Shown: one piece after another, positions 1 to 64,000 of the stretch
How the letters are laid out: every line of letters begins with the position of its first letter
How positions within the stretch are numbered: the first letter of the stretch is position 1
Assembly: GCF_032464895.1 (NCBI RefSeq)
Contig: NZ_JAWDIC010000001.1
Coordinates: 1,054,001 to 1,118,000, forward strand
Direction of reading: 5' to 3'
Origin: Phycicoccus sp. M110.8
GTDB taxonomy: Bacteria; Actinomycetota; Actinomycetes; Actinomycetales; Dermatophilaceae
Length of the DNA: 64,000 nucleotides
The notes under the pieces: model-generated
Told to the model about the DNA's origin: nothing
Database searches by the model: none
Seen by the model: the letters and a program-made list of their open reading frames with translations, nothing else
Translations under genes and position numbers: made by a program

Positions 1-1053
1 GCCGGCGTGGCCGAGCGGCATACCCACTGCGGCCATGGCACCGGCACGGCGCTGGCTCTCCGTCGCGGCCTCGAGCACGGACAGCACGCGCAGGCCGGCC
101 CACCCGTCGGTGGCGGGGGCGCGGCCCTCGGTGATGGCGGCCGCGAACTCGGCCGCCATGAGCCCCAGGGCCTCCCGCTCGGGGAGCGCCGGTGCGTGCA
201 TGTCGCCCAGCCGGTAGTTGACGTTCACGAGCCGCTTCTCCGCGGTGTCCGCACCGTCGGAGGTCAGGTCGAGGTCGACGCCGCGGTCGTAGACGGACAG
301 CCGCTGCTGCGGGTTGAGGTCGTCCCAGACCACGGTCCGGCGGCTGCCGCCGATGACCATGTGCCGGATCTTGGTGGGGCTGAGCCAGTTGACGTGCACG
401 TTGGCGATGGCACCGCCGGGCAGCGGCATCGTCAGGTAGCCCAGGCAGGAGTGGCCGTTGCCGATCGGGTCGGCTCCACGGGCGGAGACCTCCAGCGGCG
501 ACAGGCCCCCGGGGAGGACGAAGTCGAGGATGGACAGGTCGTGCGGGGCGAGGTCCCAGAAGACGTCGACGTCGGACCGCACGAGCCCGAGGTTGATCCG
601 CACCGAGTCGACGAACAGGATGTCGCCGAGCTCGCCGCCCTGCACGAGCGCCCGCAGGTGCTGCACGGCGGGCGTGTAGCAGTAGGTGTGGTCGCACATG
701 AGGACCAGGCCGAGCTCCTCCGCACGCGCGACCATCCGCTCGGCGTCGGCCCGGCTGGAGGCGATCGGCTTCTCGACCAGGACGTGCTTGCCGGCCTCGA
801 GCGCGGCGAGCGCGATCGCGCAGTGCGTGTCCGCCGGTGTGGCCACGGCCACGGCGTCGACGTCGTCACGGGCGAGCAGCGCCTCGAGCGAGGTCTCGAT
901 GTCGACCGTGCTGCGGGGACCGAGGACGGCCGCCGCACGCTGGGCGTCGAGGTCGCAGAGCGCGACGACCTCCCAGTCCGGGCTGGACCCGAAGTTCCGA
1001 ACCAGGTTCGGACCCCAGTACCCCGCCCCCACCACGGCCACGCGCAAGCTCAT
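1..1053 (-). CDS. Gfo/Idh/MocA family oxidoreductase (3' end cut by window edge)
   Basis: NAD(P)-dependent sugar dehydrogenase-like protein, probably acting on a nucleotide sugar for surface polysaccharide. The N-terminus has a Rossmann dinucleotide site with glycines at residues 9, 11 and 14 (VVGAGYWGPN), and the family EKP motif lies at residues 94-96 (VEKP). The frame stays open to base 1, giving 351 visible codons without a stop, so the C-terminus lies outside. ATG start at 1053. It lies 145 bp downstream of a sugar transferase on the same strand, which supports a polysaccharide role. The exact substrate cannot be told from the sequence. Confidence 0.88.
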   Translation of the reverse strand, partial: MSLRVAVVGAGYWGPNLVRNFGSSPDWEVVALCDLDAQRAAAVLGPRSTVDIETSLEALLARDDVDAVAVATPADTHCAIALAALEAGKHVLVEKPIASSRADAERMVARAEELGLVLMCDHTYCYTPAVQHLRALVQGGELGDILFVDSVRINLGLVRSDVDVFWDLAPHDLSILDFVLPGGLSPLEVSARGADPIGNGHSCLGYLTMPLPGGAIANVHVNWLSPTKIRHMVIGGSRRTVVWDDLNPQQRLSVYDRGVDLDLTSDGADTAEKRLVNVNYRLGDMHAPALPEREALGLMAAEFAAAITEGRAPATDGWAGLRVLSVLEAATESQRRAGAMAAVGMPLGHAG

Positions 1054-1198
1054 CGGACATCCCCTCTCGACGGGGCCCGTACGGCCCCTCTGACGGGAAT
1101 CGTCGCCGTCACCGCGACACGGCGCCTCGGCTCTTTGCGGTAGGGCAGGGGTGCACCATCTGCACGGTGCGGACCGGCCGCCGACGACGGCCCGGCCA

Positions 1199-2779
1199 TC
1201 AGTAGGCCCCAGTGCCGCGCAGGACGGCCCGAGCCGTGCGGAACAGGATCTGCAGGTCCAGCACCATCGACCAGTTGTCGACGTACCAGAGGTCGAGGCG
1301 CAGGCTCTCGTCCCACGACAGGTTGCTGCGGCCGCTGACCTGCCACAGCCCGGTGAGGCCGGGACGCACGCGCAGCCGGCGCACCGCGTCGGGCTCGTAG
1401 GCGTCGACCTCGCGCTGGAGGGCCGGCCGGGGACCCACGAGCGACATCTGGCCGGCGAGCACGTTGAGCAGCTGCGGGAGCTCGTCCAGGGAGTACCGGC
1501 GCAGGAGCCTGCCCACGCGGGTGACCCGCGGGTCGTCCTTCATCTTGAACATGACGTCGTTGCCGGCGTCACGCTGGAGGGCGGCCAGCCGCTCCTCCGC
1601 GTCCACGCACATGGTGCGGAACTTGAGCATGGAGAAGGTCTCGCCGCGGGCCCCGACCCTGTTCTGCCGGAACAGGATCGGACCCGGCGAGTCCAGGCGG
1701 ATCGCCAGGGCGATGGTGAGGCCGACGGGCAGCGCGGCCAGCAGCAGCAGCGCGGTGAGCAGCCGCTCCATGGCCACCTTGAGGACCCGACGCGCACCCG
1801 ACATGACGGGCCGCTCGACGTGCAGCAACGGCATACCCGCCGTGGGCCGAATGGACAGCCGCGGGCCGGCGACGCCGAGCAGGCCCGCGGAGACCACGAG
1901 GTCCACCTCCCGCTCCTCGAGAGACCACGCCAGCCGACGCAGCTCGGGACCGTGCAGGTCCGGGTCGCTGGACACCGCGACGACCTCGGCGTCGAAGAGG
2001 TCGACCGCCGACATGGCCTCCTCGGGGTACCCGAACACGGGCACGCCGTTGACCTCGGACGGCACGTCGCCGGAGAGGTCGAGCCCGGAGACGCATGCCG
2101 CCACGACGTGCAGGCCCTGCTCGGGGGCGCGCTGGATCTCGGCGATCATCGGCGCCACCGAACGCGCGTTGCCGATGATGACGGTCGCCTGCGTGTCGGT
2201 GCCCGAGCGGCGACGCCGGCCGAGGTCGCCGCGCAGCACGCGGCGCGCGGTCAGGCCCAGGACGACGAGCATCGGTGCGGCGACCAGCGGGATGGCGCGG
2301 GGCACGTCGAGCTTCAGCCCGTAGGAGACCAGGCCTGCTGCGGCCACGAGGTAGCAGGCCGTGCGCACGACGGCGCGGTACTCCTCCGGCGCGGTGCCGA
2401 CGTAGCGCCCCTCGTACCCGTGGCCCAGCGCGAGCGCCCCGACCCACAGGACGGGCATGACGACCGCGGCGACGGCGGTGCGCGTCAGCGACCACCCCGG
2501 GAAGGCGAGCAGGCCCGTCACGACACCCGTGAGGACCGACACCACCAGGTCGCCAGCCACGGCGCGGCGCCGGTACGCGTCGACCCACGTGGCGCGGCGC
2601 CTGGTCACCGTCCGTGCGCCCTCCCCCACCCGTGCCGGCGACGTGAGCCCGGCGAGGATGCTGCGGCGCCGCGTGCGCTCGGCCGCCTCGCGCGAGTGCG
2701 AGCGAGCCCGGTGCGTCCCGACGTAGGCCTGTCCGGAGAGCCGTCCCTCTGCTCGGCCGGTCCCTGCGATCTCTGCCAT
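1199..2779 (-). CDS. Polyprenyl glycosylphosphotransferase (exopolysaccharide initiating sugar transferase)
   Basis: Membrane enzyme expected to transfer a hexose-1-phosphate from a nucleotide sugar to undecaprenyl phosphate, the first step of a surface polysaccharide. The N-terminal half carries several hydrophobic segments and a CoA-binding-like domain. The C-terminal half is the bacterial sugar transferase domain, with LFRQNRVG, FSMLKFRTM, DELPQLLNVL, MSLVGPRP and RPGLTGLWQVSGRS, the standard motifs of this family. I chose the ATG at 2779 because GGGGGAG lies about 6 nt upstream; an in-frame GTG at 2794 would add five residues. About 526 aa, normal for the family. Likely cotranscribed with the downstream Gfo/Idh gene. 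Confidence 0.93.
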   Translation of the reverse strand: MAEIAGTGRAEGRLSGQAYVGTHRARSHSREAAERTRRRSILAGLTSPARVGEGARTVTRRRATWVDAYRRRAVAGDLVVSVLTGVVTGLLAFPGWSLTRTAVAAVVMPVLWVGALALGHGYEGRYVGTAPEEYRAVVRTACYLVAAAGLVSYGLKLDVPRAIPLVAAPMLVVLGLTARRVLRGDLGRRRRSGTDTQATVIIGNARSVAPMIAEIQRAPEQGLHVVAACVSGLDLSGDVPSEVNGVPVFGYPEEAMSAVDLFDAEVVAVSSDPDLHGPELRRLAWSLEEREVDLVVSAGLLGVAGPRLSIRPTAGMPLLHVERPVMSGARRVLKVAMERLLTALLLLAALPVGLTIALAIRLDSPGPILFRQNRVGARGETFSMLKFRTMCVDAEERLAALQRDAGNDVMFKMKDDPRVTRVGRLLRRYSLDELPQLLNVLAGQMSLVGPRPALQREVDAYEPDAVRRLRVRPGLTGLWQVSGRSNLSWDESLRLDLWYVDNWSMVLDLQILFRTARAVLRGTGAY

Positions 2780-3155
2780 CTCCTGCTCCCCCACGACACT
2801 GAAGTGCGTCGCACGCTAGACCCGGCACGACCTGCCGGACACCCCTCGACGACGGTCATTCGTCGTGTGGAAAAGGTTATGCAGCAATGGAATTCGGGAA
2901 CTACTCCGCGGACCCGATGGCAGGGTGGACCTCTCGACTACACCACTCGGCGGACCCGTCTCAGCCGTGTGGTGGAGACGCGGGACGACGGGACGACGCA
3001 ACCGGGGAGCAGCGTCCGCAAACGCAGGGATCGGCCCCTCGACGGCTCCGGTGGTTCGCGCGGCGCCGCTCGGTGACCACGTCCGAAAAATGGTCACTGA
3101 CTAGTCACTGACCATCCGCGGACGCCGAAATCGGCACACTCGGCGCCGACCGGGA
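2780..3155. other. Intergenic region with promoter-type lower-GC stretch
   Basis: No credible gene. Bases around 2860-2900 are clearly less GC-rich than the surroundings and probably hold the promoter of the minus-strand sugar transferase. A 24-bp near-palindrome lies at 3091-3114 and a tandem repeat follows from 3156. Confidence 0.5.
3091..3114. promoter_or_regulatory. 24-bp near-perfect palindrome, candidate operator
   Basis: Outer arms TGGTCA and TGACCA flank an inner GACTAGTC core; only one symmetric position pair (3097/3108) breaks the dyad. The same stretch can also be read as two direct copies of GTCACTGAC. It sits about 310 bp upstream of the sugar transferase start. The binding protein is unknown. 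Confidence 0.4.
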
Positions 3156-3265
3156 CGGCTCCGGCGGGACGGCGCCGACCGGCTCCGGCGGGACCGCGCC
3201 GACAGCCTCCGGCGGGACCGCGCCGACGGCCTCGGGCGGGACCCGGCTGACCGCCTCAGGCGGGG
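3156..3265. repeat. 24-bp tandem repeat at the 3' end of pth
   Basis: Four 24-bp units start at 3156, 3180, 3204 and 3228, with a partial fifth at 3252-3265 that contains the pth stop codon. The shared core is CTCCGGCGGGAC. The units diverge progressively toward the gene. Confidence 0.8.
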
Positions 3266-3855
3266 CTGTGGAACTTCTGCTGGGCGACCACGAGGCCCTG
3301 CGTCACGAGCAGCTCGACGGCGTCGGCGGCGTCGCCGACGAGGAAGGGCAGCTCCTTGCGCTCCGTCGGCGAGAAGTCGCGCAGCACGAAGTCGGCCGGG
3401 TCCATCCGGCCGGGCGGCCGGCCGATGCCGACGCGCACCCGCAGGTAGTCCTTGGTGCCGAGCGCGGAGGAGATCGAGCGCAGCCCGTTGTGGCCGCCCT
3501 CGCCGCCACCCTGCTTGAGCCGGACGTCGCCGGCCGGGATGTCGAGCTCGTCGTGCACGACGACGAGGTGGTCCGGCTCGACCGAGAAGAACTTCATGAG
3601 CGCCTTCACCGGGCCGCCGGACTCGTTCATGTACGACGACGGCACCGCGACGACCGCCCGCGGCCCCGGGGCCCCGCCCGCCAGCGTCCCGACGCGGACG
3701 GTCGTCGCCGACGCGCGGGCCTTGTGGCTCGTGAGCCGGGACGACCCGCGCGAGGCCAGCTCGTCGACCACCATCGCGCCGACGTTGTGCCGGTTGCCGG
3801 CATACCGCGGCCCGGGGTTCCCGAGGCCCACCACCAGCCACACGTCGTCACTCAC
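3256..3855 (-). CDS. pth: Peptidyl-tRNA hydrolase
   Basis: Cytosolic esterase that releases peptides from peptidyl-tRNA dropped by ribosomes. 199 aa, the usual length. The N-terminal [19 protein letters not shown] contains the conserved Asn and the catalytic His (RHNVG). Further family blocks are [20 protein letters not shown] and [13 protein letters not shown], followed by the RVGIGRPPG motif. GTG start at 3855; there is no strong ribosome binding site. It lies downstream of rplY on the same strand, the conserved actinobacterial pair, but a strong hairpin and a palindromic element separate them here. Confidence 0.97.
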
Positions 3856-3914
3856 GGGCCGCAAGTATGCCTGATGCCGCCGCGCGCGCTGTCGTCGCCC
3901 ACGTTGCCGTCGCA

Positions 3915-3980
3915 ACACGGCAGTTGCTGACACGAAACGATGAGAAGGAAGCCCCGTTTCACGCCAGCAACTGCCGTTTC
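3915..3980. repeat. REP-like palindromic element between pth and rplY
   Basis: Perfect 13-bp arms ACGGCAGTTGCTG (3917-3929) and its complement (3965-3977), with a second inner arm pair GAAACG (3934-3939) and CGTTTC (3955-3960). The element amounts to two inverted copies of a motif of about 24 nt. It could fold as a long hairpin in RNA or DNA. Confidence 0.65.
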
Positions 3981-3992
3981 GCTCCAGACGGC

Positions 3993-4028
3993 GGAAGGCC
4001 GGGCCCCCTCGTGGGGACCCGGCCTTCC
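3993..4028 (-). terminator. Hairpin terminator after rplY
   Basis: Perfect 11-bp stem GGAAGGCCGGG / CCCGGCCTTCC with a 14-nt loop, 22 nt downstream of the rplY stop. There is no U-tract, as is common in high-GC actinobacteria. Confidence 0.6.
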
Positions 4029-4049
4029 GGTGGTGCCTGCGGTGGGACG

Positions 4050-4739
4050 TCAGCCCTCGGTGGACTCGCCCTCGGCCTCGGCGGCGCCCTCGGCAGCCTC
4101 GCCCTCGCCCTCGGCGGCCTCGGCAGCCTCGCCGGCCTCCTCGTGCTCGATGCCGGCCTCGGCCTCGGCCTCGGCGAGCTCGGCCTCGAGGGCCTCGGCG
4201 GAGACCTGCTGGGTGACGTTGACGACCAGGGTGTCGCCGTCGACCGCCAGGGCGGCGCCCTCGGGGAGGGAGACCTCGGAGGCCTTGACCTGGGTGCCGG
4301 CCTCGAGGCCCTCGACCGAGACGACGACGTTCTCGGGGATGTGGGTCGCCTCGACCTCGAGCTGCAGGGTCTGCGCGTCGACCGTGACGACGGTCTCCGG
4401 GGCGGCCTCGCCCTCGACGTGGACGGGCACGTCGACGACGACCTTCTCGCCACGGCGGACGATGACGAGGTCGACGTGCTCGATGACCGGCTTGATGGCG
4501 TCGCGCTGGACGTCCTTGGCCAGGGCCAGCTGCTCCTCGCCGTCGATGACGATCGTGAGGACGGCGTTGGCGACCTTGAGGGCCAGCATGGTGTCGTGGC
4601 CCGGCAGGGTGATGTGCAGCGGCTCGGCGCCGTGGCCGTACATGACCGCGGGGATCTTGTGGTCGCGGCGGATCTTGCGGGCGGCGCCCTTGCCGAACTG
4701 CGTGCGCTTCTCGGCGACGAGCTTGGTGATCTGGGACAC
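4050..4739 (-). CDS. rplY: 50S ribosomal protein L25/general stress protein Ctc
   Basis: Binds 5S rRNA in the large subunit. The start region ([24 protein letters not shown], split here as [11 protein letters not shown] and [11 protein letters not shown]) is the conserved 5S-binding N-terminus, followed by IPAVMYGHG. 229 aa, so it is the long CTC type with a second beta domain (about residues 95-185) and an acidic Ala/Glu-rich tail. GTG start at 4739 with AGGAG 6-7 nt upstream. The tail is low-complexity and fits the extension seen in actinobacterial L25 proteins. Confidence 0.96.
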
Positions 4740-4886
4740 GGGAACTCCTGGTACGTCGGGGAACTCGGGGCGGTGGGCCTCGACGCGGGGCGCAGCACGG
4801 AGGCTCCACCGCGTCGATCACGGACGGGCCGGCGGGCCATCGTGGACCGGCCGTGCTGTGTCCCTCGCCGAGGCAACCCGGAGAGT

Positions 4887-5867
4887 CTAGGCGACGCCCG
4901 TGGGGAGAGGGAAATCCGCCTCCGTGTCCGCGGCTGCGGCCGCGAGCCGCTGCGCGCGGCGCACCTCGCCGGCCCGCACCGCCACCACCCCGAGCAGGAT
5001 GAGCACGCCGCCGCCGAGCTGCATGGCGCCCGGGAGCTCGGCCAGCAGCACCCAGGCGAACAGCACCGCGAAGAGGACCTCCGTCAGCCCCACGAAGGAC
5101 GCGACCGTGGACCCCAGGCTGCGGGCGGCGACGATGCCGAGCAGGTATGCCGCGGCCGCCGCCACGAGCGCCAGCTCGCCGATGGCGACCCACCAGGGGA
5201 GCTCGTCGCCGCGCAGTGCCACGTCGGAGGCGACGAACCGCATCGGCAGCACGCCGACCAGCCCGAGCACGCCGAGCACGACCGCGCCCGCGACCATCCC
5301 CAGGCCCGCGAGCGCGACCGGCGGCAGGCCGGAGTCGTGGGCCGCGAGCACGAAGTAGGTCGCCAGCCCGGTGGCGGCGAGCAGGCCCCAGACGACGCCC
5401 ACGAGGTCGGGGCTGCTCTGCCCCGACAGGTCGAGCACGAGAGCCAGGCCCAGCACGGCCAGCACGACGCCCGCGCCGGTCAGCGCCCCGGGGGCGCGGC
5501 GGGTCCGGAGCCACACCCACAGGACGACGAGGACGACGCCGAGGTACTCGAGCAGGAGCGCGACCCCGACGTCGAGCCGCTGGACGGCGTAGAAGTACGT
5601 GACCTGGCAGCCGGCCACGGCCACCGCGCCGTAGGCGAGGACCGCCCCGGCGTTGCGGCGCAGCAGGTGCCAGCGGCCACGCATGGCGAGCGCCGTGGGG
5701 ACGGCCAGCGCCAGGGCGGCACCGGCCACGCGAAGCAGGACGACGGCCCCGGAGCTCCAGCCCTCGACGAGCAGCGACTTGGCGAACGGGCCGCTCGTGC
5801 CGAAGGTCGCGGCCGAGGCGAGGGCGAACCACAGCCCCACGCCGGTGCCGGGTGCGCGCTGGCTCAT
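4887..5867 (-). CDS. EamA/DMT-family transporter
   Basis: Inner-membrane exporter-like protein of the drug/metabolite transporter superfamily. About ten hydrophobic segments form two EamA repeats (roughly residues 10-140 and 155-300), with the typical [14 protein letters not shown] opening and the [18 protein letters not shown] block near the end. I chose the ATG at 5867, which has AGGAG 8 nt upstream; a TTG eight codons earlier is less likely. It is divergent from a CGNR zinc-finger gene across 72 bp, so the two probably share regulation. Substrate unknown. Confidence 0.9.
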
Positions 5868-5939
5868 CGGTTCACTCCTGTCAGGGGTCAAGGCGTCGTA
5901 TGCTCATGACGCTAGCGAGCCCGCTCGTCAGGAGTCAAG

Positions 5940-6491
5940 ATGCTTTTCGCCCATGACACCGAGGTCGCCCTGCGCGGGGCGGCAGCGCTGGTCAACACGG
6001 CTGCCACCCTCCCGACCGACCACGACGACCTGACCACGGTGGACGACCTCGACGCCTTCGTCCGGGAGTGGGGCTGGACGGGTTCGCGCACGGGCGACCG
6101 GGGCGAGCTCGACGCGGTGCGGGCCCTGCGGCCGCGGCTGCGGGCCCTGTGGACCGTGGACACCGACGAGGCCGTGACCATCGTCAACCAGCTCCTCGCC
6201 GAGGCCGCGGCCCTGCCCCAGCTCGTGCGCCACGACGAGTGGTCCTGGCACCTGCACGCGACCCCGCCCGAGGCCCCGCTGGCGACCCGCATGGCGGTCG
6301 AGGCCGCGATGGCGATGGTCGACGTCATCCGCGCGGACGAGCTCGACCGGCTCCGGGTCTGCGCGGCCGACGACTGCGAGGACGTGGTCGTCGACCTCAG
6401 CCGCAACCGCTCCAAGCGCTACTGCGACGGGACCTGCGGCAACCGCGCCAACGTCGCGGCATACCGGGCCCGCCGCGCGGGCACCGCCTGA
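5940..6491 (+). CDS. CGNR zinc-finger / ABATE-domain putative regulator
   Basis: About 183 aa. The N-terminal two thirds match the ABATE (putative stress-induced transcription regulator) layout, and the C-terminus is a CGNR zinc finger. The visible metal ligands are CAADDC, then CDGTC, ending in CGNRANVAAYRARR, a basic likely DNA-contacting helix. It stands head-to-head with the EamA exporter, which suggests control of that gene, although no target is proven. ATG start, with AGGAG about 8 nt upstream. Confidence 0.88.
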   Translation: MLFAHDTEVALRGAAALVNTAATLPTDHDDLTTVDDLDAFVREWGWTGSRTGDRGELDAVRALRPRLRALWTVDTDEAVTIVNQLLAEAAALPQLVRHDEWSWHLHATPPEAPLATRMAVEAAMAMVDVIRADELDRLRVCAADDCEDVVVDLSRNRSKRYCDGTCGNRANVAAYRARRAGTA

Positions 6492-6510
6492 GCCGAGCTC
6501 GGGTCCGGCG

Positions 6511-6539
6511 AGCGCGGCTCAGGCCAGCGCGGCTCAGGC
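6511..6539. repeat. 15-bp direct repeat over the prs stop codon
   Basis: AGCGCGGCTCAGGC occurs at 6511-6524 and again at 6526-6539. The second copy contains the prs stop codon (6534-6536, minus strand), so the repeat duplicates the stop context. Confidence 0.75.
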
Positions 6540-7514
6540 GCGGCCGTCGAAGAGGCTCGTCACCGAGCCGTCCTCGAAGACCTCCTGGATGGCCCGGCTG
6601 ATGAGCGGCGCGATCGACAGCGTCGTGAGCTTGTCGAACTCGTGCTCCGGCGGGATGGGCAGCGTGTTGGTCACGATGACCTCGCGCGCCTGGCAGGCCT
6701 TGAGCCGGTCGACCGCGGGCCCGGACAGGATGGCGTGGGTCGCCGCGATGACGACACCCGCCGCCCCGTCCGCCATGAGCGCGTCGGCCGCCTTGGTGAT
6801 CGTGCCCGCCGTGTCGATCATGTCGTCGACGAGCACGCAGACGCGGCCCTCGACCTCACCGACGACCCGGTTGGCGACGGTCTCGTTCGGCCGGTCGATG
6901 TCGCGGGTCTTGTGGATGAAGGCCAGCGGCGCGCCGCCGAGCCGCTCCGACCACTGCTCGGCGACCTTGATGCGGCCGGCGTCGGGCGAGACGACGGCGA
7001 GCTGCTCGTGGCCGTACTTCTCGCGCACGTACTCGGACAGGATCGGCAGCGCCATGAGGTGGTCGACCGGGCCGTCGAAGAAGCCCTGGATCTGCGCGGT
7101 GTGCAGGTCGACCGCCATGAGCCGGTTGGCCCCCGCGGTCTTGAACAGGTCGGCGACCAGCCGGGCCGAGATCGGCTCACGACCGCGGTGCTTCTTGTCC
7201 TGGCGCGCGTAGCCGTAGAACGGCAGCACCACGGTGATCCGCTTGGCCGACGCGCGCTTCAGCGCGTCGATCATGATGAGCTGCTCCATGATCGCGTCGT
7301 TGATCGGGGTGGTGTGGCTCTGGATCACGAACGCGTCGGAGCCTCGCACCGACTCCTCGTAGCGGACGTACGTCTCGCCGTTGGCGAAGTCGTACGCGCT
7401 CGTCGGCACCAGCTCGGTGTCGAGGAGCTTGGCGACCTCCTGCGCCAGCTCGGGGTGCGCGCGGCCCGAGAAGACCATGAGGTTCTTCTCGGTGGTCCTC
7501 AGGATGCCGGTCAC
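6534..7514 (-). CDS. prs: Ribose-phosphate pyrophosphokinase
   Basis: Makes PRPP from ribose-5-phosphate and ATP for nucleotide, His and Trp synthesis in the cytosol. 326 aa. Conserved blocks are FSGRAHPELA, YGYARQDKKHRGREPISA (catalytic His/Lys region), DLHTAQIQGFF, VSPDAGRIKVAE and the PRPP-binding loop VLVDDMIDTAGT. GTG start at 7514 overlaps the glmU stop by 4 bp (GTGA), so translation is probably coupled. The glmU-prs pair is conserved in actinobacteria. Confidence 0.97.
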   Translation of the reverse strand: MTGILRTTEKNLMVFSGRAHPELAQEVAKLLDTELVPTSAYDFANGETYVRYEESVRGSDAFVIQSHTTPINDAIMEQLIMIDALKRASAKRITVVLPFYGYARQDKKHRGREPISARLVADLFKTAGANRLMAVDLHTAQIQGFFDGPVDHLMALPILSEYVREKYGHEQLAVVSPDAGRIKVAEQWSERLGGAPLAFIHKTRDIDRPNETVANRVVGEVEGRVCVLVDDMIDTAGTITKAADALMADGAAGVVIAATHAILSGPAVDRLKACQAREVIVTNTLPIPPEHEFDKLTTLSIAPLISRAIQEVFEDGSVTSLFDGRA

Positions 7515-8983
7515 GCCTGGTCCTGCCCTTCGCTGCTGGAGTCGGTATGCCGGGTGGCCGCCTCGGCCGCCTCCGCCGTCCGGGTGCCCGCGCGGGACCG
7601 CGCGACCCAGCCGTCGATGTTGCGCTGGCGACCTCGGGCGACGGCGATCTGGCCGGGGTCGACGTCGCCGGTGAGGGCGGAGCCGGCTCCGACGTAGGCG
7701 CCGTCGGCGACGTTCACGGGGGCGATGAGCACGGTGTCGGAGCCGACGAACGAGTGCTTGCCGATCGTGGTGTGGTGCTTGGCGACCCCGTCGTAGTTGG
7801 CGAAGATCGTGCCGGCTCCGATGTTGGCGCCCTCGCCGATCGTGGCGTCGCCGGCATACGTCAGGTGCGGCACCTTGGCGCCCTCGCCGATCTTGGCGTT
7901 CTTCGTCTCGACGAACCCTCCGATCTTGCCGCCCGCGCCGAGCTCGGTGCCCGGGCGCAGGTAGGAGAACGGGCCGACGGTGGCGCGCGGGCCGATCACG
8001 GCCAGGTGCGCCTCGGTGCGCTTGACCTCGGCGCCGTCGCCGACCTCGGTGTCGCGCAGCGTCGTGTCGGGGCCGATGGTCGCGTCGGCGCCGACGACGG
8101 TGGCCCCGAGCAGCTGGGTGTTCGGCAGGAGGGTGGTGTCGCGGCCGATGGCGACGTCGGCGTCGATCCACGTGGTCGCGGGGTCGACGATCGTGACGCC
8201 CTCGCGCATCCACTTCTCGGTGAGCCGGCGGTTGAGCTCACGGCCGAGGCGGGCGAGCTGCACGCGGTCGTTGACCCCCTCGGTCTGCCAGAGGTCGTCG
8301 ACCACGTGGGCGCTGACCCGGCCGCCGTCCTCGCGCGCGAGGCCCAGCACGTCGGTGAGGTACTTCTCGCCCTGGGCGTTGTCGGTGCCGACCGAGGCCA
8401 GGTGGGTGCGCAGGACGGCCGCGTCGAAGGCGTAGATGCCCGAGTTGATCTCGGTGATCGCGCGCTGCTCGTCGGTGGCGTCCTTCTGCTCGACGATGCC
8501 GACGACCGAGCCGTCCTCGCCGCGCAGGATCCGGCCGTAGCCGGTGGGGTCCGCGAGGTGCGCGGTGATGACGGTGACGGCGCTGCCCGACTGCTCGTGC
8601 TCGGCGACGAGCGTGTGGAGCGTCTCGCCGGCCAGCAGCGGCACGTCTCCGTAGGTGACCAGCACGGTGCCGTCGAGCTCGGGGAGGACCTCCAGCGCGC
8701 ACTCGGTCGCACGCCCGGTGCCCTTGACTTCGTCCTGGTCGGCGATGACGGCCTTCGGGTCGACCTCGGCCACGTGGGCGGCGACGAGGTCGCGCTCGTG
8801 GCGCACGACCACGGCCAGGTGCTGCGGCTGCACCGCGCGCGCCGCTGCGATCGCGTGACCGAGCAGGGACCGGCCGCCGATGCGGTGCAGGACCTTGGGG
8901 GTGGCGGACTTCATCCGGGTGCCCTCACCAGCGGCGAGGACGATGACGGCGGCGAGGCGGGAACCGCCTGCAGGGGTGCTCAC
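7511..8983 (-). CDS. glmU: Bifunctional UDP-GlcNAc pyrophosphorylase/GlcN-1-P acetyltransferase
   Basis: Catalyses the last two steps to UDP-GlcNAc, the precursor of peptidoglycan. 490 aa. The N-terminal uridyltransferase domain has LAAGEGTRMKS and the TYGDVPLL metal-binding block. The C-terminal left-handed beta-helix has hexapeptide repeats, with YLRPGTELG, GFVETKNAKIGEG, HLTYAGDATIGEGANIGAG and NYDGVAKHHTTIG as expected for acetyltransfer. GTG start at 8983 with GGAG about 10 nt upstream. The Ser/Thr/Glu-rich tail after the helix is typical of actinobacterial GlmU. Confidence 0.97.
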   Translation of the reverse strand: MSTPAGGSRLAAVIVLAAGEGTRMKSATPKVLHRIGGRSLLGHAIAAARAVQPQHLAVVVRHERDLVAAHVAEVDPKAVIADQDEVKGTGRATECALEVLPELDGTVLVTYGDVPLLAGETLHTLVAEHEQSGSAVTVITAHLADPTGYGRILRGEDGSVVGIVEQKDATDEQRAITEINSGIYAFDAAVLRTHLASVGTDNAQGEKYLTDVLGLAREDGGRVSAHVVDDLWQTEGVNDRVQLARLGRELNRRLTEKWMREGVTIVDPATTWIDADVAIGRDTTLLPNTQLLGATVVGADATIGPDTTLRDTEVGDGAEVKRTEAHLAVIGPRATVGPFSYLRPGTELGAGGKIGGFVETKNAKIGEGAKVPHLTYAGDATIGEGANIGAGTIFANYDGVAKHHTTIGKHSFVGSDTVLIAPVNVADGAYVGAGSALTGDVDPGQIAVARGRQRNIDGWVARSRAGTRTAEAAEAATRHTDSSSEGQDQA

Positions 8984-9030
8984 GCGCGAACGCTCCAGGT
9001 TTCTGGTCGGGTGCGTCGGTCGCCGTCATG

Positions 9031-9513
9031 CTACCGGTCGGTCAGGGTGCCGACCGCCGCCGCATCGGGGCCCTCGCGAGGGACGATCGAGCGGGCGAGC
9101 CGGCGCACGCCACGCCGCACGCCGAGGACCTGCCCGAGCATGGCGCCCGCGAGCACGGCCAGGCTCACCGGCGCCACGGCGTCGCCGTCCACCCAGTGCC
9201 CGACGAGCCGCGAGCGCGTGAGGGAGAAGACGAGGTACAGGACGAGCACCACGACGCCCACCGCGTCCAGCGTGCCGACGACGCGCTGCTCGAAGTCGTC
9301 CCAGCGCAGGTGCATCATCCGGCTCGCCCCGATGCCGACCAGGACGCCGGCGGAGAGGCCGACGACGGCCTGCCACCACGGGTGCGACGTGCGGAACGCC
9401 ACCTCCGCCACGGCGGCCACGAGGACGACGACGAAGACGACGGCATACACCCGCACCCGCACCAGGATCGAGCGGTCCACGTGGGGCCGCACGACCTCCG
9501 AGCGCTCGCTCAC
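9031..9513 (-). CDS. Small integral membrane protein of unknown function
   Basis: About 160 aa with four likely membrane helices: VYAVVFVVVLVAAVAEVAF, AVVGLSAGVLVGIGASRMM, VGVVVLVLYLVFSL and VSLAVLAGAMLGQVLG. A basic C-terminal stretch follows. I know no family for it. I chose the GTG at 9513, which has GTGAGGG upstream; an in-frame GTG at 9570 would add 19 residues without hydrophobic character. It lies 47 bp downstream of glmU's start region, in the gap between tRNA-Gln and glmU, and could be cotranscribed with glmU. Confidence 0.6.
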   Translation of the reverse strand: MSERSEVVRPHVDRSILVRVRVYAVVFVVVLVAAVAEVAFRTSHPWWQAVVGLSAGVLVGIGASRMMHLRWDDFEQRVVGTLDAVGVVVLVLYLVFSLTRSRLVGHWVDGDAVAPVSLAVLAGAMLGQVLGVRRGVRRLARSIVPREGPDAAAVGTLTDR

Positions 9514-9579
9514 GCGACAGGAACCCTCACGGGCGACGGTGTCACGAGACGTGATCGTAGCGACGGCCACGGGCTCGCG

Positions 9580-9734
9580 CCCCCGCTCGCTCGGCTCCCC
9601 AGGCTCCCCCGCTCGCTCGGCTCCCCGGGCTCCCCGGGTGGGAGCCGGGCGTGTGAGCTCCCGCTCCCCCGCTCGCTCGGCTCCCCGGGTAGGCGCCGGG
9701 CATTCCGGGTTGGCTCCCCGGGTAGGCGCCGGGC
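9580..9734. repeat. Repeat field built from tRNA-Gln 3'-end sequence
   Basis: A 21-bp sequence ending in CTCGGCTCCCC occurs three times (9580-9600, 9606-9626, 9666-9686). A 23-bp sequence GGCTCCCCGGGTAGGCGCC... occurs at 9679-9701 and 9712-9734. A 27-bp segment at 9700-9726 is identical to 9816-9842, which spans the 3' end of the adjacent tRNA-Gln, including CCA and downstream bases. Confidence 0.85.
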
Positions 9735-9826
9735 GTCCGCCCCACCTCGTTCCTCGGTGCGGCGGTCACCCTCCCCGGATTCCAGCCCGGTGAGCCACCC
9801 GGCCTGCGCTGGCGCGCATTCCGGGT

Positions 9827-9908
9827 TGGCTCCCCGGGTAGGAATCGAACCTACGTCGCTTGTCCTGATTCAAAGTCAGGCGGGCCCTGCCAGCAGACCA
9901 ACCGGGGA
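9827..9908 (-). tRNA. tRNA-Gln (anticodon TTG), CCA encoded
   Basis: Acceptor stem TCCCCGG pairs with CCGGGGA. The anticodon stem CCTGA/TCAGG holds the loop CTTTGAA (anticodon TTG). The T arm is GTAGG-TTCGATT-CCTAC, followed by discriminator G and CCA. The D arm GGTC...GGCC is intact. At 79 nt before CCA it is longer than usual: two bases precede the anticodon stem and the variable region has about nine. The position beside glmU/prs is conserved in actinobacteria. Confidence 0.85.
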
Positions 9909-9982
9909 ACGACCCCGCCAGGGGCCGGTCACAGGGTATCCACGCCTTCCCGGGCGGCCGACCACGACGACGCCCTCGTGAC

Positions 9983-10017
9983 AACCTACGGCAACGTAGG
10001 TTACGTTTTCGTAGGTT
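9983..10017. promoter_or_regulatory. Candidate operator of the desaturase gene
   Basis: Perfect inverted repeat AACCTACG-GCAA-CGTAGGTT at 9983-10002, followed by a third direct copy CGTAGGTT at 10010-10017. It lies 41-75 bp upstream of the desaturase ATG, the right place for a repressor site. Confidence 0.65.
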
Positions 10018-10057
10018 CGCAGCGCCGCGACTGACCGACCCACGGAAAGGTCCCCCC

Positions 10058-11044
10058 ATGACGACCGTGACCCCCTCGGCCACCAGCTCCGACGCCACCC
10101 CGGCGGCCCCGGGCGCCCCGTCGCCGGACACTGCGTCCCAGCCCACTGGCGCGGCTGTGGAGCGCAAGGGCAACGGCGAGCAGCTGACCCTCGGCCTGTT
10201 CATCGGCGTCCCGTTCCTCGCCCTCCTGGCGGCCATCCCGGTCGCCTGGGGCTGGGGCCTGGGCTGGCACGACGTGGTCATCGCGCTCGTCATGTATGCC
10301 GTCGCCGGGCACGGCATCACGGTCGGCTTCCACCGGTACTTCACCCACGGGTCGTTCAAGGCCAGGCGGGGCCTCAAGATCGCGCTCGCGGTCGCCGGGT
10401 CGCTGGCCATCGAGGGCCCCGTGGTCCGCTGGGTCGCCGACCACCGCCGGCACCACGCGTTCTCCGACCGCGAGGGCGACCCGCACAGCCCGTGGCGCTA
10501 CGGCGAGACCGTCCCCGCGCTCGCCAAGGGGCTGTGGTGGGCCCACACCGGCTGGCTGTTCGACGTGGAGCAGACCCCGCGCGGCAAGTACGCACCCGAC
10601 CTCATGGCCGACCCCGACATCCAGCGGGTCGACCGGGCGTTCCCGTGGCTCGTCGCCACCTCGATGCTCCTGCCGGCCCTCGCCGGCGGGCTGTGGTCGA
10701 TGAGCTGGCAGGGCGCCCTCACCGCGTTCTTCTGGGGCTCCCTCGTCCGGGTCTCCCTGCTCCACCACGTCACCTGGTCGATCAACTCGATCTGCCACAC
10801 GATCGGCGAGCGGCCGTTCCGCAGCCGCGACAGGTCCGGCAACGTCTGGTGGCTGGCCTTCCTCTCCATGGGCGAGTCGTGGCACAACCTGCACCACGCC
10901 GACCCGACGTGCGCGCGCCACGGCGTCGAGAAGGGCCAGATCGACTCCAGCGCCCGTGTGATCCGCCTCTTCGAGAAGGCCGGCTGGGCCCACGACGTCC
11001 GCTGGCCCGTCGCCAAGCGACTCGACGCCCGCCGCGTGGCCTGA
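10058..11044 (+). CDS. Membrane acyl-CoA (delta-9 type) fatty acid desaturase
   Basis: Di-iron membrane enzyme that inserts a double bond in acyl chains. 328 aa. The three histidine boxes are present: HRYFTH, HRRHH and HNLHH, with hydrophobic segments before and between them (FIGVPFLALLAAIPVAW, VIALVMYAVAGHGITVGF). The first about 40 residues are Ala/Pro/Thr-rich and disordered. ATG start with GGAAAGG upstream. The upstream CGTAGGTT inverted repeat suggests specific, probably lipid-responsive, control. Electron donor not seen nearby. Confidence 0.93.
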   Translation: MTTVTPSATSSDATPAAPGAPSPDTASQPTGAAVERKGNGEQLTLGLFIGVPFLALLAAIPVAWGWGLGWHDVVIALVMYAVAGHGITVGFHRYFTHGSFKARRGLKIALAVAGSLAIEGPVVRWVADHRRHHAFSDREGDPHSPWRYGETVPALAKGLWWAHTGWLFDVEQTPRGKYAPDLMADPDIQRVDRAFPWLVATSMLLPALAGGLWSMSWQGALTAFFWGSLVRVSLLHHVTWSINSICHTIGERPFRSRDRSGNVWWLAFLSMGESWHNLHHADPTCARHGVEKGQIDSSARVIRLFEKAGWAHDVRWPVAKRLDARRVA

Positions 11045-11056
11045 CACGGGACGCCA

Positions 11057-11100
11057 CGACACCGGACGCCCGACCACCGGAAGCCCGACCACCGGACGCC
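11057..11100. repeat. 15-bp tandem repeat after the desaturase
   Basis: Units related to CGACCACCGGACGCC at 11057-11070 (one base short), 11071-11085 and 11086-11100, starting 13 bp after the desaturase stop. Confidence 0.7.
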
Positions 11101-11266
11101 CGACCGCGACCCGGCGCCGTGGTCGCCGTCTCCACCATTCGGCGTACGCCCGTGCGGGCGGGCGCTGGTAGAACGCTGGCTACGGCCTGCCGGCCGGGTC
11201 GGCCCGTCGCGTGACGGTGACCGGACGCGGGCCACGCGCAGCGCTTCTCACGGGGGTTGGACGACG

Positions 11267-12331
11267 ATGGGTGCAGGGACGACGGACGTGGGCTCGGCCC
11301 TGGGCGCGAAGCTGCGGGCGGTGCTCGACGAGCTCGCCCTCGACCTGCACGGGCGCGTGGTCCTCACCGAGGCCGCCACCGGCCCCTACGTCGTGACCGC
11401 CCTGCTCGCCGCCCTGGCCGGGGCCGAGGTGTACGCGTACGCCAGGGACACGGCATACGGCACCGCCACCCAGGCGATCGACGCCACCCGCGCCGCGGGC
11501 GAGGGGCTGGCGGCTGCCCGCGACATCACCTACCTGCAGGAGCTCACCCCCGACGTGGTGGCGCGCGCCGACGTCATCACGAACAGCGGCCAGCTGCGGC
11601 CGCTCGACGAGTCGCTGCTGCGCCACGCCAAGGACTCCCTCGTCATCCCGCTCATGTTCGAGGCGTGGGAGTGGCGCGAGGGCGACCTCGACCTCGACTA
11701 CGCGCGCAGCCGCGGCATGACCGTCGGTGCCACGAACGAGCGGCACCCGGCGGTCGACGTGTTCGGCTACCTCGGCGACATGGCGCTGCGCCAGGTCCTC
11801 GACTCCGGCACGACGCCCTACCGCAACCGCTTCGTCCTGCTCACCAACAACGACTTCGGCCCCTACATCGCGCGGGTCCTCGGCACCGTGGGCGCGGGCC
11901 TGGCCGTCGTGGCGCCCGACGACCAGCGCGGGGCGTATGCCGGGCTGCCCGGCGTGGACTGGGTCGGCGGCTTCCCCGAGGTGCGGCTCCCGGCGGAGTA
12001 CCGCGACGCCGAGGCGGTCGTCTTCACGGCGTACCCCTTCGACCGCACCTGGATCGGCAAGGACGGCCCCGTCGACGTCGCCGCGCTGGCGGCGGCGCTG
12101 ACGCACCCACGCGTCCTGAGGTATGCCGGGGACGTCGACGTGCGCGCCCTCGAGGCGCACGGGGTGGGGTACTTCCCCCGCGAGGTGCCGTCCGGCCACA
12201 TGGGCGTCCTGCCCTCGGCCGTCGGCCTCGACCCCGTCATCCGGCTGCAGGCCGGCGGTCTCAAGGCGGCCGAGGCGATGCTCACCGGGGAGCACCTGCA
12301 CGCGGGGGTGCCGGTGGTCGAGCTGCTGTGA
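11267..12331 (+). CDS. Unknown protein, possible nucleotide-binding (Rossmann-like) fold
   Basis: 354 aa, not recognised. Alternating beta/alpha hydrophobicity is visible, with LHGRVVLTEAATGPYVVTA near the N-terminus, DVITNSGQLRPL and a second block RFVLLTNNDFGPYIARVLG. These look like two Rossmann-type domains as in hydroxyacid or amino-acid dehydrogenases, but no certain GxGxxG is present. Its stop overlaps the GTG of the formyltransferase gene by 4 bp, so the two are cotranslated and probably act in one pathway. ATG start at 11267. Confidence 0.75.
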   Translation: MGAGTTDVGSALGAKLRAVLDELALDLHGRVVLTEAATGPYVVTALLAALAGAEVYAYARDTAYGTATQAIDATRAAGEGLAAARDITYLQELTPDVVARADVITNSGQLRPLDESLLRHAKDSLVIPLMFEAWEWREGDLDLDYARSRGMTVGATNERHPAVDVFGYLGDMALRQVLDSGTTPYRNRFVLLTNNDFGPYIARVLGTVGAGLAVVAPDDQRGAYAGLPGVDWVGGFPEVRLPAEYRDAEAVVFTAYPFDRTWIGKDGPVDVAALAAALTHPRVLRYAGDVDVRALEAHGVGYFPREVPSGHMGVLPSAVGLDPVIRLQAGGLKAAEAMLTGEHLHAGVPVVELL

Positions 12332-13263
12332 CCGCCGTCGACCCCCTCGTCGCGATCGGCCGGTCGCGGCTGCTGCACGACTCCGTCGAGCACCTCGCCG
12401 CGGCGGGTCACCGGTTCGCGGCCATCGTCACGGCTCCGCCGTCGCCGGAGTACGACGTGGGCCCGGCGGACTTCGCAGCCCAGGCGGACCGGCTGGGGTG
12501 CGAGCTCTTCGTGGTCGAGAAGGGCGGCGTGCCCCCGGAGGTGTCCGCGGCGGTCGAGCGACACGGGCCGGCGGCGGCCGTCAGCGTCAACTGGCAGTAC
12601 GTGCTGCCGGGTCCGTTCCTCGACCTGTTTCCCCACGGTGTGCTCAACCTGCACCTCGGCAACCTCCCCGACTACAAGGGCAACGCCACCGTCAACTGGT
12701 CGATCCTCAACGGCGAGAACGAGATCCACGCGAACGTCCACCGGATGGCGGTCGAGCTCGACGCCGGCGACGTCATCGCCCGCGCCCCGATCCCCCTCGA
12801 CGACACCACCTACGTGGGCGACGTGCTCGCCCGCGCCCAGGAGCTGGCCCCCGACCTGTTCCGACAGGCCCTCGAGCGCCTCGCCGAGGACCCGACCTCC
12901 TGCGTCGTCCCGGGGTCCACGGCGGGCCTGCGCTGCTACCCGAGGCTGCCCGAGGACGGCCTGATCGACTGGACCCGCCCCGCCGGGGAGGTCGCCCGGC
13001 TGGTCCGCGCCTCCTCCCGTCCCTACCCCGGCGCCTACAGCTTCCTCGGCGGCCGGCGCATCACGGTCTGGCGGGCCGCGGTCTCCGACCGCACCGACTT
13101 CCTCGCCGTTCCCGGCCACGTGCTGGGACGCGGACCGGGGTCGACGCTGCTGGTCGCGTGCGGGGACGGGGCGCTGGAGCTGCAGGAGGTCTCGGTCGGC
13201 GAGGACTGCGTCGAACCGGCCGGCCTGACGCGCAGCATCCGGGCCCGGTTCTCCTCGTCCTGA
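12328..13263 (+). CDS. Formyltransferase-domain protein (Fmt/sugar N-formyltransferase family)
   Basis: 311 aa with the formyl-transferase fold. The catalytic triad region is visible as VSVNWQ (Asn), NLHLGNLPDYKG (His) and ELDAGDVIA (Asp), followed by a C-terminal Fmt-like domain with LRCYPRLPEDGLIDW and ASSRPYPGAYSFL. The genuine fmt gene normally sits beside def, so this lone copy paired with an unknown enzyme is more likely to formylate an amino sugar or other amine using N10-formyl-THF. GTG start at 12328 within the upstream gene's stop. Confidence 0.82.
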   Translation: MTAVDPLVAIGRSRLLHDSVEHLAAAGHRFAAIVTAPPSPEYDVGPADFAAQADRLGCELFVVEKGGVPPEVSAAVERHGPAAAVSVNWQYVLPGPFLDLFPHGVLNLHLGNLPDYKGNATVNWSILNGENEIHANVHRMAVELDAGDVIARAPIPLDDTTYVGDVLARAQELAPDLFRQALERLAEDPTSCVVPGSTAGLRCYPRLPEDGLIDWTRPAGEVARLVRASSRPYPGAYSFLGGRRITVWRAAVSDRTDFLAVPGHVLGRGPGSTLLVACGDGALELQEVSVGEDCVEPAGLTRSIRARFSSS

Positions 13264-13313
13264 CAGGCCCGGTTCTCCTCGTCCTGACAGGCCCGGCTCT
13301 CCTCGTCCTGACG
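13242..13313. repeat. Three 24-bp tandem repeats over the formyltransferase stop codon
   Basis: Units begin at 13242, 13266 and 13290 and share CCCGG-TCTCCTCGTCCTGAC. The first unit encodes the last residues and stop of the formyltransferase gene; the next two repeat that stop context downstream. Confidence 0.85.
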
Positions 13314-13379
13314 GGCACCGTCCCCTGCCGGCGGCGCACCGCGCGACCGGGCGGCCCGGCATACCGGCAGAATGGTGAG

Positions 13380-14027
13380 GTGAGCGACACCCAGGGGGCA
13401 CCGGCGACGAGCGCAGCTCGCCTGCGCATGACCGGCAAGCAGCGACGCGAGCAGCTGATCGAGGTCGGCCGCAAGCTGTTCGCCGAGAAAGGCGTCGAGG
13501 GCACGACCGTCGAGGAGATCGCCGCGAAGGCGAGCGTCTCCAAGCCCGTCGTGTACGAGCACTTCGGCGGCAAGGAGGGCCTGTACGCCGTCGTGGTCGA
13601 CCGCGAGATCGCCGCGCTGCTCGGCTCGATCACCGGCGCCCTGACCACCGAGATGGGCAGCCGGGAGACACTGGAACGGGCCGCGCTGGCGCTGCTCGAC
13701 TACATCGAGACGTCGACCGACGGGTTCCGGATCCTGGTGCGGGACAGCCCCGCCGGGCAGTCGACCGGGTCGTTCGCGAGCCTCATCTCCGACGTCGCCA
13801 GCCAGGTCGAGCACATCCTCGCGGCGGAGTTCAAGCGCCGGAAGCTCGACCCGAAGGCCGCCCCCCTCTACGCGCAGATGCTCGTCGGCATGGTCGCCCT
13901 GACCGGCCAGTGGTGGCTCGACTCGCGCAGGATGAAGAAGGCGGACGTCGCGGCCCACCTCGTCAACCTGGCGTGGAACGGCCTCGCCGGGATGGAGAAG
14001 AAGCCGGACCTCGTCACCCGGCGCTAG
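13380..14027 (+). CDS. TetR/AcrR-family transcriptional regulator
   Basis: 215 aa. The N-terminal helix-turn-helix is clear: REQLIEVGRKLFAEKG, TTVEEIAAKASVSKP, VVYEHFGGKEGLY. The C-terminal ligand domain ends WWLDSRRMKKADVAAHLVNLAWNGL. The gene resembles the TetR gene that follows glmU in mycobacteria, so it may be a conserved neighbour displaced by inserted genes. GTG start at 13380; an ATG at 13428 is the alternative. No operator was recognised upstream. Confidence 0.9.
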   Translation: MSDTQGAPATSAARLRMTGKQRREQLIEVGRKLFAEKGVEGTTVEEIAAKASVSKPVVYEHFGGKEGLYAVVVDREIAALLGSITGALTTEMGSRETLERAALALLDYIETSTDGFRILVRDSPAGQSTGSFASLISDVASQVEHILAAEFKRRKLDPKAAPLYAQMLVGMVALTGQWWLDSRRMKKADVAAHLVNLAWNGLAGMEKKPDLVTRR

Positions 14028-14069
14028 ACCGCCGACCACCCGGCCAGCGAGGCTCGGAGCGCAGGCCGC

Positions 14070-14885
14070 TCACCCCTTCCCCACGGCAGCGTGGCCGACG
14101 CAGAAGATGCGGCGGAACGGGAGGACCACGCCGACGTCGGTGCGCGGGTAGGCCTCGCGGAGCCGGGCGTCGTACTCGGCGAGGAAGGCGTCCCGCTCCT
14201 GCGCGTCGGGGAGGGCCTCCAGGACCGGCCGCAGCCCGGTGCCGCGGACCCACTCCAGGACCGGGCTCGCCTGCACCCCCTCGGGGTCGAGGACGTGCTG
14301 GTACGTGGTCTCCCAGGCGTCGACCTCCAGCCCGGCGGCGGCGAAGAGCTCGACGTAGTCGGCCGGCTCGGCGACGGCCAGCCGTTCGAGCGCCGGCCGC
14401 AGCCGGTCCGCCGCGGGGTGGGTGGCCGCGACCTCGCGCATGAGGCGGTGCGAGGGCGCGTCGAGGTTGCCGGGGACCTGCATCGCCAGCCAGCCACCGG
14501 GCGCCAGCGACGCGGCCCAGGCGCGCAGCAGGTCCTGGTGGCCGGGCACCCACTGCAGCGTGGCGTTGCTGACGACGACGTCGGGCGCCGCGGCGAGGCT
14601 CGCGATGTCCCACGTGGCCAGGTCGGCCTCCACCCACTCGACCCGGCCGTCCGGGTCCAATGACCGCGCGGCGTCGAGCATCTGCGGCGAGAAGTCCACG
14701 CCGACCACCCGGGCACCGGGCCACCGGTCGGCGAGCGTGAGGGTCAGCGGCCCGTTGCCGCAGCCGAGGTCGACCACCAGCCGGGGTGCGCTCGCGCCGA
14801 CCCGGGCGAGCAGGTCGCCGAACGGCCGGGACCGGTGGTCGGAGAACCTCGCGTACTGGTCGGGGTCCCAGGTCGTCGTCGCCAT
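14070..14885 (-). CDS. tam: Trans-aconitate 2-methyltransferase
   Basis: SAM-dependent enzyme that methylates trans-aconitate, a toxic isomer that inhibits aconitase. 271 aa. The start MATTTWDPDQYARFSDHRSR is characteristic of Tam. The SAM-binding motif I is VVDLGCGNGPLTL, followed by VVGVDFSPQML and the NATLQWVPGH block. ATG at 14885 with GAGGGAGA upstream. It is divergent from a MarR gene across a perfect palindrome. This matches the tam-tamR arrangement described in Streptomyces, where TamR senses citrate-cycle aconitates. Confidence 0.92.
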   Translation of the reverse strand: MATTTWDPDQYARFSDHRSRPFGDLLARVGASAPRLVVDLGCGNGPLTLTLADRWPGARVVGVDFSPQMLDAARSLDPDGRVEWVEADLATWDIASLAAAPDVVVSNATLQWVPGHQDLLRAWAASLAPGGWLAMQVPGNLDAPSHRLMREVAATHPAADRLRPALERLAVAEPADYVELFAAAGLEVDAWETTYQHVLDPEGVQASPVLEWVRGTGLRPVLEALPDAQERDAFLAEYDARLREAYPRTDVGVVLPFRRIFCVGHAAVGKG

Positions 14886-14905
14886 CGCCGTCTCCCTCGC
14901 TCTAG

Positions 14906-14925
14906 GTATCTTGATATCAAGATAC
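14906..14925. promoter_or_regulatory. Perfect 20-bp palindromic operator between tam and the MarR gene
   Basis: GTATCTTGATATCAAGATAC is a perfect dyad midway between the two divergent starts. The form is typical of MarR-family sites (TATCTTGA half-sites), so the neighbouring MarR protein very likely binds here and controls both genes. Confidence 0.85.
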
Positions 14926-14949
14926 TTGACCACGGCTAGAGTTTCCACC

Positions 14950-15468
14950 ATGAGCCCCCAGGCGGACGACGTCGACCGGATCGTCGACGCGTGGCGACGC
15001 GAGCGCCCGGACCTCGACGTCGCCCCGCTGCACGTGCTGTCGCGCATCTCGCGGCTGGCCCGGCGGCTCGACCTCGACCGGGCGCAGGCGTTCGCCCAGC
15101 ACCAGCTCGAGGGCTGGGAGTTCGACGTGCTGTCGGCCCTGCGGCGGTCCGGCGCCCCCTACGAGCTGTCCCCCGGCCAGCTGATCCGCCAGACGCTCGT
15201 CACCAGCGGGACGATGACCAACCGGGTCGACCGGCTGGAGCGCCGGGGCCTGGTCGAGCGCAGCCCGAGCCCGACCGACCGGCGCGGGGTCATCGTCCGG
15301 CTGACCCCGGCCGGCCGCGACACGGTGGACGCCGCCATGGCGGACCTGCTGACCCGCGAGCGGGCGCTGCTGTCCGACCTGTCCGGCGAGGACCGCGACC
15401 ACCTGGCGGCGACGCTGCGCGACCTGCTGGCACCGTTCGAGTCCGAGGCCGCCTCCGCGGAGGGCTGA
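14950..15468 (+). CDS. tamR: MarR-family regulator (TamR-like)
   Basis: 172 aa winged-helix regulator. Visible are the dimer helices (VLSRISRLARRLDLDRAQAF), the recognition region LSPGQLIRQTLVTSGTMTNRVDRLERRG and the wing RSPSPTDRRGVIVRLT. The divergent tam gene and the shared palindrome point to TamR function. By analogy it would be relieved by trans-aconitate or citrate. ATG at 14950 lies 9 nt after a TAGAGT that fits a -10 element, so the mRNA may be almost leaderless. Confidence 0.88.
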   Translation: MSPQADDVDRIVDAWRRERPDLDVAPLHVLSRISRLARRLDLDRAQAFAQHQLEGWEFDVLSALRRSGAPYELSPGQLIRQTLVTSGTMTNRVDRLERRGLVERSPSPTDRRGVIVRLTPAGRDTVDAAMADLLTRERALLSDLSGEDRDHLAATLRDLLAPFESEAASAEG

Positions 15469-15522
15469 CGCCCGGGCGCAGCGGCCACCCGCCGCGCCCT
15501 CGACCAGCGTCCGCTGCTCCGG

Positions 15523-16326
15523 CTACCGCCGGTCGCCCTGCACCCAGCGCAGGACCGTCGTCGCCAACGGGGTCCACGCCGGCTCGGCGTCCGTGCCGTC
15601 GTTGAGCATCCCCCACCCGTGGCCGCCGGGCGTCGAGACGAACCGCTTGGTCCCGGCGGGCGTGGTCCCGAACGCCGCACGCGTCCGTGCCGGCTCCATC
15701 GTCCGGTCGCCCGGCGCGATCGCCACGAGCAGCGGCACCGTCACCCAGGGTGCCGCCTCCTGCGCCGAGGGCACCCCGAACCCGTCGAACGGCCCCGACA
15801 GGTCCACGATCGCGTCCGCCCCGGCCTGCTGTCCGACGCCCAGGGCGATCACCCCACCCATCGAGGCGCCCACCACCGTGACCCGCTCGGCGCCCTGCTG
15901 CCGCGCCCAGTCCACCGCGAGCCGCACCTGGGCCTCGGGGTCCCCCGCGAAGGCCGGCGTGCACCTCGCCCGACCCCACCCGCAGAGGTCGACGAGCACA
16001 CCCCGCACCCCGCGCTCGGCCGCCCACGCGGCATACGACACCCAGCCGCAGAACCCCGAGGGGGCGGTCTGGTGCAGGTAGACGGCCACGGTGCGCCCGG
16101 TCCCGATCGTCGCACCCGTCATCACGCTGCCGTCGGGCGCCCGGAGGTCGACCAGGGTGCCGCCTTCGAACGGCACCTTGCAGCGCTCGGCGACCGTCGT
16201 CGGGGTGACGATCGGCAGCGGCCGCGGGGTGCGCGTGGCGCTCGCCGTGTCGGGGGCACCCCCGCCGGACCCGCACCCGGCCAGAACCAGCACCAGCACC
16301 CAGGCCAGCCCATAGACGCGCGCCAT
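15523..16326 (-). CDS. Exported lipoprotein, alpha/beta hydrolase fold
   Basis: 267 aa. The signal peptide ends in the lipobox LAGC (residues about 14-17), so it is anchored to the membrane outer face. The hydrolase core has the nucleophile elbow VVGASMGGVIAL (G-x-S-x-G), IAPGDRT as a possible Asp region and TPGGHGWG with the likely catalytic His. It could be an esterase or dienelactone-hydrolase-like enzyme. ATG at 16326; it is divergent from a PadR gene with a shared palindrome 46 bp away, so PadR may repress it. Confidence 0.82.
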   Translation of the reverse strand: MARVYGLAWVLVLVLAGCGSGGGAPDTASATRTPRPLPIVTPTTVAERCKVPFEGGTLVDLRAPDGSVMTGATIGTGRTVAVYLHQTAPSGFCGWVSYAAWAAERGVRGVLVDLCGWGRARCTPAFAGDPEAQVRLAVDWARQQGAERVTVVGASMGGVIALGVGQQAGADAIVDLSGPFDGFGVPSAQEAAPWVTVPLLVAIAPGDRTMEPARTRAAFGTTPAGTKRFVSTPGGHGWGMLNDGTDAEPAWTPLATTVLRWVQGDRR

Positions 16327-16371
16327 GACTCCCCACCGTCCCGGCGAGCCCGCCCCCACCCCACGCCTCCA

Positions 16372-16393
16372 CATATGTCAACATTGACATATG
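16372..16393. promoter_or_regulatory. PadR-type operator overlapping the padR start codon
   Basis: CATATGTCAA-CA-TTGACATATG is a perfect inverted repeat containing ATGT...ACAT half-sites typical of PadR-family operators. Its right end includes the ATG at 16391-16393, so repressor binding would cover the start codon as well as the divergent promoter. Confidence 0.75.
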
Positions 16394-16951
16394 CCAGCAC
16401 GGGCGTCCATCCCCTCCCACCTCGGCTGCGCCGTGCTCGGCCTCCTGGCCCGCCGGCCGCGGACCGGGTACGACCTCGCCAAGGCGATGGAGCGCCCCGT
16501 CGGCTACTTCTGGACGGCGCAGCACAGCCAGATCTACCCCGAGCTCGCACGGCTCGAGGGGGCCGGGCTCGTCGAGCACGAGGTGGTGGAGGGCGCGGGA
16601 CCCAGGCCCACCAAGCGGTATGCCGTGACGCCGGCCGGCCTGGAGGCCCTGCGCGCGTGGGTGGCCAGTGAGGCCGAGCCGCAGGCGGTGCGGGACCTGG
16701 AGACCCTGAGGCTGTGGTCGGTCTGGACGGTCGAGCCCGAGGTGGCGAGGGAGCTCGTCCGCACGGCCCGCGCCCGCCACGCGACGGCGCTCGAGGCCTA
16801 CCGCGCAGAGCTCGACGCGCTGGTCGGCGAGCCGGCCGCGCGCGACCGCGCGCACCCCCTCTTCGCCAGCCGGCTCACCCTCGAGGGCGGGGTCCGGGCC
16901 CGGCGGGCGGCCGTGGAGTGGTGCGACTGGATGCTCGAGCAGCTCGCCTGA
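16391..16951 (+). CDS. PadR-family transcriptional regulator
   Basis: 186 aa. The winged helix is CAVLGLLARRPRTGYDLAKAM, then SQIYPELARLEGAGLVEHE and KRYAVTPAGLEAL, all PadR hallmarks; the C-terminal half is the Vir_act_alpha_C-like dimer coil. No ribosome binding site precedes the ATG, and the ATG lies inside the palindromic operator, so the mRNA is probably leaderless and the gene autoregulated. It probably also controls the divergent lipoprotein hydrolase. Confidence 0.9.
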   Translation: MPARASIPSHLGCAVLGLLARRPRTGYDLAKAMERPVGYFWTAQHSQIYPELARLEGAGLVEHEVVEGAGPRPTKRYAVTPAGLEALRAWVASEAEPQAVRDLETLRLWSVWTVEPEVARELVRTARARHATALEAYRAELDALVGEPAARDRAHPLFASRLTLEGGVRARRAAVEWCDWMLEQLA

Positions 16952-16997
16952 CCAGCGACCTGGAGCCGCGCCCGGCGCCGTGCCGGGTGCCGTGCGG

Positions 16998-18814
<1,817 letters not shown>

Positions 18815-18815
<1 letters not shown>

Positions 18816-19750
18816 CAGCGGGCGCGCACCCCGCTGACCACGTGGGCGCCGTGGGCCGGTCCGGTAGCGCGGCGCACGTCCTGGACGGTGCCCGACGCGG
18901 TGAGGGACACCGCGAGGTCGAGCGCCGACTCGTTGTCCTCGGCGAGGAACGCCACGGTCGGCCCGGAGCCGGACACGATGCCGCCGATGGCCCCGAACTC
19001 CAGCCCGGCGTCGATGACGTCGGCGAGGGCGGGCATGAGCGAGATCGCGGCGGCCTGCAGGTCGTTGGCCAGCGCGGCCCCCAGCGCCCGGGGGTCGCCG
19101 GACCGCAGGGCGGTCATCATCTCGGGGGTCGGCGCCGGGTCGGGCACGGGGCGGTCGCCGCGCAGCCGGTCGCACTCGGCATACACGGCCGGCGTGGAGA
19201 GCCCGCCCTCGCTGACGGCGAGCACCCAGTGGTAGGTGCCGCGGGCGAGGACCGGCGCGAGCACCTCGCCGCGGCCCGAGGCCATGGCGGTGCCGCCCGT
19301 GAGGAGGAAGGGCACGTCGCTGCCGACCTCGGCGGCGACGTGCTCGAGCTCGACCCGCGGCGTGCCGAGGCCCCAGAGCTGGTCGCAGGCCACGAGGGCG
19401 GCGGCCGCGTCGGCCGAGCCGCCCGCCATGCCGCCGGCGACGGGGATGTCCTTGCGGATCGCGATGTGGACCGGTTCGGTGATGCCCGCGGACTCGGCCA
19501 GCAGCAGGGCCGCCCGGGCCGCGAGGTTCGTGCCGTCCTCGGGGACCCCCAGCGACTGCGGCCCCGTGACGGTCAGGCCCCACTCGTCCGCCGGCCAGAC
19601 GGTGACCTCGTCGTGCAGGGAGACGGCGTGGAACACGGTCGACAGGGGGTGGTAGCCGTCGGGACGCGGGGCGCCGACGACGAGCTCGAGGTTGATCTTC
19701 GCCGGGACGCGCACCGTCACGGATGACGGCGGCGCCATGGCTGAGGTCAT
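18815..19750 (-). CDS. ispE: 4-diphosphocytidyl-2-C-methyl-D-erythritol kinase
   Basis: GHMP kinase of the non-mevalonate isoprenoid pathway. 311 aa. VRVPAKINLELVVG at the start contains the conserved Lys/Asn, and IPVAGGMAGGSADAAAAL is the glycine-rich ATP loop; IGGIVSGSGPTVAFL is GHMP motif 3. ATG at 19750 (a second ATG at 19738 is possible). It follows rsmA by 43 bp, the conserved actinobacterial order. Confidence 0.96.
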
Positions 19751-19793
19751 GGCCGCCACCCTAGTCGGACGCGGCGGGCCGGACGTCGTCGAG

Positions 19794-20678
19794 TCAGGCG
19801 GGGTCGGTCGGTGGCAGGGCCGCCCGGGCGGCGGCGATCGCGGCGAACTGCTCGACCCCGAGCTGCTCACCCCGGGTCCGCGGGTCGATCCCGGCCGCGC
19901 GCAGGCACTCCTCGGCGCGGGGGGCGGACCCGGCCCACCCCGCCAGCGCGGCCCGGAGTGTCTTGCGGCGCTGGGCGAAGGCTGCGTCGATGCAGGCGAA
20001 CGTCTCCCGGCGGGTGGCCCCGGGGACCTGCGGCTCCGGCCTGCGGTCGAGCGCGACCAGCCCCGAGTCCACGTTGGGGACCGGCCAGAAGACGCTGCGG
20101 GGCACCGTCCCCGCCAGCCGCACCGAGGCGTACCAGGCCGCCTTGACGCTTGGCACCCCGTAGGCCTTGGAGCCCGGCGTCGCCGCCAGCCGCTCGGCGA
20201 CCTCGAGCTGGACCATGACGAGCACCCTGCGGAGGGTCGGGAACGCCTCGAGGAACGACAGCACGACCGGCACGGAGACGTTGTACGGCAGGTTCGCGAC
20301 GAGGGCGGTGGGCTGCGGGTCGGGCAGCTCGCGCACCTGCATCGCGTCGGCCGCGACGAGGGTGAGGCGGTCGGCGAGGCCGGGCGCGAGGCGGGCCACG
20401 GTGTCGGGCAGCGCCGCCGCGAGGGTGGGGTCGACCTCGACCGCGGTGACGTGGCCCGCCTCGGGGAGCAGCGCGAGCGTCAGCGACCCCAGGCCGGGGC
20501 CGACCTCGACGACGCAGTCCTGGGGGTCGACGCCCGCGAGCCGGACGATGCGCTTGACGGTGTTGGCGTCGACGACGAAGTTCTGGCCCCACTGCTTGGT
20601 GGGCCGCACGCCGAGGGAGGCCGCGATCTCCCGGATCTGCGCGGCGCCGAGGTAGCCGCTGGTCTCCGGGTCGCTCAT
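19794..20678 (-). CDS. rsmA: 16S rRNA (A1518/A1519) dimethyltransferase
   Basis: KsgA enzyme that dimethylates two adenosines in the last 16S helix during small-subunit maturation. 294 aa. [18 protein letters not shown] opens the domain; the SAM motif is [26 protein letters not shown] is the NLPY catalytic motif; and [10 protein letters not shown] is the C-terminal signature. ATG at 20678. A strong hairpin at 20714-20750 separates it from rpfB upstream. Confidence 0.96.
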
Positions 20679-20713
20679 GGCGCCGAGCCTAGGGCCCGAC
20701 CCGGGCGGACGTG

Positions 20714-20750
20714 CGACAGCACCCCGGACCGTGGGTCCGGGGTGCTGTCG
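20714..20750 (-). terminator. Strong hairpin terminator after rpfB
   Basis: Perfect 17-bp stem CGACAGCACCCCGGACC with a GTG loop and the exact complement, 69 nt beyond the rpfB stop and just before rsmA. No U-tract. Confidence 0.7.
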
Positions 20751-20818
20751 GTGGTGCGGGTCGCGCTGCGCGGGTGGCGGCTGGTCGCCGCCGGGCGTGG
20801 CGCGGTCGCGGGAGCCGG

Positions 20819-22147
<1,329 letters not shown>

Positions 22148-22277
22148 TCAAAATTCGATAACGGCTTGTTCAGGGTTCGGCCAAGTTCCAGCCGTGGCAT
22201 TCGGAGGTGTGCCTCGGCTTCCCGGCAGGGTGCCGACGGGACTGCGAGCCCTCACCGGGCCCGGTCGGCGGCGCCTG

Positions 22278-23141
22278 TCACCAGGGGCCGTAGACCGCCT
22301 CGGAGTTGGCGCTCAGCGCCTCGCACAGGGTCGGCACGGCGACCCCGAGCACGCCCGCCATGGCCCGCACGGTGAGCGGCACGAGGTAGGGCGCGTTGGT
22401 GGCCCCGCGCCACGGCGACGGCGTCAGGTAGGGCGCGTCGGTCTCGACCAGGACGCGGTCGAGCGGGACGATCGACAGGGCGTCGCGCAGGCCCTTGGCG
22501 TTCTTGAACGTCACCGTGCCGGCGAACGACAGGTGGTAGCCCCGCTCGACGCAGGCGCGGGCGACGGCCATGTCGCCGGAGAAGCAGTGCATGACCGTGT
22601 GCTCCGGCGCGCCCTCCTCGTCCAGGATCCGCAGCACGTCGTCGTGGGCGTCGCGGTCGTGGATCTGCAGCGCCTTGCCGAGGCGCTTGGCGAGGTCGAT
22701 GTGCCAGCGGAACGAGTCCTGTTGCACCCCAACGCCTTCCGGCCCGGTGCGGAAGTAGTCCAGACCGGTCTCCCCCACGACGCGGATGCGCGGGTGCGCG
22801 GCCAGCTCCTCGATCTCCCGGTATGCCGCGTCGAGCGTCCCGGCCGCGGCCAGCCGTGGCGCCTCGTTGGGGTGGATGGCCACGCCGCCGAGCACCTGCG
22901 GGTGCCGGTCGACGACGTCCACGGTGAACCGTGCACCGGGGAGGTCGCAGCCGATCTGGACCAGCCGGTCGACGCCGACCGCCGTCGCGGCAGCGACCGC
23001 CGCTGCGACGTCGGGCGGCTGCTCCCCGTCGCGGGCGATGTCGAGGTGCGTGTGGTTGTCGACGACCGCGATCGGCAGCGGGTCGGGCGCGTCCGGCACC
23101 CGTCCGTGGCCGCTGCGACCGGGAGCGTCCTGGGGTGCCAT
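22278..23141 (-). CDS. tatD: TatD-family metal-dependent DNase/hydrolase
   Basis: 287 aa TIM-barrel hydrolase. The metal site motifs are VDNHTHLDI (HxH), GETGLDYF, ALQIHDRDAHDD, MHCFSGD and LVETDAPYLTP, all in family order. Probably a 3'-5' DNase or quality-control hydrolase in the cytosol. ATG at 23141, 12 bp after the metG stop, so it is cotranscribed with metG. The order metG-tatD-rpfB is conserved in actinobacteria. Confidence 0.95.
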   Translation of the reverse strand: MAPQDAPGRSGHGRVPDAPDPLPIAVVDNHTHLDIARDGEQPPDVAAAVAAATAVGVDRLVQIGCDLPGARFTVDVVDRHPQVLGGVAIHPNEAPRLAAAGTLDAAYREIEELAAHPRIRVVGETGLDYFRTGPEGVGVQQDSFRWHIDLAKRLGKALQIHDRDAHDDVLRILDEEGAPEHTVMHCFSGDMAVARACVERGYHLSFAGTVTFKNAKGLRDALSIVPLDRVLVETDAPYLTPSPWRGATNAPYLVPLTVRAMAGVLGVAVPTLCEALSANSEAVYGPW

Positions 23142-23153
23142 CCGCGCGGCCGC

Positions 23154-25007
23154 TCAGGCCGTCGCGGAGGTGTCGGCGCCGTCGGTCGGTTCGTCGCCCG
23201 CCAGGCGGCGCAGCTCCTCCTCGACCACCGAGTCGTCGAGCTTGGTGAAGACCGGGGTGGGCTTGGCCACGGGGGCGCCCACGACCACGGGCCGGGACTC
23301 CCACCGCGGGGTGGCGGTGTACTCGCCCGTGATGACGGGGTAGGTGCGGTCGGCGTCCCCGGGGTCGAGGCCGGCCACCTGCTCCAGCCGCGGCATCGGC
23401 ATGAACTCGCCCTCGCCGCCGAGCACCCGGTGCACCGCGTTGGAGGAGTGCGGGAGGAACGGCGCCAAGATCGTGTTGAGGTCGCTCACGCACTGGACGA
23501 GGGTGTGCAGCACCGTCGCCAGCCGCTCGCGCTGGTCCTCGCCCTTGAGCTTGAACGGCTCGGTGTCGGTGACGTACTTGTTGACGTCGCCCACGACCCG
23601 CATCGCCTCGGCCACCGCGGCCTTGACCCGCTGGCGTGCCAGCAGGTCGCCGACGGTGTCGAACGCCGCGAGCACCCGAGCCCGGACGGCCTCGTCCACC
23701 GGCTCCAGGGCTGCGGGCTGCGGGACCTCGCCGAAGTTCTTGGCCACCATCGAGGCCGTGCGGTTGACGAGGTTGCCCCAGCCGGCGACGAGCTCGGAGT
23801 TGTTGCGCTGGACGAACTCGGCCCAGGTGAAGTTGGCGTCCTGGTTCTCGGGACCGGCGGCGCAGATGTAGTAGCGGATCGCGTCGGGGCCGTACCGCTC
23901 GAGCACGTCCCGGATGTAGATGACGTAGTTGCGCGACGTGGAGAACTGCTTGCCCTCCATGGTGAGGTACTCGCTGGAGACGACCTCGGTCGGCAGGTTC
24001 AGCTCGCCGAAGACGCCCGGCTCCCCGCCCTTGTCGCCCTTCCCGGCATACCCGAGCAGCTCGGCCGGCCAGATCTGGGAGTGGAAGGTGATGTTGTCCT
24101 TGCCCATGAAGTAGTAGGACAGCTGCTCGCCCTGCGCACCGTCGGCGTTCCACCACTCGCGCCAGCGCTCGGGCTCGCCGAGGCGGCGCGCCCACTCGAC
24201 CGACGCCGACAGGTACCCGATGACGGCGTCGAACCAGACGTAGAGGCGCTTGCTCGGGTTGTCGCGCCAGCCGTCGAGCGGCACCGGGATGCCCCAGTCG
24301 AGGTCGCGGGTCATCGCGCGCGGGCGGATGTCGTCGAGGATGTTGAGGCTGAACTTGATGACGTTGGGGCGCCAGGTGCCCGACGCCTCGCGGCCCTCGA
24401 GCCACTCGCGCAGCGCGTCGGCGAGCGCGGGCAGGTCGAGGAAGAAGTGCTGGGTCTCGATGAACTCCGGCGTCTCCCCGTTGATCTTGCTCCTGGGGTT
24501 GATGAGGTCGGTCGGCTCGAGCTGGTTGCCGCAGTTGTCGCACTGGTCGCCGCGCGCCTCGGCGTAGCCGCAGATCGGGCAGGTGCCCTCGATGTAGCGG
24601 TCGGGCAGCGTGCGGCCGGTCGACGGGGAGATCGCGCCACGGGTCGTCTGCTCGACCATGTAGCCGTTCTTCCAGACCTGGGTGAACAGCTCCTGCGCGA
24701 CGGCGTAGTGGTTGGCCGTCGTGGTGCGCGTGTACAGGTCGTAGGAGCAGCCGAGGTCGGTGAGCTCGCCAGCGATGACCGCGTGGTTGCGGTCGACGAA
24801 CTCGCGTGCGGTGATCCCCTCCTTGTCGGCCTGGACGAGGATCGGGGTGCCGTGCTCGTCGGAGCCGCTGACCATGAGCACGTCGTGGCCCGCCATCCGC
24901 ATGTACCGGCTGAAGACGTCGGAGGGCACGGCGAACCCCGCCACGTGGCCGAGGTGCCGCGGGCCGTTGGCGTACGGCCAGGCGACGGCGGAGAGGACCT
25001 TGCTCAT
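23154..25007 (-). CDS. metG: Methionyl-tRNA synthetase
   Basis: Charges tRNA-Met. 617 aa. Class I motifs: [15 protein letters not shown] holds the HIGH-type signature (HLGH) and [11 protein letters not shown] the KMSKS-type signature (here FSTSR). A four-cysteine zinc knuckle is visible as [20 protein letters not shown]. The anticodon-binding helix bundle follows. There is no C-terminal tRNA-binding EMAP domain. ATG at 25007 chosen because [15 protein letters not shown] matches the family; a GTG seven codons upstream is possible. Confidence 0.96.
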
Positions 25008-25165
25008 GCGACGACGTCCTGAGGACACGAGCGACGAAGGAGCGAGGCCCGGAAGGCCGAGGAGCCTGAGCGGATAGGAGAGCTCATGCGGGGAATCCTA
25101 TGGGTGGCCACCAAACCGGTTTCGGTGGCGGGCCCGGAGGCAGGAGGCGCTGGGTGCCGGCACTC

Positions 25166-25194
25166 TGCGTTGCCCCGGCCCGTGGGGCAACGCA
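25166..25194 (-). terminator. Hairpin terminator after the response regulator
   Basis: Perfect 11-bp stem TGCGTTGCCCC / GGGGCAACGCA with a 7-nt loop, 79 nt beyond the response-regulator stop. The rest of the 25008-25272 gap shows nothing else. Confidence 0.6.
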
Positions 25195-25272
25195 CAGCAC
25201 ACGTGCACCACGCCCAGTCCTCGTCGCGGGCCGCCCGCTGAGGTCGCTGACCGCCGGTGCCGCCTCGGGTCC

Positions 25273-25959
25273 TCAGCCGCGCTGGCCCAGCCCGGCGTCC
25301 CGGGCGCGGATGATCACCTCGGCGCGGTCGGTGGCCTGCAGCTTGGACAGGATCGCGGAGACGTTGTTGCGCACGGTCTTGGGGGCCAGGAACAGCTCGG
25401 CGGCGATCTGCGCGTTCGACCGGCCGGCCGCGATGAGGTCGAGCACCTCCCGCTCGCGCTCGGTGAGCATGGGGAACTCCGTCGCCGTCCGGGCCGGCGA
25501 CGGCGAGAGCAGCTCCCCGATCCGCGACGCCAGCGACGCCCCGAAGACGACCCCACCCGCGTGGACCGCCGTGATCGCGCGGGTGACCTCCTCCTGGGAC
25601 GCCCCCTTGACGAGGTAGCCGCGCGCGCCGGCCCGCATCGCCGACAGCAGGGTCCCGTCGTCCTCGCCCATGGTGAAGACGAGCACGCCGATGGACGGGT
25701 CGGCCGCCAGCACCCGGCGCGTCGCCTCGATGCCGTTCACCTCGGGCATCTGGATGTCCATGACGACCACGTCGGGCCGGTGCTCGGCCGCCAGCGCCAC
25801 CGCCTCGGCCCCGTCCGCCGCCCGGGCCACCACCTCGATGTCGGGGTGGGGCTCGAGCAGGGTCGCCAGCCCGTCCCGGAACACGGGGTGGTCGTCCGCG
25901 ATCAGGACCCGGATCCGGGCCCCCGCTCCGCCGCTCCCTGCCGTGCCGTCCTCGCTCAT
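25273..25959 (-). CDS. NarL/FixJ-family response regulator
   Basis: 228 aa. The receiver domain has the acidic pair IADDHPVF, the phospho-acceptor Asp in VVVMDIQMPEVNG and the conserved Lys in GYLVKGAS. The C-terminal LuxR helix-turn-helix is LTEREREVLDLIAAGRSNAQIAAELFLAPKTVRNNVSAIL (conserved across about residues 165-205). ATG at 25959 overlaps the kinase stop by 4 bp (ATGA), a classic paired system. It may control the divergent membrane-protein gene at 28213. Confidence 0.95.
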   Translation of the reverse strand: MSEDGTAGSGGAGARIRVLIADDHPVFRDGLATLLEPHPDIEVVARAADGAEAVALAAEHRPDVVVMDIQMPEVNGIEATRRVLAADPSIGVLVFTMGEDDGTLLSAMRAGARGYLVKGASQEEVTRAITAVHAGGVVFGASLASRIGELLSPSPARTATEFPMLTEREREVLDLIAAGRSNAQIAAELFLAPKTVRNNVSAILSKLQATDRAEVIIRARDAGLGQRG

Positions 25960-28037
25960 GCCGCTCCCTGTCCGACGGGCAGCCACGCCCGGACTGTGGT
26001 GCCGCCGCCGGGCGGGCACACCACCTCGTACCGTCCACCCAGCTCGTCGACCCGCTCCCGCAGCGACCGCAGCCCGACGCCGGCCACGACGTCCTCGGCG
26101 ATCCCGCGCCCGTCGTCGGCCACCTCGACCGCCAGGTCCGCGGGGCCCGTGGCGAGCCGCACCGTGGCCGAGTCCGCGCCCGCGTGGCGGGCCACGTTGG
26201 CCAGCGCCTCCGAGACGATCCGGTATGCCGCGACCTCCACGGCCGCGGGCAGGTCCACCAGCGCCGCGGGGTCGGCGTCGACGACGACGGAGAGGCCACC
26301 CGACCGCACCCGCTCCGCCTGCTGCTCCACCGCCGCGAGCAGGCCCAGGTCGTCCAGGGCCGGCGGCCGCAGGCCGTGGACGAGCCGGCGGACGTCGGCG
26401 AGCGCCTCGGTGATCTCGGCCCGCGACTGCACGACGAGCCGGTGCGCGGTCTGCGGGTCCGTGGCCACGGCGTTGCCCGCCGCGTCGAGCCGCATCGCCA
26501 CCCCACCGAGCACCGGGCCGAGGCCGTCGTGCAGGTCGCGCCTGATCCGGCGCCGGTCCTCCTCCCGGGCGAGCACCAGCTGCTCGCGCGACTCCTGCAG
26601 CTCGCGGGCGAGCAGGCTGGCCCGCACGGCGATCGCCGCCTGTCGGACCACGTCGAGGAGCAGCGCCTGGTCGCGCCGCGAGAGCATCCCCCGGATGCCG
26701 CCGTCGGGCAGCTCGAGGGTGCCGATCCGCTCGCCTCGGTAGGAGATCGGGAAGGTCCGGGTCTGCGTCGGGCTCGTGCCGTGGGTCGCGGCGAGCCCCT
26801 CGCCGCCACGCCCGAGCACCTCGACCCGCACGTACGCCACGCGAAACGCCTCGGCCACGGCCCCGGCGAGCATGGGCAGCTGCTCCTCCAGCCCCCCGGA
26901 CTCCTCGAGCCGCTCCGCGAGCGCCGACACCACCTCGTACCGCTCACCGCGGCGGCCGAGGAGCCGGCGCCGCACCTGCCCGGTGAGCCAGGAGCGCAGT
27001 GGCCCGTATGCCGCGACGGCCAGGACCAGGACGAGCACCGTCACCTGCCGCTCCTGGAACCGGTCCCCCAGCAGCGCACTGGCGCCGGCGAGGACGAGCA
27101 GGTCGAGGGCGACGAACGCCACCGCGATGCCGCCGTAGACGAGGGTGCCGCCGACGAGGGCGTCGACGTCACCGGTCTGCGGCCGCACCACCCCGATCAC
27201 GACCGAGGCACTGGTGACCACGAGCGCGGTGACGAGCGCGGCCAACCCTGCCGGGCCGCCGACGTCCAGCAGCGTGACTCCGCCCGCCAGCAGGCAGACG
27301 AGGGCGGCCCAGAGCAGCCAGCGCAGCTGCGTGCGCTCGACACCCTGCGCCCGGGAGTGCCGGGCGAACACGACCGCCGCGGACAGCGGCAGCGCCGCGA
27401 GCGTGACGACCTGCGCCACCCGCAGCGCCGCCTGGGCGACCTCGACCGACACGGGCACCGCCAGCTGCGGCAGCAGCCGGACGACCTCCGCGAACAGCCG
27501 GTCCTCGTAGACGGCCCGGTCGGGCGCGAGCATGAGCACGAGGGGCAGGACCAGCGACATGCCGACCGCCGCGACGGCGACCGGCCGCCACCGGCCCTCC
27601 GGCAGCCGGCCGGTGGGGTAGAGCACCAGCAGCACGGGCAGCGCCACCAGGAGCAGGGACCCGGCCTCGGACACGAACCAGTACGACGGCCCCACGAGCG
27701 GCGGCACGGGGTCCTGGCGCAGGCCCCACACGGCATACGCGGAGCACAGCCCGTCGGCGGCCCAGAAGAGGCCGGTCGCCGCGAGCCCGAGGCCCACGAG
27801 GTGACGCGGCCGGTGCGCGACGATCACCGCGCCGCACGCCCCGACCAGAGCGCCGACGAGTGCGGAGGAGAGGCCACGGTCGGAGGCGTACAGCGCCCGG
27901 TCGGCGTCGGTGACGGCGGCGTCGAGCACTCCGGTGACGACGACCAGCACCACGAGGACGACCCCCAGCAGCACCGGCACCGCGACGGCGCTGCGGCGCA
28001 GCGCGGGCGCGGGCGGGCTGACGGCGTGGGCGGTCAC
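25956..28037 (-). CDS. Multi-pass membrane sensor histidine kinase (NarL-partner type)
   Basis: 693 aa. About eight to ten membrane helices occupy the first 370 residues, followed by a GAF-like domain (about 400-530), the HisKA_3 dimerisation helix RRIRRDLHDGLGPVLGG with the phosphorylatable His, and an HATPase domain with EALANVARHAGAD (N box) and VADDGRGI. GTG start at 28037 with a weak ribosome binding site. No extracellular sensor domain is evident, so the signal is probably sensed in the membrane. It forms an operon with the downstream response regulator. Confidence 0.94.
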   Translation of the reverse strand: MTAHAVSPPAPALRRSAVAVPVLLGVVLVVLVVVTGVLDAAVTDADRALYASDRGLSSALVGALVGACGAVIVAHRPRHLVGLGLAATGLFWAADGLCSAYAVWGLRQDPVPPLVGPSYWFVSEAGSLLLVALPVLLVLYPTGRLPEGRWRPVAVAAVGMSLVLPLVLMLAPDRAVYEDRLFAEVVRLLPQLAVPVSVEVAQAALRVAQVVTLAALPLSAAVVFARHSRAQGVERTQLRWLLWAALVCLLAGGVTLLDVGGPAGLAALVTALVVTSASVVIGVVRPQTGDVDALVGGTLVYGGIAVAFVALDLLVLAGASALLGDRFQERQVTVLVLVLAVAAYGPLRSWLTGQVRRRLLGRRGERYEVVSALAERLEESGGLEEQLPMLAGAVAEAFRVAYVRVEVLGRGGEGLAATHGTSPTQTRTFPISYRGERIGTLELPDGGIRGMLSRRDQALLLDVVRQAAIAVRASLLARELQESREQLVLAREEDRRRIRRDLHDGLGPVLGGVAMRLDAAGNAVATDPQTAHRLVVQSRAEITEALADVRRLVHGLRPPALDDLGLLAAVEQQAERVRSGGLSVVVDADPAALVDLPAAVEVAAYRIVSEALANVARHAGADSATVRLATGPADLAVEVADDGRGIAEDVVAGVGLRSLRERVDELGGRYEVVCPPGGGTTVRAWLPVGQGAA

Positions 28038-28212
28038 GGCGCCAGTGTGCCCGCGGGCGTGTCCCGGTGTCAGGGGATCGGTGTCCCGTCCCGACGGGAC
28101 ACCGGAACGGGACGCAGGTCGGGACACCGCGCCCTGCCGCCCGGGTCGCCGGGCGCCGGAGAGTTCCGGCAACGGCACCACCCGGGTGCCACCCACCAGC
28201 GAAGGAAACGCC

Positions 28213-28869
28213 ATGGCACTCACCCAGACCCCGGCCCCGGCCCGGTCCGACGTCCGCTCCGGCCAGCACGCCACCACCCCTCCGCCGGTCGACCGGCCCT
28301 ACCTGCGGCACGGCACGATGCTCACCGTCGGCGCCGTCGCCTGGGCCGCCATGATCGCCGCGTTCGGCTTCGAGAACGACGGCCCCGGCGGCCAGTACGG
28401 CCACAACGCCGGCGCCCTCCTCTTCCAGCTCGGCGTGCTCGCCCTGCTGCGGGTCCTGTGGCGCACCAACGCGATCGGCGACGGCAGGCTGGCGCGGTTC
28501 GTGCTGCGTGCCGAGACAGTGGCCCTGTCGGTCGCGATCGTCTCGACGCTGTCGGACTTCTTCGGCATCACGAACCTCGACAACCCGGTCTCGCTCGCGA
28601 TCGACATGTTCTGGCCGCTGTCGATGCTCGGGATGTTCCTGATCGGCATCCGCATCGCGGTCGCCGGTCGGTGGAAGGGCCTGTCGCGGTTCTACCCGAT
28701 GGTCGCCGAGAGCTGGGCGGTCGTCACCGTCCCGACCCTGGGCATCCTCGGCCCGGGCGTGGCCCGCTGGGTCGGTGCGGCGCACCTCCTCGTCGGGTAT
28801 GCCGTGCTCGGCCGGATCGTGGCCCGCAAGACCGTGCCGGTCGACGGCACCGAGCCGGTCGAGGCCTGA
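28213..28869 (+). CDS. Integral membrane protein of unknown function
   Basis: 218 aa with five or six membrane helices (e.g. MLTVGAVAWAAMIAAFGF, GALLFQLGVLALLRVLW, FWPLSMLGMFLIGIRIAV). The N-terminal 35 residues are Pro/Thr-rich. ATG with GAAGGAAA upstream. It is divergent from the sensor kinase across about 175 bp, so it is a plausible target of that two-component system. I recognise no family. Confidence 0.8.
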   Translation: MALTQTPAPARSDVRSGQHATTPPPVDRPYLRHGTMLTVGAVAWAAMIAAFGFENDGPGGQYGHNAGALLFQLGVLALLRVLWRTNAIGDGRLARFVLRAETVALSVAIVSTLSDFFGITNLDNPVSLAIDMFWPLSMLGMFLIGIRIAVAGRWKGLSRFYPMVAESWAVVTVPTLGILGPGVARWVGAAHLLVGYAVLGRIVARKTVPVDGTEPVEA

Positions 28870-28914
28870 GGCGGGGGCGGGCCCGGGCCGGGAACCCGCG
28901 CAGGAGAAAGGCAT

Positions 28915-28945
28915 CGGGGCCGCGTGCGCAGCGCACGCGGCCCCG
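28915..28945. terminator. Bidirectional terminator hairpin
   Basis: Inverted repeat CGGGGCCGCGTGCGC-A-GCGCACGCGGCCCCG, about 14 usable base pairs, lying between two convergent genes. Confidence 0.75.
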
Positions 28946-28959
28946 GTCCGTGTCGGGCG

Positions 28960-29595
28960 TCAGCCGACCGCGGTCACCACGAAGCTCACGTAGTGGTTGT
29001 CGCTGCCGTCGGCGCTGCGCACGTCCAGCCGGACGCTGCCGTCACCGGTGAGGGGCCCGCACAGGTTCTGGTCGATGATCATTGGCCCGCCGGGGACGAG
29101 CGCCTGCACCATCGGGATGGGACAGCCGTTGCCGACGCCTGCGCCCGACGGGAACGTGCCCGGCGGGATGGTGATCGACCAGCTGCCCGGCCCGTTGTGC
29201 GTGACCGTGAAGGTGCCGGTCCCGGACCAGATCGCCCCGGTCGAGCCGAGGAACTCACCGGCGAAGGTCTTCGGCGCGTCCTTGCCCGCCGGTCCCTGCG
29301 GGCCGGTGGCACCTGTGGCGCCGGCAGGTCCCGCCGGTCCCTGAGGCCCCGTGGCGCCCTGCGGCCCGGCCGGCCCCTGTGGTCCGGTCTGGTTCCAGGA
29401 CAGGACCTTCTCGTGCGTGCGGCACTTCTGGCCCTGCGGCACGACGCGCAGGTTGCCGTTGGTGGAGTTGTAACAGGCGTTGATGACGCCGTCCGCGCCC
29501 GGGATGAGGCCGGCCGCCCAGGCCGTGCCTCCCGTGGCCCCGACGCCGACGACGACTGCGGCGGCCACTGCGGCGCCGCGCTTGCTGATCTGCAT
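28960..29595 (-). CDS. Secreted protein with short collagen-like Gly-X-Y segment
   Basis: 211 aa. The N-terminus MQISKRGAAVAAAVVVGVGATGGTAWA (split: hydrophobic core AAAVVVGVGATGG) is a signal peptide. A short domain with NACYNSTNGNLRVV follows, then about 11 Gly-X-Y triplets (around residues 71-105; GPQGPAGPQGATGPQGPAG) and a C-terminal beta-rich domain of about 100 residues. Four cysteines, consistent with export. ATG at 29595. Function unknown; the layout suggests a trimeric surface protein. Confidence 0.85.
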   Translation of the reverse strand: MQISKRGAAVAAAVVVGVGATGGTAWAAGLIPGADGVINACYNSTNGNLRVVPQGQKCRTHEKVLSWNQTGPQGPAGPQGATGPQGPAGPAGATGATGPQGPAGKDAPKTFAGEFLGSTGAIWSGTGTFTVTHNGPGSWSITIPPGTFPSGAGVGNGCPIPMVQALVPGGPMIIDQNLCGPLTGDGSVRLDVRSADGSDNHYVSFVVTAVG

Positions 29596-29898
29596 GACGA
29601 ATCCTCCGAACTTCGTGGTACGGGTCGAGCTGGATCGGGCAGGAGCCGGCGCGCGCCGCCCGCAGAGGACCGCTCAGGGGTCGTGGTCCGTCAGGACGAA
29701 CTCAGGATGGCGAGGACGACGCAGGCTGGTGGCAGGTTTGACGATTTCTTGACGTTTGCCGCGGCATGTCTCCGCAAAGGTCTCGTTGGTCTCGGTTCGC
29801 GGTGGTGTGCGGCTCCAGCCACCGGAACCGAGCGCCCGGGACCACCGTCGAGTAGACATGTCCGCATCGGGCGCGACGCGCCCACGGGAGGTCTCCGC
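29596..29898. other. Divergent intergenic region
   Basis: About 300 bp between the collagen-like gene and the DUF4126 gene. A lower-GC patch at 29735-29785 with two TTGACG copies (around 29738 and 29750) may hold promoters. No gene or RNA is recognisable. Confidence 0.4.
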
Positions 29899-30498
29899 AT
29901 GATCGCCACACTGACCGGCGCCGGGCTGTCGGCCGCTGCCGGGCTCAACGCCTACATCCCGTTCCTGATCGTCGCCCTCGTCGCGCGCTTCACCGACGTG
30001 ATCACGCTGCCGCAGTCGTACGCGTGGATCGAGTCGTGGTGGGCCATCGGCATCGGCGCGGTGCTGCTGCTCGCCGAGGTGGTGCTCGACAAGGTCCCGG
30101 CGGTCGACTCGGTCAACGACGCCATCCAGACCTTCATCCGGCCGAGCATGGGCGGCCTCATCTTCGCCGCGACCTCGGCCGCCTCGGACCTCGACCACTC
30201 CACCTGGATGGCCGACCACCCGTTCGTGGGGGTGGTCCTGGGGATCCTGGTCTCCGGCCTCGTCCACACCGGGAAGATGGCCGCGCGCCCGGCGATCAAC
30301 GCGGGCACCCTCGGCTTCGGCGCGCCCGTCGTCTCGACGGTGGAGGACGGCGCGTCGGTCGGCATCAGCCTGGTGGCGGTGTTCCTGCCGGTCCTCGTGG
30401 TGCTCGTGCTCGTAGCCCTGGGGTGGCTGCTCATCTGGCTCTGGCTGAAGGTCCGCCGCTGGCGGCGGCGCCGTCGCGGACCGGCCCTCGCCTCCTGA
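29899..30498 (+). CDS. DUF4126-family membrane protein
   Basis: 199 aa, ATG with GGGAGG 7 nt upstream. GLSAAAGLNAYIPFL at the start and FIRPSMGGLIFAAT and ARPAINAGTLGFGAPVVSTVED later are the conserved blocks of DUF4126. Five or so membrane helices and a very basic C-terminus (RRWRRRRRG). The function of the family is not known to me. No operon partner. Confidence 0.88.
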   Translation: MIATLTGAGLSAAAGLNAYIPFLIVALVARFTDVITLPQSYAWIESWWAIGIGAVLLLAEVVLDKVPAVDSVNDAIQTFIRPSMGGLIFAATSAASDLDHSTWMADHPFVGVVLGILVSGLVHTGKMAARPAINAGTLGFGAPVVSTVEDGASVGISLVAVFLPVLVVLVLVALGWLLIWLWLKVRRWRRRRRGPALAS

Positions 30499-30516
30499 CG
30501 AGCGGCGCGGCGACGC

Positions 30517-32187
30517 TCAGAGCGCCTCGACCCGCACCTGCCCGTCCGCGACGAGCCAGCGGTGGGTCGGCTCCAGCGACTCGACCAGCTCGACGTCGTG
30601 GCTCACCACGACGAGCGTGCCGGTGAACGCCTCCAGCGCGTCCTGCAGCTGCTCGATCGCCACCACGTCGAGGTGGTTGGTCGGCTCGTCGAGCACCACG
30701 GTGTTGACCTCCCGGCCCTGGAAGACCGCCATCAGCGCCCGGGTCCGCTCCCCCATCGACAGGCTCCGCGACGGGCGACCGACGTGCTGCGGTCCCAGCC
30801 CGAACTTCGCCAGCAGCGTGCGGACCTCCCCCGGCTCCCGCTCGCGCCCGGTCCGCCGGTCGGGGGCGAGGGCGGCTCGCACCACGTCGACGACGCCGGT
30901 GTCGCTGTCGAGCAGCGAGCGGCCCTGGTCGAGCACCCCGAGCTGCACCCGCGCCCCGAGGGACTGCCTCCCTGCAGTGAGCGGCAGCTCACCGAAGAGC
31001 GCGGAGAGCATCGTGGTCTTCCCGCTGCCGTTGTCACCGGTCACGGCGACGCGGTCGCCCCGGCCGAGCGACAGGTCCACCGGCCCGAGCCGGAACCCCT
31101 CTCGCTCGACCACCGCGCCCGCCAGGCTCGCGACGACGTCCGACGACGGCGGCCCCTCGGTCAGCGCGTAGCGCAGCTGCCACTCCTTGCGCGGCTGCTC
31201 CACCACGTCGAGCCGCTCGACCGCCCGGGTGGCCCGGGCAGCCTTGGCCAGCTGGCGGTCGGCCCGGGCCCGGTGCTTCTCCCGGATGAACTTGTCGGCC
31301 TCGCTGCGCGTCACGGTCGCCCGCGTGACCGAGGCGCGCCCCCGGTCGGCCCAGCCCTGCCGCTGGCGCGCCTGGGCGAGCAGGCCGTCCCGGGCACCGG
31401 CGTACTCCTCGTACTCCTGCCAGGCCTGCCGCCGGGCGAGGTCGCGCTGGCGTACGTAGTCGGTCCAGCCCCCGGCGTACCGGTTCACCCGCTGCTGGTG
31501 CAGGTCGAGCTCGAGGACGTCGGTGGCGACGTCGTCGAGGAAGGCGCGGTCGTGGCTGGCGACCAGGACCGGGCCGCCGTGCCCGAGGACGAAGTCGGTC
31601 ATGAGCTCGGTCCCGCGGCGGTCGAGGTCGTTCGTCGGCTCGTCGAGCAGCAGCACGTCGTACCGGCTGAGCAGCACCGCGACCAGCGACGCCCGGGCCG
31701 CCTGCCCACCCGACAGGCTGCCCAGGGCGCGCCCGGGGTCGACGGCGAGGCCGACGCGCTCCGCGACCTCCGGCAGGCGCTCGTCGAGGTCCGCGGCGCC
31801 GAGGGCCAGCCAGCGCTCGAGCGCCACGGCATACCGGTCGTCCGCGCCCGGCGCGCCGGTCGCCATCGCGGCAGCTGCCGACTCGAGCTCGCGGTCGGCC
31901 GCCGCCACACCGGTGCGGCGCCGCGCGTAGGCCAGGAGCGTCTCGGTCGGGTCGGGCAGCACCTGGGGCAGCCAGGCGATCGTCGCGTCGCCGGGCGCGA
32001 GGCGGACGCTGCCTCGCTCGACCGGCAGCTCGCCGACGAGCACGCGCAGCAGGGTCGACTTGCCCGAGCCGTTGGGCCCGACGACGGCGGTGACGTCCCC
32101 GTCGGCGACGACGAGGTCGAGTCCGGAGAACAGCGGACGGGCACCGAAGGCCACGTCGAGGTCGGAGACGGTGAGGGTGGTGGACAT
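30517..32187 (-). CDS. ABC-F family protein, possible antibiotic-resistance type
   Basis: 556 aa, two ABC domains without membrane segments. Walker [12 protein letters not shown] and GDNGSGKTTML, signatures SLSGGQAARASLVAVLL and SLSMGERTRALMA, Walker B VLLLDEPTNDLD and TVVLDEPTNHLD. The interdomain linker (about residues 225-320) is long and Arg/Ala-rich, resembling ribosome-protection ABC-F proteins such as those of antibiotic producers. ATG at 32187 with AGGA 6 nt upstream. It is divergent from the CPBP gene. A resistance role is an inference. Confidence 0.9.
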   Translation of the reverse strand: MSTTLTVSDLDVAFGARPLFSGLDLVVADGDVTAVVGPNGSGKSTLLRVLVGELPVERGSVRLAPGDATIAWLPQVLPDPTETLLAYARRRTGVAAADRELESAAAAMATGAPGADDRYAVALERWLALGAADLDERLPEVAERVGLAVDPGRALGSLSGGQAARASLVAVLLSRYDVLLLDEPTNDLDRRGTELMTDFVLGHGGPVLVASHDRAFLDDVATDVLELDLHQQRVNRYAGGWTDYVRQRDLARRQAWQEYEEYAGARDGLLAQARQRQGWADRGRASVTRATVTRSEADKFIREKHRARADRQLAKAARATRAVERLDVVEQPRKEWQLRYALTEGPPSSDVVASLAGAVVEREGFRLGPVDLSLGRGDRVAVTGDNGSGKTTMLSALFGELPLTAGRQSLGARVQLGVLDQGRSLLDSDTGVVDVVRAALAPDRRTGREREPGEVRTLLAKFGLGPQHVGRPSRSLSMGERTRALMAVFQGREVNTVVLDEPTNHLDVVAIEQLQDALEAFTGTLVVVSHDVELVESLEPTHRWLVADGQVRVEAL

Positions 32188-32320
32188 GCACATCCTGAGG
32201 TCGAGGGAGGACCCGGCGCGGGGGTCAGGGGCTCGGCTGCTCAGGAGAGGTCCACGGCGGCAACGGTAGACAGGTGGCCGCGCGCGGGTCCACCGGATTT
32301 CCGCGGGTTACCCTCCCGCT

Positions 32321-33097
32321 GTGACCGTGGACGCTGCAGGGACCCGCGCCAGGCCGCGCACGCTCGTCACCGAGACCGTGCTCGTGCTCGGGGTCAGCCT
32401 CGGGGCCTCCGCGGTGTGGTCGCTGCTGTCGCTGGTCGACAAGCTCACCCAGCACAAGGCGCTCAACCAGCAGACGACCGCCATGAACTCCTCGGTGACC
32501 CCGGACCGGCCATGGCTCGACCTGACCTACCAGCTCGTCGGCATCGTCGTCGCGCTCGTGCCGGTCGTCCTCGCCCTGCACCTGCTCACCCGCGACCGCG
32601 CCGACGCGCGGCACGCCATCGGGTTCGACCTGCGCGAGCCCGCCCGCGACCTGTGGCGCGGTGCGGCGCTCGCGGCCGTGGTCGGCATACCCGGTCTGGG
32701 CCTGTACGCCGCGGCGAAGGCGCTGGGGTTCAACACGACCGTCGCCGCCGCCAACCTGTCGGACCACTGGTGGACGGTGCCCGTGCTCGTCCTCGCCGCG
32801 GCGCAGAACGCGGTGCTGGAGGAGGTCGTGATGATCGGCTACCTCTACACGCGGTGGCTGCGGGCGGGGTGGTCGCTGCCGGTGGTGATGCTCGTGTCAG
32901 CCGTGGTGCGTGGCTCGTACCACCTGTACCAGGGCTTCGGCGGGTTCGTCGGCAACCTCGTGATGGGGCTGCTGTTCGGGTTCGTCTACACCCGCACCCG
33001 GCGCGTGGGACCGCTCGTCGTCGCGCACACCCTGCTCGACGTGGTGGCCTTCGTGGGCTACGCCCTTCTGAAGGACCACCTCGGCTTCCTCACCTGA
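32321..33097 (+). CDS. CPBP-family intramembrane protein (Abi-like)
   Basis: 258 aa, about eight membrane helices. The family motif 1 is [14 protein letters not shown]: the two glutamates are present, but the usual Arg of EExxxR is replaced by Ile-Gly. Motif 2 His residues are seen in GSYHLYQG and [15 protein letters not shown] start at 32321. The 3' end overlaps the convergent rsmI gene by 8 bp. Protease activity is uncertain given the altered motif. Confidence 0.85.
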
Positions 33098-33920
33098 CGG
33101 CAGCGTCGTAGAGCGCCTTCTTCGACAGTCCGGTGGCTGCCGCGACGTCGGCGCACACGTCCTTGAGCCGTTCCCCCGCCTCCACGCGTGCCCGTATGCC
33201 GGGCAGCGCCTCCTCGACGCTGGTCGCCGCCGCGGTCGCGCCGCCGACGACGACGGTGATCTCGCCGCGGACACCCTCGGCCGCCCACTCGGCGAGCTCG
33301 GCGAGGCCGCCGCGGCGGACCTCCTCGTAGGTCTTGGTCAGCTCGCGGCAGACCGCGGCCGGACGGTCGGCGCCGAACGCCTCGGCCATCGCCGCCAGCG
33401 TCGCGTCGATCCGGTGCGGCGCCTCGAAGAACACCATCGTGCGCCGCTCGTCGGCGAGGCCCGCGAGCGTGCGCCCGCGCTCCCCCGCCTTGCGCGGCAG
33501 GAACCCCTCGAAGCAGAACCGGTCCACCGGCAGCCCCGACACCGCGAGCGCCATGAGCACCGCGCTCGGCCCGGGCACGCAGGTGACCCGCACGCCGGCA
33601 GCCACCGCGGCGCCCACGAGCCGGTACCCGGGGTCGGATACGGACGGCATACCGGCGTCGGTCACGACGACCACGCGCTCGCCGGCGACGAGCCGCTCGA
33701 CCAGCTCGGGCGTGCGGGACGCCTCGTTGTGCTCGTGGTAGCTGAGGACCGCCCCGCCGGGCGACACGCCCAGCTCGGCGCAGAGCCGGCGCAGCCGGCG
33801 GGTGTCCTCCGCGGCGACGACGTCGGCCCCGGCCAGCTCCTGCGCCAGGCGCGGTGCCGCGTCGCGGGGGTCGCCGATCGGGGTCGCGGCGAGGACGAGG
33901 ACGCCGGGGTCGGGGCTCAC
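33090..33920 (-). CDS. rsmI: 16S rRNA (cytidine1402-2'-O)-methyltransferase
   Basis: 276 aa SAM enzyme of the tetrapyrrole-methylase fold that modifies 16S rRNA near the P site. Motifs: [44 protein letters not shown] (SAM loop), [10 protein letters not shown] and [11 protein letters not shown] start at 33920. It stands back-to-back with pmt across 41 bp; this rsmI/pmt pair is the conserved actinobacterial arrangement. Confidence 0.96.
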
Positions 33921-33961
33921 CCGGCCATCCTGTCAGGGTGGGCCGGGACCCGTTGCATACG

Positions 33962-35527
33962 ATGACGCGCATGACCCGGGTGGACCAGCTGCGATCCCGC
34001 CTGCTCGGGTTCCGGCCCACCGACACCCTCTGGGGGTGGCTCGGGCCGCTGTTCTTCGCCGTCGTGGGTGGCATCCTGCGGTTCTGGTCGCTCGACCGGC
34101 CGCACCAGCTGGTCTTCGACGAGACGTACTACGTGAAGCAGGGCGTCTCGATGCTGGAGTACGGCGTCGAGATGCGCGTGCCCGACACGATCAAGAAGCC
34201 GGACGAGCTCTTCACCAACGGCACGCCCGACGTCTTCGGCACCCAGGGCGACCTCGTCGTCCACCCGCCCGTCGGCAAGTGGATCATCGCCGTGGGCGAA
34301 CAGCTGTTCGGCCAGACCTCCTCGTGGGGCTGGCGGTTCTCGGTCTGCGTGCTGGGGACGCTGTCGATCCTCATGGTCGGGCGCGCGGCGCGACGGCTGT
34401 TCGGGTCCTCGCTGCTGGGCACGATCGCGGCGTTCCTCGTGGCCTTCGAGGGCCACCACTTCGTGCAGTCGCGCACCGGGCTGCTCGACCTCATCGTCAT
34501 GTTCTGGGCGCTGGCGGCGTTCTGCGCGCTGCTCATCGACCGCGACCGCTCCCGGGCGATCCTCGCCGAGAAGGTCGCGGGCATGTCGGTGCGCGAGCTG
34601 GCGACCGGTCAGGGGCCGTGGCTCGGCTGGCGGCCGTGGCGCTGGGTGGCCGGCATCAGCCTGGGCCTGTGCGCCGGCACCAAGTGGTCCGGGCTGTTCT
34701 TCCTCGTCGCCTTCGGCCTGATGACGGTGTTCTGGGACCTGGGGGCCCGGCGGGCCGCCGGGGTGCGGCACTGGTTCGCGGGCGCGGTCGTGCGCGACGG
34801 CCTGTACGCCGCGGTCGTGATGTGCGGTTCCGCGGTGGCGACCTACCTCGTGTCCTGGGTCGGCTGGTTCCGCTCCTCGGGCGGCTACGACCGGCAGTGG
34901 GCCGTGCAGAACCCGGGCCAGGGCGTGCAGTGGATGCCGCCGGCGCTGCGCTCGCTGTGGCAGTACCACCAGGAGATCTACACCTTCCACGTCAACCTGC
35001 ACGACAACCACCCGTACAAGACCAACCCGTGGTCGTGGGTCGTCCAGGGCCGGCCGACGTCCTTCTTCTACGAGGGGCCGAAGCAGGGGCAGGACGGGTG
35101 CGCGGTCGCCCAGTGCAGCAAGGCGATCACGTCCATCGGGACCGTGTCGGTGTGGTGGCTGGGCGCGGTCGCCATCGTGGTCCTGCTCTTCTACTGGCTG
35201 TTCCACCGCGACTGGCGGGCGGGCGCGATCCTCGCGGGCCTGGCCGGTGGCTACCTGCCGTGGTTCGGCCTCGAGGAGCGGACCATCTACTCCTTCTACA
35301 CGGTCGCGTTCGAGCCGTGGATCATCTTCGGGGTCGTCTTCGTCCTCGGCCTCGTCCTGGGCAGGCGCACCGACTCGTGGCGGCGGCGGGAGGTCGGCCT
35401 CTACCTCGTGGGTGCCTACTGCCTGCTGACCTTGGCGCTGTTCGCGTTCTTCTGGCCGATCTACACCGCGCAGGTCATCCCGCAGAGCCAGTGGTCGCTG
35501 CGCATGTGGTTCCCGAGCTGGGTCTGA
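33962..35527 (+). CDS. pmt: Polyprenol-phosphate-mannose protein O-mannosyltransferase (PMT)
   Basis: 521 aa GT39-type membrane enzyme that O-mannosylates exported proteins using polyprenyl-P-mannose. About ten to eleven membrane helices. FDETYYVKQGVSML contains the conserved acidic pair of the first extracellular loop, and HPPVGKWIIAVGEQLFG is the second family block. The C-terminus ends at WFPSWV, as in mycobacterial homologues. ATG at 33962, with another ATG three codons later. Its natural substrates are Sec-exported proteins; several exported proteins are encoded in this window. Confidence 0.94.
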   Translation: MTRMTRVDQLRSRLLGFRPTDTLWGWLGPLFFAVVGGILRFWSLDRPHQLVFDETYYVKQGVSMLEYGVEMRVPDTIKKPDELFTNGTPDVFGTQGDLVVHPPVGKWIIAVGEQLFGQTSSWGWRFSVCVLGTLSILMVGRAARRLFGSSLLGTIAAFLVAFEGHHFVQSRTGLLDLIVMFWALAAFCALLIDRDRSRAILAEKVAGMSVRELATGQGPWLGWRPWRWVAGISLGLCAGTKWSGLFFLVAFGLMTVFWDLGARRAAGVRHWFAGAVVRDGLYAAVVMCGSAVATYLVSWVGWFRSSGGYDRQWAVQNPGQGVQWMPPALRSLWQYHQEIYTFHVNLHDNHPYKTNPWSWVVQGRPTSFFYEGPKQGQDGCAVAQCSKAITSIGTVSVWWLGAVAIVVLLFYWLFHRDWRAGAILAGLAGGYLPWFGLEERTIYSFYTVAFEPWIIFGVVFVLGLVLGRRTDSWRRREVGLYLVGAYCLLTLALFAFFWPIYTAQVIPQSQWSLRMWFPSWV

Positions 35528-35537
35528 CCGGGCTGCC

Positions 35538-35798
35538 GTGACGCGCTTCGAGTTCGCCCCCGGGAGCGCGCCGATGATGCTCGAGGACGAGGACGTCGCG
35601 CGGCTCGACGCCGCCAACGCGACGCTGCGGGCCGTCCTGCGCGAGGTGCGCGACACGATGGCCGGTGTGCCGCCAGAGCAGGTGTATGCCGCGCTGCGGG
35701 CCGGCATCGCGGCCCGCGAGGCCGAGGGCTTCGTCGTCGACGAGCGCAGCCTTCGCGCCGACGCGGAGGCGATCAGCGAGGGCACCCTCTTCGGCTGA
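35538..35798 (+). CDS. Small conserved-looking protein of unknown function
   Basis: 86 aa, GTG start 10 bp after pmt, so probably cotranscribed. Two helices are suggested (DVARLDAANATLRAVLREVRD and PEQVYAALRAGIAAREAEG). No membrane segment or known domain. GC3 pattern and operon spacing support it as real. Confidence 0.6.
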   Translation: MTRFEFAPGSAPMMLEDEDVARLDAANATLRAVLREVRDTMAGVPPEQVYAALRAGIAAREAEGFVVDERSLRADAEAISEGTLFG

Positions 35799-35927
35799 CG
35801 CCGACGGGCGCGCCCGGCCCACCGCACCCCGGCATCCGGCCCCGGTGGACCGACTCGGAGCCTTCCCGGGGGCGAAACCGCAGGTCAGCGGGGGTGCGAA
35901 TTCCGCGCAGGGGCGTAGGGTCGCGAC

Positions 35928-37007
35928 GTGGCCACGGCCGAGGCGGCACCACCGCCGCAGGACGAGGGAGGCGCGGGCGACGTCGCGGGCCTCATCCCGA
36001 TGGTGCGCCGAATCGTCCGGGCCAGGGTCGGCGCCCACCCGCAGGCGGACGACCTCGTCCAGGAGGTCCTCGTCCGCGTGCTGGCCGCCGAGGACCGGAT
36101 CGAGCCGGGGATGCTCGAGCCCTACGCCATCGCCACCGCACGCAACGTCGTCGCGTCGATGTGGCGCCAGGACGACCGGGCCGCCCGCAACCGGCACCGC
36201 GTGCACGACCCCACCGAGCCCGACGCCCCCGACGAGCTGGTCGTCGCCTCCGAGGAGCAGGAGGCCGTCAACGTCGCGCTGGAGCGGCTCACCGCGCGCG
36301 AGCGCCAGGTGCTGCTCGCCCACGAGGTCTCCGGCCAGGACACGCACAGCCTGGCCGAGGAGTCCGGCTCGACCGCGGGCGCGGTGGCCGCGCAGCTCAA
36401 GCGGACCAGGGCGCGGCTGCGGGTCGAGTACCTCCTGGCGCTCGAGCACACCGAGCCGCCGACCGAGCAGTGCCGCCCCGTCCTGCTCTCGCTGTCGGGG
36501 GCGGACCGTCGCCGGCAGCGCGAGGTCGACGCGGCACGGCACCTGCTCGAGTGCGAGCTGTGCGCCCGGCTCAGCCAGCCCCTGCTCGGGCGGGGACCGG
36601 CCCGCGACGACGAGGTGCGCGTGCCCATCGGGGCCGACCCCGACGTCGTCGCGGCACGCCAGGCGGCCCGTGAGCTCGCCGCACGGGCCGGCTTCACCGG
36701 GTCCGACCTCACCGTCCTGGCGACGGCGGTCTCGGAGATCGCCCGCAACATCGTCCGGTTCACCGACGGCGGCGAGATCGTCGTCGAGCTGCTCGACTCG
36801 CCCCGGCGCGGCATCCGGGTCGTGGCGCGCGACACCGGTCCGGGCATCAGCGACGTCGAGCAGGCCCTGGCCGACGGCTACAGCACCTACGACGGCCTCG
36901 GCCTGGGGCTGCCGGGGGCCCGCAGGCTGATGGACGAGTTCAGCATCGCCAGCGAGCCGGGGCGTGGCACGACCGTGAGCATGACCAAGTGGTTCGAGAG
37001 AGGATGA
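35928..37007 (+). CDS. Fusion: ECF-type sigma factor + HxxxCxxC zinc motif + RsbT-like switch kinase
   Basis: 359 aa, one uninterrupted frame. Residues about 22-92 look like sigma-70 region 2 (QADDLVQEVLVRVL, YAIATARNVVASMWR); 108-170 like region 4 (LTARERQVLLAHEVSG, SLAEESGSTAGAVAAQLKRTR). H205, C209 and C212 form an HxxxCxxC motif (HLLECELC) typical of zinc-binding anti-sigma proteins. Residues 228-356 are an RsbT kinase: LATAVSEIARNIVRF (N box), DTGPGISDVEQAL, YDGLGLGLPGARRLMDEF and GTTVSMTKW. RsbT normally phosphorylates RsbR/RsbS in a stressosome and, when freed, activates RsbU. GTG at 35928 lies 6 nt after TAGGGT, so it may be leaderless. Its stop overlaps the rsbR-like gene region. Confidence 0.9.
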   Translation: MATAEAAPPPQDEGGAGDVAGLIPMVRRIVRARVGAHPQADDLVQEVLVRVLAAEDRIEPGMLEPYAIATARNVVASMWRQDDRAARNRHRVHDPTEPDAPDELVVASEEQEAVNVALERLTARERQVLLAHEVSGQDTHSLAEESGSTAGAVAAQLKRTRARLRVEYLLALEHTEPPTEQCRPVLLSLSGADRRRQREVDAARHLLECELCARLSQPLLGRGPARDDEVRVPIGADPDVVAARQAARELAARAGFTGSDLTVLATAVSEIARNIVRFTDGGEIVVELLDSPRRGIRVVARDTGPGISDVEQALADGYSTYDGLGLGLPGARRLMDEFSIASEPGRGTTVSMTKWFERG

Positions 37008-37009
37008 CG

Positions 37010-37927
37010 ATGGACACCGAGAGGGACACCGGGCGCGACCGGCGCGACGAGGACCGGCAGGTCGGCGACGGCGAGCACGGGGACGGCACGCAGCTGCTGC
37101 CCCAGCTCGTGGCGCACCTGCGCGAGCACCGGGCGAAGCTGCGCGACGAGTGGGCGTCCCGGATCCGCGAGGCCCACCTCCTCGAGGCGATGACCCCGCA
37201 GGAGATGGCGGCCGAGACCACGTCGGTCTACGACAACTACGTCGAGGTGCTCGAGACGGGAAGCGTGGAGGCCCTGCAGCACTACGCGCGTGACCTGTCC
37301 GAGCGGATCATCCCCCGGGGCGTGGAGACGCACGAGGTCGTCGGAATCGTGCTGCTCCTGCGCGACGTGCTGGCCCGGTCGCTGTTCGAGAAGTACCAGC
37401 GCGACTTCGGGCTCCTGAACTCGGTCCTCGACGCGTACGAGCCGGCCGCGAACCGCATCGCCAACACGGTGGCGGTGAGCTTCGTGGAGGAGCGTGAGCG
37501 CGTCATCCGGCAGCAGCAGGACGCGATCCGCGAGCTGTCGACCCCGGTGCTCCCGGTCCGCGAGCGCCTGCTGATCCTGCCCATCATCGGGGTCCTGGAC
37601 CAGCAGCGGGCCCGCCAGCTCACCGAGCAGCTGCTCGCCGGCATACGCACGCACCGCGCCAAGGTCGTCGTCATCGACATCACCGGCGCCCCGGACGTCG
37701 ACCACACCGTGGCGAACCACCTCGTGCAGACGGTCGACGCGTCACGGCTCATGGGCGCGAGCGTCATCATCACGGGACTGTCGCCGACGATCGCGCAGAC
37801 GCTCGTGACGCTCGGCGTGGACCTCAGCAAGATGAACACCATCGGTGACCTGCAAGGAGGGCTCGAGGAGGCAGAGCGGCTGCTCGGGTACTCCGTGACG
37901 CGGAAGGACGTGACAACGGGCTCGTGA
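37010..37927 (+). CDS. RsbR-type stressosome scaffold with C-terminal STAS domain
   Basis: 305 aa. The N-terminal about 170 residues are helical and of the RsbRD_N type (QLVAHLREHRAKLRDEWASR), the likely signal-sensing part. The C-terminal STAS domain includes VVVIDITGAPDVDHTVANHL and GLSPTIAQTLVTLGVDLSKM; the second Thr lies where B. subtilis RsbRA has T205, and a Thr lies next to the T171 position. I prefer ATG 37010, 6 nt after GAGAGG; ATG 37004 overlaps the preceding stop (ATGA). It overlaps rsbS by 4 bp. Confidence 0.9.
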   Translation: MDTERDTGRDRRDEDRQVGDGEHGDGTQLLPQLVAHLREHRAKLRDEWASRIREAHLLEAMTPQEMAAETTSVYDNYVEVLETGSVEALQHYARDLSERIIPRGVETHEVVGIVLLLRDVLARSLFEKYQRDFGLLNSVLDAYEPAANRIANTVAVSFVEERERVIRQQQDAIRELSTPVLPVRERLLILPIIGVLDQQRARQLTEQLLAGIRTHRAKVVVIDITGAPDVDHTVANHLVQTVDASRLMGASVIITGLSPTIAQTLVTLGVDLSKMNTIGDLQGGLEEAERLLGYSVTRKDVTTGS

Positions 37928-38328
37928 GCTCCGGACCGGCACTCGTCTCGATCCTGCGACAGGGACACACCCTGGTCGCGTCGATCCACACTGCCCTGGA
38001 CGACACCGAGATGCTCCGGTTCCGGTCCGACCTCATCGCCGCGATCGGGGAGCACCGGTCCCGCGGCGTCATCATCGACGTGGCCGCCCTGGACGTGCTC
38101 GACAGCTTCGGCGCCCGGACCCTGCGCACCATCGCGGAGATGGCGCGCCTGCGAGGCGCGGTCACCGTCATCGTCGGGATCCAGCCGGACGTGGCGTTCG
38201 CCATGGTCCAGCTCGGCATGGGCACGGGGAACGTCCCGACGGCCCTCGACCTCGAGGAGGGCCTGGCCTACCTGGCCGAGGCCACCGGGCGTCCCGTGCC
38301 CACCGCCGTGCGCGACGACGGGGCGTGA
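37924..38328 (+). CDS. RsbS-type STAS-domain protein
   Basis: 134 aa single STAS domain, the small stressosome scaffold partner. VIIDVAALDVLDSFGARTL carries the conserved Asp-Ser-Phe with the Ser equivalent to B. subtilis RsbS S59, the RsbT phosphorylation target. GTG at 37924 overlaps the RsbR stop (GTGA), so equimolar coupled synthesis is likely. Together with the RsbT-like domain two genes upstream it completes an RsbR-S-T set. Confidence 0.92.
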   Translation: MSSGPALVSILRQGHTLVASIHTALDDTEMLRFRSDLIAAIGEHRSRGVIIDVAALDVLDSFGARTLRTIAEMARLRGAVTVIVGIQPDVAFAMVQLGMGTGNVPTALDLEEGLAYLAEATGRPVPTAVRDDGA

Positions 38329-38332
38329 GCGC

Positions 38333-38677
38333 GTGTATGCCGAGTCGCTGGCCCGCGACTACCGCGCCGCGTTCCTGCGGTACCTGCCGCGCCGCAGCGA
38401 GGCGGCGCTCGCAGCCGGGTACGAGCTCGGGCACCGGGCGGTCGAGGACGGGGTCAGCGTGCTCGACCTGGCCCACGTCCACCACGACGTGCTCACCGAG
38501 GTGCTCGAGCAGTCCCCCGGCGGGGAGGTCCGCAGCATCGCCACGGCCGCGTCGGAGTTCCTCCTCGAGGTGCTGGCCACGGTGGACCTGGTGCAGCGGG
38601 CCCGCACGGGCGGCGCACCTCCCGGCCAGCCTGCCGAGCACGCCGACGGCCCGGACGCCGATCCCCCCGGCGCATGA
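38333..38677 (+). CDS. Stand-alone RsbU N-terminal-like domain (no phosphatase)
   Basis: 114 aa, GTG 4 bp after the rsbS stop. YRAAFLRYLPRRSEAALAAGYELGHRAVEDG and VLDLAHVHHDVLTEVL resemble the N-terminal helical domain of RsbU, which binds RsbT. The PP2C phosphatase part of RsbU is missing and is not found elsewhere in the window. The C-terminal 25 residues are Pro/Gly-rich. It could be the docking partner for the RsbT part of the sigma fusion. Confidence 0.7.
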   Translation: MYAESLARDYRAAFLRYLPRRSEAALAAGYELGHRAVEDGVSVLDLAHVHHDVLTEVLEQSPGGEVRSIATAASEFLLEVLATVDLVQRARTGGAPPGQPAEHADGPDADPPGA

Positions 38678-38826
38678 CGCGGGCCGGGCGCGTCGATTTC
38701 CGAGGCGCCCACTGGTGCGGAGCCTGACCCGCGCCGGGACCTCCGCGTCACGTCACGGCTGCCGCGGACTCATCACCCTCGTACGGCCCACACGATGGGC
38801 TTCCCAGCACGAGGAGTGAGACCCGC

Positions 38827-39360
38827 ATGATGCTACGAACCAAGCTCGTCGGAACCAGCACCGCCGTCGTCCTCGCCGGGGCGTTGGGCCTCGTCCCCGC
38901 CGCCACCGCGAACGCCGCCCCCGCACCGCAGGCCGCCTCCGCAGCCGTCCCGGCGGCGACCACGCTCCCGGTGACAGGCACCCTCGCCGACGGCACGGCC
39001 TTCACCGGCCAGCTGAGCAACCTGTCGACCAGCGTCGTCAACGGCGTCCTCATGATGAGCGGCACCATCACGGGCACCGGCATCCCGGCAGGGGGCACCA
39101 CCTTCACCGCACCGGTGCAGAACCTGGCGACCACGAACGGGTGCTCGATCCTGACGCTCGACCTCGGGGCCATCCACCTCGACCTGCTCGGCCTGGTCGT
39201 CGACCTCGCGCCGGTGAACCTCGACGTCACCGCGGTCCCGGGTGCCGGCAACCTCCTGGGCAACCTGCTGTGCGCCGTGGCGGGGCTGCTGGACAACAAC
39301 GGCCCCCTCACCGGGATCTCCGCCCTGCTGAACCGCCTCCTCACGGGCCTGGGCCTCTGA
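38827..39360 (+). CDS. Small secreted protein of unknown function
   Basis: 177 aa. The signal peptide (LVGTSTAVVLAGALGLVPAATANA) is followed by an Ala-rich linker and a beta-rich domain with LPVTGTLADGTAFTGQLSNL and a hydrophobic C-terminal part (LDLLGLVVDLAPVNLDV, NLLGNLLCAVAGLL). Two cysteines could form a disulphide. ATG at 38827, GAGGAGTGAG upstream. It lies 150 bp after the stressosome operon and could be part of its output, which is not shown. Confidence 0.8.
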   Translation: MMLRTKLVGTSTAVVLAGALGLVPAATANAAPAPQAASAAVPAATTLPVTGTLADGTAFTGQLSNLSTSVVNGVLMMSGTITGTGIPAGGTTFTAPVQNLATTNGCSILTLDLGAIHLDLLGLVVDLAPVNLDVTAVPGAGNLLGNLLCAVAGLLDNNGPLTGISALLNRLLTGLGL

Positions 39361-39376
39361 GGTAGGCCGCGGATGC

Positions 39377-39416
39377 GCCACGGTCCGCTGTTGCCGGGGG
39401 GCCGGCGGACCGTGGC
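39377..39416 (+). terminator. Hairpin terminator after the secreted protein gene
   Basis: Perfect 12-bp arms GCCACGGTCCGC / GCGGACCGTGGC, 16 nt beyond the stop codon. Confidence 0.65.
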
Positions 39417-39536
39417 CCCGGGCCGGGCAGGCGCCGCCATCCCCTCACCGCGGCGCCTGTCCTCGGCCACCCTGCTGCCACCGCTGGTTCCGCCCTGGCC
39501 GCCCCGCTCTGCTCCTTCCACCCTGGTGCGTGCCCG

Positions 39537-39698
39537 ATGATCTTCGTGACCCTGACGCTCCCGTTGGGAGCCCTCCTGCTCATGCACGCCCTGCAGCTCC
39601 TGGAGACCTGGGCCCTCCACGAGGCGCCACGCTCGAACGCCGGCCCCCTGGCGACCGCCAGGTCGACCGGCGAGGGAGCCGACCTGCGCCATGGCTGA
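39537..39698 (+). CDS. Putative 53-aa single-span membrane peptide
   Basis: ATG to TGA, 53 codons. The first 23 residues form one hydrophobic helix (MIFVTLTLPLGALLLMHALQ) followed by a hydrophilic tail. There is no convincing ribosome binding site. The stop overlaps the next small ORF by 8 bp, which favours a real two-gene unit. Unknown function. Confidence 0.4.
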   Translation: MIFVTLTLPLGALLLMHALQLLETWALHEAPRSNAGPLATARSTGEGADLRHG

Positions 39699-39900
39699 CC
39701 CCACGCCCGGCCGCCCGGACGTCGCGGACCCACGTCCACCACTCCCCCACGACCCGCCACCGCCTCCCGGCTGGGTCGACCCCCTCGCGGAGGACAGCGT
39801 CCTGTCCGACCTGACGCGGGCCGACGAGACCACCCGGCCGGGGTCGGACGGCGCCGCCGCGGGTGGTTCCACGGCGGCGCCGCGGGCCACGACCCCGTAG
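39691..39900 (+). CDS. Putative 69-aa proline-rich protein
   Basis: Pro/Asp/Thr-rich and probably disordered (PRPPLPHDPPPPPGWVDPL). The ATG lies inside the end of the preceding ORF, with GAGGGAG about 12 nt upstream. No known family. It could be a small cytosolic stress protein, but evidence is limited to the overlap and frame. Confidence 0.4.
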   Translation: MADPTPGRPDVADPRPPLPHDPPPPPGWVDPLAEDSVLSDLTRADETTRPGSDGAAAGGSTAAPRATTP

Positions 39901-40235
39901 ACCGATCGAGGATTCGCGCAGGCCGCAGACCTCGGCCGCGGCCCCCGGCAGGCATCGGCCCGGGGGGAGGGAGGAACCTGGCCGAGGGCCGCGACCCCCG
40001 GTCCCTGCCCAGCGGTCCAGGAGCTCAAACATCCAGGTCACCCACCCCGCGGGCCTGGGTCGACGGACGTGCGACGTCGTCCCGACCGCCCCAGAATGGG
40101 AGGAACGACCGTTCCGGTCGTGACCGCGTCCGGGGTGCCGCAGAAGAGGCCCGACGGAGGATGGCAGCACACCGGCCGCGGCTGATGACACGGCTTCGTC
40201 CGACCGCGCGGGCAGGCTCCTCCAGGAGGTCCCAC
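39901..40235. other. Intergenic stretch with a short palindrome
   Basis: No credible gene. A 7-bp inverted repeat ACGACCG-TTC-CGGTCGT lies at 40105-40121 and could be an operator for the downstream DedA-PAP2 genes. Otherwise nothing recognised. Confidence 0.35.
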
Positions 40236-40361
40236 GTGAACGAACTGCCCCCGCCGGCCGTCCCGGCGCCCTCGCCGGCCCCCGGTGCCGCGCCCTCGCC
40301 GCCCCCCGGCGCCGCGACCGCGCAGGGCACGCCGCTGGCCCCGTCGGACCGGGTGGGCTGA
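40236..40361 (+). CDS. Putative 41-aa polyproline leader peptide
   Basis: GTG start with AGGAGG 6 nt upstream, one of the best ribosome binding sites in the window. The peptide is almost only Pro, Ala, Gly, Ser, with two PPP runs (ELPPPAVPAPSPAPGAA, PSPPPGAATAQG). Its TGA shares one base with the DedA ATG (TGATG), so reinitiation links the two. PPP runs slow ribosomes and need EF-P, so this may be a translational control leader. Confidence 0.5.
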   Translation: MNELPPPAVPAPSPAPGAAPSPPPGAATAQGTPLAPSDRVG

Positions 40362-40990
40362 TGGGCAGCTTCGTCCACCACATCCTGGACGCCCCGACGT
40401 GGGTGGTCCTGGCGATCGCCGCTGCGGTGGTGTTCGCCGAGGACGCGCTGTTCGTCGGGTTCGTGCTGCCCGGTGAGACCGCCGCGGTGCTGGCCGGCGT
40501 CGCCGCCCGCCTGGGCCACGCGCCGCTCGCCGCCGTGGTGGTGACGGTGGTGCTGGCAGCCATCGTGGGCGACAGCGTCGGCTACGAGGTGGGTCGGCAG
40601 GTCGGGCCGCGCATCCTGCGCTGGTCGGTGCTCGACAAGCGACGCCAGCGGCTCGACGACGCCCAGGACTTCCTCGCCCGCCGCGGTGGCTCGGCCGTCT
40701 TCCTGGGCCGCTGGGTGGCGTTCTTCCGTGCCGTCATGCCCGCCCTCGCCGGCACCGCCCGTATGCCGTACCGCCGGTTCCTCCTCTTCAACGCCGCCGG
40801 TGGGCTCGCCTGGGGGGTCGCGGTGGTCGTGGCGGGGTACCTCGCCGGCGCGTCGTACGCCAAGGTCGAGTCGACCATGGGCAACGACGGCGCCCTCGTC
40901 GTGCTGGCGCTCGCGCTCGCGGCATACGCGGTGCACCTGGTGCGCAAGCGCCGCAGCGAGTCCCGGCAGGAGCCCGGGGAGCCGGCATGA
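40361..40990 (+). CDS. DedA/VTT-family membrane protein
   Basis: 209 aa. VFAEDALFVGFVLPGETAAVLAG, GDSVGYEVGRQVG and FLGRWVAFFRAVMPALAGTARMPYRRF are DedA hallmarks (the Gly-Arg and F-R-x(3)-P blocks). DedA proteins are linked to lipid-carrier recycling, including undecaprenyl phosphate flipping. It overlaps the PAP2 gene by 4 bp (ATGA). The DedA-plus-phosphatase pair suggests recycling of polyprenyl phosphates. Confidence 0.92.
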   Translation: MGSFVHHILDAPTWVVLAIAAAVVFAEDALFVGFVLPGETAAVLAGVAARLGHAPLAAVVVTVVLAAIVGDSVGYEVGRQVGPRILRWSVLDKRRQRLDDAQDFLARRGGSAVFLGRWVAFFRAVMPALAGTARMPYRRFLLFNAAGGLAWGVAVVVAGYLAGASYAKVESTMGNDGALVVLALALAAYAVHLVRKRRSESRQEPGEPA

Positions 40991-41745
40991 GGAACGCCGT
41001 GGCGACGTCGGGCACCGGGCGCGGCAGCGGCGCTGACGAGGTCGACCGGCAGCTGGCACTGCGCGCGGCGACAGCAGGGCTCTCCGTCGCGGTCGGCTCG
41101 CTGCCGGTCCTGCTCCTGCTGCTGTGGGTCGAGACGAAGTGGTCGCCACTGCTGGAGCTGGACGACGGGGCACGCGACGGGCTGCACCGCTTCGCCCTCG
41201 GGCACCCGGCGTTCACGTCCGTCATGGAGGCCGTGAGCGCCGTCGCCGGCGGACTCGGCTGGCAGGTCGTCTCTGTCGTGCTCGTCGTGTGGCTGCTGTG
41301 GCGGCGCCGCGTGCGGGTCGCCGTGTTCGTCCTCGTCGCCAACGCCGGGTCCTCACTGCTCAACACGGCCCTCAAGGACGTCGTCCACCGCCACCGGCCA
41401 GTGGTCGCGCACCCCTTCATCCACCCGCCGGGGCAGAGCTTCCCCAGCGGCCACGCGCAGGCAGCCGCGACCGGCTTCACCGTGCTGCTGTTCGTGCTGT
41501 GGCCTCACCTGCGCGCCGGCTGGCAGCGCCGGGCGGCAGTCGTGGTGGCGGTCGGGGCGACCCTGCTCATCGGCTTCTCCCGCGTCGCGCTGGCGGCCCA
41601 CTTCGTCTCCGACGTCGTGGCCGGGTATGCCGTGGGGGTCACCTGGACCCTCGTCCTCGCCGCCGCCTTCCACGTCTGGCGACCGCCGGCGGCACGCGCG
41701 CACAGCGCTCCCCGTTCGCGAGGCGTTTCCCGACAAGGGGATTGA
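40987..41745 (+). CDS. PAP2-family membrane phosphatase
   Basis: 252 aa, about six membrane helices. All three PAP2 motifs are present: KDVVHRHRP, FPSGHAQ and SRVALAAHFVSDVVAG, with the catalytic His in the last. Likely substrates are undecaprenyl diphosphate or another lipid phosphate on the outer face. ATG overlaps the DedA stop. The C-terminal tail is basic and hydrophilic. Confidence 0.93.
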   Translation: MRNAVATSGTGRGSGADEVDRQLALRAATAGLSVAVGSLPVLLLLLWVETKWSPLLELDDGARDGLHRFALGHPAFTSVMEAVSAVAGGLGWQVVSVVLVVWLLWRRRVRVAVFVLVANAGSSLLNTALKDVVHRHRPVVAHPFIHPPGQSFPSGHAQAAATGFTVLLFVLWPHLRAGWQRRAAVVVAVGATLLIGFSRVALAAHFVSDVVAGYAVGVTWTLVLAAAFHVWRPPAARAHSAPRSRGVSRQGD

Positions 41746-41824
41746 CGGCGTCGACCGGACACGCGCACGCTACTCGTGCGGCGACGAGGGACGCCGGTCA
41801 CCGTGCTGCAGCGAAGGGGCCGCC

Positions 41825-42478
41825 ATGTCCGAGTCCTCACCGTCCTCCCTGCCCGGGTCGTCCGAGGCGCCGCCCGGCCTGGTCCCCGGGCTGACACCCG
41901 AGCTGCGCCGACGGCTCGGCTGGGCCGGGGTGGTCGTCGGCGTGTGCAGCGTCGTCCTGGGGGTCGCGGCCATCGCCTGGCCGGGGGTGACCTTGGTCGT
42001 CGTGGCGGTGCTCTTCGGGGCCCAGCTGCTCGTCACCGGGATCCGGCGGATCCTGCTGGGGGTGGCGGCGCCGGGGCTGGAGACGTGGGTGCGGGCCCTG
42101 CTCGTGGTCCTCGGGGTGATGGTGACGATCGCGGGGCTCATCTGCATGCGCAACCCGTTCACCTCCCTGGCCGTCATCGTGGTGCTCGTGAGCGTGAGCT
42201 GGCTGCTCGACGGTGCCGGGGACCTCGTCAGCGCCTTCTCCGGCGGGCGGGAGCCGGGCCAGCGGGCGCTGCTCGCCGTGGGCGGGGTGCTCTCGGTCGT
42301 CGGGGCGCTGGTCATCCTGTTCTGGCCCGCCCTGGCGCTGCTCACGCTCACCCGGGTCGGGGGCTGGATCCTCGTGATCCTCGGCGTGGCGCAGGTGGCC
42401 ACCGCAGCCCGCGCGGTGCGCAGCGGCCACGCCGCGCCGCCCGCGACCGCGGCCACCCCACCGGCCGCGCCCGCCTAG
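41825..42478 (+). CDS. HdeD-family (DUF308) membrane protein
   Basis: 217 aa. Six membrane helices in three pairs with short turns, e.g. WAGVVVGVCSVVLGVAAIAWPGVTLV and ALLAVGGVLSVVGALVILFWPALALL, the repeat typical of HdeD proteins. The first 40 residues are Ser/Pro-rich. ATG with AAGGGG upstream. It overlaps the convergent CYTH-CHAD gene by 4 bp. HdeD proteins are associated with acid or envelope stress; the exact role is unknown. Confidence 0.88.
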   Translation: MSESSPSSLPGSSEAPPGLVPGLTPELRRRLGWAGVVVGVCSVVLGVAAIAWPGVTLVVVAVLFGAQLLVTGIRRILLGVAAPGLETWVRALLVVLGVMVTIAGLICMRNPFTSLAVIVVLVSVSWLLDGAGDLVSAFSGGREPGQRALLAVGGVLSVVGALVILFWPALALLTLTRVGGWILVILGVAQVATAARAVRSGHAAPPATAATPPAAPA

Positions 42479-43998
42479 TCGCGCGTCACCCAGGACTCCG
42501 CGACGCGCGGTCGCGGCACCTGCGCCCAGGCCTGTCGGAACCGGGCCTGGGAGTCGGCGGCCGCGAGACGCTCCAGCCCGTGCAGCAGTCCGAAGGTGAA
42601 GCCGTTCTCGCCCTCGAGGAACGCCTGGGCCCCGAGCCGGCGCAGCACCTCCCGCGCCATGACCGAGTCCTGGTGCCGGCCCAGCTCCTCCTGCACCCGC
42701 TTGGCGCGCCGCACCAGCTTCCCGGCGCGGGCCGAGCCGGCGGGGCGAGCCAGCTCCGCCGCGTACCGGAGCCGCTTGGCCTTCTTGCGGGCCTCGTGCA
42801 GGGCGGCGTCGCGCTGGTCCGCAGCGGCACGGTCCACCGCCCGCACGGCCCGCCGCAGCCTGCGCGCGTCCCGGCGCACGAGGACCGGCAGGACGCGGCG
42901 GGGCGCGCCCTCGGCGGCGGGTGACAGCGGCACGTCCGCGACGAGGTCGTCGAGGCGGTCCAGCAGGCGGTAGTACCGCTCGGAGCGCAGGGCGAGGCGG
43001 GCCGCAGCCAGGGCGTCCCGCTCCTGCCTGCGCAGCTCGACGTCGAGACGACGGCGGACCGGACCCAGGACGAGGTCCGGCGGGAGGGTGTCGAGGGAGG
43101 CGCGGAGGCGTTCGCGCAGGACCTGGGCGTCGCGCACCGGGCCCAGGACCTGGCCGAACCACCGCAGCTCCTCGCGGAGGTCGTCCAGCGCCACCGCGAG
43201 GACCGGCTCGCACGTCGTCAGGGCTGCGCGGATGCGCCGCGCCGCGATGCGCAGCCGGTGCACGGCAGCGGGGTCGCCGGCACGCAGGGCGGCGTCCTGC
43301 TGGTGGAGCACCGAGACCTGGTCGGCCAGCCTGCCCCGGACGACGTCGCGTGCCGTTCGTGGCCGTTTCGTCGTGGGGGGACCGAGGTCGGCGGACAGAC
43401 CCAGCGCACGGTGGACCTTGGAGAAGTCCTCGGACCGCCGGGCCCCGGCGCCGCGCAGGTGGGGGTGCACGGACTTCAGGACCTGCTTGGGCTGCAGGGC
43501 GTCCTCGGCGACCTCGAGCTCCCACTCGCGCCAGGTGGTGCGTCCGCCCCCGCCGTGGGCGGAGTCGGCCGTCACCCGGTCGTCGCAGAGCGTGGCCACC
43601 ACGCCCAGGTCCGTGACGAGCGCGTACTCGGTGCGGTGCGTGGTGACCGTCGCGACGGGCGCGAGGGCGCGGTCGCGGACGATGGCGCGCACCTCGTCGA
43701 CGACCGCCGACGGGACCGACCGGACCGCCCGTCCGAGCGGGTGCCTCAGCTCGGTCCGGTCTCCCTGCGCCCGGGGCACCTTGACGTGCCACCCCGCGTC
43801 CTCGCCGCCGGTGCGCCGTCGCAGCGTGACACCCCGCCGGAGCAGGTCGAGGTCGGGGGTGTCGAAGTAGACCGCCTCCAGCCGCACCTCGACCGGACCT
43901 GTCCACCGGGTCCCTGCCGGCGCCCCGTCCACCGGGACGGCGGTCTCGTCGTCGACGACGTACTTCCGCTCGACCTCCCGGTGCCTGCTGCCGTCCAT
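42475..43998 (-). CDS. CYTH and CHAD domain protein
   Basis: 507 aa. The N-terminal CYTH domain (about residues 1-190) begins HREVERKYVVDD and has VYFDTPDLDLLRRGVTLRRR, a triphosphate-binding tunnel typical of inorganic triphosphatases. The C-terminal CHAD domain (about 215-500) is helical with conserved basic/His positions (VHRLRIAARRIRAAL, LHEARKKAKRLRYAAEL) that bind polyphosphate. A role in polyphosphate metabolism follows from the families. ATG at 43998. Confidence 0.94.
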   Translation of the reverse strand: MDGSRHREVERKYVVDDETAVPVDGAPAGTRWTGPVEVRLEAVYFDTPDLDLLRRGVTLRRRTGGEDAGWHVKVPRAQGDRTELRHPLGRAVRSVPSAVVDEVRAIVRDRALAPVATVTTHRTEYALVTDLGVVATLCDDRVTADSAHGGGGRTTWREWELEVAEDALQPKQVLKSVHPHLRGAGARRSEDFSKVHRALGLSADLGPPTTKRPRTARDVVRGRLADQVSVLHQQDAALRAGDPAAVHRLRIAARRIRAALTTCEPVLAVALDDLREELRWFGQVLGPVRDAQVLRERLRASLDTLPPDLVLGPVRRRLDVELRRQERDALAAARLALRSERYYRLLDRLDDLVADVPLSPAAEGAPRRVLPVLVRRDARRLRRAVRAVDRAAADQRDAALHEARKKAKRLRYAAELARPAGSARAGKLVRRAKRVQEELGRHQDSVMAREVLRRLGAQAFLEGENGFTFGLLHGLERLAAADSQARFRQAWAQVPRPRVAESWVTRD

Positions 43999-44040
43999 GG
44001 CTCATGGTCTCGCCGTCCGCGGCGGCACGCCACGCCGGCT

Positions 44041-44116
44041 GGGTGCCGGCACGGCATACGCGGTGGGTGCCGGCACGGCACACGCGGTGGGGTCGGCCGG
44101 CACGGCACACGCGTCG
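44041..44116. repeat. 24-bp tandem repeat beside the PhoX-like gene
   Basis: GGGTGCCGGCACGGCATACG plus CGGT at 44041-44064, the same with one change at 44065-44088, and a third, longer derivative at 44089-44116. It lies 69 bp beyond the stop of the PhoX-like gene and before the start of the CYTH-CHAD gene. Confidence 0.8.
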
Positions 44117-44184
44117 ACGAGCCGGGACGAGCGCGGCCCCGACCCCATCGGGGTCGAGGCCGCGCCGCTGGGACGGTCGGGCGG

Positions 44185-45753
44185 TCAGCGCCGCTCGGCG
44201 CCGCCCGTCACCTCCCAGGTGACGTTGTCGCCGTGCTGCTGGGTCCAGAAGACCCGCCACGTGCCGTCGAAGGGGTGCGGCAGCTTCGCGCCGAGCAGGC
44301 CACCGACGCCGGGGTCGCCGTCGGAGACGTGGATGCCGGTGATCTCGTTGTCGCCGTCGTTGTAGCCGGGCGAGGTGGTCGCGTCGTACAGGGCGGAGGC
44401 GTCACGGCCCTCGGCCAGCCAGCGGGTCATGCGAGCACCCTTCTTGTCGCCCTGCGCCGCACGCCGCAGGTCGATGCGGTACCCGGAGTCCAGCGCGTTC
44501 CGCTGCTGGTGCATCCCGTCGCCGGCGTCCTCGACGACGAGGAGGTCGTCACGGCCGGCGAACGCGATGTTGTCCAGGCCGCTGTGCGCCTTGTCGCCGA
44601 CCGCCACGATGGACACCCGGCCGGTGTCGGCCGACGGCGAGGACTGGGCGATGCGGAAGACGCCGCCGTTGGCACCGGGCAGGGTGCTGCTGGTGCTCGT
44701 GTCGCCCGTCTCGGTGAAGTAGAACTCGCCGAAGCCGGTGCCGGGACGGAAGACGCCGTTCTCGGGTCGCTTGAACGGCGTGGCGTCGGCGGCCGCGGCC
44801 GACGCGGTGGCGTCGAAGGCAGCGGTGCCACTGTGGACGTCGACCCACTTCGTGGCGAACGAGCGGCGCGGGTCGTGCAGGGCCACGATGTCGCTCGACG
44901 CGGGGTCGGCGGCGAGCTGCGCGGCAGTGATCGGCGAGCCGTCGTGGCGCTGCACCTGCAGCGCCTGCAGGGTGCCGCCGGCGGTCAGGTCGGCCTTGTC
45001 GGTCGGCACGAAGCGGTAGACGAAGCTGTTGGGCTTCTTGCCGCCGGACACCGACGCGCCGCCGATGTCCTCCACCAGCCAGACGTTGCCGGCCGAGTCG
45101 TTCTGGATGCCCTCGTAGCCGCCGGACCCGAGCGCCGGGAGCCCGACGGCCTTGCCGGTCACGGGGTTGCCGCTGTCGTCGAGGGACAGGGCCCAGACAC
45201 CGCCGTGGGGCGCCTTGGCCTCGGCCGTGAGCATGAGCTGGCGCGTGAACGGGTTCCAGGTGATGCCGTCGAAGGTGGGCAGCGTGCCGCCGGACGTGTC
45301 GCTGTCGCTCATGAGCGCGACCCGCTTGGCCGGGTCGGCCTGGTCGAGGTCGATCCGGGTGACGTAGCCGCGCGGGCCGCCCTCGTGGCCCTGGTACAGG
45401 TAGTGGTGACCGGCGAAGGTCAGGTAGACGTTCTTGTCGGGCTCGGTCTTGAACGCCTCCTTCTGGTCCTGCGTGAGCGGGCCGCCGTTCGCCGTGTCGT
45501 AGCCGTAGTGGGTGATCCCGGCCGCGGTGTCCGCGTTGGTCAGCCCGAGGGCGCCCCACGCGACCGGCGTGGTGCGGAGCCCGGGGGCCAGGACGTTGTT
45601 CTGCACGCCGACTCGCGCGTTGGGCGCGGGCACGTCGCCGCCGACCCAGGTCGACGACTCGGCCGTGGCCGAGCCGGACCCGAGCGCGAGGACGGCGCCG
45701 ACGATGGCGGTGCCCGCGACCGCGGCGGTGGATGCCTTGGTGATGGTCTTCAT
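44185..45753 (-). CDS. Secreted PhoX-like (DUF839) protein
   Basis: 522 aa. A signal peptide (STAAVAGTAIVGAVLALGSGSATA) precedes a beta-propeller-type domain. NVYLTFAGHHYLYQGHEGGPRGY, FDGITWNPFTRQLMLTAE and YEGIQNDSAGNVWLVEDIGG are typical of DUF839/PhoX alkaline phosphatase relatives. ATG at 45753 with GGAGGA 5 nt upstream. Whether the calcium/iron phosphatase site is intact cannot be decided here. It is divergent from the CHRD gene across 247 bp. Confidence 0.85.
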   Translation of the reverse strand: MKTITKASTAAVAGTAIVGAVLALGSGSATAESSTWVGGDVPAPNARVGVQNNVLAPGLRTTPVAWGALGLTNADTAAGITHYGYDTANGGPLTQDQKEAFKTEPDKNVYLTFAGHHYLYQGHEGGPRGYVTRIDLDQADPAKRVALMSDSDTSGGTLPTFDGITWNPFTRQLMLTAEAKAPHGGVWALSLDDSGNPVTGKAVGLPALGSGGYEGIQNDSAGNVWLVEDIGGASVSGGKKPNSFVYRFVPTDKADLTAGGTLQALQVQRHDGSPITAAQLAADPASSDIVALHDPRRSFATKWVDVHSGTAAFDATASAAAADATPFKRPENGVFRPGTGFGEFYFTETGDTSTSSTLPGANGGVFRIAQSSPSADTGRVSIVAVGDKAHSGLDNIAFAGRDDLLVVEDAGDGMHQQRNALDSGYRIDLRRAAQGDKKGARMTRWLAEGRDASALYDATTSPGYNDGDNEITGIHVSDGDPGVGGLLGAKLPHPFDGTWRVFWTQQHGDNVTWEVTGGAERR

Positions 45754-46000
45754 GAAGTCCTCCGGTTTTCTGGGCCCCGGAAGGGGCGACGAGAGGACCC
45801 AACCGAGCCCCCGCGACGTCCGGGTGACGTCGAGGCGAACTCCCGGCGAAGGGCTGCGGAGCGGTTCCACCGGAGCGGCTCCGCGCGGATGGTTTCGCGG
45901 CGCATCCAATCCGCTTCCGAGGGGGTGAACGAACACCCCTGCGTCAGCACCACATTCGACGCGCGGTCGTGGACGGCCGCATCCGACAAAGGAGTCCTGC

Positions 46001-46765
46001 ATGCGCACCACCTCCAAGCTGGCCGGCATCGCGTTCGGCGCGGCCGCCCTCGTCCCCTTCCTCGGCGCCGGCGTCGCCCACGCGGCCGACGGCACCACCA
46101 CGGCCACCCTGCGCCCGGTCGCGCTCAACGGCGTCCAGGGCAGCGGCACCGCCATGGTCACCGTCACCGGCACCCGGATCGACGTCACCATGCGCGCCAA
46201 CGGCCTGCTGCCGGACAACCCGCACGCGGCGCACATCCACTTCGGCGCGGACGCCCGGCACGAGTGCCCGACCGCGAGCGACGACAAGGACGGCAACGGC
46301 CACCTCAACACCACCGAGGGCGGCCCGGCATACGGACCCGTCGTGGTGTCCCTGACCAAGACCGGTGACACGTCGCCCAAGAGCACGCTGGCGGTCGACC
46401 GCTACGACACCGCGCCCGGCGGCAACCTCAGCTACGAGCGCGGCTCGATCAACGTCTCCCCCGACGTCGCGCAGGCGATCGTCGACGGCAAGGCGGTCGT
46501 GGTCGTCCACGGTGTCGACTACAACAAGGACGGCAAGTACGACGGCACCGCCAAGAGCGACCTCGACCCCAGCCTGCCGACCGAGGCCACCGACCCGGCC
46601 ATCTGCGGCACCCTGCTGGCCGCGCCGGCCGGCGGCATGCAGACCGGCGGCGGCGGCACCTCCGGGTCGACCGGCGACGAGCTGATGCTGCTCGGTGGTG
46701 GGCTCCTGATCGCCGCGGCGGGCACCGGCACCCTCGCCGCCCGCAAGGTCCGCAACCGGGCCTGA
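46001..46765 (+). CDS. Secreted CHRD-like protein with C-terminal membrane anchor
   Basis: 254 aa. Signal peptide (LAGIAFGAAALVPFLGAGVAHA), a CHRD/SOD-like beta domain (HAAHIHFGADARHECPTASDD, VVVVHGVDYNKDGKYDG), a Gly/Thr linker and a C-terminal helix (LMLLGGGLLIAAAGTGTLAA) with a basic tail RKVRNRA. This is the architecture of a sortase substrate, but no canonical LPxTG is present before the helix. A class F sortase gene follows after 27 bp. ATG with AAAGGAG upstream. Confidence 0.88.
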   Translation: MRTTSKLAGIAFGAAALVPFLGAGVAHAADGTTTATLRPVALNGVQGSGTAMVTVTGTRIDVTMRANGLLPDNPHAAHIHFGADARHECPTASDDKDGNGHLNTTEGGPAYGPVVVSLTKTGDTSPKSTLAVDRYDTAPGGNLSYERGSINVSPDVAQAIVDGKAVVVVHGVDYNKDGKYDGTAKSDLDPSLPTEATDPAICGTLLAAPAGGMQTGGGGTSGSTGDELMLLGGGLLIAAAGTGTLAARKVRNRA

Positions 46766-46801
46766 CGTCCCCCGCCTGACGTCCCTCGCCTGATGTCACT
46801 C
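46760..46801. repeat. 14-bp tandem repeat carrying a stop and a start codon
   Basis: Three units: GCCTGACGTCCCCC (46760), GCCTGACGTCCCTC (46774), GCCTGATGTCACTC (46788). Unit 1 contains the stop of the CHRD gene (TGA 46763-46765); unit 3 provides the ATG of the sortase gene (46793). Confidence 0.8.
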
Positions 46802-47524
46802 ATGCGCAGGATCGGTGACCACCACGGCCGCACGGCCGTGGTGGTCACCGCGCTGCTCGCACTCGCCGGCGGTGCGCTGGTCCTGCGGGGGCTGACCGCC
46901 CCTGGCCCGCCGCCGCAACCCAGCCGAGCCGCCGCCGTGGCGTCCACCGCCACGTCCCCGGCGAGCACTCCCTCGACGAGCACCGCCTCGGCGGACCCCA
47001 GCACCAGGGCCACGGCAGCGGACACCGGTGGCGCGGCCTCGGTGCAGGACGGCTCTCTCGGGCCGATCCTGCGCCCCAGCCCGCCGGTGGCGCTGTCGAT
47101 CCCCTCCATCGGGGTCCGGACTCGCGGCATCGTCGACCTCCACCGCGACTCCCGCGGGGAGCTCGAGGCGCCTACGGACTTCGACCGCGCCGGCTGGTAT
47201 GCCGATGGCCCCACCCCGGGCGAGTTCGGGCCCTCGGTCATCGGCGCCCACGTCGACAGCAAGGCCGGGCCTGCCGTGTTCTACCGGCTGGGATCCCTGC
47301 AGAAGGGCGCGACCGTGGTCGTGACCCGCAAGGACGGCAGCACCGCCCGGTTCGTCGTCGACAAGGTGGCCCGCTACGCCAAGAAGGACTTCCCCACTGC
47401 CGTCGTCTACGGCGACACCAAGGGCCGCGCCGAGCTCCGGCTCATCACCTGCGGCGGGGCCTTCGACCAGAGCACCGGCCACTACGTGGACAACATCGTC
47501 GCGTTCGCCCACCTGGTCGCCTGA
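46793..47524 (+). CDS. Class F (actinobacterial) sortase
   Basis: 243 aa. N-terminal membrane anchor (TAVVVTALLALAGGALVLRG), a Thr/Ser/Pro-rich linker (about residues 37-95) and the sortase domain with the His in VIGAHVDSKAG and the catalytic Cys in LRLITCGGAF. The expected Arg is less obvious near the C-terminus. Cell-surface transpeptidase; the preceding CHRD protein is the obvious substrate candidate. ATG inside a 14-bp repeat unit. Confidence 0.9.
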   Translation: MSLMRRIGDHHGRTAVVVTALLALAGGALVLRGLTAPGPPPQPSRAAAVASTATSPASTPSTSTASADPSTRATAADTGGAASVQDGSLGPILRPSPPVALSIPSIGVRTRGIVDLHRDSRGELEAPTDFDRAGWYADGPTPGEFGPSVIGAHVDSKAGPAVFYRLGSLQKGATVVVTRKDGSTARFVVDKVARYAKKDFPTAVVYGDTKGRAELRLITCGGAFDQSTGHYVDNIVAFAHLVA

Positions 47525-47572
47525 GGGCGCAGCCACCGCCGTCGGGAGGCGTCGGGCGACAGCAGCCGGCCC

Positions 47573-48550
47573 TCAGGCCCACACCAGCTCGGTGCCGACA
47601 CCCTCGGCACGGGCGCGGTCGATCACGAGCCGGGCGGTGACGAGGTCCTGCAGGCCCAGGCCGACGGAGTCGAACAGCGTGATGTCGCCCGGGGACCGCC
47701 GTCCCGGCGCCGTGCCCGTGACCACCTCGCCGAGCTCGGTGCTGCAGTGGTCCGCGCTGACGGCGCCCTCGGCGATCGGGATCAGCACGTCGCCCGACTC
47801 CTCCAGCGCCACCGCGCGACTGTCCACGACCACCCGGCTCCGGCGGATGCCCTCGGTGTCGACCTCACGGTGGTCGGGTCGCGGCGGCGCACCCACGACG
47901 TTGACGTGCTGGCCGGGGTGGAACCACGCGCCACGCACGTGCGCGTCCCGGGACGGGGTGAGCGTGCACACGATGTCCGCCTCCCTGACCACCTGCTCCT
48001 CGCCGGCGCACACCTCCACCTGTACACCCTCGGCGCGCAGCTCGCGGGCCAGCCCCTCGGCACGTGCCCGCGTGCGGGACCACACGAGGACCCGCTCGAT
48101 GGGTCGCACCTCCCGGATCGCCCGGACGTGGGCGAGGGCCAGCCCACCGGCGCCGACCACACCGAGGGTCCGGGCGCCGGGCAGGGAGAGGTGACGGGTC
48201 GCCACCGCCGACGCGGCCGCAGTCCGTATGCGCGTGATGGCGCCCCCGTCGAGGATCGCCTCGTGGTGGCCGCGCTCGCCGTCGACGACGACGATCAGCG
48301 ACTGCTGCACGGGCAGGCCCTTCGCCCGGTTGGCCGGGGTGTCGGTCATGACCTTGACGGCGGCACTGACCGGGGAGGCTGCCACCATCGGCACGAGCAG
48401 GGCCTGGCCGCCGGGCACCGCGACCGTCTCGCGCGACGGGTGGACGGCACGACCGGCGGACAGGTCGGCGTGCCCCTGCTCGACGGCGTCGATGACCTCG
48501 GCCATGACCAGCAGCGGGAGGATGTCGTCCCGGGTCAGCAGCAGCGTCAC
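47573..48550 (-). CDS. Ornithine cyclodeaminase/mu-crystallin-family dehydrogenase
   Basis: 325 aa NAD(P)-dependent enzyme. [20 protein letters not shown] carries the substrate Lys/Asn region, [20 protein letters not shown] is the family signature, and [17 protein letters not shown] is the Rossmann loop. The family includes ornithine cyclodeaminase, alanine dehydrogenase and ketimine reductase. GTG at 48550 overlaps the kynU stop by 4 bp. Last gene of a six-gene catabolic operon. Actual substrate unknown. Confidence 0.9.
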
Positions 48551-49839
48551 GTGACCGCCTCGCGCTCCCGCAGCCCACCGAGCGCGGACCCCGCGGCCTC
48601 CCACGACCCCGAGTCCAGGACCTCCGCCAGGGCGTCGACCGCGTCCCACACGTCGACGTGGCGCAGGTACAGCGGGGTGAGGCCGAAGCGCATGAGCTCG
48701 GGCTCCCGGTAGTCGCCGACGACCCCGCGAGCGGCGAGGGCTCGCACCACGGCATACGCGTGCGGGTGCCGGAAGCTCACGTGGCTGCCGCGCCGTCTGT
48801 GGTCGCGGGGGGTCACGAGGGTCAGGGGGTGCCTCCCGCACCGCTGCTCGACGAGCGAGATGAACAGGTCGCCCAGCGCGAGGGACTTGGCGCGCACGTG
48901 TCCCGGGTCAGCCCGCAGGTGCGCGTCGAGGCCCGTCTCGACCAGGCTCAGGCTGGCGATCGGCTGCGTGCCGCACAGGAAGCGTCCGATCCCGCCGGCC
49001 GGCTCGTATGCCGGTTCCATCGCGAACGGGCGCGCGTGCCCCCACCACCCCGACAGGGGCTGGGTGAACCGGTCCTGGTGGCGGTGTGCCACCCAGATGA
49101 ACGCCGGAGCGCCCGGGCCTGCGTTGAGGTACTTGTACGTGCAGCCCACGGCCATGTCGGCCCCGGACCGGCTCAGCGAGAGCGGGACGGCACCGGCGGA
49201 GTGGGAGAGGTCCCAGACCATCAGCGCACCGGCGGCGTGCACCGCACGCGTGACGGACTCGAGGTCGAGCAGCCGTCCGGACCGGTAGCTCACGTGGCTG
49301 AGCGTGACGACGGCCACCGTGTCGTCGAGCGCCCCGGCCAGGTCTCGGGCGGCGTCGTCGACGAGCCGCAGCGTCCAGCCCCGGTCGAGGAGGTCGGCCA
49401 GGCCCTGGGCGACGTAGAGGTCCGTCGGGAAGTTGTCCCGTTCGGAGACGATGACGCGCCGTCCGGGCCTGTCCTCCTCCTGGATGCGCACCGCGGCGGC
49501 CAGGGCCTTGAAGAGGTTGACGGACGTGCTGTCCGTGACGACCGTCGTGCCCTCCCCTGCGTCGAGCAGCCGGCCCACCTGCTCACCGAGGCGACGCGGG
49601 GGGTCGAACCAGCCCGCGGTGTTCCAGCTCCGCACGAGCCCGTCGCCCCACTCGCCGGTCACGACCTCACGGGCTCGCTGCACCGCAGCCCGCGGCAGGA
49701 CGCCGAGGGAGTTCCCGTTGAGGTAGACGAGCCCGTCGGGGACCGCGAACTCGTCCCGGAAGCCGCGCAGCGGGTCCTCGGCGTCGAGCGCGGCACACGC
49801 CGCCCGCGTCACGGCCACGCTCCCCATCCCGGCCGTCAC
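48547..49839 (-). CDS. kynU: Kynureninase
   Basis: PLP enzyme that cleaves kynurenine to anthranilate and alanine. 430 aa. The N-terminal block [42 protein letters not shown] and [13 protein letters not shown] with the PLP lysine in [15 protein letters not shown] follow the kynureninase pattern. GTG at 49839 overlaps the ABC ATPase stop (GTGA). Tryptophan dioxygenase and kynurenine formamidase are not in the window, so the pathway is incomplete here. Confidence 0.93.
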
Positions 49840-50657
49840 CTGACCCGTCGCAGGAAGTCGACGGTGCGCTGGTGCCGGGGGTGGTCGAGCACCTCGAGCG
49901 CCGGGCCGTCCTCGACGACGCGGCCCTGGTCCATGAAGACCACGCGGTCGGCGACCTCCCGGGCGAAGGCGATCTCGTGCGTGACGACGACCATCGTCAT
50001 CCCCTCCTGCGCCACCTGCTTCATCACGGAGAGGACCTCACCCACGAGCTCGGGGTCGAGGGCGCTGGTGGGCTCGTCGAACATCATGAGCTGGGGCTCC
50101 ATGGCCAGGGCGCGGGCGATCGCGACCCGCTGCTGCTGCCCACCCGACAGCTGCGAGGGGTACGCCCCGGCCTTGTCGAGCATTCCGACCTTGCGCAGCA
50201 GCTCCTCCGCGCGCCGGGTGCTCTCGGCCCGGCCGTGCCGCAGGATGCGGACCGGCCCGTAGGTGACGTTCTGCAGCACCGTCATGTGCCCGAACAGGTT
50301 GAAGTGCTGGAAGACCATGCCGATCCGCTGGCGCGCCCTGGCCACGTCCCGCTCGCGCTGCTCGTACAGCTCCTGGCCACGCAGCTCGTAGCCGACCCGG
50401 GCGCCGCCGACCTCCACGACGCCGCCGTCGACGGGGTCGAGGTGGTTGATGCACCGCAGGAGCGTGCTCTTGCCGGACCCCGAGGGCCCGAGGACACAGA
50501 CGATCTCGCCGGCGCGGACCTCGAGGGACACGCCACGCAGGACGTGGTTCTCGCCCAGCCACTTGTGCACGCCGTCCACCCGCAGCATCGTCGCCGCCGG
50601 GGTCGTCCGCTGGGTCGGCGTGGGCTCGGTCGGCGTGGGCTCGGTCATGGTGCTCAC
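49836..50657 (-). CDS. Polar amino-acid ABC transporter ATPase
   Basis: 273 aa GlnQ-type. Walker [13 protein letters not shown]-loop [14 protein letters not shown], signature [16 protein letters not shown], Walker [21 protein letters not shown] and the switch His in [12 protein letters not shown] at 50657 with AAGGAGG upstream, overlapping the permease stop by 4 bp. Works with the adjacent permease and binding protein. Confidence 0.95.
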
Positions 50658-51640
50658 GGTGTGCCTCCTTGCTGGGCACCGGCGCGCAGGACGGGAAGGA
50701 ACCGGCGCGGGTGGCGTGCACCCCGCACGGTCGCAGCCCGACGGCCGCGTTGCGATGCGTTGAAGTGCCGCTCGAGGAAGTGCTGGCCGATGCTGGCGAC
50801 GGTGACCAGCAGCAGGTACCACAGGGTCGCCACGACGAGCAGCGGCAGGATCTTGAAGTTCTGCCCGTAGATGAGCTGGGTCTTGGTGAGCAGGTCGCTG
50901 CCACCGATCACCGAGACGAGCGAGCTGGCCTTGAGCATCCCGATGAACTGGTTGCCGGTCGGCGGGATGATCACGCGGATGCTCTGGGGAAGGACGATCC
51001 GACGCAGCGCCTGGCCGCGGGTGAGCCCGAGGCTGACACCGGCGTCGGTCTGACCCGGCGGCACGGACAGCATGCCGCCCCGGATGATCTCGGCCATGTA
51101 GCCCGACTCCGCGAGGGACAGCGCGCACAGGCCGGCGGTGAAGCCCGAGATCAGGGTGTTGGTGTCCCGCCCCAGGATCGTCGGGAAGAGGACGGCGAGG
51201 TTGTACCAGAGGAGCACCTGCACGAGCATCGGCACGCCACGGAAGAACCAGACGTAGAGGCGGCCGAGCAGGGCCGCGACGCGGTTCTCGCTCTGCGTCA
51301 TCAGCGCCACGACGAAGGCGAGCGCGATCGAGATCAGCATGCTGAGCACCGACAGCTGCAGGGTGACGCCCACCCCGCGCAGGATCGTGGGGTGGAACAT
51401 GAACTGGCCGGTCACCGACCAGTCCATGTTCGGGTTGCTGCGTTGGGAGTCGACGAGCAGGGCCAGCACGACGACGGTCACGGCTGCCGTGGCGACCTGC
51501 CCGTAGCGCCGTCGCTTGCGCGCCCTCACGGGGACGGCTGCCCCCGGGTCATCGAGGGGAGCCCCCGGGTCGGTGAGGGGAAGTGCGCTCGAGGATGCCA
51601 CCGCGTCCTTCTCTCTGGCGGTCTGCAGGTCGCTACCCAT
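50654..51640 (-). CDS. Polar amino-acid ABC transporter permease
   Basis: 328 aa HisM/GlnP type with five or six membrane helices. The EAA loop [24 protein letters not shown] contacts the ATPase. Only one permease is present, so a homodimer is likely. An N-terminal extension of about 45 residues is Ala/Asp/Pro-rich. ATG at 51640, 9 bp after the binding-protein gene. Confidence 0.94.
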
Positions 51641-51649
51641 GACGGCGAC

Positions 51650-52582
51650 TCAGAGCGTGGCGAGGTTGATGCCGGGGGTGGGGAGGTTGATGACCTCGAC
51701 GTCCCACTTCTTCAGGATGCTGTCGTAGGTGCCGTCGGCGTGGATGGCCTTGAGCGCCTCGAGGAAGGCGTCGCGCAGGGCGGTGTCCTTCTTGTTGAAG
51801 GTCATTCCCAGGAAGACCTTGTCCTCGAAGTTCACCGGGAGTGACTCGAGCTTGTTGCCAGTCTCCCGCTGGATCACCGACACCGCCATGTCCGGCCAGA
51901 AGATCGCGTCGACCCGGCCCGAGGTCAGCGCGAGGTTCTTGTCGCTGCTGTTCGGGAACGAGATGAGCTGGGTCGGCGGCTTGCCCTCCTTGGTGCAGGC
52001 GGCAGCCATGAGGTCGACCAGCCGCTTGGCGTCGCTGCCCTTGACGTCGCCGATCTTGATGCCGCATCCCCCGTCGACCTCGCTGGTGACCCCCTTGGGG
52101 TTGCCCTTGGCGACCATGAAGACCGTGCCGGCGTACTGGTAGTCGATGAAGTCGACCTGCTCCTGCCGCGTCTTGCGGTCGGTCATGCCGGCGATCGCGA
52201 CGTCGAACTTCTTGCTCTGCATCCCGATGAGCAGCTGGTCGAAGGGCACCTTCTGCCAGACCACCTTGACGCCGAGCTTCGCGGCCATGGCGTTCATGAG
52301 GTCGACGTTGTAGCCCTTGATGTCCGTCTCACCGACCGGCGTGAAGTTGGCGGGCTCGAAGTCGGGCTGCGTGCCGACCACCACCTCACCCTTGTCGCGG
52401 TACTGCTGCGGCAGCTTGGACGCCAGGGGGGCCTTGGCGTCGTATCCGGCGGGGGCGACGGCGGCGGTCGACGTGGTGGGCTCGTTCACCCCGCAGGCGG
52501 CGGTGGCGAGCGCGGCCAGGGCGCAGGTGGCACCGATGGCCAGGACGCGGCGGCGGGTGTTCCCGGTGGTACGGAGGGTCAT
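51650..52582 (-). CDS. Amino-acid ABC transporter binding lipoprotein
   Basis: 310 aa SBP family 3. The lipobox is ATAAC after a twin-basic signal sequence (TRRRVLAIGATCALAALA). VVGTQPDFEPANFTP and GYNVDLMNAMAAKLGVKVVW and DVAIAGMTDRKTRQEQVDF are family motifs for amino-acid binding. ATG at 52582. It lies between an amidohydrolase and the permease in the same operon, so its ligand is probably the substrate of that hydrolase or kynureninase. Confidence 0.94.
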   Translation of the reverse strand: MTLRTTGNTRRRVLAIGATCALAALATAACGVNEPTTSTAAVAPAGYDAKAPLASKLPQQYRDKGEVVVGTQPDFEPANFTPVGETDIKGYNVDLMNAMAAKLGVKVVWQKVPFDQLLIGMQSKKFDVAIAGMTDRKTRQEQVDFIDYQYAGTVFMVAKGNPKGVTSEVDGGCGIKIGDVKGSDAKRLVDLMAAACTKEGKPPTQLISFPNSSDKNLALTSGRVDAIFWPDMAVSVIQRETGNKLESLPVNFEDKVFLGMTFNKKDTALRDAFLEALKAIHADGTYDSILKKWDVEVINLPTPGINLATL

Positions 52583-52702
52583 GACGTGTTCGCTTTCGAT
52601 CGGCGGCCGGCCGGTGGCTGACCGTGGGGGGCACAGCGGGGAGGGTGGAGGTGGAGCGGATCGGTTGCGGGCAGGGGGACTGACGAGTGGATGTGCGGGC
52701 AG

Positions 52703-54295
52703 TCAGCCACAGAGCGCGGCGGGGACGAGGTCCTCGGTGGGCTGGTCCATGAAGGCGTCGGCAGCGTCCATGGCGTCCCACATGCGGGCGACCACGGCAC
52801 CGGCGCGGCGCAGCAGCTGCGCTTCGTCGACGTCCATGACGACGCCGTCGCGGACCTGCCAGTGGCCGTCGGTCATGACGTTGCGCACCGAGCTGCCGTG
52901 CGCGTACAGGAGGTGGTTCAGCGGTTCGCGCGGGACCGTGCCGACACCGACGAGCGGTCCGGTGACGTCGATGCTGGTGAAGTCCGCCTTGGCCCCCACC
53001 TCGATGCGCCCGAGGTCGGGACGCCCGAGGCCGCGAGCCGCGGACAAGGTGGCCGCCTCGACAGCGGTCCACACCGACGGCCGCACGAGGGGCACGGGCG
53101 TGGTGTCGCCCAGGAAGTCGGCCCTGATCCGTCCGTAGATGACGGCCAGCTTGAGGTTCTCGACGTAGTCGTTCGAGTGTGTGTCGAGCCCGATCCCGGA
53201 GTTCACGCCGGCGCCGAGCGCCTCCGGCCACGGCCACTGGGCGGGGGTGACCCCGGCTCCCGTCCCGGACGGGCAGTTGGCGAAGGTGAAGTGGTCGCCG
53301 GCGAGGATGGGCAGGTCACGGGCGAAGTCGATGCCGAGGAGGTGCGCGCCGAAGACCCGCACCGAACCGTCGAAGATCCCGAGGCTGTCCAGCCACGGCA
53401 CCTCGTCCAGGCCCCAGAGGCGGTTGAGGGCGACCGTGTCGGGCTGGGGCGCACGGCCGTAGCCGGCCTGCAGGTGGATATGCAGCCCGTGCAGGGCGCC
53501 GGCCGCCTCCTTCATCGCGGCATACGTCTCGGGCGTGTGCACCGCGTTGGTGGCAGGCGCCATCATCGGCAGGATGCGACCGTCGTCCACGCCGTCGACG
53601 GTCCGGGCGTACGCCAGGTTCTCGGCGATCTCCGCGAGCGTCTCGTCGACGGAGTCGAACAGCACCGTGTCGTCCTCGCCGCGCTTCCAGATCGGAAGGA
53701 TGCGCTTCATCCCGGGCACGGCTCCGGACGGGTAGCCCCGGACCCCCAGCTCGCGCGCCACCCGCACGTAGGACTGCATCTGCTTGAGGCTCTTGGACAT
53801 CTCGACCTGGGTCGTGCACCCGCCGCGCAGGATCTCGACCAGGTTGAGGCCGGTCATGACGTCGAGGTCCTCGCTGTCCAGGTCGTCCAGCATCACCATG
53901 GCGTGCAGGAACTGCCTGCCCTGGCGGAGCTCTGCGCCCCGGCTCATCGGCGTGAGGTTGCCCTCCACGTAGCCGCGCGTGGCCGTCCCGCCCGCGACGT
54001 GGCTGTGCATCGAGATCAGACCCGGCAGCAGCAGCTGGCCGCCGAGGTCGACCCGCTGGTCGACAGAGCCGGTCTGGGGCCGCACGGCGTCGATGGTGCC
54101 GTCGACCACGACCACCTCGTGGTCGCGCAGGAGGGCCAGGCCGCCGGAGGGAGTGGTGGTGACCATCCAGCTGGGGGCGAGGACGAGCGGCTGGCCCGCG
54201 CGCGGCCGGTCGGTGGGGCGTCGCAGGCTCCGCAGGGCTGCTGAGCGCTCCTGCGTCCACGCCTCCAGGACCGCGGTCTTCTCGTCGATCGACAT
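52703..54295 (-). CDS. Amidohydrolase (TrzA/AtzB-like metal hydrolase)
   Basis: 530 aa. Metal ligands are visible in LISMHSHVAGG (HxH), LHIHLQAGYG (His), AGDHFTFANC (His) and GLDTHSNDYVE (Asp). ADFTSIDV near the end is the second part of the small beta domain. It probably hydrolyses an amide or amine of an imported compound. ATG at 54295 with AAAGGG upstream, about 44 bp from the GntR-type operator. Longer than usual by an N-terminal segment of about 45 residues. Confidence 0.88.
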   Translation of the reverse strand: MSIDEKTAVLEAWTQERSAALRSLRRPTDRPRAGQPLVLAPSWMVTTTPSGGLALLRDHEVVVVDGTIDAVRPQTGSVDQRVDLGGQLLLPGLISMHSHVAGGTATRGYVEGNLTPMSRGAELRQGRQFLHAMVMLDDLDSEDLDVMTGLNLVEILRGGCTTQVEMSKSLKQMQSYVRVARELGVRGYPSGAVPGMKRILPIWKRGEDDTVLFDSVDETLAEIAENLAYARTVDGVDDGRILPMMAPATNAVHTPETYAAMKEAAGALHGLHIHLQAGYGRAPQPDTVALNRLWGLDEVPWLDSLGIFDGSVRVFGAHLLGIDFARDLPILAGDHFTFANCPSGTGAGVTPAQWPWPEALGAGVNSGIGLDTHSNDYVENLKLAVIYGRIRADFLGDTTPVPLVRPSVWTAVEAATLSAARGLGRPDLGRIEVGAKADFTSIDVTGPLVGVGTVPREPLNHLLYAHGSSVRNVMTDGHWQVRDGVVMDVDEAQLLRRAGAVVARMWDAMDAADAFMDQPTEDLVPAALCG

Positions 54296-54335
54296 GGGAG
54301 CCCTTTCGCTCACCGGCCTCGTTGCCGGTCTGCAG

Positions 54336-54350
54336 TCTATGGTCGACCAT
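54336..54350. promoter_or_regulatory. GntR/FCD-type operator of the amidohydrolase operon
   Basis: TCTATGGTCGACCAT, containing the perfect palindrome ATGGTCGACCAT, lies 41-55 bp upstream of the amidohydrolase ATG. The identical 15-mer occurs at 55691-55705 before the deaminase and GntR genes. FCD regulators favour GT...AC half-sites like these. Confidence 0.8.
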
Positions 54351-54387
54351 TTACCAAAAGCAAGAGTCCACGACTCGCGATCGCGAC

Positions 54388-55668
54388 CTACCGGCCGGGA
54401 GCGGCCGGCTCCGCACCCCCGGCGTCGGTCGCGGCGTGGCCGGCGGCAGCGACCGGGACGGCGCCCATGCCCGCACGTGCCACCACCCGCCCGCCCTTGA
54501 CGACGAGCCGCCTCGGCGGGCGCACGGCGACCGCCTCGGCCACCCCGCTGGCGTCCACCAGGACGAGGTCGGCCGCGCCCCCCACGGACACCCGCCCCTC
54601 GGGACGGCCGAGCACCCGGGCGCCGCCGCGGACCACCGCGTCCAGGGCCGCCTCGATCTCGTCGTCCCGGCGAAAGCCGTTGCGGTAGGCCATGAGGAAC
54701 GCACGCTCGAGCATGTCCCCCGTGCCGTAGGGACCCCAGAGGTCACGGATCCCGTCGTTGCCGGCGGCCACCGTGACGCCATGACCCGCGAGCCAGCCCA
54801 GGGGCAGGACGGGCGTGTTGTAGACGGTCGCGGTGACGAGTGCGATGTCGTGCTCGGCCAGGCCGGCGGCCAGCCGATCGCCATGAGGTCGCTCGACGTC
54901 GACGATGGCCACGGCGTGCGAGAGGGCCACCCGGCCCTGCAGGCCGTGTCGCTCCGTCCGCTCGATGACGAGCTCCATGGTGTGCGCCCCGAGCGTCCCA
55001 CGTTCGTGCAGGTGGATGTCGAGACGGGCTCCGTGCTCCGCGGCCAGCCCGAAGACGAGGTCCAGGTGGCGGACCGCGTCGCGGTCCACCGCCGCCGGGT
55101 CCAGCCCACCCACGCAGTCGGCCAGGCCGGTCGCCAGCGCCTCCCTCAACAGCTCGGAGGTTCCCGGCCGCATGAGCAGCCCACCCTGGGGGAAGGCCAC
55201 CTGCTGGACGTCGATCGCCCCGCCCATCCCTGCTGCCGCCTCGGCAACTGCCTCCAGACCGGCCAGCCCCACCTGGGGGTCGACGTCGGTGTGGGTGCGG
55301 ATGGCGGTCGTGCCCTGCGCCACCATCTGGGCGAGGAGGGCCTGCGCACTCGCCGGGTCCGGCAGGCCCAGCTCCGCCCGGCGCGACTCACCGTTGGCGA
55401 TGCGGTCGGCCAGGGCCGGGCCAGCGGAGTGCGGCACCCATGGGCGCCCCCACAGCGACTTGTCGACGTGGCAGTGCGCGTCGACCAACGCAGGGAGGAC
55501 CAGGGCGCCGCCACCGTCCTCCACCACGACCCCCTCGGCTGCCACGCCGGTCCCGGCCGGGACCAGGTCGGCCACCGCGCCGTCCGCGACGACCAGGTCG
55601 ACCGGCGCCGCCCCCCAGGCGGTGCGCACGTTCCTCAGCAGGAGGGGGGCTGGTTTGGGCGCTTTCAT
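54388..55668 (-). CDS. Cytosine deaminase-like amidohydrolase
   Basis: 426 aa CodA/AtzC-like. Metal motif VDAHCHVDKSLWG (HxHxDK), then HTDVDPQ, DIHLHERGTLG (His), ALSHAVAI (His) and AAGNDGIRDLWGPYG (Asp). Substrates of this family include cytosine, isocytosine and s-triazine products. ATG at 55668 with GGAGGA 5 nt upstream. It is divergent from the GntR gene, with the shared operator at 55691. The C-terminus is Ala/Gly-rich. Confidence 0.9.
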   Translation of the reverse strand: MKAPKPAPLLLRNVRTAWGAAPVDLVVADGAVADLVPAGTGVAAEGVVVEDGGGALVLPALVDAHCHVDKSLWGRPWVPHSAGPALADRIANGESRRAELGLPDPASAQALLAQMVAQGTTAIRTHTDVDPQVGLAGLEAVAEAAAGMGGAIDVQQVAFPQGGLLMRPGTSELLREALATGLADCVGGLDPAAVDRDAVRHLDLVFGLAAEHGARLDIHLHERGTLGAHTMELVIERTERHGLQGRVALSHAVAIVDVERPHGDRLAAGLAEHDIALVTATVYNTPVLPLGWLAGHGVTVAAGNDGIRDLWGPYGTGDMLERAFLMAYRNGFRRDDEIEAALDAVVRGGARVLGRPEGRVSVGGAADLVLVDASGVAEAVAVRPPRRLVVKGGRVVARAGMGAVPVAAAGHAATDAGGAEPAAPGR

Positions 55669-55690
55669 GCGGTCCTCCGGTTCGTCATGG

Positions 55691-55705
55691 TCTATGGTCG
55701 ACCAT
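55691..55705. promoter_or_regulatory. GntR/FCD-type operator in the deaminase-gntR divergon
   Basis: Second exact copy of TCTATGGTCGACCAT, 23 bp from the deaminase start and 42 bp from the gntR start. It would allow autoregulation of the GntR gene and repression of the deaminase. Confidence 0.8.
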
Positions 55706-55746
55706 CAAAGCATCCTGCCGCCCCATTCCTCATTAGGAGTCACGTG

Positions 55747-56439
55747 ATGGTCTCCCCCGCGGGCTCGTCCCTCGGTTCGCGTTTCCGTTCCCTGCGGGAC
55801 GAGGTCGCCGACAACCTGCGTGAACGCATCGTCGAGGGGGAGCTCCCGGCGGGTCACCGGCTCGTGGAACGCGACCTCGCCGACGAGCTCGAGGTCTCGC
55901 GGATCACCCTTCGCGAGGCACTGCAGCTGCTCACCTCCGAGGGGCTCGTCACCCTGCTCCCCCGGCGCGGGGCGGTAGTCACCGCCTTCGGCGCCGACGA
56001 GGTGAGGCACCTCCTCGAGCTGCGGCTCGCCCTCGAGTCGCTCGCGGCGCGGCTGGCCGCGACCCGGCACACGGACGACGAGACCAGGGCCCTGCGCGAG
56101 ACGGTGAGCCGCGCACGGGCGGCCATGGAGGCGAAGGATCCCCGAGCGGCCTCGACCGCCAACCTCGACTTTCACGAGGTCGTCGCGCAGGCCAGCGGGA
56201 ACCCCCTCCTGCGAGCTCACATCGGCAGCCTGCACAGCCAGCTGCGTCGTCTGTTCCGGATGACGCAGCAGCTCCAGGGCGACCACGTGGAGGACCACGA
56301 CCGCATCCTCGAGGCCATCCTCGCCGGGGACGCCGAGCGCGCCGAGCAGCTCTCCCTCGACCACCTGCGCGCGGCCATGGACCAGACCCTCCAGCAGCTG
56401 GCCGAGGAGACGGGCGGGGCGCCGAGCGCAGCCCGGTGA
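55747..56439 (+). CDS. GntR-family regulator, FCD (FadR) type
   Basis: 230 aa. Winged helix: LRDEVADNLRERIVEGELPAGHRLVERDLADELEVSRITLREAL (about residues 15-60). The C-terminal FCD domain has DFHEVVAQASGNPLL, HSQLRRLFR and EDHDRILEAILAGDAERAE with metal/ligand His and Asp. ATG at 55747 with AGGAG upstream. Two identical palindromes near its divergent target and a third gene make it the likely repressor of the amidohydrolase/transport operon. Confidence 0.92.
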   Translation: MVSPAGSSLGSRFRSLRDEVADNLRERIVEGELPAGHRLVERDLADELEVSRITLREALQLLTSEGLVTLLPRRGAVVTAFGADEVRHLLELRLALESLAARLAATRHTDDETRALRETVSRARAAMEAKDPRAASTANLDFHEVVAQASGNPLLRAHIGSLHSQLRRLFRMTQQLQGDHVEDHDRILEAILAGDAERAEQLSLDHLRAAMDQTLQQLAEETGGAPSAAR

Positions 56440-56546
56440 TGAGCGTGCAGCGCGCGGTCTCCGCACGCGACGGTCAATGCACTCGGCAACTGCACCCGGT
56501 GGGCACTGGATGCGGGGATGGGGCGCGCGCGGGCTAGAGTCCCGAG

Positions 56547-57275
56547 GTGCTCGCCGTGCTGCTCTTCGTCGTGGCAGCCCTGCTCGTGGGCTTCGCCAAG
56601 ACGGCAATCGGCGGCCTGGGGAGTGTGGCGGTGGCGATCTTCGCCAGCCTCATGCCTGCTCGCGAGTCCACGGCCGCGATCCTCGTGCTGCTGCTCGTGG
56701 GCGACGTGGTCGCGGTGTGGCACTACCACCGTGACGCCGACCTGGGCCTGCTGCGCCGGCTGATCCCGGCGGTCCTGCCCGGCCTCGCCGTCGGGGCGCT
56801 GTTCCTCGCGGTGGTCGACGACACCGTGCTGCGTCGCAGCATCGGCGTGCTGCTGCTCCTGCTCGCGGCGATGCAGCTCGTGCTGGCGCGCCGCTCCTCC
56901 GCGGCCCCACCCATCGGCCACTCCACGGCTGCCGGGCTCGGCACGGGCCTGGCCGCCGGCTTCGTGACGATGACCGCGAACGCCGCCGGAGCGGTCATGA
57001 CCCTCTACCTCGTCGCCCGGGGCGTGGAGAAGAAGCGGTTCCTCGGCACGAGCGCCGTCTTCTTCTTCGGCGTCAACCTGTGCAAGGTGCCCTTCAGCGC
57101 CGCACTCGGGCTGTTCTCGACCGCGACGCTGGCGCGCACCGCCCTGCTGGCACCGGTCGTCGTGCTCGGCGCGTGGGCCGGGCTGCACTCTGCGCGCCGG
57201 CTGAGCCAGGCCCGCTTCGACCAGGCGGTCCTCGCCGCCACGGTGGTCTCCGCGCTCGCCCTGGTCGTGCGCTGA
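56547..57275 (+). CDS. TauE/SafE-family membrane exporter
   Basis: 242 aa, about eight membrane helices in two repeats. Opens VAALLVGFAKTAIGGLGSVAVA, with the family's GxGG-like turn, and GLGTGLAAGFVTMTANAAGAVM as the second repeat. Family members move sulfite, sulfoacetate or organic anions. GTG at 56547 lies 6 nt after TAGAGT, so the mRNA may be leaderless. A hairpin terminator follows. Confidence 0.87.
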   Translation: MLAVLLFVVAALLVGFAKTAIGGLGSVAVAIFASLMPARESTAAILVLLLVGDVVAVWHYHRDADLGLLRRLIPAVLPGLAVGALFLAVVDDTVLRRSIGVLLLLLAAMQLVLARRSSAAPPIGHSTAAGLGTGLAAGFVTMTANAAGAVMTLYLVARGVEKKRFLGTSAVFFFGVNLCKVPFSAALGLFSTATLARTALLAPVVVLGAWAGLHSARRLSQARFDQAVLAATVVSALALVVR

Positions 57276-57288
57276 CCGGCCGGCCCGC

Positions 57289-57316
57289 GCGGCATACCGA
57301 CAAGCGGGTATGCCGC
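57289..57316 (+). terminator. Hairpin terminator built from paired GTATGCCG octamers
   Basis: Perfect 10-bp arms GCGGCATACC / GGTATGCCGC with an 8-nt loop, 14 nt after the TauE stop. Each arm is one copy of the window-wide octamer GTATGCCG in opposite orientation. Confidence 0.7.
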
Positions 57317-57349
57317 CACGGTCGCCCGCGCGTGCGGTAACGTCCGCCG

Positions 57350-57471
57350 CGGTGGAGGGGAGTACTCCCTGACCCGGACGTCGTCAACACGGTCAGCACG
57401 GCTGACCCGGTGCCCGGGGCCGCGACGTGCGGCGGAGGAGACCTCCGGAGATCCGTTGTGCCTCCGGAGGT
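57350..57471 (+). ncRNA. yybP-ykoY (manganese) riboswitch
   Basis: The conserved pieces appear in order: GGGGAGTACTCCC, CGTCAACACGG, CCCGGGGCCG, GGAGGAGACCTCC and GTGCCTCCGG, directly upstream of a TerC-family gene. The expression platform hairpin pairs ACCTCCGGAG (57441-57450) with CTCCGGAGGT (57462-57471), which buries the ribosome binding site GGAGG. Mn2+ binding should therefore free the site. A TAACGT at 57338 is a possible -10. Confidence 0.88.
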
Positions 57472-57477
57472 TTCGTC

Positions 57478-58452
57478 ATGGTCAGTTCCGTGCCCGCGTA
57501 CGCCTGGGCGTTCACCCTCGCCCTGCTCACCCTGGTCGTCGTCGTCGACCTGCGCGTCATCGCCCGACGCGGCGGTGAGGTCGGCATGGCCCAGTCCGTC
57601 CGCTGGGTCACCTTCTACGTGGCGCTCGCCGTGGCGTTCGGGGTGGTGGTCGCCCTGACGGTTGGCGGTCGCACCGGCGCGGAGTTCTTCTCCGGCTACA
57701 TCACGGAGTACAGCCTGTCCGTGGACAACCTCTTCGTCTTCGTCATCATCATGACGAAGTTCGCGGTCCCCCGCGCCGCCCAGGACAAGGTCCTGTACCT
57801 CGGCATCGTGCTGTCGATGCTCCTGCGCGCGGTGTTCATCTTCGCCGGAGCGGCTCTCATCGCGGCGGCGTCGTGGACCTTCTACCTCTTCGGGCTGCTG
57901 CTGATCTACACGGCCGTGACGCTGCTGCGCGAGGACGACGACCCGGACTTCGAGGAGTACCGCCTCCTGCGGGTCCTGCGCCGCGTGCTGCCCATGACGC
58001 CGCACTACCACGGCGACCGCCTCGCGGTGCACCACGAGGGACGGCGGCACTGGACGCCGCTGGTCATCGCGATCAGCGCCATCGGGCTGGCGAACGTCGT
58101 CTTCGCCCTCGACTCGATCCCCGCGATCTTCGGCCTCACCCAGGACGCGTTCGTGATCGTGGCGGCCAACGCCTTCGCGCTCATGGGCCTGCGCCAGCTG
58201 TACTTCCTCGTGGGCGGGCTGCTCGAGCGGCTGATCTACCTCAACATCGGGCTGTCGGCGATCCTCGCGTTCATCGGCGCCAAGCTCATCATCGAGGCGC
58301 TGCACGGGTCGCACATCGACCACCTGGGCTCGATCCCGTTGCCGCAGATCGGCATCCTCACCTCGCTCGGCTTCATCGTCGTCGTGCTGGTGACGGCCGC
58401 CCTGGCCAGCCTCGCCAAGAACTGGCTGGACCAGCGCAGCACCTCCGCCTGA
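57478..58452 (+). CDS. TerC-family membrane protein (Alx/YkoY type, Mn-related)
   Basis: 324 aa, about nine membrane helices. GYITEYSLSVDNLFVFVIIM and LANVVFALDSIPAIFGLTQDAFVI contain the paired acidic residues (ExxLSxDN and FALDSIPA) of the family. MTPHYHGDRLAVH lies in the cytosolic loop. Members export manganese. ATG at 57478, 7 nt after a GGAGG that is controlled by the riboswitch upstream. Confidence 0.93.
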   Translation: MVSSVPAYAWAFTLALLTLVVVVDLRVIARRGGEVGMAQSVRWVTFYVALAVAFGVVVALTVGGRTGAEFFSGYITEYSLSVDNLFVFVIIMTKFAVPRAAQDKVLYLGIVLSMLLRAVFIFAGAALIAAASWTFYLFGLLLIYTAVTLLREDDDPDFEEYRLLRVLRRVLPMTPHYHGDRLAVHHEGRRHWTPLVIAISAIGLANVVFALDSIPAIFGLTQDAFVIVAANAFALMGLRQLYFLVGGLLERLIYLNIGLSAILAFIGAKLIIEALHGSHIDHLGSIPLPQIGILTSLGFIVVVLVTAALASLAKNWLDQRSTSA

Positions 58453-58508
58453 ACAGGTCGAGCGTCCGGTCCGTGGCCACGACTGGACAGGCCGGCGCCC
58501 CATCACCA

Positions 58509-58532
58509 TCATCTGAGCATGCGTTCAGATGA
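58509..58532. promoter_or_regulatory. ArsR-type operator containing the arsR start codon
   Basis: Perfect arms TCATCTGA (58509-58516) and TCAGATGA (58525-58532) flank GCATGCGT. The start ATG at 58519 lies in the centre, so the metalloregulator would bind over its own start codon. Confidence 0.7.
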
Positions 58533-58905
58533 GAAGGTGGTCGCCCTCGAGGCCTGCGCGGACCGGTGCGTCCACCCGGACAAGGTGGAGATGGTCCGCC
58601 GAGCCGCGCTGTCGACGGAGGCGCTCACCCGGTCCGCATCGTTGTTCAAGCTCTTGGGCGACCCGACACGGGCACGGTTGCTGTACGCGCTCCTGGAGGC
58701 CGGAGAGCTGTGCGTGTGCGACCTCGCCGCGGCCACCGACCAGCAGGAGACGACCGTGTCGCAGTCGTTGCGGATGCTGCGGGCCTCGGGCGTCGTGACG
58801 GGACGGCGGCAGGGGCGGCTGGTCTACTACCGGCTCGCCGACGCGCACGTGCGGATGCTCCTGGACCTCACGCGCGAGCACGTGCACCACGAGCAGGCAC
58901 GATGA
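58519..58905 (+). CDS. ArsR/SmtB-family metal-sensing repressor
   Basis: 128 aa. Winged helix with LFKLLGDPTRARLLYALLEAG and DQQETTVSQSLRMLRASGVV. Metal ligands are likely C13, C17 and H19 (ACADRCVH) with the ELCVCDL motif of the recognition helix, as in CadC/ZiaR-type sensors. Its stop overlaps the CDF exporter start by 4 bp (ATGA). No ribosome binding site, so probably leaderless. Derepressed by zinc, cadmium or a similar cation. Confidence 0.93.
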   Translation: MRSDEKVVALEACADRCVHPDKVEMVRRAALSTEALTRSASLFKLLGDPTRARLLYALLEAGELCVCDLAAATDQQETTVSQSLRMLRASGVVTGRRQGRLVYYRLADAHVRMLLDLTREHVHHEQAR

Positions 58906-59810
58906 GCGGGCACTCGCACGGGCACAGCCACGGGCACGCCGGCGCCACGCACCGGTGGCGCCTGCAGCTCGCGTTCGTCCTGATCGCCGCCTTCTTCGTC
59001 GTCGAGCTGGTCACGGCGCTGACGTCCGGCTCGCTGGCGTTGCTGTCCGACGCCGGGCACATGGCGGCGGACGTCGTGGCGCTCGGCGCGGCACTGGTGG
59101 CCACGCGGATCGCCACCCGTCCGGACAGCACCGGACTGCGCACCTTCGGCTCCTACCGGGCCGAGGTCTTCGCCTCCGGCCTCGCGGTCCTGCTCATGAT
59201 CGGGGTGTCGGTGTACATCGCCGTCGAGGCGATCGGGCGCATCGGGTCGACGCCGGAGATCGCGTCCGGCGCGATGCTGGTCGTCGGCGCCATCGGGCTC
59301 GTGGTCAACGTGGCGGCCCTTCTGCTGCTGCGCGGCGGGGCGAGCGAGTCGCTCAACGTCAAGGGCGCCTACCTCGAGGTCGTCGCGGACACCGTCGGCT
59401 CCCTCGGCGTGATCGTCGCCGGAACGCTGGTCCGCACCACCGGGAACCCGTGGTGGGACACCGGGATCGCTCTGGCCATCGCGGCATTCGTCGCCGTGCG
59501 GGCCGTCATGCTCGGCCGGGAGGTGCTGCTCGTCCTGGGCCAGCACGCCCCTTCGGACACCCCGCCCGAGACCGTCGCAGACGCGCTGGCCGCGGTGCCG
59601 GGCGTGACCGACGTGCACGACCTGCACCTGTGGACCCTGACGTCCGGCATGAACGTCGCGACCGCCCACCTGATGACCGATGCCAGCGCCGACCCGCACA
59701 CCGTCCTCGACGAGGCGAGCCAGGTCATGCGGACGCGGTTCGGCGTCGAGCACGCCACCCTCCAGGTCGAGCCCGACACCCACACCGGGTGCAAGGAGGT
59801 CGCCTGGTGA
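58902..59810 (+). CDS. Cation diffusion facilitator (zinc-type) exporter
   Basis: 302 aa. His-rich N-terminus (GHSHGHSHGHAGATH), six membrane helices, the transport site LLSDAGHMAADVVALG (D and H), and the second site KGAYLEVVADTVGSLGV. The C-terminal domain has DVHDLHLWTLTSG and further ligands. It exports divalent cations using the proton gradient. Cotranslated with the ArsR sensor, so metal-inducible. Confidence 0.95.
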   Translation: MSGHSHGHSHGHAGATHRWRLQLAFVLIAAFFVVELVTALTSGSLALLSDAGHMAADVVALGAALVATRIATRPDSTGLRTFGSYRAEVFASGLAVLLMIGVSVYIAVEAIGRIGSTPEIASGAMLVVGAIGLVVNVAALLLLRGGASESLNVKGAYLEVVADTVGSLGVIVAGTLVRTTGNPWWDTGIALAIAAFVAVRAVMLGREVLLVLGQHAPSDTPPETVADALAAVPGVTDVHDLHLWTLTSGMNVATAHLMTDASADPHTVLDEASQVMRTRFGVEHATLQVEPDTHTGCKEVAW

Positions 59811-59906
59811 GCACCACCGCGGCCACCCACCCGTGAGCCGTGGCCGCGGGGTGCGCCCGGCCAGGTGGTCACGCGGCATACCCCCGCGGCCTCTCGGACG
59901 AACCCC

Positions 59907-59952
59907 TTGACAGCCCGGCACGGCCCCTCCATTGTTGGTATACCGCATACCA
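59907..59952 (+). promoter_or_regulatory. Promoter and GntR-type operator of the NCS1 transporter gene
   Basis: TTGACA at 59907-59912 and CATTGT 17 nt later (59930-59935) form a -35/-10 pair. Directly after it lies TGGTAT-ACCGC-ATACCA (59936-59952), an inverted repeat of the FCD-regulator kind. The GntR gene at 62511 ends this gene group and probably binds here. Confidence 0.6.
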
Positions 59953-60019
59953 GTGTTCCGCCCATCCCCGCGGAACGGGATCAGTCAGCACCCCGCAGTG
60001 ATCCACCCCTGGAGTTCCC

Positions 60020-61507
60020 ATGCCGAACGTCCCCCACCCCCACCTGGCGGCGCTCGACCCCGAAGGTCGGCTCTACAACGAGGACCTCGCGCCCTCGACC
60101 GAACGTCACTGGCACTCGTACAACTACTTCGCCGTCTGGATGTCCGCCATCCACAACATCGGCACCTACACCTTCGTGGCGGGGATGTTCGCCCTCGGCC
60201 TGACGGCCTGGCAGGTGCTCCTCTCCCTCGCCATCGGCATCACGGTCCTGTACTTCGGGCTCCTGCTCGCCGGACGCATGGGCGTCGAGACCGGCGTCCC
60301 CTTCCCCGTCATGGCACGACTCAGCTTCGGCATCTGGGGGGCGAACCTGCCGGCGCTCGTCAGGGCCGTCATCGCGATCGCCTGGTACGGCATCCAGACC
60401 TACCTGGCGTCCCTGGCCGTCGTCGTGCTGCTGCTGCGGATCGACCCGGGGCTGAGCGCGTGGCAGGAGCGCTCGTTCCTCGGCCTCTCGCTGCTCGGCT
60501 GGGCGTGCTTCCTCCTGCTGTGGCTGCTCCAGATGTTCGTCGTGACGCGAGGGATGGAGGCCGTCCGCCGGTTCCAGGACTGGGCCGGCCCGCTGATCTG
60601 GGTGGTCATGCTGGGCATGGCGGTCTGGCTCTTCTCCCAGGCGAACTGGCACCTGCCGATGAACCGGTCCGTGCAGCCGGTCAAGGGTGGGGCTCCCCTG
60701 GCCGTGATCGGCGGGGCATTCCTCCTCGTCGCCACCTACGCGACGATGATGCTCAACTACTGCGACTTCACCCGTTTCGGCAAGGACAAGAAGGCCGTTC
60801 GCTTCGGGACCTTCTGGGGGATCCCGGTCAACTTCGTCGCCTTCGCCGCCGTCAGCGTGGCGACGACGGTCGGCGCCCTCACGGTGTTCGGGGAGACCAT
60901 CACGGACCCCGCGCTGATCATCGCCAAGGTGCCCAACACCGCCGTCCTCGTCGTCGGCGCCGTCATGTTCATCATCGCCACGGTCGGCGTGAACGTCGTG
61001 CTGAACTTCGTCTCCCCGGCATACGACCTGGCCAACATCTGGCCCAAGAAGATCACCTTCAAGCGTGGCGGCCTCATCAGTGCCGTGCTCGCCCTGGTCG
61101 TCATGCCGTGGAAGCTGTACTCCAGCCCGGTGGTCGTCAACTACTTCCTCGGCGGGCTCGGCGCCCTCCTCGGGCCGCTCTTCGGGATCCTGGCCGTCGA
61201 CTACTTCCTCGTCCGCCGCGGCCACATCGTCCTCGACGACCTGTACCGGGTCGACGAGGGCGGCGCGTACCACTACTCCCGCGGTGTGAACCGCACCGCC
61301 ATCGCGGTCTTCGTGCCCACCGCGACGGTCTCGGCGATCATCGCCCTCGTGCCGGCCTTCTCCTCGGCCGCACCCTTCTCCTGGCCCCTCGGTGTCGTGC
61401 TCTCCGGGGTCGCGTACCACTGGGCCATGCGCCGGTCGGCCGCCTCCACCCGTCAGGTGGCGGTGTCCAGGACCATCGCACCGCAGACCGTCGACGCGCT
61501 CGACTGA
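60020..61507 (+). CDS. NCS1-family nucleobase/allantoin-type transporter
   Basis: 495 aa, about twelve membrane helices. [23 protein letters not shown] at the start and [20 protein letters not shown] follow the NCS1 pattern (conserved N-terminal Asn-Glu-Asp-Leu and Trp). Members carry purines, pyrimidines, allantoin or hydantoins with Na+ or H+. ATG at 60020 with GGAG 7 nt upstream. It heads a three-gene unit with a NodB-like hydrolase and a GntR regulator. Confidence 0.92.
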
Positions 61508-61521
61508 GAGAGGGACGAACC

Positions 61522-62430
61522 ATGAGCAAGGACATCAAGATCTGTCTCGGTGTGGACGTCGACGCAGTCGCGGGCTGGCTGGGGTCCTACGGCGGGCAGG
61601 ACTCGCCGAACGACATCCAGCGTGGGGTCTTCGCAGGGGAGGTGGGCTCTCCCCGGCTGTTGCGGCTGTTCGAGAGGTACGAGCTGCAGACCACCTGGTT
61701 CATCCCGGGGCACTCCATCGAGTCCTTCCCCGCGCAGATGCAGGCGGTGGCCGATGCCGGCCACGAGATCGGCGCCCACGGGTACTGCCACGAGAACCCG
61801 GTGGCGATGAGCCTCGAGCAGGAGCGGGAGGTGCTGCTCCACAGCATCGAGCTGGTGCACAAGCTGTCCGGCCAGGCCCCACGCGGGTACGTCGCCCCCT
61901 GGTGGGAGATGAGCGAGCACACGGCGGCGCTGCTCCTGGAGAACGGCTTCACCTACGACCACTCGCAGAACTACAACGACTTCGTCCCGTTCTACGCACG
62001 CGTCGGCGACGACTGGACGAAGATCGACTTCTCCGCCAAGGCCGACGCCTGGATGAAGCCGATGGGCCACGGCAGCGAGGTGGACCTCGTCGAGTTCTGC
62101 GGCAACTGGTACGTCGACGACCTGCCTCCGATGATGTTCAACAAGCACGCCAGCAACAGCCACGGCTACGTGAGTCCCCATGACATCGAGCGCCTGTGGA
62201 ACGACCAGTTCGACTGGGTCTACCGCGAGCTCGACTACGCGGTGTTCCCGGTGACGCTGCACCCGGACGTCTCGGGGCGGCCGCAGGTCCTGCTCATGCT
62301 CGAGCGGCTGATCGAGTACTGGCGCTCACACGAGGGCGTCACGTTCACCACCTTCGACACCGCAGCAGCCGACTTCCGGCAGCGATTCCCCTTCGCGCAA
62401 CCGGAACGACCAGACTGCGTCGGACGCTGA
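61522..62430 (+). CDS. NodB-fold amidohydrolase (PuuE/HpPgdA-like, possibly cyclic imide or allantoin hydrolase)
   Basis: 302 aa single polysaccharide-deacetylase domain without signal peptide, so cytosolic. [33 protein letters not shown] and [16 protein letters not shown] (His pair HGYCH) and YVAPWWEMS belong to the HpPgdA/PuuE branch. In this branch several members act on cyclic amides or imides rather than on sugar. Location next to an NCS1 transporter favours a nucleobase-like ring substrate. ATG at 61522 with GAGAGGGA upstream. Confidence 0.85.
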
Positions 62431-62510
62431 CCCGACGCACCACCGGCTGCCCGCCAGACCGTCACCCCGGCGCGGCGGGCAGCCGGCAACCACGACCGGA
62501 GGAGACCCGA

Positions 62511-63206
62511 ATGCAGAGTCCAGCCGAACGAGCGCCGCTCGGGATGCTCCACACCCCGCTGCGCGACCAGGTCCGTGACGAGCTCCGGCGCAGGATCGCC
62601 GACGGTCGGCTGCAGCCGGGCAGCAAGATGGTCGAGCGCGAGCTCGCCGAGGAGTTCGGCGTCTCGCGGGTCCCCGTCCGGGAGGCGCTGCGGACCCTCG
62701 AGACCGAGGGCTTCGTGCAGGTCGTCCCCCGCAAGGGCGTCGTCGTCCGCCACCTGTCCCGGCGCGACGTGGAGGAGCTCTTCGACGTCCGCGAGGCCCT
62801 CGAGTTCCTGGCCACGCGCCTGGCCACGGAACAGGCCACGAACGAGGAGCTGGCGGCGCTGCGACACGTACTGGCCGAGGGTGAGGCAGCCCTGGCCCGA
62901 GGCGACGCCGCCGGTGCACAGGAGTCCAACGAGGCCTTCCACGACGCGATCGTCCGGTTCGCCCACAACGACCTCCTCGCCAGCCTCCTCGAACCGCTCC
63001 AGGGGCGCCTGCACTGGCTGTTCCGCCAGAACGAGGACGTCTCCGAGCTGCTGCACGAGCACGAGGGCCTGTTCGCCGCGATGGCGTCCCGCGACTCCGA
63101 GCACGCGGCCACGCTCGCCCTCGAGCACGTCCGCGTCAACCGGCAGATCGCCCTGCGAATCCTCTTCGGTACCAAAGACGGCGAGGCCGCCGAGCAGGGC
63201 GCCTGA
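62511..63206 (+). CDS. GntR-family regulator, FCD type
   Basis: 231 aa. HTH: LRDQVRDELRRRIADGRLQPGSKMVERELAEEFGVSRVPVREAL (about residues 18-62). FCD domain: DVREALEFLATRLA, NEAFHDAIVRFAHNDLL, HEHEGLFAAMASRDSEHAA. ATG at 62511 with GGAGGAG 7 nt upstream. Likely controls the transporter/hydrolase pair through the inverted repeat at 59936. Shares little beyond fold with the first GntR protein. Confidence 0.92.
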   Translation: MQSPAERAPLGMLHTPLRDQVRDELRRRIADGRLQPGSKMVERELAEEFGVSRVPVREALRTLETEGFVQVVPRKGVVVRHLSRRDVEELFDVREALEFLATRLATEQATNEELAALRHVLAEGEAALARGDAAGAQESNEAFHDAIVRFAHNDLLASLLEPLQGRLHWLFRQNEDVSELLHEHEGLFAAMASRDSEHAATLALEHVRVNRQIALRILFGTKDGEAAEQGA

Positions 63207-63230
63207 CCAGCACCGGGCACCAGGCGCCGA

Positions 63231-63253
63231 TGTCGGTGTCGGTGTCGGTGTCG
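63231..63253. repeat. Hexanucleotide repeat (TGTCGG)n
   Basis: Nearly four copies of TGTCGG, 25 bp after the GntR stop, in the 142-bp convergent gap before the deacetylase gene. Confidence 0.8.
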
Positions 63254-63348
63254 ATCGAATGGTCCAGGCCCACCGTCTCCGCAGCGTGGGGTGTTCAGTC
63301 GTGACGGCTCCGCGCCCGCCACACGGCTCGGTCCTCCCTGGGGGGCCC

Positions 63349-64000
63349 TCAGCAGGGGACGGTCGACGGAGCGACTGCGGTCGCGCCGAGGTTGCGGCAG
63401 ACGCCGAGTCCACGGGCGTTGAGGCCTGCCTTGATCTGCGCAATGGCGTTGCCGTTGAACGCATGCCAGCCCATGTGCATGAGGACGGTGCTTCCCGCGC
63501 GGGCGTACGTCACGGCATACGACACGACTGCGGACTGGGACTTCCCCGTCCAGTCGCGGGTGTCGACGTTCCAGGTCCACACGCGCATCGCCTTCACCGC
63601 GTAGGCGTTCAGGACGGTCAGCGTGTTGTAGTTGCCACCCGGCGGCCGGCCGAAGGTCGTCACGACACCGGGCGGACCGAGCTGCTTCAGGACGCCGGCG
63701 TAGGTGAGGGTGGTGAGGTTCGGGTGGGTGATCGTGTGGTTGAAGACCCAGTGGCCGTGGCTGCGCGCGTATGCCGGGCTGAACTTCCCGGACGCGATGC
63801 ACGTGCCGGTCGGGAACAGCACGAGCGCGATGCCGAGCCTCTGGGCTGCGAGGACCGTGCTCTGGAATGCCGCGAGGCTCGTCGGGCAGTCGTCGTAGCT
63901 CAGGACGACCCGGCTCGACCGGTTCGGGCCGGTGCTCCGCGCGTACCGCGTGCCACCGTTGATGAGCGTCCGCCAGGTCTGCTGACCGACGATGCCGTCG
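63349..64000 (-). CDS. Polysaccharide deacetylase with peptidoglycan-binding domain (5' end outside window)
   Basis: The frame is open to base 64000, so the start lies to the right. 216 visible codons. A peptidoglycan-binding repeat piece (GIVGQQTWRTLINGG) is followed by a NodB deacetylase domain with VVLSYDDCPTS (metal/catalytic Asp pair), HTITHPNLTT (HxxxH), and RPPGGNYN. A probably secreted cell-wall amidase/deacetylase acting on peptidoglycan. VLMHMGWHAFNG is the C-terminal family block. It is unrelated to the cytosolic NodB-fold enzyme at 61522. Confidence 0.88.
   Translation of the reverse strand, partial: DGIVGQQTWRTLINGGTRYARSTGPNRSSRVVLSYDDCPTSLAAFQSTVLAAQRLGIALVLFPTGTCIASGKFSPAYARSHGHWVFNHTITHPNLTTLTYAGVLKQLGPPGVVTTFGRPPGGNYNTLTVLNAYAVKAMRVWTWNVDTRDWTGKSQSAVVSYAVTYARAGSTVLMHMGWHAFNGNAIAQIKAGLNARGLGVCRNLGATAVAPSTVPC

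Follow-up and report, generated by a model that had tools for sequence, protein, structure and literature searches.

An ECF sigma factor fused to the switch kinase RsbT at the head of actinobacterial stressosome operons

To our knowledge, the only route from described stressosomes to a sigma factor runs via RsbU, RsbV and RsbW. Other outputs have been reported, a GGDEF output in Moorella and histidine kinases or two-component proteins in Proteobacteria, with RsbT as a separate protein and the outputs as other proteins, some of them bearing RsbU_N, as far as the accessible parts of these papers go (PMC12143880, PMC9237108). The Vibrio study divided the downstream architectures of globin-type stressosomes into eleven types, and a sigma–RsbT fusion was not among the architectures in the part of the paper available, where the outputs named were RsbU_N-bearing or two-component proteins (PMC9237108). 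Among sigma factors, the actinobacterial ECF52 proteins (e.g. SCO4117) carry a sigma factor, a zinc-type domain (pfam13490) and a C-terminal input consisting of a membrane and carbohydrate-binding tail on one chain, according to the portion of the source at hand (PMC5826349). In a term search, neither stressosome nor RsbT turned up in two reviews of ECF mechanisms (PMC8999054, PMC8103513).

In the present study, we analysed a locus in a 64000-nucleotide stretch of Phycicoccus sp. M110.8 DNA (the window), in which a sigma factor is fused to RsbT itself. A sequence-only reading of this DNA had held that no system of this design was described, and this was borne out among the matches listed in the full-text literature, which contained no sigma–RsbT fusion and outside which subscription literature largely lies. 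The locus shares with the sigma-B stressosome of Bacillus subtilis and Listeria full-length RsbR and RsbS, the priming Thr, the release Ser, an intact RsbT and RsbU_N. In contrast with that system, RsbT forms one protein with an ECF sigma factor, the T205-type residue is lost and the operon is without an RsbU phosphatase, RsbX or a separate sigma-B cascade. With the Moorella and proteobacterial stressosomes it shares an output other than sigma-B, but the output is on RsbT. With ECF52 it shares the order of sigma factor, zinc-type domain and C-terminal input on one actinobacterial chain; however, RsbT, a stressosome kinase, was found in place of a transmembrane helix and carbohydrate-binding tail, and the CHCC domain of the fusion, unlike that of ECF52, gave no Pfam family match in 18 members.

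The fusion gene (35928..37007, + strand, as are all features below unless indicated) is a frame of 359 codons encoding an ECF sigma factor, the CHCC domain and RsbT, assigned by Pfam, TIGR02937 and a predicted model. Pfam matches above the cut-offs were obtained for Sigma70_r2 at residues 23–84 (35994..36179; E 6.4e-11), Sigma70_r4_2 at residues 113–164 (36264..36419; E 2.1e-6) and HATPase_c_2 at residues 240–354 (E 6.5e-14), and TIGR02937 matched the protein with an E value of 8.4e-20. By Pfam, TIGR02937 and folds, the sigma part consists of regions 2 and 4 only, as in ECF sigma factors. The RsbT kinase domain was placed at residues 229–357 (36612..36998) by Pfam, residue conservation and fold comparison, no RsbT chain being present among the solved-structure sequence matches for the comparison. 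Between sigma factor and kinase lies the CHCC motif, formed by C182, H205, C209 and C212 (36471..36563). The Pfam matches and the alignment of this motif in 33/33 fusions confirmed the sequence-only reading, which had seen sigma regions 2 and 4, an HxxxCxxC motif (H205, C209, C212) and RsbT in this one frame. The predicted model had a pTM of 0.46, so that the packing of the domains is not readable from it. TAGGGT at 35916..35921, noticed by eye, is a possible −10 element of a leaderless promoter 5′ of the GTG start, and TANNNT, which we take to be a −10 consensus, was seen by eye at a similar position in most of the fusion upstream regions inspected.

The kinase appeared intact. Its box residues E270, N274, D302, G304, G306, G323, G325, G327 and G330 were present in 32/32 aligned fusion rows, and the RsbT-type N, G1 and G2 boxes were likewise complete in all 32. 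R244 and R248, kept in 32/32 rows, correspond in position to R19 and R23 of RsbT, and the place of RsbT N24 is taken by Glu or Asp in 32/32, the contact residues of RsbT and RsbU being placed on the fusion rows by what we take to be the B. subtilis sequences. R19 and R23 of RsbT bind RsbU, as stated in the available part of the paper that names the contact residues (PMC12143880). For all three parts of the fusion, dN/dS was about 0.12–0.41 in three pairwise comparisons, indicating purifying selection. The rest of the genome showed no second or free RsbT at the sensitivity of the search used, and the kinase, free-standing in described stressosomes, was found here in fused form. A frameshift or sequencing error was ruled out, because the same uninterrupted fusion recurs in independent genomes.

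Downstream of the fusion lie rsbR (37004..37927), with a possible start at the ATG at 37004 that overlaps the fusion's stop (ATGA), and rsbS (37924..38328), with a GTGA overlap at 37924, the sequence-only reading having described these genes as overlapping. A fourth operon gene (38333..38677), absent from that account, encodes a stand-alone RsbU_N domain with no phosphatase (Pfam PF08673, E 1.5e-14). As expected of stressosome proteins, Pfam resolved RsbR into an N-terminal domain and STAS, and RsbS into a single STAS domain; the structurally characterised Listeria RsbR aligned with RsbR over its length (E 1.3e-35), and Listeria RsbS aligned with RsbS (E 4.8e-24). The genome holds six STAS matches, two of which are these proteins. 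By alignment, the codon of the RsbR priming Thr is at 37541–37543, that of the T205-type position, a His, at 37703–37705 and that of the RsbS phospho-Ser, S61, at 38104–38106; the columns are presumably the T171, T205 and S59 sites, judged from the Listeria alignments and the numbering we assume. The priming Thr (T171 type) and the RsbS Ser (S59 type) were each present in 32/32 fusion rows. The T205-type residue was Thr or Ser in 0/32 (Glu in 24, Gln in four, and His, Ala, Val and Gly in one each), and it was Thr or Ser in 28/29 free-RsbT rows (25/26 after removing duplicate loci). In B. subtilis, phosphorylation of T171 primes signalling and that of T205 restrains it, the latter site being a feedback and not an assembly feature, according to the accessible parts of two sources (PMC3944199, PMC7522486). 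A search of 34 fusion loci and the window yielded no RsbX-like match, so the neighbouring phosphatase of rsbRSTX operons was not found in the fusion loci; one PP2C-type match appeared in L043 (9597–10226).

The fusion is not confined to the window. The genome collection comprised 80 kept loci, 27 of them (L030–L056) fusions, on named contigs from Geodermatophilaceae, Nocardioidaceae, Propionibacteriaceae, Intrasporangiaceae and Euzebyales. All four operon genes were found in 25/27, with rsbR next to the fusion in 26/27, rsbS in 26/27 and rsbU_N in 25/27, so that conservation of a homologous fusion with RsbR and RsbS elsewhere is evident; the misses are contig ends, L050 and L046 having no downstream genes because the contig stops. 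In L055 the fusion is broken into three frames, and this locus was left out of the CHCC consensus count, the kinase-residue counts and the trees. Of 58 genomes searched, the full fusion was present in 6/11 from the genus and in none of the 47 from outside it. One further genome of the genus (G003; L011, 1504–1869) retained a decayed piece of RsbT, with sigma, rsbR and rsbS all missing, and hence the system has been lost in some species. In a sample of the class, 75/394 genomes matched the fusion at E 1e-20, namely three with fusions, three with sigma–CHCC without RsbT and 69 via RsbT only; in 24 of these 69 that were examined, RsbR and RsbS matches adjoined RsbT in 24/24. With the sigma part as query, 11/396 genomes of a phylum sample matched, with three fusions, seven sigma–CHCC proteins with a hydrophobic tail and one plain sigma factor; G626 of this sample and the genome carrying L052 appear to be one and the same.

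We reasoned that the stressosome encoded by the operon has as its output the sigma factor borne by the switch kinase, and that the shell may sequester and release this factor. Phosphorylation of RsbS would then free the sigma factor without a phosphatase, an anti-anti-sigma or a separate anti-sigma factor, feedback would be rewired (no RsbX, Glu at the T205 site), and the bare RsbU_N would be a partner of the sigma factor; we put the probability of this reading at roughly 0.6. In unstressed cells, docking of the RsbT domain on the RsbR–RsbS shell would deny the ECF sigma factor access to RNA polymerase. When RsbR senses a signal, the kinase would phosphorylate S61 of RsbS, together with the priming Thr of RsbR, lose its grip on the shell and depart with the sigma factor. 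The stand-alone RsbU_N would receive the freed fusion via the RsbT face exposed on leaving the shell, and RsbU_N and the CHCC domain, as a built-in anti-sigma clamp, would together set whether the sigma factor is open. Once active, it would read CGTCAY-N18-TCTTCA-type promoters of genes for small secreted proteins that adjoin the operon and also, in three Geodermatophilus, a related element that precedes the operon. The single-step release of the sigma factor proposed in the sequence-only reading is probably too simple, because the CHCC domain separates sigma from kinase and the rsbU_N gene is conserved, which suggests a further gate. The missing RsbX, the altered T205 site and the promoter-like elements were likewise no part of that reading.

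With the sigma factor on RsbT, release could be read directly as transcription, so the old question of whether release of RsbT from the shell alone carries the signal becomes testable. The arrangement suggests that in some soil actinobacteria stress could turn on genes directly and not via a multi-protein relay, and it would be the shortest path from a stressosome to a gene that we know of, if the released part is a transcription factor. The missing RsbX and T205-type site make the operon a natural test of feedback.

The domain between sigma and kinase has the pattern C-x22-H-x3-C-x2-C in 33/33 aligned fusions, C182 completing H205, C209 and C212. An HxxxCxxC motif with a fourth upstream ligand agrees with what we take to be the definition of a zinc anti-sigma domain (zf-HC2/ZAS); the CHCC domain has the appearance of an anti-sigma domain and may bind zinc. 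Searching the PDB with the CHCC profile gave no sequence match of use, and zf-HC2 or another ZAS fold was not among the fold matches, in a comparison that barely covered this part. An alternative is that the actual switching is done by the CHCC domain, as a sensor of redox state or metal similar to RsrA, and that RsbT with the shell only tunes it or the shell only determines the location of the protein. The presence of the motif in every aligned fusion and the dN/dS of this domain, the lowest of the three parts in 3/3 comparisons, are in keeping with such a role, but the RsbT kinase residues and the phospho-sites of RsbR and RsbS are equally invariant and the operon stays together; we therefore consider this alternative unlikely.

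A hydrophobic tail was found in RsbT's place in 10/10 sigma–CHCC relatives without RsbT (L112, L113, L118 and L265–L271), the best 19-residue hydropathy mean being 1.68–2.35 in these ten vs 1.05–1.25 in three fusions (1.05 for the tail of the window's fusion). Judged by hydropathy, the stretch is probably transmembrane, giving a layout of a sigma factor and its own membrane anti-sigma on one chain, similar to that of ECF52 (PMC5826349). Because the relatives carry this tail, RsbT seems to be a newly grafted input that, from the sequences, has taken the place of a sensor tail; the sigma–CHCC cassette would then have exchanged a membrane tail for a stressosome kinase as its C-terminal input. The sigma–CHCC tree required two label changes, with one change in 9% of bootstrap trees, and a single origin of the sigma–CHCC fusions is possible. 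In the same ten relatives the chain continues beyond the hydrophobic stretch into a C-terminal domain with a DEGFW motif; a PRC-barrel-type relative, recognised by eye, adjoins L112, L113 and L118.

Upstream of small secreted-looking genes of two families (c3 and c6) beside the operon, the element CGTCAT...GTCTTCA was spotted by eye. Patterns were defined as P2 (CGTCAY-N16-18-STCWTCA), strict P2 (CGTCAY-N18-TCTTCA) and P1 (CGTCATGS-N12/13-SCGTCY), the elements having been found by eye in the same named loci later used for counting. P2 gave 27 matches in 21/27 named loci, 20 shuffles averaging 0.15; four of the 27 matches, within the rsbR coding sequence (L041, L048, L049 and L054), were kept in the count. 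P1 gave 24 matches in 20/27 loci vs 0.35 in shuffles, usually 55–130 nt from P2 and in the opposite direction. Strict P2 had 23 matches in 21/27 fusion loci, none across the sister and tail-type loci (142 kb) and three in seven further loci vs a shuffle mean of 0.01; for the further loci the strict pattern alone is quoted because the P2 matches of L255 and L256 also lie within rsbR, and L253 (G008) is not fully held out because it had already been seen as L007 in the P2 counts.

In the window, pattern matching placed a P1 element of the CGTCATG-N-GCGTCC type at 38653..38679 (− strand), pointing back into rsbU_N, and a relaxed P2 match at 38746..38775, 51 nt 5′ of the next gene (38827..39360), a candidate sigma target of family c6 whose product was judged secreted by eye. 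P2 lay 5′ of a small secreted-looking gene, usually 42–71 nt before its start, in 12/21 P2 loci (L030, L031, L034, L036, L039, L042, L045, L047, L048, L051, L054 and L056), and no such gene was seen behind P2 in the other nine; c3 or c6 matches occurred in 15/27 named loci. Family c6, small and alanine-rich (window, L048, L051, L054 and L036), is tied to the fusion operon within the genus, occurring in 6/6 genus genomes with the fusion (weakly in G008) vs 1/5 without it (G004), and no P2 was found at c6 in G004 and G014, the c6 carriers without the fusion. Family c3 (DGLVNVNVGDVTI...ICGVKVGPVAVLG) stands beside the operon in other families (L030, L034, L040, L042, L045, L047, L052, L053 and L056). 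In three Geodermatophilus (L040, L042 and L045), P1 lies 43–55 nt before the fusion start, which suggests autoregulation there.

The elements were found to co-occur with the fusion loci, and P2-type elements may be recognised by the fusion's sigma factor. In the window's own genome, a relaxed pattern had 44 matches vs 17 for a reversed control. Genome-wide, P1 was present in 30/39 and P2 in 39/39 genomes irrespective of the fusion; an attempt to define a regulon by genome-wide pattern failed accordingly, and P1 and P2 mark no regulon because they also occur in genomes without the fusion. Where a secreted gene is downstream, P1 runs antisense to the end of rsbU_N (window, L048, L051, L054 and L056), and a sigma-driven antisense RNA from P1 into rsbU_N is possible. 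In Modestobacter (L033, 8017–9258, and L035), P1 lies 87–90 nt 5′ of a GAF–EAL gene, a possible c-di-GMP branch.

As for RsbU_N itself, a full-length RsbU downstream of the fusion was rejected, since the RsbU_N frames stop 85–129 aa past the match start in 25/25 named loci holding RsbU_N. Of the RsbU residues in the contact with RsbT, the E24-type Glu was kept in 31/31 rows, and the place of Y28 held Tyr in 0/31. A lone RsbU_N lacks an effector that it could drive and can therefore act only on the protein it partners, in this case a sigma factor; our guess is that it holds the released, active fusion. In B. subtilis, RsbT binds the N-terminal dimer and linker of RsbU, according to the accessible part of PMC12143880. 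The opposite sign, in which RsbU_N captures and silences the released fusion and the sigma factor is active only when shell-bound or when RsbU_N is scarce, seems quite unlikely to us: the conserved RsbU_N carries no effector domain and so may be a sink, and the antisense P1 of the window could, speculatively, lower RsbU_N, but free RsbT is the active form in B. subtilis, as the available part of PMC7522486 has it.

That the sigma part is a sigma mimic as in PhyR, titrating another anti-sigma factor, is very unlikely: a weak PhyR_sigma2 match below the cut-off (E 1.8e-4) speaks for it, but regions 2 and 4 both match the canonical models, are under purifying selection and co-occur with the promoter-like elements.

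The reading as a sigma factor carried on RsbT can be set against sister operons. In eight of the 24 free-RsbT loci examined, RsbR was 78–82% and RsbS 55–59% identical with the window's proteins, and the fusion's RsbT part was 48–54% identical with the free RsbT of these eight rsbRST operons. The two opened (L259 and L261) contain rsbR, rsbS, an rsbT encoding 136 aa, and genes for RsbU (739 and 741 aa) and for a phosphatase resembling RsbX (212 and 218 aa), the RsbU of L259 consisting of RsbU_N, PAS, SpoIIE and ATPase domains by Pfam. Such an actinobacterial rsbR–rsbS–rsbT–rsbX–rsbU operon resembles the mycobacterial set in the accessible part of PMC8115616. Where the sister operon has a free 136-aa RsbT, RsbX and a 739-aa RsbU_N–PAS–SpoIIE–ATPase protein, the fusion operon has RsbT fused, no RsbX and a bare RsbU_N. 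In a tree with 30 free RsbT, a branch (93/90; present in 92% of bootstrap trees) set the RsbT parts of 36 fusions apart. It is highly improbable that the ATPase domain, instead of being an RsbT, controls its own sigma domain as an anti-sigma factor of RsbW/SpoIIAB type, given the profile matches, the 48–54% identity with free RsbT, the single clade of fusion RsbT parts beside free RsbT and the neighbouring RsbR and RsbS. An acidobacterial RsbT with 57% identity to that of the fusion (L057, 3895–5222) is followed by an RsbU_N that is linked with a PAS-like stretch where a phosphatase would be expected.
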